The position numbers and the translations under genes are program-made. Positions 1 through 64,000 of a stretch of 64,000 bases of DNA are shown here, in pieces. How positions within the stretch are numbered: position 1 is the first letter of the stretch; each line of letters opens with the position of its first letter. A model generated the notes under the pieces. That model saw nothing but the letters and a program-made list of their open reading frames with translations. It searched no databases and was not told the origin of the DNA. The stretch spans positions 1,488,001 to 1,552,000 of the forward strand of contig NZ_CP021731.1 in assembly GCF_003628555.1 (NCBI RefSeq). Direction: 5' to 3'. The stretch comes from Azoarcus sp. DN11. Lineage in GTDB: Bacteria > Pseudomonadota > Gammaproteobacteria > Burkholderiales > Rhodocyclaceae.

Positions 1-680
<680 letters not shown>

Positions 681-697
681 TGCCTGTCGGATCCTTT

Positions 698-714
698 CGG
701 CACGGCGATTGCTT
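698..714 (+). promoter_or_regulatory. Sigma-54 (-24/-12) promoter of fliE
   Basis: The sequence CGGCACGGCGATTGCTT has GG at 699-700 and GC at 711-712, exactly ten bases apart, as required for RpoN promoters (consensus TGGCAC-N5-TTGC). It lies about 45 bp before the fliE start and just after the gene for a sigma-54 activator, which is the likely regulator. Confidence 0.8.
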
Positions 715-758
715 TGCTAGACTGAGCACATCGGATACTCGGTCTCGAGGTCGAGCGT

Positions 759-1082
759 ATGGACACGCGTGGAATCAATCAGATGATCGGCGAACTGCGC
801 GCCACCGCCCAGGCGGCGGCTGCCAAGCCGGCGGCCGCCAGCACCCAGGCCGCGGGTGGCGTCGACTTTGCCGAGGTCCTGCAGGGCGCCCTCAAGGACG
901 TGAGTGCCGCGCAGCAGGAAGCCCGCGGCATGGCGCAGGACTTTTCCGCCGGCGATCCGAACGTGAATCTGCAGGACGTGATGGTCAACCTGCAGAAGGC
1001 CAACCTCTCGTTCCAGCAGATGGTGCAGGTCCGCAACCGCCTCGTCACGGCGTATCAGGACATCCTCAACATGCCCGTTTGA
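759..1082 (+). CDS. fliE: Flagellar hook-basal body complex protein FliE
   Basis: A 107-residue protein, the usual FliE length. The N-terminus carries the low-complexity Ala-rich stretch typical of the family. The C-terminus has the conserved signature DPNVNLQDVMVNLQKANLSF followed by QMVQVRNRLVTAYQDILNMPV. FliE links the MS ring to the proximal rod and is an early substrate of the flagellar export gate. It starts about 45 bp downstream of a sigma-54 promoter and is the only rod gene in view. In related bacteria fliF and fliG usually follow; here the next gene is an oppositely oriented kinase, so fliE stands alone. Confidence 0.95.
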   Translation: MDTRGINQMIGELRATAQAAAAKPAAASTQAAGGVDFAEVLQGALKDVSAAQQEARGMAQDFSAGDPNVNLQDVMVNLQKANLSFQQMVQVRNRLVTAYQDILNMPV

Positions 1083-1105
1083 GGGCGTCCGGAACCAGCA
1101 CAGGA

Positions 1106-3796
<2,691 letters not shown>

Positions 3797-3922
3797 GGGC
3801 AGAAATCTTGCGCGCTGGATGAAGCCGTAAGGTCGCCGAATTCGTAAATAAAGGTCTGGCGAGATTGGTCGGCAGAATAGCGCTGCCGGTTTGCCCCGAT
3901 TCGTTCCCGGTGGTGGGCGGGG

Positions 3923-4693
3923 TCAGCGCTCGCCGCGCATTCTCCGCTCCCGTTCGAGCTTGAACATGTAACGCTGGACTCTCGCGGTGGCCTGGTTCGA
4001 CAAGCCCATGAACTCGCAGCCGGCGCGCCGCACCTTCACTCCGTTCGCTTTCTCGACCTCGAACAGATTCCGGACTTTCAGGCGCACCGCCAGCGGATCG
4101 CCGTCCGGCAGCCGGAGCACGCAGTCGCTGAACTCGGCGCCAGCCACGAACTCCAGTTCCCGCGGCGGGACCAGGATGGCGAGCCCGCCGCCGCTGATGT
4201 CCAGGATGCGCGCCCGAACCTCGTGGCGCCTGCCGTCACCGGCCGCATGGGTGATCACGCAGACGAGCGGATCGGCCTGCAGGGTCGGCAGGCGGTAATA
4301 CTCGCGCCGCTGCAGGCGCAGCACGCTCTCGGGCAGCGCCGCGCGCAGTGCCGGCCGGCCGTCGTACATGATGCGTGCCGGAGCCTGTAGCGCGAATTGC
4401 AGCTTCACGTTGTCGAGGCGGGTCGTGCAGACGAGTTGCGCCGCGTTTCCCGCCCGGGCGTTGCGCGCGTCGTCGGGGCAGGCGTCGATGATCAGCGTTC
4501 CGTCGTCGATGACGGCGACCGCCAGGGTGATGAACGATTCGTCCTGGTCGATGAAGGCCGAGAGGAGCAGGCGCTTCTCCACCACGGCAGCGAGCAACCG
4601 ATGGATCTCGCGCGGGTCGTGCACGGCGTAGCGCGCGAAGGCCTCGGGGTCCAGCGGACGCTGCTGCGTCGCGGCTTCGGGTAGTGGCGGCAT
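3923..4693 (-). CDS. ycgR: PilZ-domain flagellar brake protein YcgR
   Basis: A 256-residue protein with the two-part YcgR layout: an N-terminal YcgR domain (about 1-115) and a C-terminal PilZ domain (about 120-245). The c-di-GMP binding motifs are visible: RREYYR (RxxxR) and DISGGG (D/NxSxxG). In the family, c-di-GMP-bound YcgR contacts the flagellar motor and slows or biases rotation. It is the last gene of the minus-strand flagellar run that begins with fliC. The GGDEF protein at 10160-11968 could supply its ligand, which is an inference from proximity. Confidence 0.85.
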   Translation of the reverse strand: MPPLPEAATQQRPLDPEAFARYAVHDPREIHRLLAAVVEKRLLLSAFIDQDESFITLAVAVIDDGTLIIDACPDDARNARAGNAAQLVCTTRLDNVKLQFALQAPARIMYDGRPALRAALPESVLRLQRREYYRLPTLQADPLVCVITHAAGDGRRHEVRARILDISGGGLAILVPPRELEFVAGAEFSDCVLRLPDGDPLAVRLKVRNLFEVEKANGVKVRRAGCEFMGLSNQATARVQRYMFKLERERRMRGER

Positions 4694-4745
4694 GGGAATC
4701 GGGGCAAGCCGGGCAGGTGCAAAGCACCGTTTATAGCACGATCGA

Positions 4746-5063
4746 CTAGGAGTGCGGTTGCCCAGCTGGTGGTGCGCCGGCCGCGGACGAGCCCTGCTCG
4801 ACGCGATAGATCCACGCCAGCAGTTCGGCCACCGCGACGTAGAGTTCGGGCGGAATGCGGGCGTCGAGATCGACCTGCATCAGGAGACCGACCAGTTCCG
4901 GCGATTCATGGACGAATACGCCGGCTTCGCGAGCGCGCTCGATGATCTCGCGCGCAATCAGTCCGCGGCCCTTCGCGACCACCCGCGGTGCGGCGTCGCC
5001 CTTGCTGTAGGCCAGCGCGACCGCTTCGCCGCGCGGATTCGCGTCCCGGTCAGCTTCCGCCAT
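4746..5063 (-). CDS. Stand-alone FlhB C-terminal (FhlB/FlhX-like) domain protein
   Basis: About 105 residues starting at MAEADRDANPRG. It aligns with the cytoplasmic domain of the export-gate switch protein FlhB (AVALAYSKGDAAPRVVAKG, then a helix ending in AELLAWIYRVE) but has no membrane segments. The self-cleavage motif NPTH of FlhB is NPRG here, so autocleavage is not expected. FhlB/FlhX proteins of this kind are known beside fliK and can partly replace the FlhB C-terminal fragment in substrate switching. Its ATG lies inside the end of fliK (14-bp overlap), suggesting translational coupling. This start was preferred to one 90 bp upstream, which adds only out-of-family Arg/Ser-rich residues. 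Confidence 0.8.
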   Translation of the reverse strand: MAEADRDANPRGEAVALAYSKGDAAPRVVAKGRGLIAREIIERAREAGVFVHESPELVGLLMQVDLDARIPPELYVAVAELLAWIYRVEQGSSAAGAPPAGQPHS

Positions 5064-6204
5064 CACGGCGCTCCGCGACGAAACCGGTGAGCGGGACGTT
5101 GGCGGCCTCGAGCGCGCTGTCGAGCCGCCCCCGGGCGCGGTCGAGCGCCGCAACCGTGGTGGCGTCGTCGGCGAGCAGGCGCAATGCCACGCCCGCCGGC
5201 GTCAGGACCAGGCGCGCCTCGACTCCGCCGAGCCGCGGCAGGGCGAGGCGCAGCGTGGTCTTCCATTCGGCTGCCGGCTCGTCCCCGCCCGCGCCGTCAT
5301 CACGCCGCGGGTCCTCGATTTCCCATTCCATCGACTGTCCCGGCCAGACCTGGCCTTGCCAGACGTAGTTCTGCGTCGCCATCGCATCGAGTTGCTGATA
5401 GACGACGGGTGCCAGCCGGTCCGGAATCGCGGTCGTGCGTGTTCCGGCGGACGCCGAGGGATTCGAGCCTGCCGCCGTTCCCGTATCCTGCACGGCGGAT
5501 GTCGCATCCGGCGGCGGCGTGCCGGTCGCGAATTCGCCCGTTGCCCGTACCGGGGGCGCATGGCGGGCGATCGTTGCCGCGTCGGCCGGGTTGGCCGAAG
5601 GCGTGCCAGGCGGGCGAGCCAGTTCGCCTTGCGGCTCCTGCAGCAGGGACGCGGTATCGAGTTTTCCGGAGATCCACTGCAACTGGTGCGATTCGTAGAA
5701 CAGGCCGCTCTGGGACAGGGCCTGTCGTAGCGCCGGGGCGAGCGTCGCGGCGGCATCGTTTGCCGGCGGTACGGCGACGACGGGTTTGCCGCCGGCGAGC
5801 GTGGCAGCCTGGGGCGCTGGTTGGCCGGTAAGCAGAAAGCCGATCAGCCGCCCGGTTGCGCTGAGTGCGGGGCGCGCGCCTTCGTTGCCGGCAAGCAGCG
5901 GTTCCGCGAGCTGCGCGAACACCGCTTTCGGCGTGCTTTCGGTGACGACCAGTTCGAGCGTATCGCCCGATTTCGCCGACTGACCGAGGGCAAGCGTGTA
6001 ATCGCGACCCGCGACAATCGCCCTGAAGGTGCCATCGGGCAACTGACGGTCGATCGTCGCGACGAAGCGCTCGCCGGGCATAAGCTCCGGCAGGCGCGCC
6101 TGAAGTTCGCGGCCGCGCGTCAGGCCCGTAAGTGGCGGCTCGCTGTCGAAGAGGCTCGCCTCCGTGAGCAGACGCAGGCGGGCGGCGAGATCGGAGGGGA
6201 TCAT
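5050..6204 (-). CDS. fliK: Flagellar hook-length control protein FliK
   Basis: A 384-residue protein. The middle (about 90-270) is rich in Ala, Pro, Thr and Gly and poorly conserved, as expected for a molecular ruler. The last ~100 residues form the FliK C-terminal domain (EWKTTLRLALPRLGGVEARL, then VALRLLADDATTVAALDRARGRL), which signals FlhB to switch from hook to filament export. It lies between fliT and the FlhB-domain gene, which matches a shared role in the export switch. The short family-specific sequence makes the name depend partly on this context. Confidence 0.8.
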   Translation of the reverse strand: MIPSDLAARLRLLTEASLFDSEPPLTGLTRGRELQARLPELMPGERFVATIDRQLPDGTFRAIVAGRDYTLALGQSAKSGDTLELVVTESTPKAVFAQLAEPLLAGNEGARPALSATGRLIGFLLTGQPAPQAATLAGGKPVVAVPPANDAAATLAPALRQALSQSGLFYESHQLQWISGKLDTASLLQEPQGELARPPGTPSANPADAATIARHAPPVRATGEFATGTPPPDATSAVQDTGTAAGSNPSASAGTRTTAIPDRLAPVVYQQLDAMATQNYVWQGQVWPGQSMEWEIEDPRRDDGAGGDEPAAEWKTTLRLALPRLGGVEARLVLTPAGVALRLLADDATTVAALDRARGRLDSALEAANVPLTGFVAERRDGGS

Positions 6205-6251
6205 CGTGAGCGCTCCTGTGTCTTGAGACCGTCCGGAGGCCGGTCAGATCC

Positions 6252-6581
6252 TCAGGGGCCGAATGCGCCGTAAGCGGCGCGCACGGCGCGGTCGCGGGCC
6301 GTGCCGGACAGCAGTTTGCGCACGCTGGCGAGCCACGGCTCGACGTGGCTGCGGATTTCGGCGTCGTTCCCGAGCATCGTGGCGATGAGCTCCGCCTTGT
6401 GCGCCGCCGCGTCGGCGCCAAGGGGTTCCTGTGCCGCGTCTGCGGTGTGAACGATCTCGTCGCGCAACGCTGCCATCTCGCGTTCCAGCGTGACGAGGCG
6501 GTCCCAGTCGTTCGCCCGCGCCGCTTCGACCATCGCCGCCGACACCGTGCTCATCGCTTCATACAGGGCGAGCGACGACAT
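6252..6581 (-). CDS. fliT: Flagellar export chaperone FliT
   Basis: A 109-residue, mainly helical protein starting MSSLALYEAMSTVSAAM. Size, charge pattern (NDWDRLVTLEREMAALRDEI) and position directly after fliS fit FliT, the chaperone of the filament cap protein FliD. FliT sequences diverge strongly, so the identification leans on gene order fliD-fliS-fliT. An upstream in-frame start would add 22 residues running into the fliS coding region; the chosen ATG lies 10 bp after fliS. Confidence 0.75.
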   Translation of the reverse strand: MSSLALYEAMSTVSAAMVEAARANDWDRLVTLEREMAALRDEIVHTADAAQEPLGADAAAHKAELIATMLGNDAEIRSHVEPWLASVRKLLSGTARDRAVRAAYGAFGP

Positions 6582-6591
6582 GGCGTCCCCC

Positions 6592-7008
6592 TCAGGCCGC
6601 GACGTTTGCTGCCGTGGTGCCCGGGGCAATCCCGGCCCAGGCTTCACGCAGGGTTTCGAGGAGTCCGTGCACTTCGTCGAGGGCAGGGCGGCTGTTGTGC
6701 AGGTTGGCGTAGAGCAGCCGTTCGCTCATATAGTCGTACAAGGTCGCCAGGCGCGCGGCGAGTTCGCCGCCGGCGTTCAGATCCAGGCTCGCCTTGAGGC
6801 CGTTCATGATGATCTCGATCGCCTTGGAGATCGCCTGGCCCTTTCCCCGGATATCCTGGTTTTCCATCGCCGCGGATGCGGTGCCGACGGAGAGCAGGGC
6901 GCCGTCGAACAGCATCAGGATGAGCTGATGCGGGTCTGCGGTGCTGACCCCGGTTTCGACGCCGACTTGGGCATACGCGGCGGCGCGATTGGGGAATGAA
7001 CCGAACAT
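6592..7008 (-). CDS. fliS: Flagellin chaperone FliS
   Basis: A 138-residue protein beginning MFGSFPNRAAAYAQVGVET. The family core is clear: the N-terminal YxxxxVET region, then DPHQLILMLFDGAL and the basic helix KAIEIIMNGLKASLD. FliS holds flagellin monomeric in the cytoplasm until export. It sits between fliD and fliT with gaps of 16 and 10 bp, so the three are very likely cotranscribed. The start at MFGSF is the family start; 14 extra in-frame residues upstream fall in the intergenic gap. Confidence 0.93.
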   Translation of the reverse strand: MFGSFPNRAAAYAQVGVETGVSTADPHQLILMLFDGALLSVGTASAAMENQDIRGKGQAISKAIEIIMNGLKASLDLNAGGELAARLATLYDYMSERLLYANLHNSRPALDEVHGLLETLREAWAGIAPGTTAANVAA

Positions 7009-7024
7009 TACACGCTCCTGTTTG

Positions 7025-8338
7025 CTAGCCGATCTTCGGCAAGTTCGCAATTTGCTGGGTGAGGAAGCTGCTGGTCTGCGTCATGCTGGAAACCATCGAA
7101 TCGAGTGCCGTGAATTGGGCGCGGTAGCGCTTCTCGATCTGCTCCAGCCGGACGTTCAACGCGTCGCGCTGCTTGCCAAGCGCCTTGATGGAGGCATTGA
7201 TGCCGTCCGTGCGGCCGGCGAGCAGGCCAGCGCTGCCGAGGAAGCCATCCAGCATCGTCGACAGCGTCGCGGCGAAACCGGTGATGCTCCCGCCGCCGCT
7301 GAAGAATCCCCCCACGTCCTTGCTGTGGTCCTTCAGCGCGGTAGTGAGCTTGGTGTTGTCGATCGCGAGCGTGCCGTCGGCCTGGAAAGCGATGCCGAGG
7401 TCGGAAAGCCGCTGCACGCCGGCAAAACCTGATAGCGCGCCGCCGATCAGGCCCCGGAGTCGGCTCTGAATCGAGCGGGCGGTCGAATCGCCGGTCAGGG
7501 TCGAGGCCCGGCGGGTGTTCGGGTCGAAGGCCGTCAGGTTCTTGATCGCGTTGTTGGCGTCATTGTAGGCCTTGACGAAGGCGCCCAGCGCGTTGCTGGC
7601 GGCGCTGGGGTCGTCGGCTACCGCTAGTCTGGCGGCAGTCGTGGTTTCCTTGGTGAGCGTCAGCGTCACGCCAGTGAGGGCGTCGCTGATCGTGTTGCTG
7701 GCGCGCGAGATCGAGATCCCGTCGATCGTCAGCGCCGCATTCTTCGCCGCCTGAACCTGGTAAAGGCTGGTTTCGATGCCGAGACCGGTTGCGGTAAACG
7801 CGTTGGCAGCGCCCGTGTTCTGGCCGGTGAGGACGAGTTGCTTCGCCGTCCCGTTATCGATGACGTTCGCGGTGATGCCGAGGTTGCCGCCATTGATGGC
7901 GTCACGCAGTTGCTCGATGGTGCCGCCGGCAAAGTTCAATGTCTTGGTCTGGCCGCCGATCGTCACCGACAGGGTGCCCGCACCGGGTACAAAGGTCGTG
8001 GTGCTATTGGTCGCGGAGCGCTGGGCGGCAGCGAGGGTCGTCACCTGGATCGCATAACTGCCGACCGCGGCCGCTGATGCCGCGGTCGCAGTGAAGCCGG
8101 CGTCGGCGGCTGGGGTGGCAATTTTCGCGGAAAATTTTGTCGGGTCCTTGAGGGCGTCCGACGCCGTCTGCAAGGCGGACAGGACGCTCTTGAGTTGCCC
8201 GAAGGCCGAGAGCTTCGCCTGGTAGCTGGATTCCTTGGCCGCAAGCGCCGTCAGCGGGCGCTGCTCGACTGCCATCAACTGCCCGACCAGGCCGTTGACG
8301 TCGAGTCCCGATCCGAGTCCATTTGCGGTGAGTGCCAT
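7025..8338 (-). CDS. fliD: Flagellar filament cap protein FliD
   Basis: A 437-residue hook-associated protein 2. The N-terminal region GLGSGLDVNGLVGQLMAVEQ is the standard FliD_N motif. The C-terminal coiled region (RLEQIEKRYRAQFTALDSMV) and the ending MTQTSSFLTQQIANLP are the FliD_C signature. FliD forms the pentameric cap under which flagellin subunits fold as they leave the export channel. It follows flaG by 11 bp and precedes fliS by 16 bp, the common flaG-fliD-fliS order. Confidence 0.95.
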   Translation of the reverse strand: MALTANGLGSGLDVNGLVGQLMAVEQRPLTALAAKESSYQAKLSAFGQLKSVLSALQTASDALKDPTKFSAKIATPAADAGFTATAASAAAVGSYAIQVTTLAAAQRSATNSTTTFVPGAGTLSVTIGGQTKTLNFAGGTIEQLRDAINGGNLGITANVIDNGTAKQLVLTGQNTGAANAFTATGLGIETSLYQVQAAKNAALTIDGISISRASNTISDALTGVTLTLTKETTTAARLAVADDPSAASNALGAFVKAYNDANNAIKNLTAFDPNTRRASTLTGDSTARSIQSRLRGLIGGALSGFAGVQRLSDLGIAFQADGTLAIDNTKLTTALKDHSKDVGGFFSGGGSITGFAATLSTMLDGFLGSAGLLAGRTDGINASIKALGKQRDALNVRLEQIEKRYRAQFTALDSMVSSMTQTSSFLTQQIANLPKIG

Positions 8339-8349
8339 GTCCGTCTCCT

Positions 8350-8712
8350 TCAGGCGTGCTGTCTGACCAGCAGCCCCTGCAGTTTATCGAGCGCTTTGGC
8401 GATCGCGAGGATTTCTTCCGACGGGATCTGCTTGATCACTTCGTCGGTGCTGCTGTCGATGATCTTGATGACGGTGCGGCCCGTGTTGTCATCAATCGAA
8501 AAGAGCAAATTCTGCGCCACGGGAGCAAGCGCTTTGCGCACTTCATCGAGCGCGTGGCCGATCCGGGTGGCGTCCGCTGATCCCGCGGTGCCGGGTACAG
8601 GCGTTTCCGCGCTCACGCCCGCGGCTTGCCGTACTGCCGGGTTCGATGCTTCCGGACCCGCGAGCTGCTGCGCGAGGTTTGCAGCCGCCGGCGGGATGGG
8701 TTGAATGCTCAT
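8350..8712 (-). CDS. flaG: FlaG family protein
   Basis: A 120-residue protein with a variable Ala/Pro-rich N-terminus and the FlaG core at about 60-115: NLLFSIDDNTGRTVIKIID followed by TDEVIKQIPSEEILAIAKAL. FlaG is found between flagellin and FliD genes in polarly flagellated bacteria and affects filament length; its biochemistry is unclear. It follows fliC after 79 bp that contain a strong hairpin, and precedes fliD by 11 bp. Confidence 0.9.
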   Translation of the reverse strand: MSIQPIPPAAANLAQQLAGPEASNPAVRQAAGVSAETPVPGTAGSADATRIGHALDEVRKALAPVAQNLLFSIDDNTGRTVIKIIDSSTDEVIKQIPSEEILAIAKALDKLQGLLVRQHA

Positions 8713-8735
8713 GATGTCTCTCCCTCATGGGGCAA

Positions 8736-8765
8736 CGGCGCGGGACTCTTGCGAATCCCGCGCCG
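8736..8765 (-). terminator. Hairpin after fliC
   Basis: A perfect 10-bp stem (CGGCGCGGGA with TCCCGCGCCG) and a 10-nt loop lie 27 bp past the fliC stop. No strong T-run follows on the minus strand, so it may be a partial terminator or an mRNA 3'-end stabiliser that keeps flagellin mRNA more abundant than the downstream flaG-fliD message. Confidence 0.5.
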
Positions 8766-8791
8766 TGCGTTCGTGGGACGCCTTGCCTTGC

Positions 8792-9967
8792 TTAGCCGCG
8801 GAGCAGGCTCAGCACGTTGTTCGGCAGCGAGTTCGCCTGGGCGAGCATCGCGGTGCCGGCCTGCTGCAGGATCTGGCCACGTGTCAGGTTGGCGGTCTCG
8901 ACCGCAAAGTCCGCATCGCGGATCCGACTGCGCGACGCCGTCAGGTTTTCCGAAGTCGTGTTCAGCGTGGCAACCGTCGAAGCGAAGCGGTTCTGGATCG
9001 CACCGAGATCGGCACGGGCGCCATTGACCGCGTTGAGGGCTCCGTCCATCGCCAGAATCGCATTGTCTGCGCCCGCTACACTCGAAACGTCCAGATTCGT
9101 GAACCCGGTTTGCGCCGTGCCAGTGGTAGCGGTGACGGCCGCAGTACCGAAGGTCAGACCTGTAGCGTTCTGCGTGGCGGTCTGATTGGCGGCAGCACCG
9201 CCGATTACGATGGGGGTTCCCGTGGTAGAGGTCAGGGTGATCTTGCCCGTCGTTGCGTCAGCGCTGGCCGTAACGTTAGAGGTTGCCGTTGTCGCATTGA
9301 TTGCTGTGGCGACGGCGGCGCCTTGCGCTACGGGAGTCGCACCGGCGGCGACCGCCCCGACAGAAACGCCATTGATCGTCAGATCGCCTGCAGCTAGTGC
9401 TCCGACAGCCGGTGCATTGCCCGCGGCGGTCGTATATGCGACGGAAGTCCAACTTCCCAGTGCCGCAATCTTGGCGTTGGCAATTCCCGAGATGGTGATC
9501 GTCTGGCCCTGATCCGCGCCGACCTGGAAGTCCTGGTTGGTGAAGCTGCCGTCGAGCAGTTTCGTGCCGTTGAACGAGGTCTGGTTCGCGACGCGGTCGA
9601 TCTCGGCCTTGAGCTGCACCACTTCCTTCTGCAGTGCTGCACGGTCGTTGGCGGAGTTCGTGGCGTTGCGCGACTGGACGGCCAGTTCGCGGATACGCTG
9701 GAGGTTGTTGCCGATTTCGCTCAGCGCACCTTCTGCCGTCTGGGCTAGGGAAATACCGTCGTTGGCGTTGCGGGCAGCCTGGTTCAGGCCGCGGATCTGG
9801 GCGTTCATGCGCTCGGAAATCGCGAGACCGGCGGCGTCATCCTTTGCGCTGTTGATGCGCAGACCGGAGGAGAGGCGCTGCAGCGAGGTGGCGAGCGAAC
9901 TCTGCGAGGTGGTCAGGTTGCGTTGCGCGTTCAGCGAGGCAACGTTGGTGTTGATGACTTGTGCCAT
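8792..9967 (-). CDS. fliC: Flagellin
   Basis: A 391-residue flagellin. Both conserved ends are present: MAQVINTNVASLNAQRNLTT and LSSGLRINSAKDDAAGLAIS at the N-terminus, and SENLTASRSRIRDADFAVET plus QILQQAGTAMLAQANSLPN at the C-terminus. The centre (about 180-320) is variable, rich in Ala, Thr and Gly, and forms the surface-exposed part. The start is the family MAQVI; the upstream in-frame residues fall in the 5' leader. A sigma-28 promoter ends about 94 bp upstream, so the gene is probably expressed late, after hook completion. Only this flagellin gene is in the window. Confidence 0.97.
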   Translation of the reverse strand: MAQVINTNVASLNAQRNLTTSQSSLATSLQRLSSGLRINSAKDDAAGLAISERMNAQIRGLNQAARNANDGISLAQTAEGALSEIGNNLQRIRELAVQSRNATNSANDRAALQKEVVQLKAEIDRVANQTSFNGTKLLDGSFTNQDFQVGADQGQTITISGIANAKIAALGSWTSVAYTTAAGNAPAVGALAAGDLTINGVSVGAVAAGATPVAQGAAVATAINATTATSNVTASADATTGKITLTSTTGTPIVIGGAAANQTATQNATGLTFGTAAVTATTGTAQTGFTNLDVSSVAGADNAILAMDGALNAVNGARADLGAIQNRFASTVATLNTTSENLTASRSRIRDADFAVETANLTRGQILQQAGTAMLAQANSLPNNVLSLLRG

Positions 9968-10060
9968 GATGGTTCCCCTAGTGAGAGAGATGACTTCCGT
10001 TATCCCGGCTTCATGCCCCGTTTGCATCTTGCGCGGGCGTTTTGTCTGCCGTTGAATCCA

Positions 10061-10087
10061 TTAACGGAGGGGCGCGAAGAAACTTTA
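10061..10087 (-). promoter_or_regulatory. Sigma-28 (FliA) promoter of fliC
   Basis: On the minus strand the -35 box TAAAGTTT (10080-10087) matches the FliA consensus exactly. It is followed after 11 bases by TCCGTTAA (10061-10068), six of eight matches to GCCGATAA. The spacing is the sigma-28 optimum, and the position gives a leader of roughly 85-90 nt to the fliC ATG. Confidence 0.8.
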
Positions 10088-10159
10088 GGGGATTTAGCGG
10101 AGGCCCGCACAACCGGCATGGATGCATGACGGTGTGCGGGTATTCGGGTCGGAATGCCT

Positions 10160-11968
10160 TCATTCCCGGGGTTTGGCGATGACCTTGTTCTTGCCTGCCT
10201 GTTTGGCCTCGTACATCGCTGCGTCGGCGCGCCGGATCGCGGTGTCCATCGTGTCGGCGGGCGTCCACTCGGTGACGCCCGCGCTGAAGGTGATGAGCAG
10301 CCTGCTCTCGTGCGTCATGAAAAAATTGCGCGTGAGTTCGCGCTGCAGGCGTACGAGCGCCGCCTGAGCCTGGTCGAGGGTGGTGTCGGGGTAGAGGAGG
10401 ATGAACTCCTCGCCGCCGTGGCGCGAGAGGGTGTCCTGGGGGCGGAGGCTCTTCTGGACGATGGTGGTGAGGTGGATCAGGGCTTCGTCGCCGGTGCGAT
10501 GGCCGAAGCTGTCGTTGAGTTGCTTGAAGTTGTCGAGATCGAGCAGGGCGAGGCTCAGTGCACCGCCGTGGCGGCGCGCGCGGGCTGACTCCTTGTCGAA
10601 GGCCTCGGCAAGGCCGCGCCGGTTGAGTACGCCGGTGAGCTGGTCGTGGCGCATCAGGCGGCTGGCTTCGTCGAGCTGCTGCTGCAGTTCGGTCATGCGC
10701 ACTTCCGCTTCGTGGACGCGCTCACGCGTTGCTTGCAATTCGTCCCGCGAGCTGCGGGCCTGTTCGCGCATCGAGTGCGATTCACGCATGACTTCGCCGA
10801 GCACGTCGCCGATTTCGGCAATGTCGCGTGCAGCGGAAATCCGGTCGGCGCAGCTGCCGATTCGGTCGTGGTAGGTGCCGGTGGATTCCGCGAAGCTGGC
10901 GAGGTTGTCGACGAAGCCGGCCAGCATTTCCTTGAGCGAGCGCTGGGCTTCCGAGTAGTTGTGCTTGAGCTGGCTCTGCTTGTAGATGATGTCGCGCAGG
11001 CGGCGTTCGGCGTCGTCGATGAGGCGAACGTTCACCGGTTTGCCGAGGACGTCGCGCAGGAGTTCGATCTGGCCGCCGAGCCACCTGTCGTCGACGACGA
11101 TCTGGTCGATGTTCTCCAGCAGCAAGTGCAGCAGGTTGATGATACCCGCATGGATTTCGGCGCGATCCCCGCCAACCATCTCGAGGCGGTAGGCGAATTT
11201 GCGCAGCTGTGTGGCGATGGCGCGCAGATCTTCGGCGCTGGCGGCGGCTTTGACTGCATCGGAGAACTTGTCGGCTTCCTGCGCGAGATCGGGTTGCTCG
11301 GAAAGCAGGGGGGGCACTACCGTGTCGAGCACGAGTTGCAGGAGTTCCTGGGAGGCAGCCAGAAATTCGCCGGTTTCGCCGGGAGCAAGGACGCGCAGGG
11401 CAGGCGGGACGCTGTCGGCTGACCCGGAGGTGTCTGGAGCAGGACGTGTCGCGGTTTCGGCCGACGCCGGCAATACCGGTGACTCGGGGTCGGTCGCCGC
11501 CCGCGACCACGAGCGGACCAGTCCCTGGAGCCGCATGAACAGCGTTGCCGGATCGTTGGCGCCGAGGACGCGGTCGAGCGATTCGCGCTTGCGTGCGGTG
11601 GTCCATCCGACCTGCCTTGACTCCCAGTGCCGGAGGAGGGTGCCGATCAGTTCATTCCAGGGGGGCGGTTGGTCGATCCTGAGGCTGGCAAGATAATCGG
11701 CCAGTGCCTGTCGGCAGGCATCAGGATTGTTTTCCGAAAGCGCCTGATCGAGTTGGCGGGTGATCCTTGCCCGTTCGGCGGTGTCGCGCGGCAACTGGCG
11801 TGCGAGACCGCGGACGAACTTGTCCGGGAAAGGGCCGTCGGCTTCCGGGGTGCCTGCAACTTCGTAATACAGGCTGCGGAAATTGTCCGGAGTGGGTGAG
11901 ATGCGCCGCGCCGCAAACAGGCGCAGCACTTCGCGGGCTATTTCCGACGGCTGGGTGGGGGCGGACAT
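10160..11968 (-). CDS. GGDEF-domain diguanylate cyclase
   Basis: A 602-residue soluble protein. Residues 1-410 are a helical region without a recognised sensor domain, ending in a coiled coil (SSRDELQATRERVHEAEVRM). The C-terminal GGDEF domain (about 435-600) has the active site as GGEEF in LSRHGGEEFILLYPD. An RxxD product-inhibition site (RPQD) lies five residues before it, so an active, feedback-inhibited cyclase is expected. DHDQL-type start (RHDQLTGVLNRRGL) is also intact. It follows the flagellar genes on the same strand, and a PilZ receptor gene lies in the same cluster, so an effect on motility is likely but inferred. Confidence 0.9.
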   Translation of the reverse strand: MSAPTQPSEIAREVLRLFAARRISPTPDNFRSLYYEVAGTPEADGPFPDKFVRGLARQLPRDTAERARITRQLDQALSENNPDACRQALADYLASLRIDQPPPWNELIGTLLRHWESRQVGWTTARKRESLDRVLGANDPATLFMRLQGLVRSWSRAATDPESPVLPASAETATRPAPDTSGSADSVPPALRVLAPGETGEFLAASQELLQLVLDTVVPPLLSEQPDLAQEADKFSDAVKAAASAEDLRAIATQLRKFAYRLEMVGGDRAEIHAGIINLLHLLLENIDQIVVDDRWLGGQIELLRDVLGKPVNVRLIDDAERRLRDIIYKQSQLKHNYSEAQRSLKEMLAGFVDNLASFAESTGTYHDRIGSCADRISAARDIAEIGDVLGEVMRESHSMREQARSSRDELQATRERVHEAEVRMTELQQQLDEASRLMRHDQLTGVLNRRGLAEAFDKESARARRHGGALSLALLDLDNFKQLNDSFGHRTGDEALIHLTTIVQKSLRPQDTLSRHGGEEFILLYPDTTLDQAQAALVRLQRELTRNFFMTHESRLLITFSAGVTEWTPADTMDTAIRRADAAMYEAKQAGKNKVIAKPRE

Positions 11969-12003
11969 CGACGACAGCGTTCATGCGGACAAAGTGTTCG
12001 GCG

Positions 12004-12009
12004 ATTATA
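12004..12009 (-). promoter_or_regulatory. Candidate -10 box for the diguanylate cyclase gene
   Basis: A perfect TATAAT on the minus strand lies about 35 bp before the ATG of the GGDEF gene. No convincing -35 box is found at 16-18 bp spacing, so this may be an activator-dependent promoter. Confidence 0.35.
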
Positions 12010-12169
12010 GGGATATCAGCGCAATGCCGACCATGTCGGTCTGGCCTGCGTGCGAATTTCCCGGCCGAAGGAGTGGCAGGGCTTCGACAGGCTCAGTCCG
12101 GAGGTGACGGCTTGCCAGACGGCGAGCTTGAATCGGGGGCGGGCCGCAACGGGCTTGTCGACAGCAAAT

Positions 12170-12331
12170 TCACCGCTCGTCGGCCGCGTTGCGGGCCTGC
12201 ATGCGCATGAACCACACAGCGAAGATCGTCGCGGCGGCAAGCGTCGAAGCCCCGATGGCTTCACCCGTGCCGAGCATCATGCCCGAAGCGCCGCCGCACC
12301 CCATCAGCAATCGATTGATCCACAGTTCCAT
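12170..12331 (-). CDS. Small SOS-linked membrane protein (53 aa), unknown
   Basis: The reading frame MELWINRLLMGCGGASGMML continues through a hydrophobic Ala/Ile/Phe helix (ASTLAAATIFAVWFM) and ends in a short charged tail RMQARNAADER. One membrane-spanning segment is likely. A Shine-Dalgarno GGAG lies 8-11 bases before the ATG. A near-ideal LexA box overlapping a promoter lies about 50 bp upstream. I do not recognise the family. Small LexA-controlled membrane proteins such as TisB exist in enterobacteria, but sequence similarity is not apparent. A longer in-frame start would run through the operator and is unlikely. Confidence 0.55.
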   Translation of the reverse strand: MELWINRLLMGCGGASGMMLGTGEAIGASTLAAATIFAVWFMRMQARNAADER

Positions 12332-12381
12332 GGTGGTCTCCGTCGGTAAGCAAGCCCATTGAGGGGCGCGTTGATTGATGA

Positions 12382-12416
12382 CTGTAAGTATATACAGTAT
12401 TCGACCCATAGGGCAA
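12382..12416 (-). promoter_or_regulatory. LexA (SOS) box overlapping a promoter
   Basis: CTGTAAGTATATACAG at 12382-12397 matches the LexA consensus CTGT-N8-ACAG with an AT-rich centre, and flanking bases extend it towards TACTGT/ACAGTA. On the minus strand a promoter reads TTGCCC (12411-12416), 18 bp, TATACT (12387-12392), so the -10 lies inside the box. Bound LexA would block it. It serves the 53-residue gene 50 bp downstream. Confidence 0.7.
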
Positions 12417-12520
12417 ATCCGGGGCGACGGCGGTCACGGACGTTCGGGTGAGCGTGGCGAATGGCGGCGCGCAAAATGGAAAGGGGCGCCGAAGCGCCCC
12501 TTGATTGCGATGTTGCCGTG

Positions 12521-14284
12521 TTACTTCTTGCGCGGCGGCGGCACGTCGGTGCAGCTGCCGTGCGCGACTTCGGCGGCCATGCCGACCGTCTCGCCGAGCG
12601 TGGGGTGCGGGTGGATGGTCTTGCCGATGTCGACCGCGTCCGCGCCCATCTCGATGGCGAGGCAGACTTCGCCGATCATGTCGCCGGCCGAGGGGCCGAC
12701 GATGGCTCCGCCGATCACGCGGTGCGTTTCGGCGTCGAAGATCAGCTTGGTGAAGCCGTAGTCGGCACCGTTGGCGATCGCGCGGCCGGAGGCGGCCCAC
12801 GGGAACTTGGCGGTCTCGACCTTGCGGCCTTCCTTCTTCGCCTGTTCTTCGGTGTAGCCGACCCAGGCCACTTCCGGATGGGTGTAAGCGACCCCCGGGA
12901 TCACCGTCGCGTCGAAGGCGGACTTCTCGCCGGCGGCGACTTCCGCTGCGACGTGCGCTTCATGCACCGCCTTGTGCGCGAGCATCGGGTTGCCGACGAC
13001 ATCGCCGATTGCGAAGATGTTGGGCACGTTGGTGCGCATCTGCGCATCGACCGGGATAAAGCCGCGGTCGGTGACGAGCACGCCCGCCTTCTCGGCCCCG
13101 ATCTTCTTGCCGTTCGGGCTGCGTCCAGCGGCCTGCAGGATCATGTCGTAGCGCTGCGAACCCTGCGGAGCCTTCTCGCCCTCGAAGGTGACCCACAGAC
13201 CATCTTCCTTCGCCTCGACGGCGACGGTCTTGGTCTTCAGCATCACGTTGTCGAAGCGTTGGGCGTTCTGCTTTTCCCACACCTTGACGGCGTCGCGGTC
13301 CGGGCCCTGCATCAGGCCGTCGAGCATTTCGACGACATCAACCCGGGTGCCGAGGGTCGAATACACCGTCGCCATTTCCAGGCCGATAATGCCGCCGCCG
13401 ATGACGAGCATCTTTTGCGGCACGAAGCGCAGTTCCAGCGCCCCGGTCGAGTCGACGATGCGCGGGTCGCGCGGGATGAAGGGCAGGTGCACCGCGGCGG
13501 AGCCCGCGGCGATGATGCACTGCTTGAACTTGATGACCTTCTTCTCGCCGGTCTTGTCTTGCGCGTCGCCCGTCGTGACTTCGACTTCGACGTGGTTCGG
13601 GTCGAGGAAGCTGCCGTAGCCACGCACGACGTCGACCTTGCGGCCCTTGGCCATGCCGGCGAGGCCGCCGGTCAGCTTGCCGACGACCTTGTCCTTGTGG
13701 GCACGCAGCGCATCGATATCGACAGTCGGCTTCGCGAAGGTGATGCCCGCTGCCGACATGTGCTCGGCCTCGTCCATCACCGCGGCGACGTGCAGCAGCG
13801 CCTTCGACGGGATGCAGCCGACGTTCAGGCACACGCCGCCGAGGGTCGCGTAGCGCTCGACGATCACGGTCTTGAGACCGAGGTCGGCGGAGCGGAACGC
13901 GGCCGAGTAGCCGCCGGGGCCGGCGCCGAGCACGAGCATGTCGCACTCGATGTCGGCACCGCCGGTGTGACTTGCGGCGGTCGGGGCGGCGGCGGGAGCA
14001 GCGGCCGGAGCCGGGGCTGCTGCGGGTGCAGCTGCAGCGGCAGCGCCAGCAGCTTCCACCTTCAGCAGCACGGCGCCTTCGCCGACCCTGTCGCCGACCT
14101 TGACCAGCACTTCGGTGACGATGCCGGCGGCCGACGAGGGCACGTCCATCGTCGCCTTGTCCGATTCGAGCGTGCAGATCGCGTCGTCGATGGCGATGGT
14201 GTCGCCGGCCTTCACGAACAGTTCGATCACCGGGACGGACTCGAAATCGCCGATATCCGGAACCTTGACTTCAACTTGGCTCAT
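12521..14284 (-). CDS. lpdA: Dihydrolipoyl dehydrogenase (E3) with N-terminal lipoyl domain
   Basis: A 587-residue E3. Residues 1-80 are a lipoyl domain with the modified Lys in TLESDKATMDVPS, followed by an Ala/Pro linker to about 115. The flavoprotein begins with the FAD motif VLGAGPGGYSAAF, has the redox disulphide in GGVCLNVGCIPSKALL, an NAD motif (VIGGGIIGLEMA) and the catalytic His-Glu in HPHPTLGE. E3 reoxidises dihydrolipoamide with NAD. Fusion of a lipoyl domain to E3 is known in betaproteobacteria and neisseriae. It follows aceF by 12 bp in the aceE-aceF-lpdA order, so it serves pyruvate dehydrogenase. Confidence 0.95.
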   Translation of the reverse strand: MSQVEVKVPDIGDFESVPVIELFVKAGDTIAIDDAICTLESDKATMDVPSSAAGIVTEVLVKVGDRVGEGAVLLKVEAAGAAAAAAPAAAPAPAAAPAAAPTAASHTGGADIECDMLVLGAGPGGYSAAFRSADLGLKTVIVERYATLGGVCLNVGCIPSKALLHVAAVMDEAEHMSAAGITFAKPTVDIDALRAHKDKVVGKLTGGLAGMAKGRKVDVVRGYGSFLDPNHVEVEVTTGDAQDKTGEKKVIKFKQCIIAAGSAAVHLPFIPRDPRIVDSTGALELRFVPQKMLVIGGGIIGLEMATVYSTLGTRVDVVEMLDGLMQGPDRDAVKVWEKQNAQRFDNVMLKTKTVAVEAKEDGLWVTFEGEKAPQGSQRYDMILQAAGRSPNGKKIGAEKAGVLVTDRGFIPVDAQMRTNVPNIFAIGDVVGNPMLAHKAVHEAHVAAEVAAGEKSAFDATVIPGVAYTHPEVAWVGYTEEQAKKEGRKVETAKFPWAASGRAIANGADYGFTKLIFDAETHRVIGGAIVGPSAGDMIGEVCLAIEMGADAVDIGKTIHPHPTLGETVGMAAEVAHGSCTDVPPPRKK

Positions 14285-14296
14285 GGTGCGGCCTCC

Positions 14297-15958
14297 TTAC
14301 AGCATGACCCGACGGAAGTCGGCCAGCAGTTGCGCGAGGTAGACGTTGAAGCGGGTCGCCAGCGCGCCGTCGATGACGCGGTGGTCGGCGGTCAGCGACA
14401 TCGGCAGCGTGAGGCGCGGCAGGAAAGCTTTGCCGTCCCACACCGGCTTCATCACCGACTTGTTGACGCCGAGGATCGCGACTTCGGGCGCATTGACGAT
14501 CGGCGCGAAGTAGGTGCCGCCGATGCCGCCGAGCGACGAGATCGTGAAGCAGGCACCCGACATGTCGGCCGGGCCGAGCTTGCCGTCGCGCGCCTTCTTC
14601 GCCAGTTCACCGGTTTCCGCGGCGATCTCGAACACGCTCTTCTTGTCGGCGTTCTTCACCACCGGCACGACGAGGCCATTCGGCGTATCGGCCGCGAAGC
14701 CGATGTTGAAGTACTTCTTGAGAACCAGATTGTCGCCGTCGAGCGAAGAGTTGAACTCGGGGAACTGCTGCAGCGCGCGCACCGAGGCCTTGATGATGAA
14801 GGCGAGCATCGTGAGCTTCTTGCCCGACTTCTCGTTTTCCTTGTTGATCGCGACGCGGAAGGCCTCGAGGTCGGTGATGTCGGCGTCCTCGTGATAGGTC
14901 ACGGCCGGGATCATCACCCAGTTGCGGGCGAGGTTCTGTGCGGAGATCTTCTTGATGCGCGACAGCGGCTTGGTCTCGATTTCGCCGAACTTGGAGAAAT
15001 CGACCTTCGGCCAGGGCAGCAGATCCAGGCCGCCACCGAGGCTCGCGCCGCCAGTTGCTGCGGCGGCCTTGCCCGGGACGACGCCGGTCTGCATCGCGCC
15101 CTTCACGAAGGCGGTGACGTCTTCCTTCAGGACGCGGCCCTTCGGGCCGGTCGCCTTGACCTGCGCGAGATCGACGCCGAGTTCGCGCGAGTAGGCGCGC
15201 ACCGAGGGGCTTGCGTGCACCTTGCCGCCGAGGGTGACGGCGGAGGGGGCGGCGACGTTGATCGGGGCGGACAGCGCCGACTGGCCGAAAGCGGCGGTCG
15301 AGGCCGCGGGGGTCGCGCCCGCCGGGGTCACGGCGGCAGGAGCCGGAGCCGATGCCGCAGCCGCAGGCGCGGCACCTGCGCCTTCGATGACGATCAGCAC
15401 AGCGCCCTGGGACACCTTGTCGCCGACCTTGACCTTCACTTCCTTGACGACGCCGGCGGCGGACGAGGGCACGTCCATCGTCGCCTTGTCGGATTCGAGC
15501 GTCGCGATCGCGTCGTCGACCTTGATGGTGTCGCCCGCCTTCACGAATAGCTCGATCACCGGCACATCGGAGAAGTCACCGATGTCCGGCACGGCGACTT
15601 CGATCCGGCCGGCGGCGACCGGCGCTGCCGCGGGGGTAGCGGGCGCAGCAGCGGGCGCGGCAGCCGCGGGGGCTGGAGCGGCTGCGGGGGCCGGAGCCGG
15701 TGCAGCGGCGCCGGCGGCGGCAGCCTCGACCTTGATCAGCACGCTGCCTTCGCCGACCTTGTCGCCGAGACCGACCAGCACTTCCTTGACGACACCGGCG
15801 GCCGAGGACGGCACGTCCATCGTCGCCTTGTCGGATTCGAGCGTCGCGATCGCGTCGTCGATATTGATCGTGTCGCCGACCTTCACGAACAGCTCGATGA
15901 CCGGCACCGCGGAGAAATCGCCGATGTCCGGGACCTTCACTTCAATCATTTGACTCAT
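14297..15958 (-). CDS. aceF: Dihydrolipoamide acetyltransferase (E2) of pyruvate dehydrogenase
   Basis: A 553-residue E2. Two lipoyl domains lie at about 1-80 and 120-200, each with ATLESDKATMDVPS around the lipoylated Lys, separated by Ala/Pro-rich swinging linkers. The peripheral-subunit binding domain is at about 250-290 (ASPSVRAYSRELGVDLAQV). The C-terminal catalytic domain carries the His-Asp motif in LTADHRVIDGALATRF. It transfers the acetyl group from lipoamide to CoA and forms the core of the complex. It lies 22 bp after aceE and 12 bp before lpdA. Confidence 0.96.
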   Translation of the reverse strand: MSQMIEVKVPDIGDFSAVPVIELFVKVGDTINIDDAIATLESDKATMDVPSSAAGVVKEVLVGLGDKVGEGSVLIKVEAAAAGAAAPAPAPAAAPAPAAAAPAAAPATPAAAPVAAGRIEVAVPDIGDFSDVPVIELFVKAGDTIKVDDAIATLESDKATMDVPSSAAGVVKEVKVKVGDKVSQGAVLIVIEGAGAAPAAAASAPAPAAVTPAGATPAASTAAFGQSALSAPINVAAPSAVTLGGKVHASPSVRAYSRELGVDLAQVKATGPKGRVLKEDVTAFVKGAMQTGVVPGKAAAATGGASLGGGLDLLPWPKVDFSKFGEIETKPLSRIKKISAQNLARNWVMIPAVTYHEDADITDLEAFRVAINKENEKSGKKLTMLAFIIKASVRALQQFPEFNSSLDGDNLVLKKYFNIGFAADTPNGLVVPVVKNADKKSVFEIAAETGELAKKARDGKLGPADMSGACFTISSLGGIGGTYFAPIVNAPEVAILGVNKSVMKPVWDGKAFLPRLTLPMSLTADHRVIDGALATRFNVYLAQLLADFRRVML

Positions 15959-15980
15959 GTTCTTGGTCTCCCTGGCTCTC

Positions 15981-18650
<2,670 letters not shown>

Positions 18651-18958
18651 GCTCTGTCTCCTTGTGTTGAGCTTCGCGGTTGGCGAATCCGCCCTTGAGA
18701 GGTGGTCCGGGTCGAATCCGTGAGACGCCGATCGCGTTTGATGATCGACATTTTTCGCATTCTAAAACCAGATTTCAGGATGTGCAATAATCTTGGCTGC
18801 CTATTCCGGGCAGGGAGAAGAGTTTGCGAGGGGCATGTGAGAGGCATGCGGGAAACGCGGCCAAGGCCATGCGGCGAGCGGCGTCGAGTGCGTTCGCGGT
18901 GGGGGGCGTGGGCATGGGTACGGCGCGGACGAACCGGTCCGCGCGGACCGGAGCGAGG
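18651..18958. other. Intergenic region upstream of aceE
   Basis: The stretch between the aceE start and the terminator of the upstream binding-protein gene holds no convincing gene. It contains the aceE promoter and 5' leader, and a GC-rich dyad near 18923-18944 (GCGCGGAC and GTCCGCGC) of unknown role. Confidence 0.6.
18759..18787 (-). promoter_or_regulatory. Sigma-70 promoter of aceE
   Basis: On the minus strand TTGCAC (18782-18787) is followed after 17 bp by TAGAAT (18759-18764), a strong housekeeping promoter. The predicted start leaves a leader of about 100 nt before the aceE ATG. Confidence 0.7.
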
Positions 18959-19006
18959 AAAAAAACCGGCCGGGAGAAAGGGAGGGAGAGGAAGATCTCC
19001 CGGCCG
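18959..19006 (-). terminator. Rho-independent terminator of the binding-protein gene
   Basis: A perfect 11-bp stem (CGGCCGGGAGA with TCTCCCGGCCG, loop 18978-18995) is followed on the minus strand by a run of seven T. It lies about 25 bp past the stop of the gene ending at 19031 and separates it from the aceE operon. Confidence 0.85.
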
Positions 19007-19030
19007 ATTCGGAAAACGGGATGCGGCAGG

Positions 19031-20209
19031 CTAGCGGCCCGATGCCCTGCGACGGTCGTCATCGTAGGCAAACACCACGTGACCGTCGCGCACCTCGCCC
19101 ATGAAAATATCATGGACGCTGGTGATCGTCTCGTGGCGGTCCTTCGAAAAGGGGGTGCGATACGTCATGACCACGCCCTCGATCTTCTCGTGCAGATTTT
19201 CCAGCGCCTCGCGGATGCGGTCGCCATCCGTGTTACCGGCCTGGCGTATCGCTGCGGCGAGCAGCAGCAGCGAATCATACCCCTGCGCGGCGGCGGGCGG
19301 GACGGGAATGCGGCCACCGCCCGTCGCTGTACGCCACGCCTCGAGAAAGGCCTGGCGTCGCGGCGAGGTCGGTTCGGGGATGAATGTCTGCGGCATGCGT
19401 GCGCCTTCGGCGTTGGGGCCGGCGTTGTCGATGAAATTCGACATCGCGAGCGTCCAGCTGCCGATCAGGGGCACACGCCAGTTGATGCGCGCCATGCCGT
19501 TGGCGATATGGGCGAGTTCCGGGCCGATGCCGTAGGTGAGGATCGCTTCGGCGCCGGCATCGCGCGCGCGGCGCAGCGGTATCGTCATGTCGGTCTGCTG
19601 GAGATTGAAGCGCTCGACCGCGACCGGTTTCAGGTCGCGTCCGGCAAGTGCGTGCTCGAGGTCCTCGCGCCCGAGCTGGCCGTAGTTGGTCGCGTCGTGA
19701 AAGATCGCGACGCGCTTCAGGCCACGCCGGTCGATCGCCTCGGAGACGATCATCGCGGCCTGGATCGTATCGTTGGCGGAAACGCGGAAGATGAAGTTGT
19801 CGGGATGTTGCGGGGGCAGGAACTGCCGGGTCAGCATCGAGCCGGTCGCCACGGAGGTGACCATCGGGATGCGCGCTTCCTGGTAGAAGCGCTGGCTCGC
19901 GAGGGCGACGCCGGTGTTGACGATGCCGAGTCCGGCGACGATGTGCTGCCTGGTGATGAGTTCCTGCACGACCTGTGCGCCGCGCTCGTTGCGCGCCTCG
20001 TCATCGCGTTCGATCAGCTCGATCGGCCGCCCGAGCACGCCACCCTTCGCGTTCAGTTCGGCCGCGGCGATGCGGATGCCTTCGCGCATCGAAATGCCCA
20101 TCGGGCTGGAGCCGCCGGTGAAGGGGCCGGACACGCCGATGCGGATCGGATCGGCAGCGAGGGTCGGCAGGGCGAGGAGATACAGCAGTGCGAAGATGAG
20201 GCGCAGCAC
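19031..20209 (-). CDS. ABC-type branched-chain amino acid-like substrate-binding protein
   Basis: About 392 residues with the type I periplasmic-binding (LivJ-like) fold. A signal peptide runs from the GTG at 20209 (LRLIFALLYLLALPTLAA), and the mature protein starts DPIRIGVSGPFTGGSSPMG. The family blocks IELIERDDEARNERGAQVVQ and ADAEAI-like AGAEAILTYG are visible. A longer ATG start 99 bp upstream would put 33 residues before the signal peptide and is less likely. No permease or ATPase genes are adjacent, so it may act as an extracytoplasmic sensor partner of the divergent PAS kinase rather than in uptake. Ligand unknown. Confidence 0.8.
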   Translation of the reverse strand: MLRLIFALLYLLALPTLAADPIRIGVSGPFTGGSSPMGISMREGIRIAAAELNAKGGVLGRPIELIERDDEARNERGAQVVQELITRQHIVAGLGIVNTGVALASQRFYQEARIPMVTSVATGSMLTRQFLPPQHPDNFIFRVSANDTIQAAMIVSEAIDRRGLKRVAIFHDATNYGQLGREDLEHALAGRDLKPVAVERFNLQQTDMTIPLRRARDAGAEAILTYGIGPELAHIANGMARINWRVPLIGSWTLAMSNFIDNAGPNAEGARMPQTFIPEPTSPRRQAFLEAWRTATGGGRIPVPPAAAQGYDSLLLLAAAIRQAGNTDGDRIREALENLHEKIEGVVMTYRTPFSKDRHETITSVHDIFMGEVRDGHVVFAYDDDRRRASGR

Positions 20210-20433
20210 GCGGGAATCTCTGTGTGGTCGGCAAGGCGGACAATGTACGTTCCGGGCGGGTGGGGCTGAATTGGCGAAAACCCCAAGCGCCGCCGGTTGC
20301 CCGGTCATAGGGAAAAACCCGACTGACGCCCGGCGGCCGCGGCCATGACAATGGCGCCCGTCCGGAGGCGTCGCAGGGCTTCGCGTTCCGGATTCGCTCC
20401 GCCTTGCTGTCGCCTGCTTACGATTTGACTCGA

Positions 20434-23136
20434 ATGTCCGATTCCGGCCGCCTCTCGCCGACCCACTGGTACTGGACCGCTCCCTACGTGGCGGTGGGCA
20501 TCTTCGCGCTGACGATGCTGGGCCTCGTGTGGCTGCTGCAACTGCGCGACGCTGAAACCCAGCGCAATGCGGTGGCGCGCGACGTGCAGTGGGCCGAGCA
20601 GACGATGCGCCTGCACATGCAGGGCACGGAGGAATTCCTGTCCCAGCTCGCCCGCGACCTCGCCGTCTCGGCGCTGGACCTGAACGGCTTCCAGGTCCGC
20701 GCCAACCAGCACATCGCGAACAACGGCGAACTGGTGAACGTCGCCTGGGTCGGCCCGGAAGAACTCGTGCGCTGGACCGCGCCTTTCGACACCACCGACT
20801 GGCTGGCGGGCGACGCCCTGTCGCGCGTGCAGGCCGCCACCTTCCACCGCGCCCGCGATACGGGGCATCCGAGCTATGGCGAGGCCTATCAGGCGGCGGG
20901 CAAGCACATCATGCTCGAAGTGTTCGTGCCGGTGCGGCACGGGCGCGAGTTCCTCGGTGCGATCGTCGGCGTCTACTCGATCGAGCGGGTGTTGCAGTAC
21001 CTGGTGCCGAGCTGGTTCGGCGAGAAATACCATCTCGCGCTGATCGGTGCCCTGGGCGAAACGCTGGCGGTGAATTCGAGCGTCGCCGACCTCGACAAGA
21101 GCATCTCGTACTCGATCCCCCTCGATCCGCCCGGCACCGGACTGGTGTTGCGCGCGACGGCCTTCCGCACCGCGAGCCAGCTGCCGCAGGCGTTGCCGAC
21201 GGCGATGATCATCGGCCTGTCGATCATCGTGCTGTGGAGCCTGTGGCTGCTGCGCACCCACGTGCAGCGGCGCGTGCGGGTCGAGAAGGAGCGCGACCGC
21301 CTCTTCAACCTGTCGCTCGACCTGTTGTGCATCGTCGGCCTCGACGGCGTGTTCCGCCGCGCCAACCCGGCGTTCGAGCGCACCCTCGGCTATCTGCCGG
21401 ACGAGTTGCCAGGGCGGCCGCTGCTCGAACTCGTGCATGCGGATGACGTGCCCTTCGCGGTCGAGCAGTTACGCCGGCTCGCGGACGGGCAGGCGGTCAG
21501 CTTCGAGATCCGCTGCCGCGGCGCCGATGGCAGCTTCCGCTGGCTCGACTGGAGCATCAATCCGGTGCGTGAGGAAAAGCTCGTGTATGCCGTCGCGCAC
21601 GACATCACCGGCCGCAAGGCGAGCGAGGAGGCGCTGCGCGCGGAATCGGCGTTCCGCAAGGCGATGGAGGAGTCGGTGATGACCGGCATGCGCGCCATCG
21701 ACCTCACCGGCCGCATCATCTACGTGAACTCGGCCTTCTGCCGCCTGGTGGGTTTCGACGAGGACGAGCTCATCGGCGCGACGCGGCCGTTCCCGTACTG
21801 GGCGCCCGAGGAGCTCGAGGTGTGCAGCCACAACCTCGACCTCACGCTGCTGGGCCGCGCGCCCCCGAGCGGCTTCGAGATGCACATCCGGCGCAAGAAC
21901 GGCGAGCGGATCGATGCACGCTTCTACCTGTCCCCGCTGATCGACGCCAACGGCGTGCAGACCGGCTGGATGGCTTCGGTCACCGACATCACCGAGCCGA
22001 AGCGCATCCGCGCCGCGCTCGAGGCCGCGCACGAGCGCTTCGAGGCGGTGCTGGACGGCCTCGAAGCCGCGGTGTTCGTCGCCGACGCCCGCACCGACGA
22101 GATCCTCTTCGCCAACCGCGCGTTCAAGAGCATCCACGGCTTCGATGCGGTCGGGCGGACGGTGCGCGGCGTCGCCGTGCCGCAGCCCGAGCGCGGCGAC
22201 TACCCGGTCGATCCCCGCGGCCTCACGGCCGCCGACCTGCCGCGCGAGCTCTTCGACGGCGAACTGCAGCATCCGCTGTCCGGGCGCTGGTACCACGTGC
22301 GCGAGCGTGCGACGCGCTGGGTGGACGGGCGCGTCGTGCGCATGGGTATCGCGACCGACATCACCGAGCGCAAGCAGACCGCGGAAGTGTCGCGCCAGCA
22401 GGCCGAGCGCCTGCAGCGCACGTCGCGCCTGATCACGATGGGCGAGATGGCCTCCACGCTCGCGCACGAACTCAACCAGCCGCTGTCGGCCATCGCCAAC
22501 TACAGCATGGGATGCGTCACGCGCATCCAGTCGGGCAACTGGCGCGAGGAAGAGCTGCTGGCGGCGATGCAAAAGGCGAGTTTCCAGGCCGAGCGCGCCG
22601 GCAAGATCATCCGCCGCATCCGCGAATTCGTGAAGAAGAGCGAGCCGCGACGCAGCGCGGTGCAGATTTCCGACGTGCTGGACGACGCGATCGGCTTCGC
22701 CGAGATCGACGCGCGACGGGTGAGCTCGCGCATCGTGTCGGAGGTCGCCCCCGACCTGCCGCCCGTCTTCGCCGATCGCATCATGATCGAACAGGTCGTG
22801 CTGAACCTGGTGAAGAACGGCATCGACGCGATGGCGGACCTGCCCGACGAGCAGCGCGTGCTCACCGTGCGTGCCCGCTCGCTCGGCCCGCGGGCGGTGG
22901 AGGTCGCGGTCATCGACCGCGGGCACGGCATCGGTGAGGAAGAGCGCGGGCGTCTCTTCACGCCCTTTTACACAACCAAGGCGGAAGGCATGGGGATGGG
23001 CCTGAACATCTGCCGCTCCATCATCGAATTCCACGACGGGCGCCTGATTGTGGATTCCAACCCGGAAGGGGGTACCATCTTCTCATTCACATTGCCCACC
23101 GAGGTCGCCGGTGACCGGACAGTCCGCCGTGTCTGA
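20434..23136 (+). CDS. Membrane PAS-domain sensor histidine kinase (FixL/DctB-like)
   Basis: About 900 residues. Two transmembrane helices (about 15-36 and 257-275) flank a periplasmic sensor domain of roughly 220 residues. Three PAS modules follow (about 285-395, 405-520, 535-645). The dimerisation box is TLAHELNQPLSAIANY with H678, the FixL/TodS/DctB style. ATPase motifs are LNLVKNGIDAM, VIDRGHGIG and GMGMGLNICRSIIE. It has no receiver and overlaps the FixJ-type regulator gene by 26 bp, so the two form one system. The periplasmic domain and the divergent binding-protein gene suggest sensing of an extracellular solute. An ATG 30 bp upstream is also possible. Confidence 0.88.
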   Translation: MSDSGRLSPTHWYWTAPYVAVGIFALTMLGLVWLLQLRDAETQRNAVARDVQWAEQTMRLHMQGTEEFLSQLARDLAVSALDLNGFQVRANQHIANNGELVNVAWVGPEELVRWTAPFDTTDWLAGDALSRVQAATFHRARDTGHPSYGEAYQAAGKHIMLEVFVPVRHGREFLGAIVGVYSIERVLQYLVPSWFGEKYHLALIGALGETLAVNSSVADLDKSISYSIPLDPPGTGLVLRATAFRTASQLPQALPTAMIIGLSIIVLWSLWLLRTHVQRRVRVEKERDRLFNLSLDLLCIVGLDGVFRRANPAFERTLGYLPDELPGRPLLELVHADDVPFAVEQLRRLADGQAVSFEIRCRGADGSFRWLDWSINPVREEKLVYAVAHDITGRKASEEALRAESAFRKAMEESVMTGMRAIDLTGRIIYVNSAFCRLVGFDEDELIGATRPFPYWAPEELEVCSHNLDLTLLGRAPPSGFEMHIRRKNGERIDARFYLSPLIDANGVQTGWMASVTDITEPKRIRAALEAAHERFEAVLDGLEAAVFVADARTDEILFANRAFKSIHGFDAVGRTVRGVAVPQPERGDYPVDPRGLTAADLPRELFDGELQHPLSGRWYHVRERATRWVDGRVVRMGIATDITERKQTAEVSRQQAERLQRTSRLITMGEMASTLAHELNQPLSAIANYSMGCVTRIQSGNWREEELLAAMQKASFQAERAGKIIRRIREFVKKSEPRRSAVQISDVLDDAIGFAEIDARRVSSRIVSEVAPDLPPVFADRIMIEQVVLNLVKNGIDAMADLPDEQRVLTVRARSLGPRAVEVAVIDRGHGIGEEERGRLFTPFYTTKAEGMGMGLNICRSIIEFHDGRLIVDSNPEGGTIFSFTLPTEVAGDRTVRRV

Positions 23137-23749
23137 ACAATGCATCTACATCGTCGACGACGACGAGGCGCTGCGCGATTCACTGGTGTGGCTGCTCGAA
23201 TCGAGCGGCCATCGCGTGCGGGCGTGGGAGTCGGCCGAGAGCTTCCTGCGCGACTACCTGCCGGCGATGACCGGCTGCCTGGTGCTCGATGTGCGCATGC
23301 CGGGCATGAGCGGGCTGGAACTGTTCGAGGAGTTGAAGCGCCGTCATTGCACGCTACCGGTGATTTTTATCACCGGTCACGGCGACGTGCCGATGGCAGT
23401 ATCGGCGGTGAAGAAAGGGGCGATCGATTTCATCGAGAAACCGTTCAGCGAGCGCGACATGCTGAACCTGATCGGAGAGTGCCTGACAGCCGAGCAGGAG
23501 AGCCGCAACAAGCGCCAGCACGAAGCCGACACGGCGCGGCGGCTGATGCACCTGACGCAGCGCGAGCGCGAAGTGCTGGATCTCATCATCGCCGGCAAGC
23601 TCAACAAGCAGATCGCCGACGTGCTCGGCATCAGCATCAAGACGGTGGAAGTGCATCGGGCGCGGGTGATGGAGAAGATGGAGGCGAATTCGCTCGCCGA
23701 ACTCGTCCAGAACGTGCTGGTCCTACCGGGAGTCGGCGGCCGCGGATAG
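23111..23749 (+). CDS. FixJ-family response regulator (REC plus LuxR HTH)
   Basis: About 212 residues. The receiver starts IYIVDDDEALRDSL with the phospho-acceptor D60 in LVLDVRMPGMSG and the switch region FITGHGDVPMAV, then KP in IEKPFSERD. The output domain is a LuxR-type HTH (LTQREREVLDLIIAGKLNKQ and GISIKTVEVHRARVM). It overlaps the kinase gene. The GTG at 23111 is preceded by GAGGT at a good distance; GTG at 23129 is an alternative. The cytochrome c gene 35 bp downstream is a possible operon member or target. Confidence 0.9.
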   Translation: MTGQSAVSEQCIYIVDDDEALRDSLVWLLESSGHRVRAWESAESFLRDYLPAMTGCLVLDVRMPGMSGLELFEELKRRHCTLPVIFITGHGDVPMAVSAVKKGAIDFIEKPFSERDMLNLIGECLTAEQESRNKRQHEADTARRLMHLTQREREVLDLIIAGKLNKQIADVLGISIKTVEVHRARVMEKMEANSLAELVQNVLVLPGVGGRG

Positions 23750-23784
23750 GTAGCGGCTCGCCTGTGAGGTTTGGGGGGAGGGGT

Positions 23785-24384
23785 ATGAGCGTCGGGAAGT
23801 TTCTGGTCGCGGTTCTCGTCCTCGGCGGCGTGGCGCCGGCCATCGCGGCCCCCGACCGGCCCGCGGAGCAACTGGTGAGTGAGCGCTGCCACAGGTGCCA
23901 CGGCACGAACGGCCTGAGCGGGGACGCGGCGTTCCCCAAGCTTGCGGGACAGAACGTCGACTATCTCACGCGGCAGATGGCCAACTTCAAGACCGGCGTG
24001 CGCACCAGCAGGCGCATGCAGAAACGCGTCGAAGACCTCTCGGGCGGCGAGATGCGTGCGCTGGCCGAATATTTCAGTGAAAAACCGATGGTGCCGGAAA
24101 CGGGAGGTGATCCCGAGCAGGTCGACCGCGGCCGCCACATCTACTTTGCCGGCATTCCGGCGAAGGGCGTGACGGCGTGCACGACCTGCCACGGCCCGCA
24201 GGGGCGTGGCGCGATGTACCTGCCGCGGCTCGCCGGCCAGCATGCCCAGTACCTCGCGTCGCAATTGCGGGCCTTCCGCGATTATTCGCGCTCCTCGCCG
24301 AACATGGTGATGCATACGGTTGTCGAGAACATCGACGACCCCGAGATCGAGTCCGTCGCCCGGTTCCTCAGCGTGATGGAGTAA
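23785..24384 (+). CDS. Periplasmic dihaem cytochrome c (c4-like)
   Basis: A 199-residue exported protein. The signal peptide is MSVGKFLVAVLVLGGVAPAI, cut near AIAA-PDRP. Two haem-binding CxxCH motifs are present, CHRCH near residue 33 and CTTCH near 133, each followed by a domain with conserved KLAGQ/RLAGQ and YL..Q motifs, the duplicated layout of cytochrome c4. Such proteins carry electrons to terminal oxidases or reductases. A purine-rich Shine-Dalgarno (GGGGGGAGGGG) precedes the ATG. It follows the FixJ-type regulator by 35 bp. Confidence 0.9.
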   Translation: MSVGKFLVAVLVLGGVAPAIAAPDRPAEQLVSERCHRCHGTNGLSGDAAFPKLAGQNVDYLTRQMANFKTGVRTSRRMQKRVEDLSGGEMRALAEYFSEKPMVPETGGDPEQVDRGRHIYFAGIPAKGVTACTTCHGPQGRGAMYLPRLAGQHAQYLASQLRAFRDYSRSSPNMVMHTVVENIDDPEIESVARFLSVME

Positions 24385-24393
24385 GCGCTGCCG

Positions 24394-24413
24394 ACCGCGC
24401 CCTTCGGCGCGGT
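24394..24413 (+). terminator. Hairpin after the cytochrome c gene
   Basis: ACCGCGCC and GGCGCGGT form an 8-bp stem around a CTTC loop, 9 bp past the stop codon. There is no T-run, so termination would be weak or factor-assisted. Confidence 0.4.
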
Positions 24414-24478
24414 TCAAGGGGAGGCACATCGGGGCGCGCCCGTCCGGCGCGGGGTGGCCCGCGCCTTTGATCCTCGTC

Positions 24479-24522
24479 AATGGGGCAAAGTTGACCGATC
24501 GGTAAACTTTGCTGTCCCCATT
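24479..24522. promoter_or_regulatory. 44-nt inverted repeat upstream of iorA
   Basis: The core 24485-24512 is a palindrome with 13 of 14 half-site positions paired, centred on ACCGATCGGT. Outer arms AATGGGG (24479-24485) and CCCCATT (24516-24522) extend it. A -35-like TTGACC lies inside. It starts 65 bp before the iorA ATG. It could be an operator for a TetR-family regulator (PaaR-type sites contain similar half-sites), or a mobile REP-like palindrome; the GGGGACAG motif on the minus strand favours the latter possibility. Confidence 0.55.
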
Positions 24523-24543
24523 CACATTGCCCAGGGTCCCCCC

Positions 24544-26415
24544 ATGCCAGCCACCCAGCCCGTCCCCGCGGCCGCCCGCCTGTTCCTCTCCGGCAACGAC
24601 GCGGTCGCTCGCGCCGTCTGGGAAGCCGGCACGCGCGTCGCCGCCGCCTATCCCGGCACGCCGTCCACCGAGATCCTCGAAGTGCTGGCGCGCTACCCCG
24701 ACCTCTACACCGAGTGGTCGGTGAACGAGAAGGTCGCGCTGGAAGTGGCCCTCGGCGCATCGATGGTCGGCGCCCGCGCGTTCTGCGCGATGAAGCATGT
24801 CGGGCTGAACGTCGCCTCGGATGCGCTGATGACGATCACCGTGACCGGCACCGAGGGCGGACTGGTGATCGCCGTCGCCGACGACGTGGGCATGTCCTCG
24901 TCGCAGAACGAACAGGATTCGCGCTACTGGGGCCGCTTCGCGCATGTGCTGGTGCTGGAGCCGGCCGATTCGCAGGAGGCCTACGCGATGACGCTGGCGG
25001 CCTTCGACCTGTCCGAACGCCTGAAGAGCCCGGTGATCCTGCGCCTGACGACGCGCATCTGCCATGTGAAGGGTGTCGTGCAGACGGGCGGGCGCAGCGA
25101 GCATGAGCCGGCCGGCTTCGTGAAGGATCCGCGCCACTGGGTCATGGTGCCGGGCAACGCCAAGCCGCGCCTGCCGTCGGTGTTCCAGCGCGAGACCGCG
25201 GCCCGCGCCGAGGCGGAGGCGTCGCCGCTCAACTTCCGGATCGACGGCAGCGATCGCCGCATCGGCTTCGTCACCTCGGGGCCGACTTTCATGCACGTGC
25301 GCGACGCCTTCCCCGATGCGCCGGTGTTCAAGCTGGGCCTGTCCTGTCCGCCGCCGCTGGAGAGCCTGCGCGCTTTCGCCGCGACCGTCGACACCGTGCT
25401 GGTCGTCGAGGAAACCGAGCCGCTGCTGGAAACCGAAATGAAGGCCGCGGGCATCGCCTGCCACGGCAAGGACGTGCTGCCGCGCATCGGCGAGCTCGCG
25501 CCCGACGTGCTGGAACCCGCCGTCAGGCGCCTGCGCGGCGAGGCCGTGCCGGAACCCGAGCACGTGCCGCCCCAGCAGGTCTTCCCGCGCCCGCCGACGA
25601 TGTGCGTCGCGTGCCCGCACCTGGGCGTGTATTACACGCTCTCGCAGATGCGCAACGTGCTGATCGCGGGTGACATCGGTTGCTACACGCTGGGCGCGGG
25701 GCACCCGTGGAACGCGCTCGACTCCTGCATCTCGATGGGGGCATCGATGGGTACCGCGCTGGGGATGGACAAGGGGCGTGGCAAGGTTGACGAGAACAAG
25801 AAGGTCGTCGCCGTGATCGGCGATTCGACTTTCATGCACATGGGCATGCAGGGCCTGCTCGACATCACCTGGAACCGCGGCAACGTCACGGTGCTGCTGC
25901 TCGACAACCGCGCCGTCGGCATGACCGGCGGCCAGGACAACCCCGGCACCGGCCGCGACATCCACGGCGAGGAAACCCAGCGCGTCGACTTCGCCCGGCT
26001 GTGCGAGGCGCTCGGCGTGAAGAAGGAGCGCATCCGCGTCGTCGATCCCTACCAGCTGCCGGTGCTGTTCAAGGCGCTGCGCGAGGAGACGAAGATCGAG
26101 GAGCCCTCGGTCATCATCACGAACCGCCCCTGCGTGCTGATCGACCACTACGAGCCGGCCAAGTCCTACCTGGTCGAGGAAGACCGCTGCACCGGCTGCG
26201 GTAACTGCGTCGAAGTCGGCTGCCCCGCGATCCACGTCACGCGCCGCGACAAGGAGGTCAAGGCTTCGGGCAAGGAAGTCGACCTCTCCTTCGTGCGCAT
26301 CGAAACGTCCGCCTGCACCGGCTGCGGCCTGTGCGTGCAGCCTTGTGCGCCGAAAGCCATCGTGCACGCGCAGCCCGTCCAGTCCATCCAGTCCGTCCAG
26401 TTCGTCAGGAAGTGA
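24544..26415 (+). CDS. iorA: Indolepyruvate:ferredoxin oxidoreductase, alpha subunit
   Basis: A 623-residue IorA. The N-terminal part is the pyrimidine-binding domain of a 2-oxoacid:ferredoxin oxidoreductase (AAYPGTPSTEILEVLARYPD). The thiamine diphosphate domain spans about 350-540 (GDIGCYTLG, GMTGGQDNPGTG). Two 4Fe-4S clusters are bound at the C-terminus by CTGCGNCVEVGC and CTGCGLCVQPC. The enzyme oxidatively decarboxylates arylpyruvates (indolepyruvate, phenylpyruvate) to aryl-acetyl-CoA while reducing ferredoxin, a step in aromatic amino acid breakdown. The start MPATQPVP was chosen over one 90 bp upstream that would translate the inverted repeat. iorB follows after 8 bp. Confidence 0.93.
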   Translation: MPATQPVPAAARLFLSGNDAVARAVWEAGTRVAAAYPGTPSTEILEVLARYPDLYTEWSVNEKVALEVALGASMVGARAFCAMKHVGLNVASDALMTITVTGTEGGLVIAVADDVGMSSSQNEQDSRYWGRFAHVLVLEPADSQEAYAMTLAAFDLSERLKSPVILRLTTRICHVKGVVQTGGRSEHEPAGFVKDPRHWVMVPGNAKPRLPSVFQRETAARAEAEASPLNFRIDGSDRRIGFVTSGPTFMHVRDAFPDAPVFKLGLSCPPPLESLRAFAATVDTVLVVEETEPLLETEMKAAGIACHGKDVLPRIGELAPDVLEPAVRRLRGEAVPEPEHVPPQQVFPRPPTMCVACPHLGVYYTLSQMRNVLIAGDIGCYTLGAGHPWNALDSCISMGASMGTALGMDKGRGKVDENKKVVAVIGDSTFMHMGMQGLLDITWNRGNVTVLLLDNRAVGMTGGQDNPGTGRDIHGEETQRVDFARLCEALGVKKERIRVVDPYQLPVLFKALREETKIEEPSVIITNRPCVLIDHYEPAKSYLVEEDRCTGCGNCVEVGCPAIHVTRRDKEVKASGKEVDLSFVRIETSACTGCGLCVQPCAPKAIVHAQPVQSIQSVQFVRK

Positions 26416-26423
26416 GCGCCGCC

Positions 26424-27032
26424 ATGTCCCAGATCACCAACATCCTCGTGTGCGGCGTCGGCGGGCAGGGCGTCATGACGGCGACCGAGATCCTCGCCGA
26501 AGCGGCGATTTCGCTCGGCTTCGACGTGAAGAAGACCGAAGTCGCGGGCATGAGCCAGCGTGGCGGAGTCGTGACCTCGCACCTGCGCTTCGGCAGGGTC
26601 GTGCTGTCGCCGCAGATCGTGCCGGGCGAAGCCGACCTCCTGATCGGCTTCGAGTCGGCCGAAGCGCTGCGCTGGAGTCACATGCTGCGCCCCGGCGGCA
26701 TCGCGCTGGTGAACGCCGGCCGCATCGTCCCGCCGGTCGTGAATCTCGGCCTGTTCGACTATCCCGAAGATCCTGTCGCGCGCATGCGCGCACTGGGCCT
26801 GGCGGTGCATGCGTTCGACGCCACCTCGCTTGCGCTTGAGCTCGGCAACATCCGCCTCGGCAACACCGTGATGCTCGGCGCCTGTGCCGACCGCCTGCCG
26901 TTCCCTGCCGAAGTCCTGCGCGACGCCGTGCTGGCGCGCTTCGGCGCACGCAAGCCGCAACTCGTCGAGGCGAACCGGGAGGCCTTCGAGGCGGGGCGGC
27001 GGGCAGTGGCTGGTGAAGCGAAAGCCGCCTGA
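26424..27032 (+). CDS. iorB: Indolepyruvate:ferredoxin oxidoreductase, beta subunit
   Basis: A 202-residue IorB, the gamma-type (POR_C) subunit. The N-terminus ILVCGVGGQGVMTATEIL and the segment EVAGMSQRGGVVTSHLRF are hallmarks of the family. It completes the two-subunit enzyme with IorA, from which it is separated by 8 bp. The start MSQITNIL is the family start. It is the last gene of the pair; repeated hairpins follow. Confidence 0.93.
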   Translation: MSQITNILVCGVGGQGVMTATEILAEAAISLGFDVKKTEVAGMSQRGGVVTSHLRFGRVVLSPQIVPGEADLLIGFESAEALRWSHMLRPGGIALVNAGRIVPPVVNLGLFDYPEDPVARMRALGLAVHAFDATSLALELGNIRLGNTVMLGACADRLPFPAEVLRDAVLARFGARKPQLVEANREAFEAGRRAVAGEAKAA

Positions 27033-27046
27033 GTCGCGGTAAAAGC

Positions 27047-27110
27047 GGCGGGATTTCATCCCGCCCGGGGCGTCGTCGTGATTCTTGCGCAGGGCGGGAT
27101 GAATCCCGCC
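27047..27110. repeat. Two copies of a GGCGGGAT...ATCCCGCC hairpin
   Basis: GGCGGGAT and ATCCCGCC form an 8-bp stem at 27047-27065 (loop TTC) and again at 27093-27110 (loop GA), 27 bp apart, shortly after iorB. No T-runs follow. They look like REP-type palindromes that may end or stabilise the iorAB mRNA. The remaining ~180 bp to folD holds nothing I recognise. Confidence 0.6.
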
Positions 27111-27294
27111 TGTCCCCGCTGAGTCGCACACGCAACGGCTACGCAAGCCGCGGTCACCCGGCACGCGGGCAGCCGGCGGCGGGTCGAGGCCATCCTCCAG
27201 TGTTGGTGCCAACGCCCCCAGGACCACGGAATCGAATCGCACAAGCCCATGATCCTGCGATAAAATACGAAGTTTTTCATTCGGGGCTTCGATA

Positions 27295-28167
27295 ATGACG
27301 GCTCGCATCATCGACGGCAACGCGCTTTCTGCGCGCGTGCGCGGCGAACTCGCGCAACGTGCGGCGCAACTCACCGCGCAAGGCGTGCAACCCTGCCTCG
27401 CGGTGATTCTGGTGGGCGACAACCCCGCCTCCGCGGTGTACGTGCGCAACAAGGTCTCCGGCTGCGAAAAGGCCGGCATCCGCTCGCTGCGCTTTGACTT
27501 CGCGGTCGACGTCGATGCCGCCCAGGTCATGAAGAAAATCGCCCAACTCAACGCCGACCCGGCGGTGCACGGCATCCTCGTGCAGTTGCCGCTGCCGAAG
27601 CAGTTCAACGAAGCCGAAGTCCTCGAGGCGATCTGCGTCGACAAGGACGTCGACGGCTTCCACGCCGAAAACGTCGGCCGCCTGTCGCAGGGGCAGGAAG
27701 CCTTCCTGCCCTGCACGCCGCACGGCGTCATGAAGATGCTCGAAGCGGAGAAGGTGCCGGTGCAGGGCGCCGAAGCCGTCGTCATCGGCCGCTCGAACAT
27801 CGTCGGCAAGCCGATGGCGATGCTGCTCACGAACGCCGGCGCGACCGTCACCGTGACCCACTCGAAGACGCGCGATCTCGCCTTCCACACCCGCCGCGCC
27901 GACATCCTCGTCGCCGCCATCGGCAAGCCGCGCTTCGTCACGGCCGACATGATCAAGCCCGGCGCCGTCGTCATCGACGTCGGCATCAACCGCCTGACCG
28001 AAGGGCCGGAGGCCGGCAAGCTCTGTGGCGACGTGGATTTCGCCTCGGCGAAGGAAGTCGCCTCCGCGATCACGCCGGTGCCCGGCGGCGTCGGCCCGAT
28101 GACCATCACCATGCTGCTCGCGAACACCGTCGAGTCGGCCGAACGCGCCCTGCGCAAGAAAGGTTAA
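27295..28167 (+). CDS. folD: Methylenetetrahydrofolate dehydrogenase/cyclohydrolase
   Basis: A 290-residue bifunctional FolD. Signatures include [20 protein letters not shown] (first family signature, with the catalytic Lys), [11 protein letters not shown], and [16 protein letters not shown] near the end (second signature). It interconverts 5,10-methylene- and 10-formyl-tetrahydrofolate with NADP, feeding one-carbon units into purine synthesis. It is followed after 4 bp by purE and then purK, so the three probably form a nucleotide operon. A TAAAAT -10-like box lies about 30 bp upstream. Confidence 0.97.
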
Positions 28168-28171
28168 TGCG

Positions 28172-28666
28172 ATGAGCGACAAACCCGTCGTCGGAATCAT
28201 CATGGGATCGAGCTCCGACTGGCCGACGATGCAGGCCGCGGCGAAGGTCCTGAAGGAATTCGGCGTCCCCTACGAGGCGCGCGTCGTCTCGGCGCACCGC
28301 ACCCCTGACCTGATGTTCGCCTATGCGGACATGGCTCGCAGCCGCGGCCTCAAGGCGATCATCGCCGGCGCGGGCGGCGCTGCGCACCTGCCCGGCATGG
28401 TCGCGGCGAAAACCACCGTCCCCGTGCTGGGCGTACCGGTGCAGTCGAAGGCCCTGTCCGGCCAGGACTCGCTGCTTTCCATCGTGCAGATGCCCAAGGG
28501 CATCCCGGTCGCGACCTTCGCGATCGGCGAGGCCGGGGCCGCCAATGCCGGCCTCTTCGCTGTCTCGCTGCTGGCCAACGAGGATGCGGCGCTCGCGAAG
28601 AAACTCGACGAATTCCGCGCCCGCCAGACCCAGGCGGTGCTCGACATGACGCTCGACGAGGTCTGA
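28172..28666 (+). CDS. purE: N5-carboxyaminoimidazole ribonucleotide mutase
   Basis: A 164-residue class I PurE. The N-terminal motif [13 protein letters not shown] binds the substrate phosphate, and [13 protein letters not shown] contains the catalytic His. [20 protein letters not shown] is the long conserved loop. It converts N5-CAIR to CAIR, the step after PurK. It lies 4 bp after folD and 1 bp before purK. Confidence 0.97.
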
Positions 28667-28667
28667 G

Positions 28668-29819
28668 ATGATCCTGCCTCCCGCAACCCTGGGAATGCTC
28701 GGTGGCGGCCAACTCGGCCGCTTCTTCGTTTCTGCCGCCCACGAAATGGGCTACAAGGTCTGGGTGCTCGACCCGGATGCCAACAGCCCCGCGGGCCTGA
28801 TCGCCGACCACCATATCGTCGCCGCCTACGATGACTACGCCGCGCTGGACGAACTGGCGAACGGCTGCGCGGCAGTGACGACGGAATTCGAGAACGTGCC
28901 GGCGTCGACGCTCGACTACCTCGCGAAGTTTGTCCCGGTCCATCCGTCGGCGAGCGCTGTCGCGGTGTGCCAGAACCGCGTCGCGGAAAAGACCTTCCTG
29001 GTCGACAACGATCTCCCGCACGGCCCCTTCGCGGTGATCCGCCACGACGAGAACCTGCGCGATACGGACGAAGCGCTGTTCCCGGCGGTGCTCAAGGTCG
29101 CCCGCTTCGGCTACGACGGCAAGGGACAGGCACGCGTCACCAACCGCGACGAGGCGCTCCACGCTTTCCGCGAGTTCGGCGGCGAATCCTGCGTGCTCGA
29201 GAAGCTGCTCAAGCTCGACAGCGAAATGTCGGTCGTGCTCGCGCGCGACGAGGCGGGCGACGTCCGCTGCTTCCCGCCCGGCGAGAACAGCCACCGCCGC
29301 GGCATCCTCGACGTCACGATCATGCCGGCGCGCATCGAGCCGGTGCTCGCCGAGCGCGCGCGCGAAGTGGCGCAGACGATCGCGGAGCGCCTCGACTACG
29401 TCGGCACGCTGGGTGTCGAGTTCTTCGTCTGCGGCGGCCAGCTCTTCGTCAACGAGATGGCGCCGCGCCCGCACAACAGCGGCCATCACACCATCGACGC
29501 GTGCGTCACCAGCCAGTACGAACAGCAGGTCAAGGCCCTGTGCGGCCTGCCGCTCGGCGAGCCGCGCGCCCACAGCGCTGCGGTGATGGTGAACCTGCTG
29601 GGCGAGCTGTGGTACGACGCGGATGGCAACTACCGCGAGCCGGACTGGTCCGTGCTGCAGGCCGTGCCGAACCTGCGCGTGCACCTGTACGCCAAGCACC
29701 ACGCCCGCCCCGGCCGCAAGATGGGCCACTTCACCGTGATCGGCGCGGACGCGTCCGAGGTGCTTGCCACCGCGACGCAGGCGCGTGCGGCGATCGGCAT
29801 CCGCAATGACGAGCACTGA
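28668..29819 (+). CDS. purK: N5-carboxyaminoimidazole ribonucleotide synthase
   Basis: A 383-residue ATP-grasp enzyme. It begins LGMLGGGQLGRFF, has VTTEFENVPAS, the ATP-binding loop RFGYDGKGQ and the metal-binding region EFFVCGGQLFVNEMAPRPHN. It carboxylates AIR with bicarbonate and ATP to give N5-CAIR, the substrate of PurE. The downstream Sua5-type gene starts inside its last codons. Confidence 0.97.
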   Translation: MILPPATLGMLGGGQLGRFFVSAAHEMGYKVWVLDPDANSPAGLIADHHIVAAYDDYAALDELANGCAAVTTEFENVPASTLDYLAKFVPVHPSASAVAVCQNRVAEKTFLVDNDLPHGPFAVIRHDENLRDTDEALFPAVLKVARFGYDGKGQARVTNRDEALHAFREFGGESCVLEKLLKLDSEMSVVLARDEAGDVRCFPPGENSHRRGILDVTIMPARIEPVLAERAREVAQTIAERLDYVGTLGVEFFVCGGQLFVNEMAPRPHNSGHHTIDACVTSQYEQQVKALCGLPLGEPRAHSAAVMVNLLGELWYDADGNYREPDWSVLQAVPNLRVHLYAKHHARPGRKMGHFTVIGADASEVLATATQARAAIGIRNDEH

Positions 29820-30879
29820 TCGCGCGACGATGTCCGTCGCCGCCGACGAGATCCAGCGCGCCGCCGATCTGCTGCGCGCCGGCGAACTCGTCGGCATGCC
29901 GACCGAGACGGTGTATGGACTTGCCGCCGATGCGCTGAATGTCGAAGCGGTCGGCAGGATCTTCAGCGCCAAGGGCCGGCCGGCCGATCATCCGCTGATC
30001 GTCCATCTGCCCGACGCCACTCACCTCGCGCGCTGGGCGCGCGCCATCCCGAAGGATGCGCTCGCGCTCGCCAAGGCGTTCTGGCCCGGCCCGCTGACGC
30101 TCATCCTCAAGCGCGAGGAGGGCGTTCCCGACGCCGTCACCGGCGGGCAGGACACGGTCGGCCTGCGCGTGCCCGACCATCCCGTCGCGCTCGCGCTGCT
30201 GCGCGCGTTCGATTCGGGCATCGCCGCCCCGTCCGCAAACCGCTTCGGCCGCATCAGCCCGACCACCGCGGCCCACGTGCGCGAGGAGCTCGGCGACAAG
30301 GTCGCGCTGGTCCTCGACGGCGGCCCCTGCCAGGTCGGCATCGAATCCACCATCCTCGATCTCTCGCGCGACACGCCCGTGATCCTGCGCCCCGGCGCGA
30401 TCTCCGCCGACGACATCGGCCGCGTCATCGGCCGCGTCATCGGCCGCCGGCCCGACATGCGCAAGCCGCACGCGGAGGAGGGCGCCGCCACCGCCGCGTC
30501 GGACCAGCCACGCGTCTCCGGCTCGCTCGCCGCCCACTACGCGCCGCGCACGCCGCTGCAACTGATCCCCGCCGCCCGCCTCGCCGAAGAGTCCGCCATG
30601 CTCGCCGGCGAAGGCAGCCGCGTCGCCGTCCTCGCCCGCATCTGCGCCGACCCCAAGGATGCCCGCCTGACCTGGCGCAATGCCCCGAGCGATCCGGCCG
30701 GCTATGCCCACGAGCTCTACGCCAACCTGCGCGACCTCGACGCCTGCGGCGCAGACTTCATCGTCGTCGAGGTACTGCCCGAGACCCTCGACTGGCAAGC
30801 CATCACCGACCGCCTCGGCCGCGCGGCCGTGGGTTCGGGTGACGGCGAAGATCCGCTGCTTGAACGTGATGAAACCTGA
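29806..30879 (+). CDS. tsaC: Threonylcarbamoyl-AMP synthase, Sua5 type
   Basis: About 357 residues. The YrdC/TsaC domain (about 10-205) carries GELVGMPTETVYGLAADAL, KGRPADHPLIVH and the PSAN motif in IAAPSANRFGRISPT. A C-terminal Sua5 domain (about 240-350) follows a linker with the insert GRVIGRVIGR, so this is the long Sua5 form. It makes threonylcarbamoyl-AMP for the t6A modification of ANN-decoding tRNAs. The ATG chosen overlaps the end of purK by 14 bp; an ATG at 29830 is the alternative. A tRNA gene follows it by chance or as part of the same transcript. Confidence 0.92.
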   Translation: MTSTDRATMSVAADEIQRAADLLRAGELVGMPTETVYGLAADALNVEAVGRIFSAKGRPADHPLIVHLPDATHLARWARAIPKDALALAKAFWPGPLTLILKREEGVPDAVTGGQDTVGLRVPDHPVALALLRAFDSGIAAPSANRFGRISPTTAAHVREELGDKVALVLDGGPCQVGIESTILDLSRDTPVILRPGAISADDIGRVIGRVIGRRPDMRKPHAEEGAATAASDQPRVSGSLAAHYAPRTPLQLIPAARLAEESAMLAGEGSRVAVLARICADPKDARLTWRNAPSDPAGYAHELYANLRDLDACGADFIVVEVLPETLDWQAITDRLGRAAVGSGDGEDPLLERDET

Positions 30880-30893
30880 GTGAAAAATCGGCC

Positions 30894-30922
30894 TTCCAAA
30901 CTGAAAGAAGCCCCGCTATAAT
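30894..30922 (+). promoter_or_regulatory. Promoter of the tRNA-Ala gene
   Basis: A consensus TATAAT (30917-30922) follows TTCCAA (30894-30899) after 17 bp. The start would fall about 5-8 bases before the mature tRNA. A GC-rich stretch follows the -10 box, as in stable-RNA promoters. Confidence 0.75.
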
Positions 30923-30935
30923 CTGCCGCTCTTGA

Positions 30936-31011
30936 GGGCCGATAGCTCAGCTGGGAGAGCGCTGCGTTCGCAATGCAGAGGTCGAGGGTTCGATCCCCTT
31001 TCGGTCCACCA
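30936..31011 (+). tRNA. tRNA-Ala (anticodon CGC)
   Basis: A 76-nt cloverleaf: acceptor GGGCCGA pairs with TCGGTCC, the D-arm has AGCTCAGCTGGGAGAGC, the anticodon loop is TTCGCAA (anticodon CGC, decoding GCG), the T-arm has GGTTCGATCC, and the CCA end is encoded. It has its own promoter. Its natural terminator, immediately downstream, has been split by the transposon described below. Confidence 0.97.
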
Positions 31012-31019
31012 ACACATGA

Positions 31020-31037
31020 GGCCAGCCTTCGCGCTGG
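31020..31037 (+). terminator. tRNA-Ala terminator, left half, interrupted by the transposon
   Basis: GGCCAGC, loop CTTCGC and GCTGG end abruptly at the transposon tip. The missing CC and a run of five T lie beyond the other transposon end (40971-40977). Rejoined, they form a 7-bp stem with T-run: a standard intrinsic terminator 8 bp after the tRNA. Confidence 0.75.
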
Positions 31038-31044
31038 TGTGCCG

Positions 31045-31113
31045 TTAAGCATAAAGTGGCCACCAGGCCAATTTATGCTTTATTTCACGATTGGCCATAT
31101 TTTGGTTTATCGG
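31045..31113. repeat. Left-end transposase-binding repeats (three copies)
   Basis: One copy at 31045-31062 points outward (minus-strand TGGCCACTTTATGCTTAA). Two copies at 31064-31086 (GGCCAATTTATGCTTTATTTC) and 31091-31113 (TTGGCCATATTTTGGTTTAT) point inward. The last two match the first two right-end copies in the same direct orientation. Confidence 0.65.
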
Positions 31114-31177
31114 GTGCGGCATAGTAGTCTGGCTGGTTTGCAACTGCGGTCTGTGCCCGCGGTTGCAGCAAAGAGTC

Positions 31178-31206
31178 AAAAAAACGGGACCTCGCGGTCC
31201 CGTTTT
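31178..31206. terminator. Bidirectional intrinsic terminator
   Basis: AAAACGGGACC, loop TCGC, GGTCCCGTTTT form an 11-bp stem, with A-run before and T-run after, so it works on both strands. On the minus strand it ends the tniQ transcript 22 bp past its stop. On the plus strand it can stop read-through from tRNA-Ala, whose own terminator is disrupted. Confidence 0.85.
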
Positions 31207-32102
31207 GCTTTCCAGGTGAAGCTGGGGTCAGCGGCGGCGGCTGTCCATCACGGCGGTGATATGGCGGAAGATGCCGGGCACGGATTGCGCCTCGGTATCG
31301 AGCCGACTCCAGATGTCGCGCGCGCTCATCCCCTCGTAGCCCGCTGCCAGGCGCTCATCGAGCACCTCCCCAATCTGCGATTGCAGGCGAGTCTGCCGTT
31401 GCTCGCCGCGGGCGGCTCGATGGCGGAGGTAGCGGTCGGCAATGGCGCGGGCTTCTGCATTGGCCTGCAGGTAGAGGCTCTTGCGGTCGACGCCCACGCG
31501 TTCGCTCGCTTCATTGACGGACACCGGCTGCGGCTCCTCAAGCATTGCGCGCAACTGTGCACGGATGTCGTCCCAGTCCAGTTCCCTAGACTTGATGCCT
31601 GCTCGCGGCGATTCGGGGAGCTCGATGGGCATCTGTACAGGCACGAGAGGAGGTTCCCATCCTTCGACATCGCCGGCGAACAGCTTGTCCAGTCCAATCC
31701 CGCCGTGCAGGGCAATGGTCAGCCAGGCCTTCAGGGCCGGGATGCCTCCTTTGTTGAGCCAGTGGGAGATGCCGCTCTTCGAGAAGCCATACCGACTCGC
31801 AAAGGTACTTGGCCGCCCGTCGGCCATGCGCTCGATGACGGTCTCCAGCAGTGGGACCAGTCCAGGGGACGCGACCTTCGGAGGCTCCTGCAGCATCTGC
31901 CCGACTTGGCGGGCCACCCAAAGTGCTTCCGGTGAGGCGGATTCGGTTTCAGCGTCGCCGAGAAACCCGCCGCACGAGGTGCAATAGCCGGGAACAACCA
32001 CCGCGGAACGACTCCGGACATTGCTGCGGTGGCAGCGCGGGCAGGTCGTTACCAACTGCACCTTGTGACGCAGGCAGGCGGTAACGGGGGCGACGTCCCA
32101 GG

Positions 32103-33665
32103 CTAGGAGTCTGCGCGGCAGAACTCCAGAGAGTGGGGTTTTAGCAGAAGGATCGGCGAAGCGAGAGGTGCGGGAAGAGACTGCGGCCGTGGTTGAATTG
32201 CTTCGCGACGGTGCTGCGCCCGTGCCGGACGGGAACGGGGACAGATTTGCGCCCCTTTTTCCCGTTATGCCGTCCTCAGTGTGCTCATCCTGCGCAGGTT
32301 CAGGGCCATACAGACGAGCTTCCACTCCGCTTTGACGCGCTCCAGGCCCCGCAGGCTGAACTGCCGGAATCCCAATACGTTCTTGATCCAGCCGTTGGGC
32401 GGTTCGGCGATCCATTTCCGTTTTCGGTAAGCCGTCTTGCCCGCCTCGCTATCGAGCTTGTCGGCCATCTGCGCGGTGTGCGGACTGCGTTCACGGTCGA
32501 AACCGAGTCGGCGCTTGCCTTCCCGGCCCAGCGCCACCACCAGTTCGGTCCCGCAGCCGTCGAGCTCCCGGAACGTCTGCTCCGAGCGGTAGCCGGTGTC
32601 GGCCAGCGCCTGGCGCGGGCGCTGCGCGAGGGTGTCGCGCACGACCTGCAACATCCCCGGCAGTAGCCCGGCGTCGCTGGCGTTGTTGGTCAGTTCGGCC
32701 GCCACGATGATGTGGGCGGTCTCGTCGACCGCCGTCTGGGCGTTGTAGCCCGGATCGAACCCGCCGCCGGCGCGCTTCATGATGCGGCTGTCTGGATCCG
32801 TGAAGTTCTCCTGTGCCTTGTCCTCGGGCACCCCGAAGTCGCGCTTGTAGCGCCCACCCTTCGGTTTGCCGTCACCGCCGCGCGGACGGCGGTCGTCATC
32901 GTCGCTGCGCCCGCGCGCCTGATCGGCCTCGCGCTGGCGCTGCTCGAGCCGCGCCCGGGCTTCGGCAATCGCCGTCAGCCGCGCCTCGCGCCGCGCGATC
33001 TCGGCCGGCACATCCAGCTCGGGCTCGTTCCTCTCGGCGTCGTCGGCGGCCTTGGCCCGATTGAGCAGCGCCTCGATCTGCCGTTTCAATTCGGCCTCCG
33101 CCTTCACCATGTGGCCGTAACTCATCGCCTTGTGGCGGCTGGCGTTCGCCTTGACCTTGGTGCCGTCGATGGCCACCGTCCCGAGCTTCACCAGCCCCAT
33201 CTCGCGAGCCAGTCGCACCACCTGCACGAACAACTCGCTCAGCTCCTTCAAGTGGACAGCGCGAAAGTCGCTGAGCGTGCGGTGGGCCGGGAAGTTGCCT
33301 GCCGCCAGCACCCGGAACGCCACATCCTCGTGCAGCTTGCGCGCGATCTTGCGCGAGCTGAACACGCCCGTGGCGTACGCATACAGCAGCACCTTGACCA
33401 TCATGGCCGGATGAAACGGCTGGTTGCGCGGTCCGCCCCCGGCATACCGGGTGTGGAACGCGCTCAGGTCCAATCCGTCGACCGCGTCGCTAATGAAGTA
33501 CGCCAGGTGGCCTTCGGGTAGCCACTCCTGCAGCGCCTGGGGCAGCAGCATCTGCTGCTGCGGGCAATAGGGCAGATAGCTCGTCATCTCGACAGTCTAC
33601 CGGCCCCGACACGCCAGGGAGGGCTTACCTCACCGACGCTTGGCTTCTGCCGCGCAGACTCCTAG
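32103..33665 (-). mobile_element. Complete IS1182-family insertion sequence with CTAG target duplication
   Basis: The element proper is 32107-33661 (1555 bp). Its 17-bp perfect terminal inverted repeats are GAGTCTGCGCGGCAGAA (32107-32123) and the complement at 33645-33661. CTAG flanks it at 32103-32106 and 33662-33665. Removing the element and one CTAG restores the tniQ reading frame, which fixes the borders to the base. It holds a single full-length transposase gene and may still be active. Confidence 0.92.
32265..33587 (-). CDS. IS1182-family transposase
   Basis: A 440-residue DDE transposase. The N-terminal DUF772 domain (PAMMVKVLLYAYATGVFSSR) is followed by a charged insert (about 165-250) rich in Glu and Arg, then the DDE_Tnp_1 core. 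Catalytic candidates are D in VAIDGTKVKANAS, D in ALADTGYRSEQ and E in WIAEPPNGWIKNVLGFRQ. The frame is intact and fills the IS, so the element looks functional. It lies antisense to nothing important but interrupts tniQ in the same orientation. Confidence 0.93.
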   Translation of the reverse strand: MTSYLPYCPQQQMLLPQALQEWLPEGHLAYFISDAVDGLDLSAFHTRYAGGGPRNQPFHPAMMVKVLLYAYATGVFSSRKIARKLHEDVAFRVLAAGNFPAHRTLSDFRAVHLKELSELFVQVVRLAREMGLVKLGTVAIDGTKVKANASRHKAMSYGHMVKAEAELKRQIEALLNRAKAADDAERNEPELDVPAEIARREARLTAIAEARARLEQRQREADQARGRSDDDDRRPRGGDGKPKGGRYKRDFGVPEDKAQENFTDPDSRIMKRAGGGFDPGYNAQTAVDETAHIIVAAELTNNASDAGLLPGMLQVVRDTLAQRPRQALADTGYRSEQTFRELDGCGTELVVALGREGKRRLGFDRERSPHTAQMADKLDSEAGKTAYRKRKWIAEPPNGWIKNVLGFRQFSLRGLERVKAEWKLVCMALNLRRMSTLRTA

Positions 33666-33922
33666 CCGCAGGTACGGTTCAACGTTGTTGGCTTTGTCCT
33701 CGGCCAGGCAGCACGGGCACCAACGGTCGGATTTCGGCGCCAAGCCCGGGACGCCCAACACGGGGCGCCAAGGGGCCAGGGTGTGACGGTCCAGTGATGC
33801 CATGCCCGTGAGTTCGGCCAGCCTGGCCGCCCATTGCTCGCTCTCCGGCGACATGCTCGAGAAGCTACGCTGATGCCAGACGATTGGTTTGCGGACCCAC
33901 TGGGCGCACAACCTTCCCGGTT

Positions 33923-34369
33923 CGTGTTACCCGCCAAGTTGTGGATGTACTCGGTGTGAATGCGTCCGAAGATGCGCTCCATGACCGAACCGTGGCGCGG
34001 ATTGCCGGCGGGACAGTAGCGGACGTGAATGCGCATCAGTTCGGCGAAGTGCTTGAAATCCTCGCTGCGGAAGTCCGCCCCATTGTCGACGACGATGAAC
34101 TGCGGCAAACGGCGGTGGCGACGGACGATGTCGCGCAGGAGCATCATGTTCGAGCGGTACGACGGCGGGTCGAACGAGAGATAGATGCCCACGATTCGCC
34201 GCGTGAATGCGTCGATGGCCAGCGACAGCCATGGCCGACCGAGCGACTTGCCGGTCTTCAGTGAGACCAGTTCGATATCGAGTTCCGTGTGGTCCATGTG
34301 AACGTACTGGAGTGCGCGCGACCCGTGGACTGGCGTATCGGCGTAGAGCACATTCACGAACTCGGCATT
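33923..34369 (-). pseudogene. tnsB: TnsB/Mu-like DDE transposase, internal fragment
   Basis: About 149 residues of an rve-type integrase core. The catalytic triad is present: D in YVHMDHTELD, D in FIVVDNGADF and E in GSVMERIFGRIHTEY. Family motifs RPWLSLAIDAFTRRIVGIYL and LSFDPPSYRSNMM confirm a Mu/TnsB-type enzyme. The N-terminal DNA-binding domains are missing: homology starts abruptly at about 34369, fused in frame to the tail of the next fragment. The C-terminus stops after IHNLAGNT near 33923 and runs out of frame into tniQ. So at least two deletions removed the flanking parts and any tnsC. Confidence 0.8.
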
Positions 34370-34817
34370 CTGGTAGCGCTGCGTTTCTGCCTGCTTTCTT
34401 CTCTCTTCGTCTTCTGCGAGAAGACGGGCGATGTGCGCGTGCGGATTCGCGAGCGACCGTGGGAGCGCTGCCTTCCCCGCCTGCTTCCTGGCCCGTTCGA
34501 AGACGACGTCCAAGGTTTCAGCGAATTCGGGGCGAGGGGGGAAGCTCGCTTATCGGTTCGTCGTAGTACCAGCCGGTGCGGCGACCGATTTCGACACTAC
34601 CGGACTCTCCGAGTCCCCGGCGGGGCAGAGGAATGCGGCGAACCGGCTTGCCAGCCGCGTGGGCCGCCCAGTAGCCGCGGGGTGGAACCGGTACGCGGGC
34701 AGCTGCACAGGCTTTTCCGAGCGCAACGTCCGACAATCCGAATTCCTTGGCCAGGACGGTTTTTGGCTTACGCCATACCAGTTCGTACAGGTCTTCGCGT
34801 GTCAGCGTTTGCGACAT
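34370..34817 (-). pseudogene. Conserved hypothetical protein, frameshifted and truncated
   Basis: The frame opens at MSQTLTREDLYELVWRKPKT with a good Shine-Dalgarno (GAGGAG). The first 99 residues (SDVALGKACAAARVPVPPRG, YWAAHAAGKPVRR) look like an HTH-containing protein of unknown function often met in mobile regions. The frame then stops, but the next frame continues the same protein style (FAETLDVVFERARKQAGK, RLLAEDEERRKQAE). The shift coincides with a six-base G/C run at 34535-34540, so a slippage indel is likely. It is cut off at about 34370 where tnsB sequence begins. Confidence 0.6.
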
Positions 34818-35230
34818 GGGACGTGCTCCTCACGGTCGTAGGCGTAATGGTCTAACTTGCCGACCACTGCGACTAGGGTGAGGGCCATGTCCCGTACTCG
34901 CCGTTGTGCGTTTCACGGAGCATTGAGAGTCAGGGGGGCGGCTGAAGACGGGCTCGAGGAGCCGCATCGGGCGCGGCGACCGCACCGACTGTGCCGACAT
35001 GAGCTGGCGGGCGCCTCCGAACGGCTTCCCCGGTCGTCTTCGAGCCTGAAAAGAAAAAAGCCCGAGCAACGGGGCCCGGGCTTAAATCCACACCAAGGAG
35101 GAGGGTGGAGGAGACGGGTGAACGATACGCCTACGTATTGATGCGATGCAACAAATAATTTTTATCGCCCCATTGCAGAGGCTTCGGTCGCCTCCGTTGC
35201 CCTTCGGGTCACCAACGTCGGCTGCGCGCA
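34818..35230. other. Non-coding stretch inside the transposon
   Basis: About 410 bp without a supportable gene. It contains the ribosome-binding region of the fragment above and one intrinsic terminator at 35053-35083. Short open frames here lack start signals and family character. Confidence 0.5.
35053..35083 (-). terminator. Intrinsic terminator, minus strand
   Basis: AAGCCCG and CGGGCTT form a 7-bp stem, followed on the minus strand by TTTTTT-rich sequence. It lies about 150 bp past the stop of the gene ending at 35231 and is its likely terminator. Confidence 0.6.
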
Positions 35231-35905
35231 TCAACCCACGTGCGTCCCACGCGTGCTCGCAGCCGTTGAATGGACAATGGGCAACACGTCGGCGAAATGC
35301 TCGTGCATCTTCCTCACCGGCTGCATGTTTTCAGCAACTCCTGTCAGGATGGACTGCAGCTGCGCGGTCAGTGCGACGACCGCGTTGGAATTGCGGATGA
35401 CGTCGTAAATGAGCTGCGGCGGGTAACCCGTCATGGTGCGGGACAGCGGATGCAGACCGCCGTGCGCATAGCTGTTCATCGCCTTCCACGTGACTTCCTT
35501 GTACTCGCGCAGTTGCGCGACGATGGGCGCGGGCGCGTCGGGGTGGGCTTCTAACTCCTTGAGCATATCGGCCAATCCCAGCCCCTCATTGGCGCGCTTG
35601 GCGGTTTCCATCGTGAGGGGCTCGGAAAGCTTGGCGACCCAGTTGTCGCTGGCCGCGTGGAGGAGCCAGACGCCTCGAACCAAGCTCTCGAACTGCGGGC
35701 GGGTGAGCGCAATCGCTGATGAGAACAGCCCTTGGTCGACCAGCATCAAGATACTGAGTGCGTGTTCCAGCGAAAGCAGGCCGGACTGGAATGCTGCCAC
35801 GAAGCGCTGGTCCGGCGCGGGCAACAGCGACTGTACATGGCGCTGCACCTCCGTGTGGTACTGGGCGGTTCGGTCGAGGAGTCGATGAAGGTTTTCGTCG
35901 GTCAT
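35231..35905 (-). CDS. DUF5677/DUF6988-like helical protein, cargo
   Basis: About 224 residues, mostly helical and soluble. Recognisable blocks are LEHALSILMLVDQGLFSSAI, ALTRPQFESLVRGVWLL and WKAMNSYAHGGLHPLSR, the pattern of the DUF5677 type with conserved Arg, Glu and the S-x-x-x-H-G segment. Function is unknown; relatives occur in defence islands and other accessory regions. It is divergent from the DUF429 gene with about 100 bp between. The start MTDENLHR lacks a Shine-Dalgarno; MPSVFPHF at 35941 is an alternative. Family naming is from memory of sequence style and not certain. Confidence 0.6.
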   Translation of the reverse strand: MTDENLHRLLDRTAQYHTEVQRHVQSLLPAPDQRFVAAFQSGLLSLEHALSILMLVDQGLFSSAIALTRPQFESLVRGVWLLHAASDNWVAKLSEPLTMETAKRANEGLGLADMLKELEAHPDAPAPIVAQLREYKEVTWKAMNSYAHGGLHPLSRTMTGYPPQLIYDVIRNSNAVVALTAQLQSILTGVAENMQPVRKMHEHFADVLPIVHSTAASTRGTHVG

Positions 35906-36005
35906 ATAGAGGTGAGGGAAATGCGGGAAGACAGATGGCATACTAGCGGAACGGCCGGCGACCATGTCTCCGCGATGCGTGATGGTGTGTGAGGGAAAAG
36001 ATTGA

Positions 36006-36644
36006 ATGGTTTTCGATAGTCCGCTCACCGTGGCCGGCATCGACATCGGCGGGACCAAGAAGGGCTGTCACCTCGTCGTCCTGCACGGCAACGACATCGT
36101 CTGCAGCATCCGTAGCGGCGACCCTGACCATCTGGCGCGAACGTGCCAGGAGCTTGGTGCGGTAGCGGTCGGCATCGATTCGCCCTGCCAATGGGGGCAA
36201 CCGCAATCGGGCCGGCGGGCGGAAAAGATGCTCGCCAAGGAGCGGATATTTTCCTTCGCGACGCCGACGCGGGAGCGCGCTGAGGCGAACACGTCTGGGT
36301 TCTATGGCTGGATGTTCTGCGGTGAGCGCGTCTATCAGGCCCTGGCTGCCACCCACCCGCTGTTGAGTGACGTGGGCTACGCCGGCGGGAAGGTCTGCTT
36401 CGAGACGTTCCCGCATGCCATCACCTGCGCGATGCTTGGCACCGCCGAGGCCTCGGCGAAACGCAAGCGCGTGCAGCGCCGACAGCTGCTGAGGGATGCG
36501 GGCATTGACCCGACACCATTGAAATCCATTGATGCAGTGGATGCGGCCCTGTGCGCGCTGACCGCCACATATGTGATTGCCGGTCGGAGCGAGGCATACG
36601 GGGATACCGAGGGCGGCTACATTTTCGTTCCCGCCTCGCTGTAG
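36006..36644 (+). CDS. DUF429 family protein (RNase H-like fold), cargo
   Basis: A 212-residue protein. It begins VAGIDIGGTKKGCHLVVLHG, an actin/RNase H-like first strand with Asp, has AVGIDSPCQWGQ with a second Asp, and DAVDAALCALTATYVI with a third near the C-terminus. This matches DUF429, predicted nuclease-like proteins of unknown role. The three acidic residues suggest metal binding. It faces away from the DUF5677-like gene and is followed, 110 bp later, by a toxin-antitoxin pair. Confidence 0.7.
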   Translation: MVFDSPLTVAGIDIGGTKKGCHLVVLHGNDIVCSIRSGDPDHLARTCQELGAVAVGIDSPCQWGQPQSGRRAEKMLAKERIFSFATPTRERAEANTSGFYGWMFCGERVYQALAATHPLLSDVGYAGGKVCFETFPHAITCAMLGTAEASAKRKRVQRRQLLRDAGIDPTPLKSIDAVDAALCALTATYVIAGRSEAYGDTEGGYIFVPASL

Positions 36645-36694
36645 GCCATTTGATTCTTGCAGGGCCTTGACCGGACAGTGGAGCCGGCGATAGT

Positions 36695-36739
36695 GATTGC
36701 AATGATTGCGGTCCGCGCTAAAATGCAAGCATTGCAATC
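36695..36739 (+). promoter_or_regulatory. Inverted-repeat operator of the FitA/VapC pair
   Basis: GATTGCAAT (36695-36703) and its exact complement ATTGCAATC (36731-36739) flank a TAAAAT -10-like box (36719-36724), 15 bp before the antitoxin ATG. Paired sites over the promoter are typical for binding of a VapB/FitA complex in autoregulation. Confidence 0.6.
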
Positions 36740-36753
36740 GTCAGGAGGGCGCC

Positions 36754-36966
36754 ATGGCGACCAATCTTGTTGTGCGCAACGTCGAGCCCGAGGTCGCGCA
36801 GGCCTTGAAGGAGGCGGCGGCTCGGCACGGGCGTAGTGCTGAAGCGGAGCACCGCGAAATTTTGCGGGTGGCCCTTTCGCGACCGCCTCGCCGAACCTTC
36901 AAGGACGTGCTTGCGATCATGCCCGACGTGGGTACCGACGAAGACTTCAACTTCAGGCAGGGCTGA
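36754..36966 (+). CDS. FitA-like ribbon-helix-helix antitoxin
   Basis: A 70-residue protein. The ribbon-helix-helix domain is MATNLVVRNVEPEVAQALKE with AARHGRSAEAEHREILRVAL, the FitA signature (Arc-type DNA binding with the RSAEAE motif). The C-terminal tail (FKDVLAIMPDVGTDEDFNFR) would wrap around the toxin. It represses its own promoter and neutralises the PIN toxin. The stop overlaps the toxin start (TGATG). A start 48 bp upstream is possible but lies inside the operator. Confidence 0.9.
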   Translation: MATNLVVRNVEPEVAQALKEAAARHGRSAEAEHREILRVALSRPPRRTFKDVLAIMPDVGTDEDFNFRQG

Positions 36967-37394
36967 TGTACCTGCTCGACACCAACATCATCAGCGAGCT
37001 GCGCAAAGGCGGGCGCGCCAATCCCGGCGTTACCGCCTTTTTTGCGACTCTGGCAGCGGAAGACATCTATCTATCGGTGCAGACCGTCGGCGAGATTCGT
37101 CGCGGCGTCGAGACCATCCGTAAACGAGGTGACCGCGAGCAGGCGAATCGCCTCGAGGCCTGGCTGGACCTGGTGATTGCCGACTACTCGGACCGGATAC
37201 TGGGCTTCGACCTCGACTGCGCGCAGGTATGGGGAAAGCTCATGTCGCCGAGTCCCCAGCATCCCGTCGACAAGCAGATTGCTGCCATTGCGCTCATCTA
37301 CGACCTGACGGTGGTCACGCGTAACACGGAAGATTTCGAGTCCACCGGAGTGCGGAACATCAATCCCTTCAGCTCGCCTCAGCCGATAACCTGA
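36966..37394 (+). CDS. VapC/FitB-type PIN-domain ribonuclease toxin
   Basis: A 142-residue PIN domain. Acidic active-site residues are visible: D in MYLLDTNIISELRK, E in QTVGEIRRGVE and D in HPVDKQIAAIALIYDLTVVT, then the late TRNTEDFE motif. VapC toxins cleave RNA, often tRNA. The gene is translationally coupled to the antitoxin. The pair may stabilise the transposon. Confidence 0.92.
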   Translation: MYLLDTNIISELRKGGRANPGVTAFFATLAAEDIYLSVQTVGEIRRGVETIRKRGDREQANRLEAWLDLVIADYSDRILGFDLDCAQVWGKLMSPSPQHPVDKQIAAIALIYDLTVVTRNTEDFESTGVRNINPFSSPQPIT

Positions 37395-37524
37395 CAGGTG
37401 GTGACGCACGCTCACCAGTATCCGGGGCGTTTCTGTTCCGGCGCGTCGAGCGGTCGCCGGAGGTATTGGAGAGGTTTGCGGACCCGGCTGTCGTCGCGCC
37501 CGCCCGTGCATCGGGGCAGTTCCG

Positions 37525-38388
37525 TTAGCCAAGAGCATCTAGGTGCGGCAGAAACACCTCGAAAAACACGTCGCAGGCCTGCCGAGGAGAGTAGGTAATT
37601 CCACTTGGCAGGAATCCCTCCATGTCGGTCAGGAACTTCCGCGACGACATCCGCCGCTCCAGTTCGCTCCGCACCTTCGTGGAATCCAAGGTGCTTCCCT
37701 CCTGCGCCATGTAGAAGCGGAAAGCCTCCCCAACGCGGGCAGGATTCACCCGAACATCGGCGCCCGCCGCTTGCGATGCGTCCCAAGCTCGCCACAGGTC
37801 GAAGAGGTCCCGCCCGTGTTCGCGCTGCAGGAGCGCACGCAGCTTTGTGCCCAGCATTTCGTCCAAGTCATAGGACAAGACCTCGACCTTGCGGACGCCG
37901 CCGGCGCCCGTGGGCACCTCGATTTGAATCGGCACAAGGGGGAACAGGCTCTTGCGCTCGTTGATGTTCACCTCGACCTTCAGCTTGGCCATCGCCCCTT
38001 CCTTGCTGTGCGGGTCGTAGATGTAGGTGCTGCGTATGAGCTTGGATTTGGCTGCCAGGTTTCTGACGGCGAGCGTCACCGTGGCGATGACGGACTCGTT
38101 CGGCTTGCCAAGCAGCGGGTGCAGTACGCGCGTGAGCGCTTGCTTGATGTGTCCGGCTGGCCGGTCGCCTACCAGGACCAAATCGATGTCCTCGGAGTAG
38201 CGGCTGGCCGGCGCCAAGTGCGCCTTGTGCAGTACGGTGCCACCGCGCATCGCGAGCTGGCTCTTCAGGAAAGGGTCTTCGAAAATGGCTGCGACCGCCA
38301 GGCAGAGCAGGTAGTCCTGCTCGACCATCAGGTCGTTCAGCCACGGGGCGCAGCTGCGCCAGACGTTTATTTCGCGCGCGGATATCAT
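37525..38388 (-). CDS. AbiEii-type nucleotidyltransferase toxin
   Basis: A 287-residue DUF1814/AbiEii protein. The nucleotidyltransferase motif is MRGGTVLHKAH followed by YSEDIDLVLV (G-G-T and D-x-D). The later motifs KLKVEVNINE and EMLGTKLRALLQREHGRDLF, including the catalytic Lys and D in RDLFDL, match the family. AbiEii toxins modify tRNA 3' ends or otherwise stop growth on phage infection. It overlaps the antitoxin gene by 4 bp. Confidence 0.92.
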   Translation of the reverse strand: MISAREINVWRSCAPWLNDLMVEQDYLLCLAVAAIFEDPFLKSQLAMRGGTVLHKAHLAPASRYSEDIDLVLVGDRPAGHIKQALTRVLHPLLGKPNESVIATVTLAVRNLAAKSKLIRSTYIYDPHSKEGAMAKLKVEVNINERKSLFPLVPIQIEVPTGAGGVRKVEVLSYDLDEMLGTKLRALLQREHGRDLFDLWRAWDASQAAGADVRVNPARVGEAFRFYMAQEGSTLDSTKVRSELERRMSSRKFLTDMEGFLPSGITYSPRQACDVFFEVFLPHLDALG

Positions 38389-39224
38389 CGAATCTCATCT
38401 AAGAACAACAGGCGGCCGGGGGCATACAAGACGCCCCAATCCTTATTCAACTCCAAAGCACAGTCGTCCGGTGCCTGCAGCTCGAGTGGCACCGACACCG
38501 TTCGACGGGGGGCCATCCACTTCCGAATTCGTCTGGCCGGCCCGACGTGTCCGAGCGCCTCCAGCAGAAAGCCCAGCCGTTGCGCCGTCGATGTGTGGTC
38601 AAGGCCGTCCAGCGCCCTGGTCATCTCGTCCGCATTCAGGTCCTTCGCAAAGTCGTTCGACACCCTGGCCACTGCTTCAACGCCGCCGATGGAAACCTGC
38701 GCACGAAGCAGGTCCAGCAGCGTCGCCTCCCGCGTGCTGACACGCCACGGCGCCACGTCGCCGCGCACCACGACTGTCGGGGTCTCATCCAGGCGCGCTT
38801 TTACGGTGAAGTCGAGGCGATGCACCCCTACGGCGGCGCTCCTTCGCGCCCGGCTCACCATCACCTGGGTGGTCTGCAGTGCGTAATGGGCAGACCCCCA
38901 GTAACGCGCTGCGGAAAGTAGCCCGACGTAGTAGCGCGGTTCCAACCGCTTCATGTAGTCGTCCAACCACCAAGTCACGGGCGGCGCCCCGTAGTGCTCG
39001 TATTCGGGCGGCACGATGACCCAACCCGAGGTCCGTTTCGCGGCCGCGACGATGCGCTTCTTCCGACTGAGCCGGGACAGCACGCCGGTGACCGCGAGGT
39101 CGGTAGGAGCCATGCCGAGAAGCGCTGCGAATTCCGCTTGCTCGAAGTGGTAGCGGTGCTGGGCCTGGATATGCCGAAGTGCTTCGTCAGGAGACATTGC
39201 TTTCGAAGACGTCGCAATAGTCAA
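38385..39224 (-). CDS. AbiEi-type antitoxin/transcriptional repressor
   Basis: A 279-residue protein with an N-terminal winged helix (about 10-70) and a C-terminal AbiEi domain (PRYYVGLLSAARYWGSAHYA, VSTREATLLDLL). The antitoxin binds its promoter and opposes AbiEii. An in-frame ATG at 39197 is an alternative start. Together with the toxin gene it forms a type IV-like phage-exclusion system. Confidence 0.88.
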   Translation of the reverse strand: MTIATSSKAMSPDEALRHIQAQHRYHFEQAEFAALLGMAPTDLAVTGVLSRLSRKKRIVAAAKRTSGWVIVPPEYEHYGAPPVTWWLDDYMKRLEPRYYVGLLSAARYWGSAHYALQTTQVMVSRARRSAAVGVHRLDFTVKARLDETPTVVVRGDVAPWRVSTREATLLDLLRAQVSIGGVEAVARVSNDFAKDLNADEMTRALDGLDHTSTAQRLGFLLEALGHVGPARRIRKWMAPRRTVSVPLELQAPDDCALELNKDWGVLYAPGRLLFLDEIR

Positions 39225-39236
39225 AATATTTTGCGA

Positions 39237-39265
39237 ATAGTAATGTTCGGTGTTTATATTTGCAA
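39237..39265 (-). promoter_or_regulatory. Promoter of the AbiE pair
   Basis: On the minus strand TTGCAA (39260-39265), 17 bp, TACTAT (39237-39242), 13 bp before the annotated start. The surrounding 39210-39275 is unusually AT-rich and has two similar half-sites, ACTATTCGC and ACTATTGCG, that could bind the AbiEi protein. Confidence 0.5.
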
Positions 39266-39316
39266 AGAATTTTGCAGCTCGGCATCGGGCCGTCTACCCT
39301 TGGCATTCGGGACGTA

Positions 39317-39823
39317 TCAGTAGGCACCGTGACCGAGGTCGGCTGCGGCACGGAGAATCCGCAGCACGTCAGCGGCACGGTCCGCACGTATCTCTTCGAG
39401 GGGGACGCGTCCGGTGAGCAATGGTTCTGAATACGTCAGGAAGTCACGCGCTGCCCACATCCTGTTCTTCCCGAAGGCCATGAGAATGTTGGGTAAGACT
39501 TGCATGACGGCCGGTTCGAACTGCCACGCGGGGTAACGAACCCCCGGCATCACGCTGCGCGCGGACAGCGCCAGTAACTGACCGCCAGAGCGCATGCGAC
39601 GAAGGGTTCGCGCCGGGATTCCGGAAACCGTGGCCGCTTCCCTGGCTGACAACATGTCGGCGGCTCGAAGTTGCGCTCGTTGTTGTCGTCGGCCGCGAGC
39701 CAGTGGCGTGCGCTCAAGCCGCTCCGAAGTCAGGTCGTCCAGGGATTCCTCACCGAGGTGGGGCCGGTCATTGCCCTGCATGTGGGTCTCGTTCTCGTTC
39801 GGGTTGGCTACCGGTGCAGCCAC
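39317..39823 (-). CDS. ParS/MbcA/Xre-like antitoxin-type protein
   Basis: A 168-residue protein. The N-terminal 45 residues are disordered and charged. A helix-turn-helix-like block follows (MLSAREAATVSGIPARTLRR). The C-terminal ~60 residues (AARDFLTYSEPLLTGRVPLE then ADRAADVLRILRAAADLG) match the toxin-binding domain of Xre/MbcA/ParS antitoxins, whose usual partner is a RES toxin. Here the partner gene, overlapping by 16 bp upstream, encodes a HAD-type protein instead. A role as antitoxin or regulator is inferred from domain type and pairing. Confidence 0.65.
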   Translation of the reverse strand: MAAPVANPNENETHMQGNDRPHLGEESLDDLTSERLERTPLARGRRQQRAQLRAADMLSAREAATVSGIPARTLRRMRSGGQLLALSARSVMPGVRYPAWQFEPAVMQVLPNILMAFGKNRMWAARDFLTYSEPLLTGRVPLEEIRADRAADVLRILRAAADLGHGAY

Positions 39824-40323
39824 TCGAGCTTCTCGCGCAGGTCCGCTTGCGCCGCGCTCGTGCCAAGCCCGAGAAGTGGGTCCGTGAGGACAAGGTTGGC
39901 GCGGTGCTCGTCTGCCCAGCCCGCGCCATTGTCATCGACGGCGAGCCAGCGAGTATGGCGATGTCGCTGGACGGTATGTCGAATCTGTTCGTAACGGGTC
40001 AGGTTGTCCCATCGTCGTGGAGCCGTTTCGTACCACGTGGCCCCGACGACACGGCGCCGCAGGGATTCGGGCAGGTGCGAACGGGCGGCGTCGAAACCAA
40101 GCACCCGCGCCCATGAGGTCGAGAGGACAACCTGCAGCGCCGGGTACGGCGTGAGGAGGTCCTCCAGGACATCGGTCCATTCGAAGAGCCGGAAGCCGTC
40201 AGTGCGCAGAACGATTCGCTCACCCTTGCGGTACACGGCGTCCGGATGAAGCACGCCGTCGTAGTCGAGGAAGAGGGTCGGGCGCTGCGGTTCTCGCTGC
40301 CGAATTCCCCCACTGCTTGCCAT
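39808..40323 (-). CDS. HAD-superfamily phosphatase-like protein (RNA-repair HAD type)
   Basis: A 171-residue HAD-fold protein. Motif I is LFLDYDGVLHPDA with both aspartates, motif II is the Thr/Ser in VVLSTSWARV, and a C-terminal acidic motif (WLAVDDNGAGW) supplies the metal ligand. It resembles the short HAD domain described in bacterial RNA-repair proteins. It is the first gene of a two-gene operon with a ParS/MbcA-like gene and has its own promoter. If it acts on RNA or nucleotide phosphates it could be a toxin or an immune effector; this is inference. Confidence 0.7.
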   Translation of the reverse strand: MASSGGIRQREPQRPTLFLDYDGVLHPDAVYRKGERIVLRTDGFRLFEWTDVLEDLLTPYPALQVVLSTSWARVLGFDAARSHLPESLRRRVVGATWYETAPRRWDNLTRYEQIRHTVQRHRHTRWLAVDDNGAGWADEHRANLVLTDPLLGLGTSAAQADLREKLEWLHR

Positions 40324-40398
40324 TCTCTGTTCCCCTCCTCAACCATCTCGGACCGAGTGTGCGCGCGCGGAGGCAAGGAGGGTATGCGGGATTATCCT

Positions 40399-40428
40399 AA
40401 CGTATTGTTTAAAATAGCGATTTGTCAA
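40399..40428 (-). promoter_or_regulatory. Promoter of the HAD/ParS-like operon
   Basis: A perfect minus-strand -35 box TTGACA (40423-40428) lies 18 bp before TACGTT (40399-40404), in an AT-rich patch about 75 bp upstream of the HAD gene. Confidence 0.5.
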
Positions 40429-40429
40429 G

Positions 40430-40792
40430 TTGTCGGACGATTGCAGCGCAAAGGTCGCGCTGCCGGCGCTCCCGGTAGTACGAGGTACAAGGCGCGTGCG
40501 CCAACGCCGGGCATGCCTGACCCGCTGTTCGGCACCGCTCGCGGGAGGGCGAACCTGTCAGCGGCTCCATCCGCCATCGTTTCCGGAACGACATGAGATA
40601 GACTGGCTGTTCCGTGCCCCCCGTCGGCATCGTGGAGACGCCTCGGCCGCAGGCTCGCGGCGCGAATGGCTGGGGGTGGGCGACGGCGCTTTCAGGTCGG
40701 TAGGAAACCGTGTGCTGAGGTGCGGGAGTGGTCTGTCGTGCCGCGGAGTCCCGAAAACGGCGAAAAGGCGTGTCGTTTCGCGGAGATTTTTT
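40430..40792. other. Non-coding stretch inside the transposon
   Basis: About 360 bp between the HAD promoter and the right-end repeats. Open frames exist on both strands but have no family motifs, no Shine-Dalgarno and run through the end repeats, so I call no gene here. Confidence 0.5.
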
Positions 40793-40941
40793 TTGGCCAT
40801 GAATTGCTTTATTTCGTCCCGATTGGCCAAGTTATGGTTTTCGGGGTTCCGTAGCGCGGGCGAAAGCGGGCCATCTGGGCTTTTCCAGGCCCGTTGACGG
40901 TCACGAGTTCGATAGCTCTTGGCCACTTTATGCTTTATTCC
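40793..40941 (+). repeat. Right-end transposase-binding repeats (three copies)
   Basis: TTGGCCATGAATTGCTTTAT (40793-40812), TTGGCCAAGTTATGGTTTTC (40823-40842) and TTGGCCACTTTATGCTTTAT (40919-40938) all point outward. A fourth, diverged copy merges with the tip at 40952-40966. The array is typical of TnsB-type ends. Confidence 0.7.
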
Positions 40942-41211
40942 GTGCCAGGAAATGCTTAACGGCGCACTGGCCTTTTTCACGTCTGCCGGTGCGCCAATGC
41001 TGGCGCGGCTTCCCTGATTCGAGCGAAAGGCGGATCCGGCCCGAGCACCCCCATTTTGGGTTGCTGCCAGTTTCGTGGGGTGATCGCCCACTTATCTATC
41101 GTGGTGAGGGGGCAAACCTTCGGTCATCCTCCCGGTGCGGCGCGGATGGAGTCGCAAGCAATTTTGCGTTCATAATTGAACTGTCCAAACCGCGGACGAG
41201 GAGGTGTTGGA

Positions 41212-41538
41212 ATGCCCGCAATGCCCGATGTGGAGTCCATCAAGGCCGTGCTTCGCCAGGTCATCGATCCCGAGGTCGGAGTGAATATCGTCGATCTTGG
41301 TCTCGTTTACGGTATCGACATCACGCCGGACCAGATTTCGATCCGGCTGACGATGACGTCTCCAGCCTGTCCCATGGGTGACCTGATCATGGGTGATATC
41401 GATGCCGCTCTTGACGCGGCGCTACCACCCGAAATCGGGGTGGTGGTCAATATGGTGTGGGATCCGCCCTGGACGCCGGAGATGATGAACAAGGATGCAC
41501 GTGGGCATTTCGGCTGGAAGGGGCACGATGACCGCTGA
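41212..41538 (+). CDS. DUF59/MIP18 family metal-sulphur cluster assembly protein
   Basis: A 108-residue protein of the PaaD/SufT type. It contains VIDPEVGVNIVDLGLVYGI, the conserved DPE motif, the Cys-containing loop MTSPACPMGD and the ending VWDPPWTPEMM. Such proteins help insert iron-sulphur clusters into client enzymes. The start is preceded by GAGGAGG. It overlaps the NnrS-like gene by 11 bp, so the two are coupled. It is the first host gene after the transposon. Confidence 0.88.
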   Translation: MPAMPDVESIKAVLRQVIDPEVGVNIVDLGLVYGIDITPDQISIRLTMTSPACPMGDLIMGDIDAALDAALPPEIGVVVNMVWDPPWTPEMMNKDARGHFGWKGHDDR

Positions 41539-42658
41539 TCGGCCGGTTGAAAGGGGGGGGGGCGTCGCGGCTGCCGAGTCGAAGATCCTTCCCCGTGTGC
41601 TGTGCCTCGCGATGGCGATGTTGTCCCTCGTCGTCGGGGTTGCATCCGGCCTGGCGCGCCTGGGTACCGTCGTGCCCGACCTTGCCGCCGGCTTGGCCGG
41701 CGTTCATGCCGCGCTGATGATCTGCGCATTTTTCGGGACAGTCATCGGGCTCGAACGTGCCGTGGCGCTGGCACATCCCGCTGCCTATGCGGGACCGCTG
41801 GCATCGGGCCTGGGCGGGTTGGCGCTGCTCCTGCACTTGCCGCTGGCGTGGGTGCAGGCCTTGTTCATTCTGGCTTCGCTGGTCCTCGTCGGCGGGGCGG
41901 TCGCGGTGACGAGGCGCCAACTGGCGCTATTCACGCTCACGCTCGCGGTGGGTGCCGCCTGCTGGCTCGCCGGGAACGTTGCCTGGGCGGCGAGCGGGCT
42001 GCTTCAGGCAGCCATTCCTTGGTGGTTGGCATTTCTGGTGGTCACGATCGCGGGGGAGCGGCTCGAACTGACCCGGTTCCTCCCCGCACGGCGGGAGGCA
42101 CCGCCGCTGTTCCGAATCGCCGTCGGCACGATTCTCGCCGGCGCGGCAGCGACGATCTGGTTCTCGTCAGCCGGGCTGGTGCTGTTTGCCGCGGGCCTGT
42201 GCGCGCTGTCGATGTGGCTGCTGCGCTACGACATCGCCCGTCATAACGCCGGGCAACGAGGCCTCGTGCGTTACATCGCGCTCTGTCTGTTGTCCGGCTA
42301 CGCATGGCTGGCGACGGGAGCAGCAATCGGACTCCTCGGGGGATTCGAGTCCGCGCATCCGCTGCGCGATGCGGCCCTGCATGCGATCACGCTCGGTTTC
42401 GTGTTTGCAATGGTGTTCGGCCATGCCCCGATCATCTTTCCTGCGATCGCGCGCGTCCGCATGCCCTACCATCCGGTTTTCTACCTGCCGCTTGCGTTGC
42501 TTCATGTCTCGCTGGCGGCACGGATTGCGGGTACCGCGCTGGGCGACGCGGCGTTCCTGCTCCGGCTCGGCGGGGTCGCGAACGCCGTAGCCCTTGTCGC
42601 ATTCATCGTGACCATGCTCGCCAGCGTGCTGCGCGGCCGTCAGAGTGCCAGACGATGA
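41528..42658 (+). CDS. NnrS-like polytopic membrane protein
   Basis: About 376 residues with roughly eleven to twelve membrane helices, such as FALFTLTLAV-like LALFTLTLAVGAACWLAGNV and LHAITLGFVFAMVFGHAPII. The motif HAITLGFVFAMVFGHAP and the late conserved His residues resemble the NnrS haem-copper membrane protein family linked to nitrosative stress and denitrification. Assignment to NnrS proper is uncertain; it may be a diverged branch. It is coupled to the DUF59 gene, which suggests a metal-related function. Confidence 0.65.
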   Translation: MTADRPVERGGGVAAAESKILPRVLCLAMAMLSLVVGVASGLARLGTVVPDLAAGLAGVHAALMICAFFGTVIGLERAVALAHPAAYAGPLASGLGGLALLLHLPLAWVQALFILASLVLVGGAVAVTRRQLALFTLTLAVGAACWLAGNVAWAASGLLQAAIPWWLAFLVVTIAGERLELTRFLPARREAPPLFRIAVGTILAGAAATIWFSSAGLVLFAAGLCALSMWLLRYDIARHNAGQRGLVRYIALCLLSGYAWLATGAAIGLLGGFESAHPLRDAALHAITLGFVFAMVFGHAPIIFPAIARVRMPYHPVFYLPLALLHVSLAARIAGTALGDAAFLLRLGGVANAVALVAFIVTMLASVLRGRQSARR

Positions 42659-42807
42659 GGTGATCGCGGCCGATTCGGTTGTAGTCGTCCTGTAACCGGA
42701 TCATGCGATGGTGATTCGCCATCCGGGTTCCCGTGGTGCGGCAGGGGGCCGTCTGCCAGCTGGTAAAATCCGGACATGACGGTTCACTGAAATTTCCCTG
42801 CCTTCCA

Positions 42808-43314
42808 ATGAAAAAAATCGAATCCGCATTCGAACATATGCTCTTTGCCAGCCGCTGGCTGATGGCGCCCGTCTATTTCGGGCTGATCATGGCGCTGGTG
42901 GTGCTTCTCGTGAAATTCGCGAAGGAGATCTGGTTCCTCTTCAGCCACATCATGAGTGCAACCGGGGCGGAGATGATCATCGGCGTCCTGTCGTTGGTCG
43001 ATATCGCGCTGATCATGAGTCTGCTGATCATCATCATGTTCAGCGGCTACGAGAACTTCGTCTCGAAGATGGAGGACCTGCACACCCATACGGATCGCCC
43101 CGAATGGATGGGGCATATCGGTTTCTCCGACCAGAAGATCAAGCTGATCGGTTCGATCGTGGCGATTTCGGGTATCGAATTGCTGAAGGCCTTTCTGAAC
43201 GTCGACAACGTGCCGGATCGGCACCTCGCCTGGATGGTCGGCATCCACGTCACCTTCCTGATGTCGGGGGTGCTGTATGCGCTGATGGATCGCCTGCAGG
43301 GCAAGGGGCACTGA
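42808..43314 (+). CDS. yqhA: YqhA (UPF0114) family inner-membrane protein
   Basis: A 168-residue protein with four predicted membrane helices (for example WLMAPVYFGLIMALVVLLVK and DIALIMSLLIIIMFSGYENF). The start MKKIESAFEHMLFASRW and the loop GYENFVSKMED with HPEW-like RPEWMGHIGF are typical of YqhA/UPF0114. Function is unknown. The ATG at 42808 is the family start. It stands alone, convergent with glnD. Confidence 0.9.
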   Translation: MKKIESAFEHMLFASRWLMAPVYFGLIMALVVLLVKFAKEIWFLFSHIMSATGAEMIIGVLSLVDIALIMSLLIIIMFSGYENFVSKMEDLHTHTDRPEWMGHIGFSDQKIKLIGSIVAISGIELLKAFLNVDNVPDRHLAWMVGIHVTFLMSGVLYALMDRLQGKGH

Positions 43315-43351
43315 GGCCCGTCGCGGGTGCCCGGCTCCGGGCGCTGACTGG

Positions 43352-45931
43352 CTAGACCTGAAGCCGCTCGAGCAGCTCGCGCTCGATCTGCAGGATCTGG
43401 CCTTCTAGCGCCAGGCGCCCGCCGCTGATGAGGAAGGTGTCCTCGGCGCGCTCGCCCAGCGTCGCGATTTTCGCCGTATGCAGGCGTATTTCGTGCCGCA
43501 CGAGCACTTCGGCGACCGAGAACAGCAAGCCGGGGCGGTCCGCGGCCACGAGCGAAAGGATGAAATGCTTTCCCGGCTCGTCCGGCTGGATGCTGATCTG
43601 CGGAGTGATCGGGAAGTGCTTCATCTGACGGGACAGCCGGCCCTGCGTGGGGCGATCCGGCGCCCCTGGATGCGTGAGACGCGCGGTCAGCTCGTGCTCG
43701 ATCAGCGTGATGACGTCCCGATAGTGCGCGGCATTGCCCGGGTCCTGCAGGATGAAGCTGTCGAGGGCATAGCCGTGGCGCGTCGTATGCACCTTGGCGT
43801 CGAGAATCGTGAAACCCAGCCGTCCGAAAAAGCCCGTCATGCGCACGAAGAGGTCCTTCTGGTCCGGGGTGAACACCATGACCTGGACGCCTTCTTCGCC
43901 CTCGAGGACCCGGGCCTTGACTACCGGCTCCTCGCCTTGCGGGCGGAAATACAGCACGCGCGTATGCCAGGCGATCTCTTCGGCGGAATGGCGCATGAAA
44001 TAGACGGCGTCGAGCTGCGTCCAGAGCGCTTCCTCGATTCCCGGGCGCAGTCCGTAGTAGCGCAGTAGTTCGCGGGCGTCTTCCTGGCGATCGTCGAGGC
44101 CCAGCGCCTGCTGGGGCGTGGCGCCGCGCAGCAGGCGTTGCGTCGCGAAGAACAGGTCCTCGAGCAGCTTGCCCTTCCAGCCGTTCCACACCTTCGGGCT
44201 CGTGCCGCGAATGTCGGCGTGGGTGAGCAGGTAGAGCGCGGTCAGGCGACGCTCCGTCTGCATCGTGTCGGCGAACCGGCGGATGACATCGGGATCGGTC
44301 GTGTCCTCCTTCTGCGCGACCTGTGACATCGTGAGGTGGTGGGCGACCAGCCACACGACCAGTTCGGCGTCCTCCGCTGCCACTGCGTGCTGCTCGCAGA
44401 ATTCCCGCGCGTCGGCCATGCCCAGCTGCGAGTGGTCTCCCCCGCGCCCCTTGGCGATGTCGTGGAAGAGGGCGGCGATGTACAGCAGCCAGTGGCGGTC
44501 GAATCCCAGTATCAGCCGCGTCATCAGCGGATATTCGTGCGCATGCTCGCCCATCGTGAAGCGGCGCATGTTGCGCAGGACCATCAGGATGTGCTGGTCC
44601 ACCGTGTAGACGTGGAACAGGTCGTGCTGCATCTGGCCGACGATGCGGCGCCACGCGGGCAGGTAGTGGCTCAGGATGCTGTACTGGTTCATCCGGCGGA
44701 ACTCGTGCACGATCCCGCGCTTCTGCTTCAGGATCTCCAGGAACAGTGCCCGGTTCGCGGGGGCGGCGCGAAAGGCGGCATTGATCCGGGTGCGGTTCAG
44801 CCACAGGGCGCGCAGGGTCCGCGCCGTCATGCCCTTCAGTTCCGAGCGCTGCTGGAGCAACAGGAAGCACTCCAGCAGCGCGGAAGGATTACGCTCGAAG
44901 GTGTCCTCGCTGCGGATGTCGAGCAGCTCGCGCACCGCCTGGAAGCGCTCGTTGATCACGAAGGCGGCGCCCCCCCGGTTGGGGAAGATCTCGGCGCCGT
45001 AGTTCTGCAGCAGGATGGTGTTGGTCTGCGTGACCTTCTTGGCGTTCACGTAGTATCGCTGCATGAACACTTCGGACGCGCGCTTTGCCGCCGTCGCCTC
45101 GATGCCGAAGGCGCGTGCGAGCTTCTCCTGGTGGTCGAACAGCAGCCGATCCTCTGCACGCCCCGTCAGGTAGTGGAGGCGGATGCGCACGTGCTGCAGA
45201 AAGCGTTCGATGCTGCGCAACTCGCTTGCTTCCGCGCCGGTGATCAGGCGCCGCCGCGCCAGGTCGCGCCAGTTTCGCCCCAGCCCGGCCGCGCGCGCGA
45301 TCCAGCCCAGCATCTGCAGGTCGCGCAGCCCCCCGGGGCTCTCCTTGCAGTTCGGTTCCAGCGCATACGGCGTGTCGTTGAAGCGCGCGTAGCGGTTTTC
45401 CTGTTCGAGCTGTTTCGCCTTGTAGAAGGCGTGCACGTCCAGTTGCGCCCGGTACTGCTGCACGAATTTGTCGAACAGTCGGGCGTTGCCTTCGAGCAGC
45501 CTCGCCTCGAGCAGATTGGTCTGGACGGTGATGTCTTCCTCCGCCGCTTCCAGGCACTCGTCCGGCGTGCGCACGCTCTGGCCGATCTCGAGGCCGACGT
45601 CCCACAGCGCGCCGATCAGGGTGCTGATGCGCGCCTGCAGGGGGCCGTCTGCGGCGGCTGGCAGCAGCACCAGTAGGTCCACATCCGAGTGGGGAAACAG
45701 CTCGCCGCGACCATACCCGCCAACCGCCAGGAGCGCGACCTCCGCGGGCATCGCGCAAGCGCGCCACAGATGGATGATGGCCTCGTCCACCAGATGGGCG
45801 CGGCCCTTGAGCACCGTCGATGTCGCCGGATGTGCGTCGTAGGCGGCGCGTATGCGCGCGTTCCCCTGCGTGAGGTGCTCGCGCGCATGCGCCAGCGCCG
45901 CCTGGAAATCATCCACCGACATGACGCTCAT
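43352..45931 (-). CDS. glnD: Bifunctional PII uridylyltransferase/uridylyl-removing enzyme
   Basis: An 859-residue GlnD. The nucleotidyltransferase motif is GGYGRGELFPHSDVDLLVL (residues ~67-85), with PII-uridylylation blocks (YALEPNCKESPGGLRDLQML). The HD domain (LFHDIAKGRGGDHSQLG) removes UMP. Two ACT domains at the C-terminus (about 690-859) sense glutamine. GlnD modifies PII proteins by nitrogen status and so controls NtrBC and glutamine synthetase; this matters in diazotrophic or denitrifying relatives. It follows map after 22 bp, the common map-glnD order. Confidence 0.96.
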   Translation of the reverse strand: MSVMSVDDFQAALAHAREHLTQGNARIRAAYDAHPATSTVLKGRAHLVDEAIIHLWRACAMPAEVALLAVGGYGRGELFPHSDVDLLVLLPAAADGPLQARISTLIGALWDVGLEIGQSVRTPDECLEAAEEDITVQTNLLEARLLEGNARLFDKFVQQYRAQLDVHAFYKAKQLEQENRYARFNDTPYALEPNCKESPGGLRDLQMLGWIARAAGLGRNWRDLARRRLITGAEASELRSIERFLQHVRIRLHYLTGRAEDRLLFDHQEKLARAFGIEATAAKRASEVFMQRYYVNAKKVTQTNTILLQNYGAEIFPNRGGAAFVINERFQAVRELLDIRSEDTFERNPSALLECFLLLQQRSELKGMTARTLRALWLNRTRINAAFRAAPANRALFLEILKQKRGIVHEFRRMNQYSILSHYLPAWRRIVGQMQHDLFHVYTVDQHILMVLRNMRRFTMGEHAHEYPLMTRLILGFDRHWLLYIAALFHDIAKGRGGDHSQLGMADAREFCEQHAVAAEDAELVVWLVAHHLTMSQVAQKEDTTDPDVIRRFADTMQTERRLTALYLLTHADIRGTSPKVWNGWKGKLLEDLFFATQRLLRGATPQQALGLDDRQEDARELLRYYGLRPGIEEALWTQLDAVYFMRHSAEEIAWHTRVLYFRPQGEEPVVKARVLEGEEGVQVMVFTPDQKDLFVRMTGFFGRLGFTILDAKVHTTRHGYALDSFILQDPGNAAHYRDVITLIEHELTARLTHPGAPDRPTQGRLSRQMKHFPITPQISIQPDEPGKHFILSLVAADRPGLLFSVAEVLVRHEIRLHTAKIATLGERAEDTFLISGGRLALEGQILQIERELLERLQV

Positions 45932-45953
45932 GAGCTGGATCTGCGCGCCAGTA

Positions 45954-46769
45954 TCAACGGGGTGGTTGCGTAGCCAAGGCCGGCGCCGGCGGGCAGCCCG
46001 GCGACAGGGTCAGCACTTCGACGCCAGTCTCGGTGACGAGAATCGTATGCTCCCACTGCGCCGACAGGCTGCGGTCCTTCGTCACGATGGTCCAGCCGTC
46101 GGGGAGCTCCGAGATTGCGGCCTTGCCGGCGTTGATCATCGGTTCGATCGTGAAGGTCATGCCCGCCTTGAGCTCGGGGCCGGAGCCGGCCTTGCCGTAA
46201 TGCAGGACCTGCGGCTCCTCGTGGAACTTGGCACCGATGCCGTGGCCGCAGAACTCGCGGACGACCGAAAAACCGTTGCCTTCGGCATGTTTCTGGATGA
46301 TCTGCCCGATGTCGCCGAGGCGCGCGCCCGGCTTCACGACCGAGATGCCCAGCCACAGGCATTCCAGCGTCACCTGGCACAGCCGCTTCGCAAGGATCGA
46401 ACCGTCGCCGCCGACGATGAACATCCGGCTCGTGTCGCCGTGATAGCCGTCCTTGATCACCGTGATGTCGAGATTGACGATGTCGCCCTTCTTCAGCGCC
46501 TTCTCGCCGGGGATGCCGTGGCACACCTGATGGTTGATCGAGGTGCAGATCGACTTGGGGTAGGGCGTGTAACCGGGGGGGGCATAGTTGAGCGGGGCGG
46601 GAATCGTCTGCTGCACATTGACCATGTAGTCGTGGCACAGCCGGTCCAGTTCTCCCGTCGTGACACCCGGTTTGACGAAGGGCTCGATGTAGTCGAGCAC
46701 ATCCGCCGCGAGCCGGCCGGCAACGCGCATTTTTTCGATTTCGTCGGGTGTTTTTATGGTGATGCTCAT
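45954..46769 (-). CDS. map: Methionine aminopeptidase, type I
   Basis: A 271-residue enzyme starting MSITIKTPDEIEKMRVAGRL. Metal ligands sit in VNLDITVIKDGYHGDTSRMF (two Asp), GHGIGAKFHEEP (His) and GMTFTIEPMIN (Glu), with a final Glu in EHTILVTETGVEVL. It removes the initiator Met from nascent proteins. It is divergent from rpsB, as in many proteobacteria, and upstream of glnD. Confidence 0.96.
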   Translation of the reverse strand: MSITIKTPDEIEKMRVAGRLAADVLDYIEPFVKPGVTTGELDRLCHDYMVNVQQTIPAPLNYAPPGYTPYPKSICTSINHQVCHGIPGEKALKKGDIVNLDITVIKDGYHGDTSRMFIVGGDGSILAKRLCQVTLECLWLGISVVKPGARLGDIGQIIQKHAEGNGFSVVREFCGHGIGAKFHEEPQVLHYGKAGSGPELKAGMTFTIEPMINAGKAAISELPDGWTIVTKDRSLSAQWEHTILVTETGVEVLTLSPGCPPAPALATQPPR

Positions 46770-46864
46770 CTTTTCGGGGTTGGCACGTTAAAAAAACAAG
46801 GCTAGCGCATGCCGAAAGCCGCGGCAAATCGGATGTGCTGCGGTCGAGCGCGGGAACGTCGTCC

Positions 46865-46894
46865 TTGAGCGGGGTAAGGCGAACCTGCTATCAT
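46865..46894 (+). promoter_or_regulatory. Promoter of rpsB-tsf
   Basis: TTGAGC (46865-46870), 18 bp, TATCAT (46889-46894). It implies a leader of about 150 nt before rpsB that contains hairpins (CTGCCA...TGGCAG near 46909, CATCC...GGATG near 46995), consistent with S2-mediated feedback control known for rpsB leaders. Confidence 0.55.
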
Positions 46895-47048
46895 CTACGG
46901 CTTGTCTGCCAATGGTGGCAGGCAAAATCCACACGCCCCGCAGAACGCCGTAAGGGTCCGTTGAAAAGCGCTGCGCTTCGAGACGGTTCAGGTCATCCAC
47001 GGATGGCCGTGCAGGGCGGAGGTCAACCCTTAGAGTTCGGAGTAACAC

Positions 47049-47804
47049 ATGTCTGTCACGATGCGTCAGATGCTGGAAGCCGGCATCCACTTTGGTCACC
47101 AGACCCGCTTCTGGAACCCGCGCATGGCCCCCTATATCTTCGGCCAGCGCAACAAGATCCACATCGTCAACCTCGAAAAGACGATGGTCAAGTACAACGA
47201 AGCGATGGACTTCGTTCGCAAGCTCTCCGCCAATCGCGGCACCATCATGCTGGTCGGCACCAAGCGCCAGGCTCGCGAAATCATCGCCGAAGAAGCCCGT
47301 CGCGCAGGCATGCCCTTCGTTGACGAGCGCTGGCTCGGCGGCATGCTCACCAACTTCAAGACCGTCAAGCAGTCGATCAAGCGCCTCAAGGAAATGGAAG
47401 CGATGGTCGAGGACGGCTCGATCGAGCGTCTGTCGAAGAAGGAAGCGCTGATGGCGACGCGCGAAATGGACAAGCTGCAGAAGTCGATCGGCGGCATCAA
47501 GGACATGGGCGGCCTGCCGGACGCGCTGTTCGTCATCGACGTCGGCTACCACAAGATTGCCATCACCGAAGCGAAGAAGCTGGGCATTCCCGTCGTCGCG
47601 GTGGTCGATACCAACCACTCGCCCGAAGGCATTAACTACGTGATTCCGGGCAACGACGACTCGTCGCGCGCGATCCGCCTCTATGCTCGCGGTGTCGCCG
47701 ACGCCGTGCTGGAAGGCCGCAGCCAGGTCCTGCAGGACATCGTTGCCGCCGGTTCGGACGAGTTCGTCGAAGTCGACGAATCGTCGTCGGGCGAGCAGGC
47801 CTGA
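47049..47804 (+). CDS. rpsB: 30S ribosomal protein S2
   Basis: A 251-residue S2. It begins [20 protein letters not shown] and contains the two S2 signatures ([20 protein letters not shown] and the later [20 protein letters not shown]). S2 sits on the back of the 30S subunit. The gene is followed by tsf after 55 bp, and the S2 leader upstream probably mediates autoregulation. Confidence 0.98.
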
Positions 47805-47859
47805 GTTTTCTCGGCCCTGGAGAACAGGGCCGATATGCTTACGAATTTGAGGAGTTAGC

Positions 47860-48765
47860 ATGGCGGAAATCACCGCAAGCATGGTCAAGGAACTGCGCGA
47901 GAAAACCGACGCGCCCATGATGGAATGCAAGAAGGCTCTGACCGAAGCTGCTGGCGACATGGGCAAGGCGGAAGAGATCCTGCGCGTGAAGCTCGGCAGC
48001 AAGGCCACCAAGGCTGCGTCGCGCGTTGCCGCTGAAGGCGTTGTTGCGATCAACATCAGCGCCGACGGCAAGCTCGGCAGCATCCTCGAGATCAACTCGG
48101 AAACCGACTTCGTCGCCAAGAACGACGAGTTTCTGAAGCTGGCCGCCGACTGCGCATCCTTGGTCGCCGAGCGCAATCCGGCCGATGTTGCCGCACTCTC
48201 GGCCCTGCCGCTGGGTGACGGTACGGTGGATTCCGTGCGCACGGGTCTGGTCGGCAAGATCGGCGAGAACATGACCCTGCGCCGCTTCGTGCGCGTCGAA
48301 GCCAAGGGCCGCCTGGCGTCGTACATCCACGGTGGTTCGAAGATCGGCGTGCTGCTCGACCTCGTCGGCGGCGACGAGCAGCTGGCGAAGGACCTGGCGA
48401 TGCACATCGCCGCGTCGAAACCGAAGGCCTTGGACGCTTCGGGCGTTGCGGTCGAGCTGATCGAGTCGGAGCGCCGCGTTGCACGCGAGAAGGCTGCCGA
48501 GGACGCTGCCAAGTCCGGCAAGGCGATTCCGGAGGACATCCTCGCCAAGCGCGTCGAAGGTTCGGTGCAGAAGTTCCTGAAGGAAGTCACGCTGCTCGGC
48601 CAGCCCTTCGTCAAGGACGACAAGCTCACCGTCGAAGCGCTGCTCAAGTCGCGCAACGCCTCGATCGCCAGCTTCTCGCTCTACGTCGTGGGCGAAGGCA
48701 TCGAGAAGAAGGTGACCGACTTCGCCGCTGAAGTCGCCGCGCAAGCTGCGGCCGCCAAGAAGTAA
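47860..48765 (+). CDS. tsf: Translation elongation factor Ts
   Basis: A 301-residue EF-Ts. The N-terminal module has [19 protein letters not shown] (TDVGMM-type motif) and the core [18 protein letters not shown]-Ts recycles EF-Tu by releasing GDP. It follows rpsB by 55 bp in the universal rpsB-tsf pair and precedes pyrH by 10 bp. Confidence 0.98.
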
Positions 48766-48775
48766 GAGGTTCGTG

Positions 48776-49492
48776 ATGAGTGTCGCCGCCTACAAGCGCA
48801 TCATGTTGAAACTGTCCGGCGAAGCCCTGATGGGTGACGACGCGTACGGCATCAACGAAGAGGTGGTCAGCCGCATCGTCGCCGAGATCGCCGAGGTCGC
48901 CCGCCTCGGTGTGCAGGTCGGCGTGGTGATCGGCGGCGGCAACATCTTCCGCGGCATGAAGGGGGCGGCGTCCGGCATGGACCGCGCCACCGCGGATTAC
49001 ATGGGCATGCTCGCGACGGTCATGAACGCGATGGCGCTGGCCGATGCGTTCCGCCGTGCCGGCGTCGAGGCGCGCGTGCAGTCGGCGCTGCGCATCGACC
49101 AGGTCGTCGAGCCCTATATCCGGGGGCGTGCCATCCGTCACATGGAGGAAGGGCGCGTCGTCATTTTCGCGGCCGGTACCGGCAACCCGTTCTTCACGAC
49201 GGATACCGCTGCCGCACTGCGCGGGTCGGAAATGGCCGCGCAGATCGTGCTGAAGGCAACCAAGGTCGATGGCGTGTATACCGCGGACCCGCACAAGGAC
49301 CCGCAGGCCAAGCGCTACCATCGCATCAGCTTCGACGAGGCGATCGGCCGCAACCTGGCCGTGATGGACACTACCGCGTTCGCGCTGTGCCGCGACCAGA
49401 AACTGCCGATCAACGTGTTCTCGATCTTCAAGCCGGGTGCGCTCAAGCGCGTCGTGCTGGGCGAAGACGAGGGCACGCTGGTCCATTCCTGA
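48776..49492 (+). CDS. pyrH: Uridylate kinase
   Basis: A 238-residue bacterial UMP kinase of the amino acid kinase fold. Motifs are [45 protein letters not shown] and [19 protein letters not shown]. It makes UDP and is regulated by GTP and UTP. The ATG at 48776 has AGAGGT six bases upstream; a GTG directly before it is an alternative. Confidence 0.97.
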
Positions 49493-49502
49493 GGATTCGA
49501 GA

Positions 49503-50060
49503 ATGATTGCCGAACTCAAGAAAACGACCGAGCAGAAGATGCACAAGTCGATCGAGGTGCTGAAGGCCGACCTGGCCAAGGTGCGCACCGGTCGCGCACA
49601 TACCGGCCTGCTCGACCACGTGACGGTCGAATACTATGGCAGCCCGGTTCCGATCAACCAGGTCGCCAACGTCACGCTGGTCGACGCCCGTACGATCGGC
49701 GTCCAGGCGTGGGAAAAGCCGATGCTGGCGAAGATCGAGAAGGCGATCCGCGAAAGCGATCTGGGCCTCAATCCGGCCAACATGGGCGAGATGCTGCGTG
49801 TGCCGATGCCGGCCCTGACGGAGGAGCGCCGTCGCGACCTCACCAAGGTCGTGCGCCACGAAGGCGAGACGGCGAAAGTGGCGGTGCGCAACCTGCGCCG
49901 CGACGCCAACCAGCAGCTCAAGGATGCGGTCAAGGACAAGACCATCTCGGAAGACGAGGAGCGCCGCGCCCAGGACGACATCCAGAAGCTCACGGACAGG
50001 AACATCGCCGAGATCGACAAGCTGCTCGCCCAGAAAGAGCAGGAACTGATGCAGATCTGA
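49503..50060 (+). CDS. frr: Ribosome recycling factor
   Basis: A 185-residue RRF. The long three-helix bundle is recognisable by [39 protein letters not shown] and [20 protein letters not shown]. It splits post-termination ribosomes with EF-G. The start at MIAELKKT lies 10 bp after pyrH. Confidence 0.98.
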
Positions 50061-50106
50061 TCCGGCCCGGATCGGATCTGGCAGCGGGACACCACGCGGG
50101 AGACGC

Positions 50107-50919
50107 ATGATGGCGCGTAAACCCTTTACCAGCTCCACGCGCGAAATCCCGGAGGTGGCCGGCGTTCCGCGACATATCGCCATCATCATGGACGGTAACG
50201 GCCGCTGGGCGCGCAAGCGCTTCATGCCGCGCGTCGCCGGTCATGGCCGGGGCGTCGAATCCGTGCGCGCGGTCATCCGGGCGTGCATCGCGAAGGGGGT
50301 GTCCCATCTGACCCTGTTCGCCTTCAGCTCCGAAAACTGGCGCCGCCCCGCCGACGAAGTCTCGTTCCTGATGCAGCTCTTCATGCGTTCGCTGCAAAAG
50401 GAGATCGATCGCCTGCACGAGAACGGCATCCGCTTTCGCGTGATCGGCGATCTGTCCAGATTCGAGCCGGCACTGGTCGACATGATCCGGCGCGCAGAGG
50501 CGCTGACGGCCGACAACGACCGCCTCACGCTCACGATTGCGGCGAATTATGGCGGCCGCTGGGACATCCTTCAGGCAGTCGAGCGCATGCTGGCCAAGCA
50601 TCCCGAGCGCCGTACCGGATTCACCGAAGAGGACTTGAATGCGGAGCTTTCGCTCAATTACGGTCCCGAGCCCGACCTCTTCATTCGAACGGGTGGCGAG
50701 CAGCGCATCAGCAATTTCCTGCTGTGGCAGCTCGCATACTCCGAACTCTATTTCACCGACACGCTCTGGCCGGATTTCGACGAGAAGGCGCTCGACCTGG
50801 CAATAGCGTCGTACCAGTCGCGCGAGCGCCGGTTCGGTCGCACCAGCGAGCAGCTATGTGAATCCGGCAAGCTGCCGGCACTGCCCACAGCGAACAGCGA
50901 CGCGGCGGATCATGCTTAG
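50107..50919 (+). CDS. uppS: Undecaprenyl diphosphate synthase
   Basis: A 270-residue cis-prenyltransferase. The P-loop-like motif [16 protein letters not shown] carries the catalytic Asp. [12 protein letters not shown] and [20 protein letters not shown] are the other family blocks. It makes C55 undecaprenyl diphosphate for peptidoglycan and O-antigen carriers. ATG at 50110 is an equally good start. It overlaps cdsA by 8 bp. Confidence 0.97.
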
Positions 50920-51739
50920 AACCCGGGTAATTACCGCACTGGTGCTGCTCGGTGTCCTGCTGGGGGCGCTTTTCCTGCTGCCGCCCCTCGGGTGGCTGAC
51001 GTTTGCCAGCCTGATCTGCGGCGGTGCGGCGTGGGAGTGGGGGGGGCTGGGACGGTTCGCGATCACGCAACGTGCGATGTATGCGGTGTTGATGGGCCTC
51101 GCGTGCCTGCTGCTCGGCGCCTTCGCCGGGCTTGGGAGCGCAGCGGGTCAGGCGCCGATCGGCCTGTTCGGTTTCTACGCGCTCAGCGCGATCTTCTGGC
51201 TTGCCGTGGCGCCTTTCTGGCTGAAGCGGAAATGGCGGCTGCAGGGAAGCGCCGGCACGGTCCTCGTCGGACTGATCGTCCTGCTTCCGCCGGCGCTCGC
51301 CCTCGCGCATCTGCGTCTGGTCAACCCCTGGCTGCTGCTTGCCGCGATTGCGTCCGTATCCGTCGCGGACATCTCGGCTTATTTCGCCGGGCGTGCATTC
51401 GGTCGCCGTAAGCTCGCGCCCGAGATCAGTCCGGGCAAAACCTGGGAAGGCGCCGGCGGCGCCGTCGCCGGGGTCATGATGTTCGGCGTGCTGGTCGCCT
51501 TGGCTTCGTCCCCGGAGTTTGCGCGAGGGACGCCGATCGCAGTGCTGCTCCCCCTGTCGGCCGGATTCACTGCCGTGAGCATCCTGGGCGATCTGTTCGA
51601 GTCCCTGCTCAAACGCCAGGCTGGCGTCAAGGACAGCGGTTCGCTGTTGCCGGGCCATGGGGGCATCCTGGATCGCATCGACAGCCTCACTTCAACCCTC
51701 CCGCTGGTCGGCCTCGCGGCCCTCTGGTTCGCAACCTGA
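50912..51739 (+). CDS. cdsA: Phosphatidate cytidylyltransferase
   Basis: A 275-residue membrane enzyme with about eight helices. The signature is near the C-terminus: [20 protein letters not shown] and GILDRIDSL, preceded by [20 protein letters not shown] and SPGKTWEG. It makes CDP-diacylglycerol for phospholipid synthesis. The start [14 protein letters not shown] overlaps the end of uppS. Confidence 0.96.
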
Positions 51740-51742
51740 TCA

Positions 51743-52945
51743 ATGCCTGATACGACAATTCAACGCGTGACCGTGCTGGGGGCAACCGGCTCGATCGGCA
51801 TGAGCACGCTCGACGTGATCGCGCGGCACCCGGACCGTTTCGAGGCGTTCGCGCTCACGGCCCAGGCCAGCGTCGACCGGATGGTGGAACTGTGCATGCG
51901 CTTTTCGCCGCGTTTCGCGGTGATGGCGAACCCGTCGGCGGCGGCGCAGTTGCGCGATCGCCTCGGGGGCGAAGGCGCGCCGACCGAAGTCCTCGAAGGC
52001 GCCGGGGCACTGATCGAGGTCGCGCAACATGACGAGGTCGATGCCGTGATGGCGGCCATCGTCGGTGCTGCCGGACTGGCCCCGACCCTGGCTGCGGCGC
52101 GTGCCGGCAAGCGGGTGTTGCTCGCAAACAAGGAGGCGCTGGTCCTGTCCGGTGCCTTGTTCATGGACGCGGCGGCGGCGAGCGGAGCGCAGTTGCTACC
52201 CATCGACAGCGAGCACAACGCGGTCTTCCAGGCACTGCCCCATGACTATCGCCGCAATGCGGACGAGCGTGGAATCCGGCGCATTCTGCTGACCGCATCC
52301 GGCGGCCCGTTCCGCGAGCGCTCCCTGGAGAGTCTGCAGGACGTGACGCCCGACGAGGCGTGTGCGCATCCCAATTGGGTGATGGGGCGGAAGATCTCGG
52401 TCGATTCGGCGACCATGATGAACAAGGGACTCGAAGTCATTGAGGCGCACTGGTTGTTCGGTGTGCCGGCCGAGCGTATCGATGTGGTCGTTCACCCGCA
52501 GAGCGTGATCCATTCGATGGTCGAATACGCGGACGGTTCGGTCCTGGCGCAGCTTGGGAACCCCGACATGCGCACGCCGATCGCACATGCGATGGCCTAC
52601 CCGGAGCGTATCGACGCGGGGGTCCGTTCGCTGGACCTGTTCGAGATCGCGCGCCTGACGTTCGAACGGCCCGATTTCGCGCGTTTCCCCTGTCTGGCGC
52701 TCGCGTATCAGGCGCTTCGGGAAGGCGGGGCGGCGGCAGCGGTGCTCAGTGCCGCCAACGAGGAAGCGGTTGCGGCGTTCCTGGACGGGCGTCTGGGTTA
52801 TCGCGCGATTGCCGACGTAATTTCGGCCACGCTGGAACGTGCGCAGGGCTTGTCGGTCGACTCGCTCGACGCAATCATCAATGCGGACGCCCGTGCTCGT
52901 GACATCGCGTGCACGGAGATCCTCGCGCGCTCGACGAGCCGATGA
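51743..52945 (+). CDS. dxr: 1-deoxy-D-xylulose 5-phosphate reductoisomerase
   Basis: A 400-residue DXR. The NADPH motif is [19 protein letters not shown]. The active-site region includes [46 protein letters not shown] and [16 protein letters not shown]. It catalyses the second step of the MEP isoprenoid pathway, which feeds uppS upstream. It starts 3 bp after cdsA and its stop overlaps the rseP start (ATGA). Confidence 0.98.
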
Positions 52946-54306
52946 ACCTGTTCGAATACCTGATTCCTTTCGCGCTGGCCCTCGGGCTGCTGATTCTTGC
53001 ACATGAGCTGGGTCATTACTTCGTCGCGCGCTGGTGCGGGGTCAAGGTACTGCGCTTTTCGATCGGATTCGGACGGCCGCTCCTGAGCTGGACCGCCGGT
53101 GCCGATCGCACCGTTTGGGCGCTTGCGGTGTTTCCGCTCGGCGGCTACGTGAAGATGCTCGACGAGCGCGAAGGCGAGGTCGCCCCGGCGGAGTTGCACC
53201 GGGCATTCAACCGCCAGCCCGTTGGCAGGCGGTTCGCCGTCGTTGCGGCAGGCCCCATCGCGAATTTCCTGCTGGCCGTGGTGCTCTACTGGGGCCTTTT
53301 CTCGACCGGAACCGAAGAGCTGAAACCGATGCTCGCGGTGACCGGCGCGGCCACGCCGGCGGCCGCGGCAGGGGTTCACGACGGCGACCTGGTGCTTGCA
53401 GTCGATGAGGAGGCGGTGCGGAGCTGGCCCGAATTGCGCTGGGCGCTGTTACGTCGGGCACTCGATGCCCGCGAGGTTTCGCTGCGTGTGCGCACCGCGG
53501 AGGGTGTGGACACCTATCGGAAGCTGGATCTGACCGGCGTGCAGATCGAAGACGGCAATCAGGATCTGATCGCGAACGTCGGCTTGAAGCCGTGGCGCCC
53601 GCTTATCGAGCCGGTCGTCGGCAAGGTCGTGGAAGGTGGCGCCGGTGCCCGGGCCGGGCTGATGGCCGGTGACCGTTTCGTGGAGACCGATGGCGCGAAG
53701 CTGGCGTCCTGGAGCGAGCTGGTCGAGCGTGTCCGGCAACGGCCAGGGCAGGCGATCGCGGCCGTCGTGCAGCGGGGAGGGCAACGCATCGATCTGAAGT
53801 TGGTGCCGGACGCCGTGGACGAGCGCGGCACGAAGGTCGGCAAGATCGGGGTTGCGGTGGCTGATGGCGGAGCGAGCAGGGAGGCGCTGTTTGCCGTGGT
53901 GCGATATGGCCCGGTCGAGGGCTTGGGCAAGGCGCTCGCGCAGACGTGGGAGACCAGCGTTCTCAGCCTGAAGATGATCGGGCGCATGATCACGGGCGAG
54001 ATTTCGTGGAGGAATCTGTCAGGGCCGGTCACGATCGCCGATTATGCGGGGCAGTCGGCCAAGTTGGGCCTGGATCACTACCTGAAGTTCATCGCGCTCA
54101 TCAGCATCAGCCTGGGCGTCCTGAACCTGCTGCCCATCCCGGTGCTGGATGGGGGGCATTTACTGTATTATGTGATAGAGATTATCAAAGGCGGTCCCAT
54201 CCCCGAACGCATCATGGAGATCGGTCAGCAGATCGGTCTGGTTGCGCTCGCGATGCTGATGGCGTTTGCCTTCTACAACGATATAAACCGTCTCATTTCC
54301 GGCTGA
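52942..54306 (+). CDS. rseP: Site-2 protease RseP
   Basis: A 454-residue intramembrane zinc metalloprotease. The HExxH motif is [15 protein letters not shown] in the first membrane helix. The third zinc ligand lies in [20 protein letters not shown]. Two PDZ domains occupy about 110-300. RseP cuts RseA to free sigma-E during envelope stress. Its position just before bamA matches a link to outer-membrane assembly. Confidence 0.97.
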
Positions 54307-54313
54307 CTCCCTG

Positions 54314-56626
54314 ATGAAACTGAAGCTCCTGTCCGGGCTCGTAGCGGCCCTTTTTGCCGCTGCACCGGTATTTGCATTTGAACCGTTCGTCGTCAAGGAC
54401 ATTCGCGTCGAAGGTATCCAGCGCACCGAGGCGGGTACCGTGTTCAACTATCTGCCCGTCCGCGTCGGCGAGACGTTTACCGAGGCGCAGGCGGCGGAAG
54501 CGATCCGTGGCCTGTTCGCGACCGGATTCTTCAAGGACGTACGCATCGAGGTCGAGGGCGACGTGCTGGTCGTCCTCGTCGATGAACGCCCGGCGATCGC
54601 GCAGATCGACTTCGTCGGCGTGAAGGAATTCGACAAGGATGCCTTGAAGAAGGGCCTGAAGGACGTGGGCCTGGCCGAATCACGGATCTTCGACCGGGCG
54701 CTGCTCGAGCGCGCTGAACAGGAACTGAAGCGGCAGTATCTGAGCCGCGGAAAATATGCGGCGACGATCGAGACGACCGTCACGCCGCTCGAGCGTAACC
54801 GGGTCAGTATCAATTTCAAGGTCGATGAGGGCGATGTGGCGAAGATCCGCCAGATCAGCATCATCGGCAACAAGGCGTTCAAGGAGTCGGAGCTGCTGGG
54901 TTTGTTCCAGCTCACGACGCCGGGTTGGCTCACCTGGTACACGAAGAACGATCAGTATTCGCGCCAGAAACTGTCGGCGGATCTCGAAACTTTGCGCTCG
55001 TATTATCTGAACCGTGGCTACCTCGATTTCAATATCGATTCCACCCAGGTGTCGATCACGCCCGACAAGAAGGACATCTACATCACGCTGAGCGTTACCG
55101 AGGGCGAGCGCTACACGGTCTCTGCCGTGCGTTTTGCGGGCGATCTGGTGCTGCCCGAGGAAGAGTACAAGAAGCTCGTCGTGATCAAGCCGGGCGAGAT
55201 CTTCTCGCGCGAGAAGCTGACCGAGACCACGAAGGCGGTGGCCGACCGATTGGGCAATGAAGGCTACGCGTTTGCGAACGTGAATGCCGCGCCGGAGGTC
55301 GACAAGGAAAAACGCGAGGTCGCCTTCACGATCTTCGTCGATCCGGGTCGCCGGGTGTATGTCCGTCGCATCAACGTCGGCGGCAACACGAAGACGCGCG
55401 ACGAGGTGATCCGGCGGGAAATGCGGCAGATGGAAGGTGCCTGGTACGACGCGGCGCAGATCAATCGTTCGCGCACGCGGATCGACCGGCTCGGGCACTT
55501 CGAGGAAGTCAACGTGGAGACGCCCGCGGTCACGGGCACCACGGACCAGGTCGACGTGAACTTCAACGTCAAGGAAAGGGCGACCGGCAACCTGTCGCTG
55601 GGTGCCGGTTTCTCCAGCTCCGAGAAGGTCGTCCTCTCGGCGTCGGTGTCGCAGCAGAACCTCTTCGGTTCGGGCAACGCGCTGACCCTGGCGGTGAACA
55701 CCAGCAAGTCGAGCCGCACCCTGGCGCTGTCCTTCACCGATCCGTACTACACGATCGACGGCGTGAGCCTCGGGTGGGATCTCTATAATCGGACTTACGA
55801 TCCCTCGAATACGCTTTCGGTCGCCAAGTACAAGACCGTGTCCACGGGGGCGGGGCTGCGCGTCGGCTACCCGATTGGTGAAGACGACTCGATCAACTTC
55901 GGCTTGGCCGTCGATCAGACCAAGATCACGACCTTCGCAGACAGTCCCGTGCAGTACATCAATTTCTGCAAGGAACAGGGCTGCAGCAACGACAACGGCA
56001 TCGGCAGCGTCACGGTTGACAGCCTGGTGGCATCGGCCGGGTGGGCGCGCGATACGCGCGACAGCGTGATCTATCCACGCAAGGGCAGCTACCAGCGCGT
56101 GTTCGGCGAAATAGCCGTGCCGCCGGGTGAGCTGAAGTACACGAAGGTCAACTACCAGTATCAGCATTGGTTCCCGTTCGGGCGCGACTACGCGCTGATG
56201 CTCAATGCCGACCTCGGCTGGGCCAGGGGTTACGGTCAGAAGACGCTGCCGTTCTACAAGAACTTCTATGCGGGCGGCATTGGCTCGGTGCGCGGCTTCC
56301 GGCAAAGTTCGATCGGGCCGAAGGATCCGGTCAGCGAAGACGCGCTGGGTGGTAACCGGCGCGTGATCGGCAACGCCGAGTTTTATTTGCCGCTGCCGGG
56401 GTCCGGGATGGATCGTTCGTTCCGAATGTCGGCGTTCGTCGATGCCGGTACCGTGTGGGCAGCGAGCGACAAGGCGAAATTGAGCGACCTGCGCTACAGT
56501 ACTGGTTTGGCGTTCTCCTGGAGTTCGCCGATTGGTCCGCTGAAGTTCAGTCTCGGCTTCCCGATCAAGAAGGAAAAGAATGACGAGACGCAGAAGTTCC
56601 AATTCCAGCTTGGCTCGGTTTTCTGA
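54314..56626 (+). CDS. bamA: Outer membrane protein assembly factor BamA
   Basis: A 770-residue protein. The signal peptide is MKLKLLSGLVAALFAAAPVFA. Five POTRA domains span about 25-425 (starting FVVKDIRVEGIQRTEAGTVF). The C-terminal beta-barrel contains the conserved GGIGSVRGFRQSSIGP loop with the VRGF motif and ends in QFQLGSVF, the C-terminal Phe signal. BamA inserts beta-barrels into the outer membrane. It is 7 bp after rseP and followed by skp. Confidence 0.98.
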   Translation: MKLKLLSGLVAALFAAAPVFAFEPFVVKDIRVEGIQRTEAGTVFNYLPVRVGETFTEAQAAEAIRGLFATGFFKDVRIEVEGDVLVVLVDERPAIAQIDFVGVKEFDKDALKKGLKDVGLAESRIFDRALLERAEQELKRQYLSRGKYAATIETTVTPLERNRVSINFKVDEGDVAKIRQISIIGNKAFKESELLGLFQLTTPGWLTWYTKNDQYSRQKLSADLETLRSYYLNRGYLDFNIDSTQVSITPDKKDIYITLSVTEGERYTVSAVRFAGDLVLPEEEYKKLVVIKPGEIFSREKLTETTKAVADRLGNEGYAFANVNAAPEVDKEKREVAFTIFVDPGRRVYVRRINVGGNTKTRDEVIRREMRQMEGAWYDAAQINRSRTRIDRLGHFEEVNVETPAVTGTTDQVDVNFNVKERATGNLSLGAGFSSSEKVVLSASVSQQNLFGSGNALTLAVNTSKSSRTLALSFTDPYYTIDGVSLGWDLYNRTYDPSNTLSVAKYKTVSTGAGLRVGYPIGEDDSINFGLAVDQTKITTFADSPVQYINFCKEQGCSNDNGIGSVTVDSLVASAGWARDTRDSVIYPRKGSYQRVFGEIAVPPGELKYTKVNYQYQHWFPFGRDYALMLNADLGWARGYGQKTLPFYKNFYAGGIGSVRGFRQSSIGPKDPVSEDALGGNRRVIGNAEFYLPLPGSGMDRSFRMSAFVDAGTVWAASDKAKLSDLRYSTGLAFSWSSPIGPLKFSLGFPIKKEKNDETQKFQFQLGSVF

Positions 56627-56660
56627 TCGGCCGGACTCTCTGAAAACGTTGGAGAAATAA

Positions 56661-57164
56661 GTGAAAGCTACGACATTGTCCGTTCTTGCCGCTGCGGTTC
56701 TGAGTATTGCGGCTCCGACGGCATTCGCCGAGTCGAAGATCGGGTTCGTGAATTCCGATCGCGTGATGCGCGAAGCGGCGCCCGCCGTGCGCGCCCAGCA
56801 GCGCCTGGAGAAGGAATTCGAGAAGCGCGACCAGGAACTCCAGCGCCTCGGCAAGGAACTGCAGACCACGCAGGAAGACCTCGAGCGCAACGGCGTCACG
56901 ATGGCGGAAGCCGACCGCCGCACCAAGGAGCGCACCTTCAACGATCTGAATCGCGATTTTCAACGCAAGCAGCGTGAATTCCGCGAGGACCTGAACCAGC
57001 GTCGCAATGAGGAACTCGCGTCCGTCCTCGACCGTGCAAACCGTGTCGTGAAGCAGATCGCGGAGGCCGAGAAGTTCGACGTGATCCTTCAGGAAGCAGT
57101 CTATGCCAGCCCGCGGATCGATATCACCGAAAAGGTGATCAAGGCGCTCGCCGACGGCAAGTAA
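56661..57164 (+). CDS. skp: Periplasmic chaperone Skp (OmpH)
   Basis: A 167-residue exported coiled-coil protein. The signal peptide MKATTLSVLAAAVLSIAAPT ends at AFA. The mature start ESKIGFVNSDRVMREA and the long charged helices (QQRLEKEFEKRDQELQRLG) are typical of Skp trimers, which hold unfolded outer-membrane proteins for BamA. It lies between bamA and lpxD, the conserved order. Confidence 0.95.
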   Translation: MKATTLSVLAAAVLSIAAPTAFAESKIGFVNSDRVMREAAPAVRAQQRLEKEFEKRDQELQRLGKELQTTQEDLERNGVTMAEADRRTKERTFNDLNRDFQRKQREFREDLNQRRNEELASVLDRANRVVKQIAEAEKFDVILQEAVYASPRIDITEKVIKALADGK

Positions 57165-57173
57165 GGCGAACGT

Positions 57174-58205
57174 TTGGATCACATGTTCCGGCTGGATGAG
57201 CTGGTCGCCCGGCTGGGCGGCGAACTGGTAGGGGATCCGGCCACGGTCGTGCGGCGTGTGGCGACGCTGGATCAGGCCGGAGAGGGTGACCTCGCGTTCC
57301 TTGCGAACCCGAAGTATCAGTCGCGACTGGGGACCTGCCGGGCCTCCGCCGTCATTGTGGCGCCGGCAGTGCGGACGTTGAGCGATCGGCCGCTGATCGT
57401 TACCGACGACCCATACGCCTATTTTGCTCGGGTTGCGCAGCTTTTCAATCCGCCCGAAACCTTCGCTCCGGGAGCGCATGCGAGCGCGAGCGTCGCGAGT
57501 CCGGTGCCACCGTCGGTGGCGATCGGCGCGGGCGCTTCGATCGAGGCCGACGTAACGCTGGGCGAGGGGGTCGTGATCGGCCCGGGGTGCCGCGTCGCAC
57601 GGGGGGCGTGCATCGGCGCGCGGACAAGGCTGCACGCCAATGTCACCATTTACGCCAACTGTGTGATCGGCGCGGATTGCATCGTGCATTCCGGCGCGGT
57701 AATCGGTTCCGACGGCTTTGGTTTCGCGCGCGAGCACGACGGCAGCTGGATCAAGATTCCGCAGGTCGGGCGCGTGGTGATCGGCGACGATGTGGAGATC
57801 GGCGCGAACACGACGATAGACCGCGGGGCGCTCGACGACACCGTGATCGGGCACGGCGTGAAGCTCGACAACCAGATCCAGATCGGCCATAACGTCCGCA
57901 TCGGCGACTACACGGCGATCGCCGGATGTGTCGGGGTGGCGGGCAGCACGACGATTGGCGCGCGCTGCATGATCGGCGGCCAGGCGGGAATCATCGGCCA
58001 CCTGAGCATTGCCGACGACGTGGTCGTGTCGGCGGGTACGCTCGTCACGAAGTCGATTACGAAACGCGGTGTCTATACCGCCAATCTCCCGGTGCAGGGG
58101 CACGCCGACTGGGTCAGGAATTTTGCGCATCTGCGCCATCTCGATGCGCTCGTGGATAGAATACGCGCCCTCGAACAACGCCTCGAAGAACACAAGCCTG
58201 AGTGA
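57174..58205 (+). CDS. lpxD: UDP-3-O-acylglucosamine N-acyltransferase
   Basis: A 343-residue enzyme. The N-terminal uridine-binding domain has [20 protein letters not shown] and [12 protein letters not shown] left-handed beta-helix of hexapeptide repeats follows, with the catalytic His in [16 protein letters not shown]. It adds the second acyl chain in lipid A synthesis. The TTG at 57174 has AAGG at good distance; an ATG at 57183 is the alternative and gives 340 residues. Confidence 0.95.
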
Positions 58206-58210
58206 GCTCC

Positions 58211-58648
58211 ATGGACATCAATGAAATTCTCCAATACCTGCCGCATCGCTACCCTTTCCTGCTGGTCGACAGGGTGCTGGAGCTCGAGGAAGGCAAGCGT
58301 ATCCTGGCGCTGAAGAACGTCACGATGAACGAGCCTTTCTTCCCCGGACACTTTCCGCATCACCCGGTGATGCCGGGCGTGCTGATCGTCGAGGCGATGG
58401 CCCAGGCGGCGGCGCTCTTGTCGTTCAAGACGATGGGGATCAAGCCGGACGAGAACTCGGTCGTGTATTTCGCGGGCATCGACAACGTGCGTTTCAAGCG
58501 CCCCGTGGTGCCGGGTGATCAGCTGCACTTCGACGTGGAGATCACGCAGGGCAGGCGCAATATCTACAAGTACAAGGGCGTGGCGCGTGTCGCAGGAGAG
58601 ATCGCGGCCGAAGCCGAGCTGATGTGCGCGCTCAAGACTTTGTCATGA
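58211..58648 (+). CDS. fabZ: 3-hydroxyacyl-ACP dehydratase FabZ
   Basis: A 145-residue hot-dog enzyme. The active-site motif [20 protein letters not shown] and [20 protein letters not shown] (with catalytic His and Glu) are intact. It dehydrates 3-hydroxyacyl-ACP in fatty acid synthesis, competing with LpxA and LpxD for substrate. A GTG 9 bp upstream is a weaker start. The stop overlaps the lpxA start (ATGA). Confidence 0.97.
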
Positions 58649-59415
58649 TTCACGCGACTGCCATCGTCCATCCGGGCGCCAGGATCGGGACGAACGTCTC
58701 GGTCGGCCCGTACTCCGTGATCGGTGAGCACGTCGAGATCGGCGACGACACGCGCATCGGCCCCCATGTCGTGATCGAGGGGCGCACGAAGATCGGGCGG
58801 GACAACCAGATTTTCCAGTTCTGTTCGATCGGTGCCGTGCCGCAGGACAAGAAGTACGACGAGGAGCCGACCTTGCTCGAGATCGGCGACCGCAACACGA
58901 TCCGCGAGTTCTGCTCGTTCAACGTCGGTACCAGCCAGGACGCCGGTGTCACGCGTATCGGCAGCGACAACTGGATCATGGCCTACGTGCACGTCGCGCA
59001 CGACTGCAATGTCGGCAACCACACGATTTTCGCGAACAATGCGACGCTGGCCGGGCACGTGCATGTCGGTGACTGGGCGATCCTCGGCGGCTTCACCGGC
59101 GTGCATCAATTCGTGCGCGTCGGGGCGCACAGTTTCTGCGGCGTGGGTACGGTGCTGCTGCAGGACCTGCCGCCCTACGTGACTGTCGCGGGCAATCCGG
59201 CCAAACCGCACGGCATCAACAGCGAAGGGCTGCGCCGGCGCGGCTACTCGGCGGATGGCATCGCCGCGATCAAGCGGGCATATCGTGCGCTGTATCGCTC
59301 CGGCCTGAGTCTCGACGAGGCGCGTGCGCGCGTCGGCGAGCTTGCCGCGGATCATGCGGAAGTGGCGCTTTTCAGCGATTTCATCACAGCATCGGAGCGC
59401 GGTATCGTCCGCTGA
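58645..59415 (+). CDS. lpxA: UDP-N-acetylglucosamine acyltransferase
   Basis: A 256-residue left-handed beta-helix protein. It begins [20 protein letters not shown], contains [14 protein letters not shown] and the catalytic His in [13 protein letters not shown]. It commits UDP-GlcNAc to lipid A by adding the first 3-hydroxyacyl chain. It overlaps fabZ by 4 bp and is followed by lpxB after 4 bp. Confidence 0.98.
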
Positions 59416-59419
59416 TGCC

Positions 59420-60595
59420 ATGGCAATCCGCATTGCGATGGTGGCGGGCGAGGCTTCGGGAGACCTGCTCGCGAGCCACCTGATCCGGGCGATCCGGCAC
59501 AGGATTCCCGATGCCGAATTCTTCGGCATCGGCGGGCCGAAGATGCAGGCCGAGGGTTTCGATGCACGCTGGGCGTGCGAGCGGCTCGCGGTGCATGGCT
59601 ATGTCGATGCGCTGAAGCGCTATCGCGAGCTTTCCGGGATCCGCAGGACGCTGCTGAAGCAGGTGAAGGCCGAACGCCCCGATGCCTTCATCGGGGTCGA
59701 TGCGCCCGATTTCAATCTCTGGCTGGAACGCAGGATCCGCGACGCCGGCATGCCGGCAATCCATTTCGTGAGTCCGTCGATCTGGGCCTGGCGCGGCGGG
59801 CGGATCAAGGCGATCGCACGCTCGGTCTCGCACATGCTGTGCCTCTTTCCCTTCGAGCCCGGCCTGTACGAGAGCGCGGGTGTGCCGGTGAGTTATGTCG
59901 GGCACCCGCTTGCCGATGTGTTTCCGATGAATCCCGACCGCGAGTCCGCGCGTGAGTTGCTGGGCCTGCCCGCAGAGGGACAGGTGATCGCGCTGTTGCC
60001 GGGGAGTCGCCAGTCCGAAGTGCGCAATCTTGCGCCGATCTACATCGAAACGGCGCGAATGCTATTCGAACGGCACCCGGGGGTATCTTTCGTCGTGCCC
60101 CTGGCGACGCGCGAAACGCGCGCGCTGTTCGTCGAGGCGCTGCGTGTGGCGCAGGCCGAGGAGTTGCCGGTGCGCATGCTGTTCGGGCACGCGGTCGAGG
60201 CGATGACGGCGGCCGACGCGGTGCTCGTGGCGAGCGGAACCGCAAGCCTGGAAGCGGCCTTGCTGAAGCGCCCGATGGTCATCAGCTACCGCATCGGCAA
60301 GTGGCAGTACCGGCTGATGAAGCGGATGGCGTATCTCCCGTGGGTGGGCTTGCCGAACATCCTGTGCAACGAGACCGTCGTGCCGGAACTGCTGCAGGAC
60401 GATGCGACACCCGTGGCGCTGGCAGATGCGCTCGACCGCTGGCTCGGCGACCCCGAGGCCTGTACGTTGCTCGCCGAGCGTTTCGAGGCGCTGCACCAGC
60501 AGTTGCGCCAGAATACCGCGGAGAAGGCTGCGGCCGCGATCCTCCCTTACCTCAACAAGGCGCCTGCATGGAATCCGTCCCGGCAACCGGCCTGA
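59420..60595 (+). CDS. lpxB: Lipid A disaccharide synthase
   Basis: A 391-residue GT19 glycosyltransferase. It starts [20 protein letters not shown] and has [39 protein letters not shown] and [20 protein letters not shown]. It joins UDP-diacylglucosamine and lipid X. It overlaps rnhB by 28 bp. Confidence 0.97.
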
Positions 60596-61182
60596 TCTGC
60601 GGCGTCGATGAGGCCGGACGCGGGCCGCTGGCGGGTTCGGTGGTGGCGGCCGCGGTGATCCTCGATCCGACGCGGCCGATCGAGGGGCTCAACGACTCGA
60701 AGAAGCTCACCGAGCGTGCGCGCGAGCGCCTTGCACCGTTGATCCGTGAGCGCGCGCTGGCCTGGGCCGTGGCCGAGGCGAACGTCGAGGAGATCGACCG
60801 CTTCAACATCCTGCATGCGACCATGCTGGCGATGCAGCGCGCGGTCGCGGCGCTGGGACGCGTGCCGGATCTGGTGCGGGTGGACGGCAACCGTTGCCCG
60901 AAGCTGGACGTTCCGTGCGAGGCGGTGGTGAAAGGCGACGCCACGGTGCCGGCGATTGCCGCGGCGTCGATTCTCGCCAAGACGGTGCGCGATGCGCAGA
61001 TGATGGCGCTGGATGCGGTCCACCCACAGTACGGCTTCGCGGCGCACAAAGGCTATCCGACGGCCGCGCATCTCGCCGCCCTGCGACGCCACGGCGTGAT
61101 CGACTGTTATCGGCGCAGCTTCGGCCCGGTGCGCGCGCTGGTGGATAATCCCGAACTCTGGCCTGCGGGGACCTTGCTATGA
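60568..61182 (+). CDS. rnhB: Ribonuclease HII
   Basis: A 204-residue RNase HII. The first motif [20 protein letters not shown] carries the catalytic Asp-Glu pair; [15 protein letters not shown] and [11 protein letters not shown] follow, and [10 protein letters not shown] contains the later Lys. It removes single ribonucleotides and RNA primers. The start at MESVPATG lies inside lpxB. It ends the conserved rpsB-rnhB run, overlapping the next gene by 4 bp. Confidence 0.96.
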
Positions 61183-61634
61183 CGCTTCGGCATCTGGTGC
61201 TCTTCCTTCATCTGGCGAGCGTCATCGTGTGGGTGGGCGGAATGGTTTTCGCGTATCTGTGCCTGCGGCCGGCCGCCGCGGCGTTGCCGCCGTCCCAGCG
61301 CCTGCCCTTGTGGGTCGGCGTGTTCGAGCGCTTCTTTCCGATGGTGTGGGTGGCGGTCGTGCTGATCCCGGTGACCGGGATCGGAAGGCTGATCGAGGTC
61401 GGGTTCGGTCATGCGCCGCGCGCATGGCACATGATGATGCTGACCGGCCTGGTGATGATCGCGGTGTTCGTGGCGCTCTGGTTCGGTCCGTGGCGTCGCC
61501 TGCGGGCCGCCGTGGCGCGCGAGGAGTGGGCGGCGGGCGCGGTCGCGCTCAACCAGATCCGCCAGCGCGTCGGCTTCAACATCGCGCTCGGCGCCGCGAC
61601 GGTTGCGATCGCGACGCTGGGGCTGGGCGTCTGA
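61179..61634 (+). CDS. CopD-like small integral membrane protein
   Basis: A 151-residue protein with four predicted helices ([75 protein letters not shown]). The N-terminal H-x(2)-S-V-I-W-V-G-G-M pattern resembles the CopD/DUF2269-type family. Function is unknown. It is translationally coupled to rnhB. Confidence 0.7.
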
Positions 61635-61659
61635 GGCCCGCTTTCCTGCCGGCGCGATC

Positions 61660-62454
61660 TTGAAAGCGATCACTTCCCGCGACAATCCCAATGTGAAGCG
61701 CCTGCACGCGCTCGCGACCTCGTCGCGCGAGCGGCGCAGCAGCGGGCTGACCTTGCTCGATGGGGCGCACCTCGTGCAGGCGGCGCTGGATGCCGGCTGG
61801 TCCTTGCGGGAACTCGTCGTCAGCGCGCAGGGGCTGGCGCGACCGGAGATTCGCCGGATCGTCGAACGTTGCAGTTCCCTGCCAGCACTTCAGCTCACCG
61901 ACCCGCTGTTCGCGCATGTGAGCCCGGTCGATTCTCCGTCGGGCATTCTGGCCGTCATCGACATCCCGCCGTCGCCGATGGCGAAGGGGCTGCGTGATTC
62001 GCTGCTGGTGCTCGACGGGGTGCAGGACGCCGGCAATCTCGGCACGATCCTGCGCACGGCGGCGGCGGCGGGGCTGAAGGAGGTCCTGCTCACCCCCGGA
62101 TGCGCGCAGGCGTGGTCGCCGCGAGTGCTGCGCGCCGGCATGGGCGGGCACTTCTGCCTGCGGATTCACGAGCACGTACAGGTCGCCGAGGCGCTGCGCG
62201 AGTATCCGGGGCAGGTCCTCGCGACCGGCCTGGGGGCGGGGGCGCGTCCGCTCTACGACTGCGATCTGCGCGGGTCGGTCGCGTGGCTGTTCGGAGCGGA
62301 AGGGCAGGGGCTGTCGGCGGAGGTCGCCGCCCTGGCGAGCGGGCTGGTCGTGATCCCGATGCCGGGGGCGGTCGAGTCCTTGAACGTCGGTGCGGCCGCG
62401 GCGATCTGCCTGTTCGAACAGGTCCGTCAGCAGGGCGCCGGGAGGCGCGCGTAG
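61660..62454 (+). CDS. TrmH/SpoU-family RNA 2'-O-methyltransferase
   Basis: About 264 residues. The N-terminal substrate-binding domain starts KAITSRDNPNVKRLHALATS, typical of rRNA-modifying TrmH members. The C-terminal SPOUT knot has QDAGNLGTILRTAAAAG (motif 1), FGAEGQGLS (motif 2) and IPMPGAVESLNVGAAAAICL (motif 3). It probably methylates a ribose in 23S rRNA or a tRNA; the target cannot be told. The TTG start at 61660 fits the domain edge; an upstream TTG would extend into the preceding gene. Confidence 0.88.
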   Translation: MKAITSRDNPNVKRLHALATSSRERRSSGLTLLDGAHLVQAALDAGWSLRELVVSAQGLARPEIRRIVERCSSLPALQLTDPLFAHVSPVDSPSGILAVIDIPPSPMAKGLRDSLLVLDGVQDAGNLGTILRTAAAAGLKEVLLTPGCAQAWSPRVLRAGMGGHFCLRIHEHVQVAEALREYPGQVLATGLGAGARPLYDCDLRGSVAWLFGAEGQGLSAEVAALASGLVVIPMPGAVESLNVGAAAAICLFEQVRQQGAGRRA

Positions 62455-62479
62455 CCCGCTACTGCGACGGACGGCCGGA

Positions 62480-63157
62480 TCAGTCCGGCAGGCGTAGCGC
62501 GTGGGCGGCGCTGGCCGCGTTGCCGTCGTTGACGTACGGGACGACTCCCAGCAGGGGCGCGGGAATCCTGGCATGCAGGGCAGCGAGGTTCTCGTCGAAG
62601 CGCAGCATCGCCGGGTCGACGCGGTTTGCGATCCAGCCCGCGAGATGCAGGCCGCGCGCCGCGAGGGCCTCGACCGTGAGCAATGCGTGGCTGATGCAGC
62701 CCAGGCGCATGCCGACGACGAGGATCACCGGCAGCGCGAAGTCCCCGGCGAGATCAGCGGTGTCGTAGCGCTCGTCGAGCGGGACGCGGAAGCCTCCGAC
62801 GCCTTCGACGATCACGACGTCGGCGCTTGCGGCGAGCTCCTCGAAGGCGCGCAGAATGCGTGCCGGTTCGATGTGGACGCGCTCTTCGGCCGCGGCGATG
62901 TGCGGAGCGATCGGGCTCGCGAGGCAATAGGGGTTCAGCAGCTGGAGGCCGGGGTCGAAGCTGCCGGCCGTGCGGATGCGTGCGGCATCTTCGTTGACGC
63001 GTTCGCCATCGACCAGGTCGGCGCCCGCGGCGATGGGCTTCATGCCGACGGCGCTGTATCCGGCGGCGCGAGCCGCGTGCAGCAGCGCGCAGGTGACGAA
63101 GGTCTTGCCGATTTCGGTGTCGGTGCCGGTGAGGAACCAGGCGCGGCGCTTAGTCAT
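62480..63157 (-). CDS. bioD: Dethiobiotin synthetase
   Basis: A 225-residue P-loop enzyme. The ATP motif is FLTGTDTEIGKTFVTCALLH, the substrate Lys is in GMKPIAAG, and VIVEGVGGFRVPLDE is the second signature. It closes the ureido ring of dethiobiotin. Its start overlaps the end of bioC by 8 bp. It converges with the methyltransferase gene; a small GCCGGA/TCCGGC dyad lies at the junction. Confidence 0.95.
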   Translation of the reverse strand: MTKRRAWFLTGTDTEIGKTFVTCALLHAARAAGYSAVGMKPIAAGADLVDGERVNEDAARIRTAGSFDPGLQLLNPYCLASPIAPHIAAAEERVHIEPARILRAFEELAASADVVIVEGVGGFRVPLDERYDTADLAGDFALPVILVVGMRLGCISHALLTVEALAARGLHLAGWIANRVDPAMLRFDENLAALHARIPAPLLGVVPYVNDGNAASAAHALRLPD

Positions 63158-63965
63158 GGCGTATTTCCGGTTTCCTGAGGGCGAGCAGGATGAGGTCGTA
63201 GGTCGCGGGGAGAAGTCCGTCGGGGCGGCGGTGGGCCTCGTAGGCGGCTTCGAGGGTGCGCCATGCGGCGCGTCCGAGGGGTTTGCGACGTCGTTGTTCG
63301 CCGACGCTGTGTGCGCCGATGGCCTTGATGTCGCGCAGCAGGGCGCGCAGGTCGGGGGCGAGCGCCCAGGCGGGATCCAGGTCCCGGCCGATGGGCGCGA
63401 GCCCTGCGCTTTCGGCCGCCGCGATCCATTCGGTCGCCGGATGGAAGCGGATCACGTGGCTTGCCTCGTCGACAAGCGCGAAGGCCTCGCGCAGTTCATG
63501 CAGGGTCGCGGGGCCGAGGGTCGCGATCCAGGCGACGCCGCCGGGGCGCAGGGCGCGCGCGATCTGCGCGAGCGCGAGCGCGGGGTCGCACCATTGCAGC
63601 GCGAGGCTGGACCAGACTGCATCGAGGCTGCCGGCCGCCAGCGGAAGGGCTTCGAGGTCGGCGCACAGCGGTGAGATGGCGTCGCCGGGGTGCTCCTGGC
63701 GCAGGCGCGCGAGCATGGCCGGTGCGAAGTCGAGCGCGACGATGTGCACGGCCGGATGGGCGCGGGCGATCAGCTCCAGCCCGAAACCCGTGCCGCAGCC
63801 GGCGTCGAGGATGCGGGAAACCGATCCGGACGGGGGCGTCGCGGCGGCCAGCGCGGCGAGGCGATGGCAGACTTCGCGCTGCACGGCGGCGGCGCGGTCG
63901 TAGCTTTCCGCGGCGCGGTCGAAGGCCTTGCGCACCTGCTGCTTGTGACGGCGGCGCTCAGTCAT
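63150..63965 (-). CDS. bioC: Malonyl-ACP O-methyltransferase BioC
   Basis: A 271-residue class I SAM-dependent methyltransferase. The SAM motif is ILDAGCGTGFGLELIARAHP, with VALDFAPAML and SSLALQWCDPALALAQIARA, where LQWC is the BioC-type motif IV. It methylates malonyl-ACP to start biotin synthesis. It follows the truncated gene at the right edge, whose stop codon lies inside its first codons, and overlaps bioD. Confidence 0.93.
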   Translation of the reverse strand: MTERRRHKQQVRKAFDRAAESYDRAAAVQREVCHRLAALAAATPPSGSVSRILDAGCGTGFGLELIARAHPAVHIVALDFAPAMLARLRQEHPGDAISPLCADLEALPLAAGSLDAVWSSLALQWCDPALALAQIARALRPGGVAWIATLGPATLHELREAFALVDEASHVIRFHPATEWIAAAESAGLAPIGRDLDPAWALAPDLRALLRDIKAIGAHSVGEQRRRKPLGRAAWRTLEAAYEAHRRPDGLLPATYDLILLALRKPEIRHD

Positions 63966-64000
63966 CGAGGCTTTCCGCGATGCGCGCGGCGCATTCGCGC
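63958..64000 (-). CDS. C-terminal end of an upstream biotin-cluster gene
   Basis: Only the last 13 codons are in the window (RECAARIAESLDD, then TGA), overlapping the bioC start by 8 bp (ATGACTGA). Coupling to bioC suggests bioH, or less likely bioF. The fragment is too short to decide. Confidence 0.5.
   Translation of the reverse strand, partial: RECAARIAESLDD

Follow-up and report, generated by a model that had tools for sequence, protein, structure and literature searches.

What splits the terminator of the tRNA-Ala(CGC) gene of Azoarcus sp. DN11, and why at that point, is the question raised by this locus, which lies in the 64,000-nucleotide stretch of DNA analysed here (the window, in whose coordinates all positions are given). 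We conclude with high confidence that a Tn7-like transposon with a fused TnsAB, a TnsC and a TnsD-type TniQ, homing past tRNA-Ala(CGC), inserted here and has since decayed. The decayed element occupies positions 31038-40966. The original prediction gave 30936-40977, a span that does contain the element but also takes in the tRNA gene and the right flank.

The target gene was called by ARAGORN at 30936..31011 (forward strand). The tip of the element lies 26 bp past its CCA, the distance that had been predicted, and the insertion divides the terminator of the tRNA. The 26-bp spacer between CCA and tip (31012..31037, forward strand) carries the left arm, the loop and most of the right arm of the terminator and ends in GCTGG. 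At the far side of the element, positions 40967..40977 (forward strand) read CTGG, which is 4 of the 5 bp of the expected duplication, and then CC and five T, the remainder of the terminator. Joining the flanks with one CTGG yields GGCCAGC-CTTCGC-GCTGGCC-TTTTT, with a minimum free energy of -16.7 kcal/mol for the 46-nt joined stretch, and the expectation that the joined flanks would rebuild the tRNA terminator was thus borne out by its GGCCAGC/GCTGGCC stem. The single CTGG in that prediction is correct for the 4 bp kept in the window, but the relatives G473 and L157 show a 5-bp duplication; the window retains an imperfect duplication, 4/5 bp, because its distal end has decayed.

The terminal inverted repeat on the tRNA side is TGTGCCGTTAAGCAT (31038..31052, forward strand), and the distal one, with one substitution, lies at 40952..40966 on the reverse strand, where it reads TGCGCCGTTAAGCAT (forward-strand letters ATGCTTAACGGCGCA). 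A search of the 4.96-Mb host genome allowing up to 2 mismatches gave only three matches, of which these tips are two, and a reversed-pattern control found none there at the same tolerance. With up to 5 mismatches allowed, TnsB-like 17-mers matched 8 times, whereas 20 mononucleotide shuffles averaged 0.85 matches. Three lie at the tRNA-side end (starts 31046, 31065 and 31092; 31046..31108, no strand assigned) and three at the distal end (starts 40794, 40824 and 40920; 40794..40936, reverse strand), with one palindrome at 31195 and one internal match at 36643. The window therefore displays the TGT..ACA inverted tips, the distal one with its substitution, and the several TnsB sites per end of a Tn7-like element. 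Just beyond tniQ stands a strong inverted repeat with A and T tracts (31181..31206, no strand assigned; z -4.6 and -3.3), possibly a terminator for both strands, which the terminator scan missed because the T tract sits inside the stem. By eye, a similar inverted repeat follows tniQ in several relatives.

The transposition genes between these ends are broken, and all remnants lie on the reverse strand. The 3' part of tniQ/tnsD (31228..32105) corresponds to about residues 130-422 of the G441 protein, to which it is 63% identical, and the middle part, from about residue 63 of that protein, lies at 33663..33911 and matches Pfam TniQ. An IS1182-family insertion separates the two (32106..33662, reverse strand; NCBIfam NF033551, 387 bits); its 18-bp inverted ends were read by eye, and its transposase ORF spans 32265-33587. 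An internal tnsAB fragment (33920..34432), matched by rve and TnsB models of Pfam and PADLOC, covers the integrase core (residues 457-630 of the G441 protein) and shares 89% identity with G473. The Pfam TniQ match clears its cut-off narrowly (27.9 against 27 bits), and PADLOC also supports both the TniQ and the TnsB fragments. No match to tnsC was found in the window by tblastn. Of the genes diagnostic of Tn7-like elements, the window copy thus holds a TnsB integrase-core homologue as a fragment and TniQ/TnsD in two pieces, and it is without tnsA, tnsC and most of tnsB. We read it as a deletion derivative of a Tn7-like member, not a complete one, and it is presumably immobile by itself now. 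Inverted tips, subterminal repeats and a broken TnsB/TniQ module had all been predicted, and the tip search, the comparison of 17-mers with shuffles, Pfam and PADLOC confirmed them. Upstream of the tnsAB fragment, in a different frame, an HTH-like ORF (34518..34817, reverse strand) had no Pfam or NCBIfam match; by eye, a stretch similar to it occurs in locus L204 of Aromatoleum toluolicum.

Genomes of the same genus show the site both empty and filled. The tip (up to 3 mismatches) is absent from 15 of 16 such genomes in the approximately 3.1 kb examined around the tRNA. The original prediction had proposed looking there for the empty site, and neither of the two outcomes that it had named as refuting occurred. 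Where element-free relatives can be compared, flanks like those of the window run on uninterrupted. In G003 the window's left 26 nt are identical and run directly into CC, and the right flank continues without a break in G010 (81% over 62 bp) and G002 (17/17 bp); the remaining genomes are no test of the flank join because their downstream sequences differ. The exception among the 16 is A. toluolicum: the same tip follows the same tRNA there, and tnsAB, tnsC and tniQ of its element are all full-length. L204 is another element end of A. toluolicum and adjoins a copy of the downstream spacer that has no tRNA. In G019 (L118), a TGT-type junction is seen at the same tRNA-Ala site, and no transposase was found among the six ORFs scanned.

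More distant relatives supply the missing genes. In G441, TnsA_N, rve and Mu_C fall in one protein (Pfam), followed by TnsC (AAA/TniB) and TniQ, and tnsC is present in G441, G473 and A. toluolicum. The fusion of TnsA and TnsB that marks the subfamily is therefore found in relatives, by Pfam in G441 and in G473 by alignment to residues 6-840 of 9bw1_M, and its other mark, insertion at a constant distance beyond a tRNA gene, is seen in the window at 26 bp. The window's TniQ clade has ten further members, each ending 26-29 bp beyond tRNA-Ala(CGC), which answers the call to look for the same tips beside other copies and places 11 of 11 clade members at this target. In 29 of 33 elements with a clear tip after tniQ (12/15 or better), this tip follows a called tRNA or tmRNA gene at a distance of 26-31 bp, the targets being Ala(CGC), Val(CAC), Met(CAU), Ser(UGA), Gly(CCC), an unnamed tRNA and ssrA. 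These 29 include the ambiguous L169, whose tip is doubled, 16 or 30 bp from the tRNA, with the outermost copy at 16 bp. The four exceptions are L153, a close relative at which no RNA gene was recognised; L162, beside a tRNA-like remnant only; L165, which adjoins the 5' side of selC; and L189, where the tRNA contains an intron and escaped detection by ARAGORN. Nothing sets tRNA-Ala apart, as Val, Met, Ser and Gly tRNAs and tmRNA are targets of sister branches; the distant relatives G435, G716 and G782 likewise lie beside tRNA-Ala(CGC).

Among 56 TnsAB relatives from named genomes, an element end lies near the 3' end of a tRNA or tmRNA in 35: 23 with tips of 12/15 or better, seven with weak tips, one at a group I intron tRNA and four at selC, where the tnsAB end is nearest to the gene and the tip was read by eye. 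The spacing of the seven weak tips is not independent, because they were sought only within 12-45 bp of a tRNA. The other 21 loci have no assigned target (contigs are truncated, tniQ is missing, cargo precedes the end, or no RNA gene was found). For the target of G462, Rfam gave matches at chance level only. Perfect 5-bp duplications (5/5) flank G473 and L157, each with both ends on one contig, and L148 also matches at 5/5 bp, with its ends on two contigs. L150 was dropped as a duplication case, its matching 5-bp ends being 2.4 Mb apart.

The possibility of a distinct tRNA-Ala branch of TniQ, raised in the original prediction, is realised in a quick tree as a group of 11 rows including the window (SH-aLRT 97) and in a careful tree as an unstarred clade (85/85); trees of residues 1-95 or 96-425 taken alone do not resolve it. 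Target choice agrees more closely with tniQ than with tnsAB. On the close-family TniQ tree, the 28 labelled rows with 7 states require 6 target changes, the minimum, where each of 100 label shuffles required at least 13, and the wide tree, with 42 labelled rows and 9 states, requires 12 against a minimum of 8. In L151, an element located at Ala, tnsAB and tnsC are shared with elements that home to Val, and tniQ is Ala-type (AU p 6e-6 and 4e-7, for groups that, as in all our AU tests, were named after the trees had been seen). Windowed identities first hinted at a chimeric TniQ in L151; this was rejected, as part trees of residues 1-95 and 96-425 both reject L151+Val (AU p 0.004 and 0.002), and therefore the whole tniQ gene seems to have been exchanged. 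A second exchange, joining a Gly-type tniQ to a G585-like tnsAB, is no more than suggestive: TniQ rejects G585+Gly (p 6e-7), but Ser+Gly is not rejected by TnsAB (p 0.07). On balance, we lean towards the view that tniQ is a swappable address label that has sent a single TnsAB-TnsC chassis to seven or more different tRNA or tmRNA genes. At least one of these redirections would be a whole-tniQ exchange, the one in L151, where an Ala(CGC)-type tniQ accompanies a tnsAB and a tnsC whose sisters belong to Val(CAC)-homing elements. If so, natural pairs such as L151/L157 would form a code-breaking set for how TnsD reads a tRNA gene.

The anatomy of the element, the empty sites, the same site in fuller relatives, the fixed spacing and the tracking of the target with tniQ phylogeny are the observations on which we base a mechanism for the complete ancestor. 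In it, with roles assigned to the proteins by homology, TnsAB would bind the repeated sites at both ends and excise the element, TniQ would probably recognise and bind the 3' region of the tRNA-Ala(CGC) gene, and TnsC would bridge the two. The element would then enter with its tniQ end leading, at a constant 26-29 bp beyond the CCA, duplicating 5 bp and keeping the tRNA intact. The tniQ gene would set the choice of tRNA and may move between elements independently of tnsAB and tnsC.

Three other routes to this site were considered. Some CAST elements home to tRNA genes with a guide RNA, according to excerpts of PMC11406308, and an element-borne guide matching tRNA-Ala could have acted here. We consider this extremely unlikely: the longest exact match between element and tRNA region is 11 bp in the window and 12 bp in G473 and the examined part of G441, whereas 50 shuffles of the window element reach 13 bp, and the partial sequences of L156 and L157 hold no match of 11 bp or more. 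A PADLOC scan of 10 ORFs from the window and 7 from G473 found no Cas effector, its matches with CRISPR in the label being TniQ, TnsB and WYL models. Neither cas effectors (10 window ORFs scanned) nor a guide-like target match, the signs of a CAST, were thus seen in the window, and TniQ matches TnsD over profile positions 7-405 of 429. It is just as hard to credit a tyrosine integrase that used tRNA-Ala as attB and carried the Tn7 genes as passengers. tRNA genes are common integrase sites, and L204 of A. toluolicum has a phage-integrase fragment about 4 kb in from the element end; yet Pfam found no tyrosine-type integrase among the window-element ORFs scanned, the junction lies beyond the tRNA without a duplicated tRNA end, and the boundaries are TGT..ACA-type tips with TnsB-like sites, with 5-bp duplications in relatives.

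In the window and in L157, the insertion falls within or beside a terminator-like hairpin, so that the hairpin, or some other downstream feature, might be what is read instead of the tRNA gene. This, too, is very improbable, because spacer sequences vary between hosts while the distance to the CCA holds at 26-31 bp, and sister TniQ clades switch tRNA.

Tn7 itself (TnsABCD, glmS) has TGT..ACA ends, several TnsB sites and a 5-bp duplication, and it inserts at a constant distance downstream from a conserved gene. The window's family shares these features (the duplication in relatives) but has a fused TnsAB and targets a tRNA gene, not a protein gene, and Tn7 TnsB matches it weakly (7pik, E 3e-5). 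Among solved proteins, TnsAB and TnsD of 9bw1/8v32 come closest, with profile matches to 9bw1_M at E 3e-226 and to the 8v32_J TnsD at E 4e-55. PDB 9bw1 ('Integrase'), 8v32 (TnsD) and 8fcu (TnsC) are presumably type I-B2 CAST entries. The transposition module of that type resembles the window's family in its fused TnsA-TnsB, its TnsC and a TnsD that can be matched along most of its length; in contrast, the window copy shows no cas genes or second TniQ, the tRNA target differs, and hosts of the window's branch are, judging from their record titles, mostly betaproteobacterial. Type I-D CASTs (CyCAST, McCAST) likewise combine the fused TnsAB subfamily with TnsD homing past a tRNA, which for CyCAST is described in excerpts of PMC10293859 and PMC11406308 as 30-33 nt downstream of tRNA-Leu, whereas here no Cascade was seen, the target is tRNA-Ala(CGC), and the distance in the window's clade is 26-29 bp.

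Since tRNA homing by fused-TnsAB Tn7-like elements is already published, as excerpts of PMC11406308 show, the window's family is a new branch of a known kind. A literature search on Tn7 with TnsD and tRNA-Ala found no paper, and none of the matches listed described, by title or opening of the abstract, a Tn7-like element homing to tmRNA. For the question of how TnsD picks one tRNA gene among dozens, the window's branch offers related elements with very similar ends and different tRNA or tmRNA targets, and the apparent natural exchange of tniQ makes target choice testable by a single-gene swap, with possible use in safe-site insertion tools.

Homing to a tRNA also explains the window copy as a further island of defence-type genes, namely an AbiE pair, a toxin-antitoxin pair and PADLOC candidates. 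Its cargo comprises a DUF6988 protein (35231..36058, reverse strand; candidate PDC-S52), a DUF429 protein (36006..36644, forward strand; candidate PDC-S44), a FitA-like antitoxin paired with a PIN-domain toxin (36706..37394, forward strand), an AbiEii and AbiEi pair (37525..39224, reverse strand), and a protein without family match beside a HAD_SAK_2 protein (39317..40323, reverse strand). Parts of both of these last two proteins resemble, by eye, a single ORF at L204.

The element past the tRNA-Ala(CGC) gene (30936-31011) is bounded by tips at 31038-31052 and 40952-40966, with CTGG at 40967-40970 followed by CC and five T. These features, re-read from the tRNA to the right flank, bear out the coordinates of the original prediction, and 26 bp separate the CCA from the tip. 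The claim that the insertion split the tRNA terminator also held: joining the outer flanks through a single CTGG rebuilds a hairpin plus U-run. Searching the 4.96-Mb host genome with up to 2 mismatches returned three tip matches, two of them the element's own, and a reversed-pattern control returned none. TnsB-like 17-mers number eight in the element, where 20 shuffles average 0.85, with a group of three at either end. Inside the element, past tniQ, a strong palindrome containing A and T tracts (31181-31206) might stop transcription from either side and so replace the split tRNA terminator; the terminator scan listed not this palindrome but a weaker hairpin at 31057-31070.

Insertion at this site was further borne out by empty sites in same-genus genomes, 15 of 16 of which have no tip (≤3 mismatches) within about 3.1 kb around tRNA-Ala(CGC). 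The left 26 nt of G003 are identical to those of the window and are followed by CC; G010 retains the right flank at 81% across 62 bp, and G002 matches the sequence directly after CTGG at 17 of 17 bp. In the remaining tipless genomes the downstream sequence differs from that of the window. In Aromatoleum toluolicum (G001) this tip lies 29 bp past CCA, and tnsAB, tnsC and tniQ are all full-length, the TniQ being identical to that of L156; the distal end of its element was not found. G015 shares those 29 bp before continuing into other sequence and is an empty site for the A. toluolicum element. A different, TGT-type junction lies 26 bp past the same tRNA-Ala in G019:C29 (L118, ~2317), with no transposase in the 6 ORFs scanned there.

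The TnsB fragment matched 49 of 199 family genomes at E 1e-3 and the TniQ of G441 matched 40 of 399 order genomes, the window's own included in both counts; a TnsAB alignment scan of named genomes gave 56 loci. The closest TnsB matches (G473, 89%; G498 and G441, 72%) all lie at tRNA-Ala(CGC), and G585 (62%) lies at tmRNA. With targets called by ARAGORN and distances taken from tip to RNA 3' end, 29 of the 33 elements with a tip of at least 12/15 after tniQ have it 26-31 bp from a called RNA gene, the tniQ end facing the RNA. These 29 comprise 23 of the 56 scan loci plus the window, G473, G441, G863, G585 and G622; their targets are Ala(CGC) (11), tmRNA (5: L158, L159, L170, L171 and G585), Ser(UGA) (4), Met(CAU) (3), Val(CAC) (2), Gly(CCC) (2) and, in two, a tRNA left unnamed by ARAGORN. 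The tip of L164 ends in TA, its distance being measured by eye, and that of L169 (L211:1501-1529; Herminiimonas, tRNA-Ser(UGA)) is doubled and overlapping, at 16 or 30 bp. Taking some 60 tRNA genes per 4.5 Mb of genome, any one 12-bp interval would contain the 3' end of a tRNA with a probability of roughly 2 in 10,000; 29 of 33 is therefore not chance.

Among the four exceptions, L153 has a clear tip with no RNA gene recognised at its end, L162 has a tRNA-like remnant at 29 bp, and the end of L165 (L165:15229-15339), its tip partly doubled, adjoins the 5' side of selC. The target tRNA of L189 lies 29 bp away (L189:17668-18005) and appears to contain a group I intron that hid the gene from ARAGORN. 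More distant relatives with weaker tips are found next to Arg(CCG), Leu(GAG), Met, Val, Ser, Ala(CGC) and tmRNA genes. In four distant Paraburkholderia loci (L193, L194, L196 and L202; near 9470-9620) TGT was placed by eye 27-33 bp past selC, on the tnsAB side rather than the tniQ side. Altogether 35 of the 56 scan loci have an RNA-gene target at the element end; the other 21 (L152-L154, L160-L163, L165, L167, L172-L176, L180, L181, L183, L185, L188, L195 and L197) are truncated, cargo-separated, abnormal or unexplained. The contig of L067 (JACESY010000074.1), an inverted duplicate of itself in which element and tRNA each appear twice in mirror image, is probably an assembly artefact. Two ends in Noviherbaspirillum (L150 and L220; G964:C1:4728108 and 2339263) share the same 5-bp flank 2.4 Mb apart, through either rearrangement across an element or chance.

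Target follows tniQ within the close family. In the quick TniQ tree (65 rows) the 11 close-family Ala(CGC) rows form one clade (SH-aLRT 97), joined with two Val rows and L153 at 100; the careful tree gives the Ala clade 85/85. The close-family TniQ tree needs 6 target changes, the minimum, for 28 labelled rows in 7 states, against at least 13 in 100 label shuffles; on the TnsAB tree, with 27 rows, 7 are required (G622 was excluded from both counts; G863 has no TnsAB row). Across the wide TniQ tree, with 42 labelled rows and 9 states, 12 changes are required against a minimum of 8, and therefore some targets, including Ala(CGC), recur in distant branches. The trees part over L151, a MAG contig labelled Rhizobium that holds all its genes and the tRNA. 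TnsAB groups it with Val elements (100/100) and rejects the Ala rows as a single clade (AU test, p 6e-6), TniQ rejects L151 with Val (p 4e-7), the groups in both tests having been named after the trees were seen, and TnsC accords with TnsAB (100/100). L151 is 82% identical to L157 in TnsAB and 78% in TnsC versus 58% in TniQ; its TniQ is 66% identical to that of L148. The simplest reading is that tniQ was exchanged in L151 and the target moved with it.

Two other origins of the insertion, RNA-guided homing and an integrase, were tested and are disfavoured; selection of the site by TniQ is the reading we retain. The review PMC11406308 derives the I-D and I-B2 CASTs from the fused TnsA-TnsB subfamily, and states that TnsD of this subfamily targets different tRNA genes and that TniQ partners are promiscuously exchanged. 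PMC10293859 reports that CyCAST has a homing site 30-33 nt past tRNA-Leu. Since these two papers and PMC8649781, which mentions sites downstream of tRNAs, describe tRNA homing, the kind of element is already known; in the open-licence literature searched we found neither tRNA-Ala(CGC) or tmRNA as a Tn7-like site nor the betaproteobacterial branch of this element.

The window copy is decayed. Only TnsAB residues ~457-630 remain, followed by TniQ from residue ~63, and the rest of tnsAB, tnsC and the tniQ start have no match in the window; an IS1182-family element (32106-33662) interrupts tniQ. Because the TnsAB fragment has no second match anywhere in the host genome, this copy is probably now immobile. 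Other reduced copies occur. At one tRNA-Ala in G473, the complete element stands in tandem with a 3.4-kb element (L203:9579-12962; G473:C1:1669578-1672961) that has the same tips and carries a Fic gene and the remnant of a TniQ tail; neither tnsAB nor tnsC has a match in it. A second A. toluolicum element end (L204:13803-13817; G001:C234:138802-138816), the one end seen, has no tnsAB, tnsC or tniQ match within 19 kb. It adjoins a copy of the spacer that normally follows the tRNA (CACCACCA + ~28 bp), here without a tRNA, and part of a phage integrase is located about 4 kb toward its element side.
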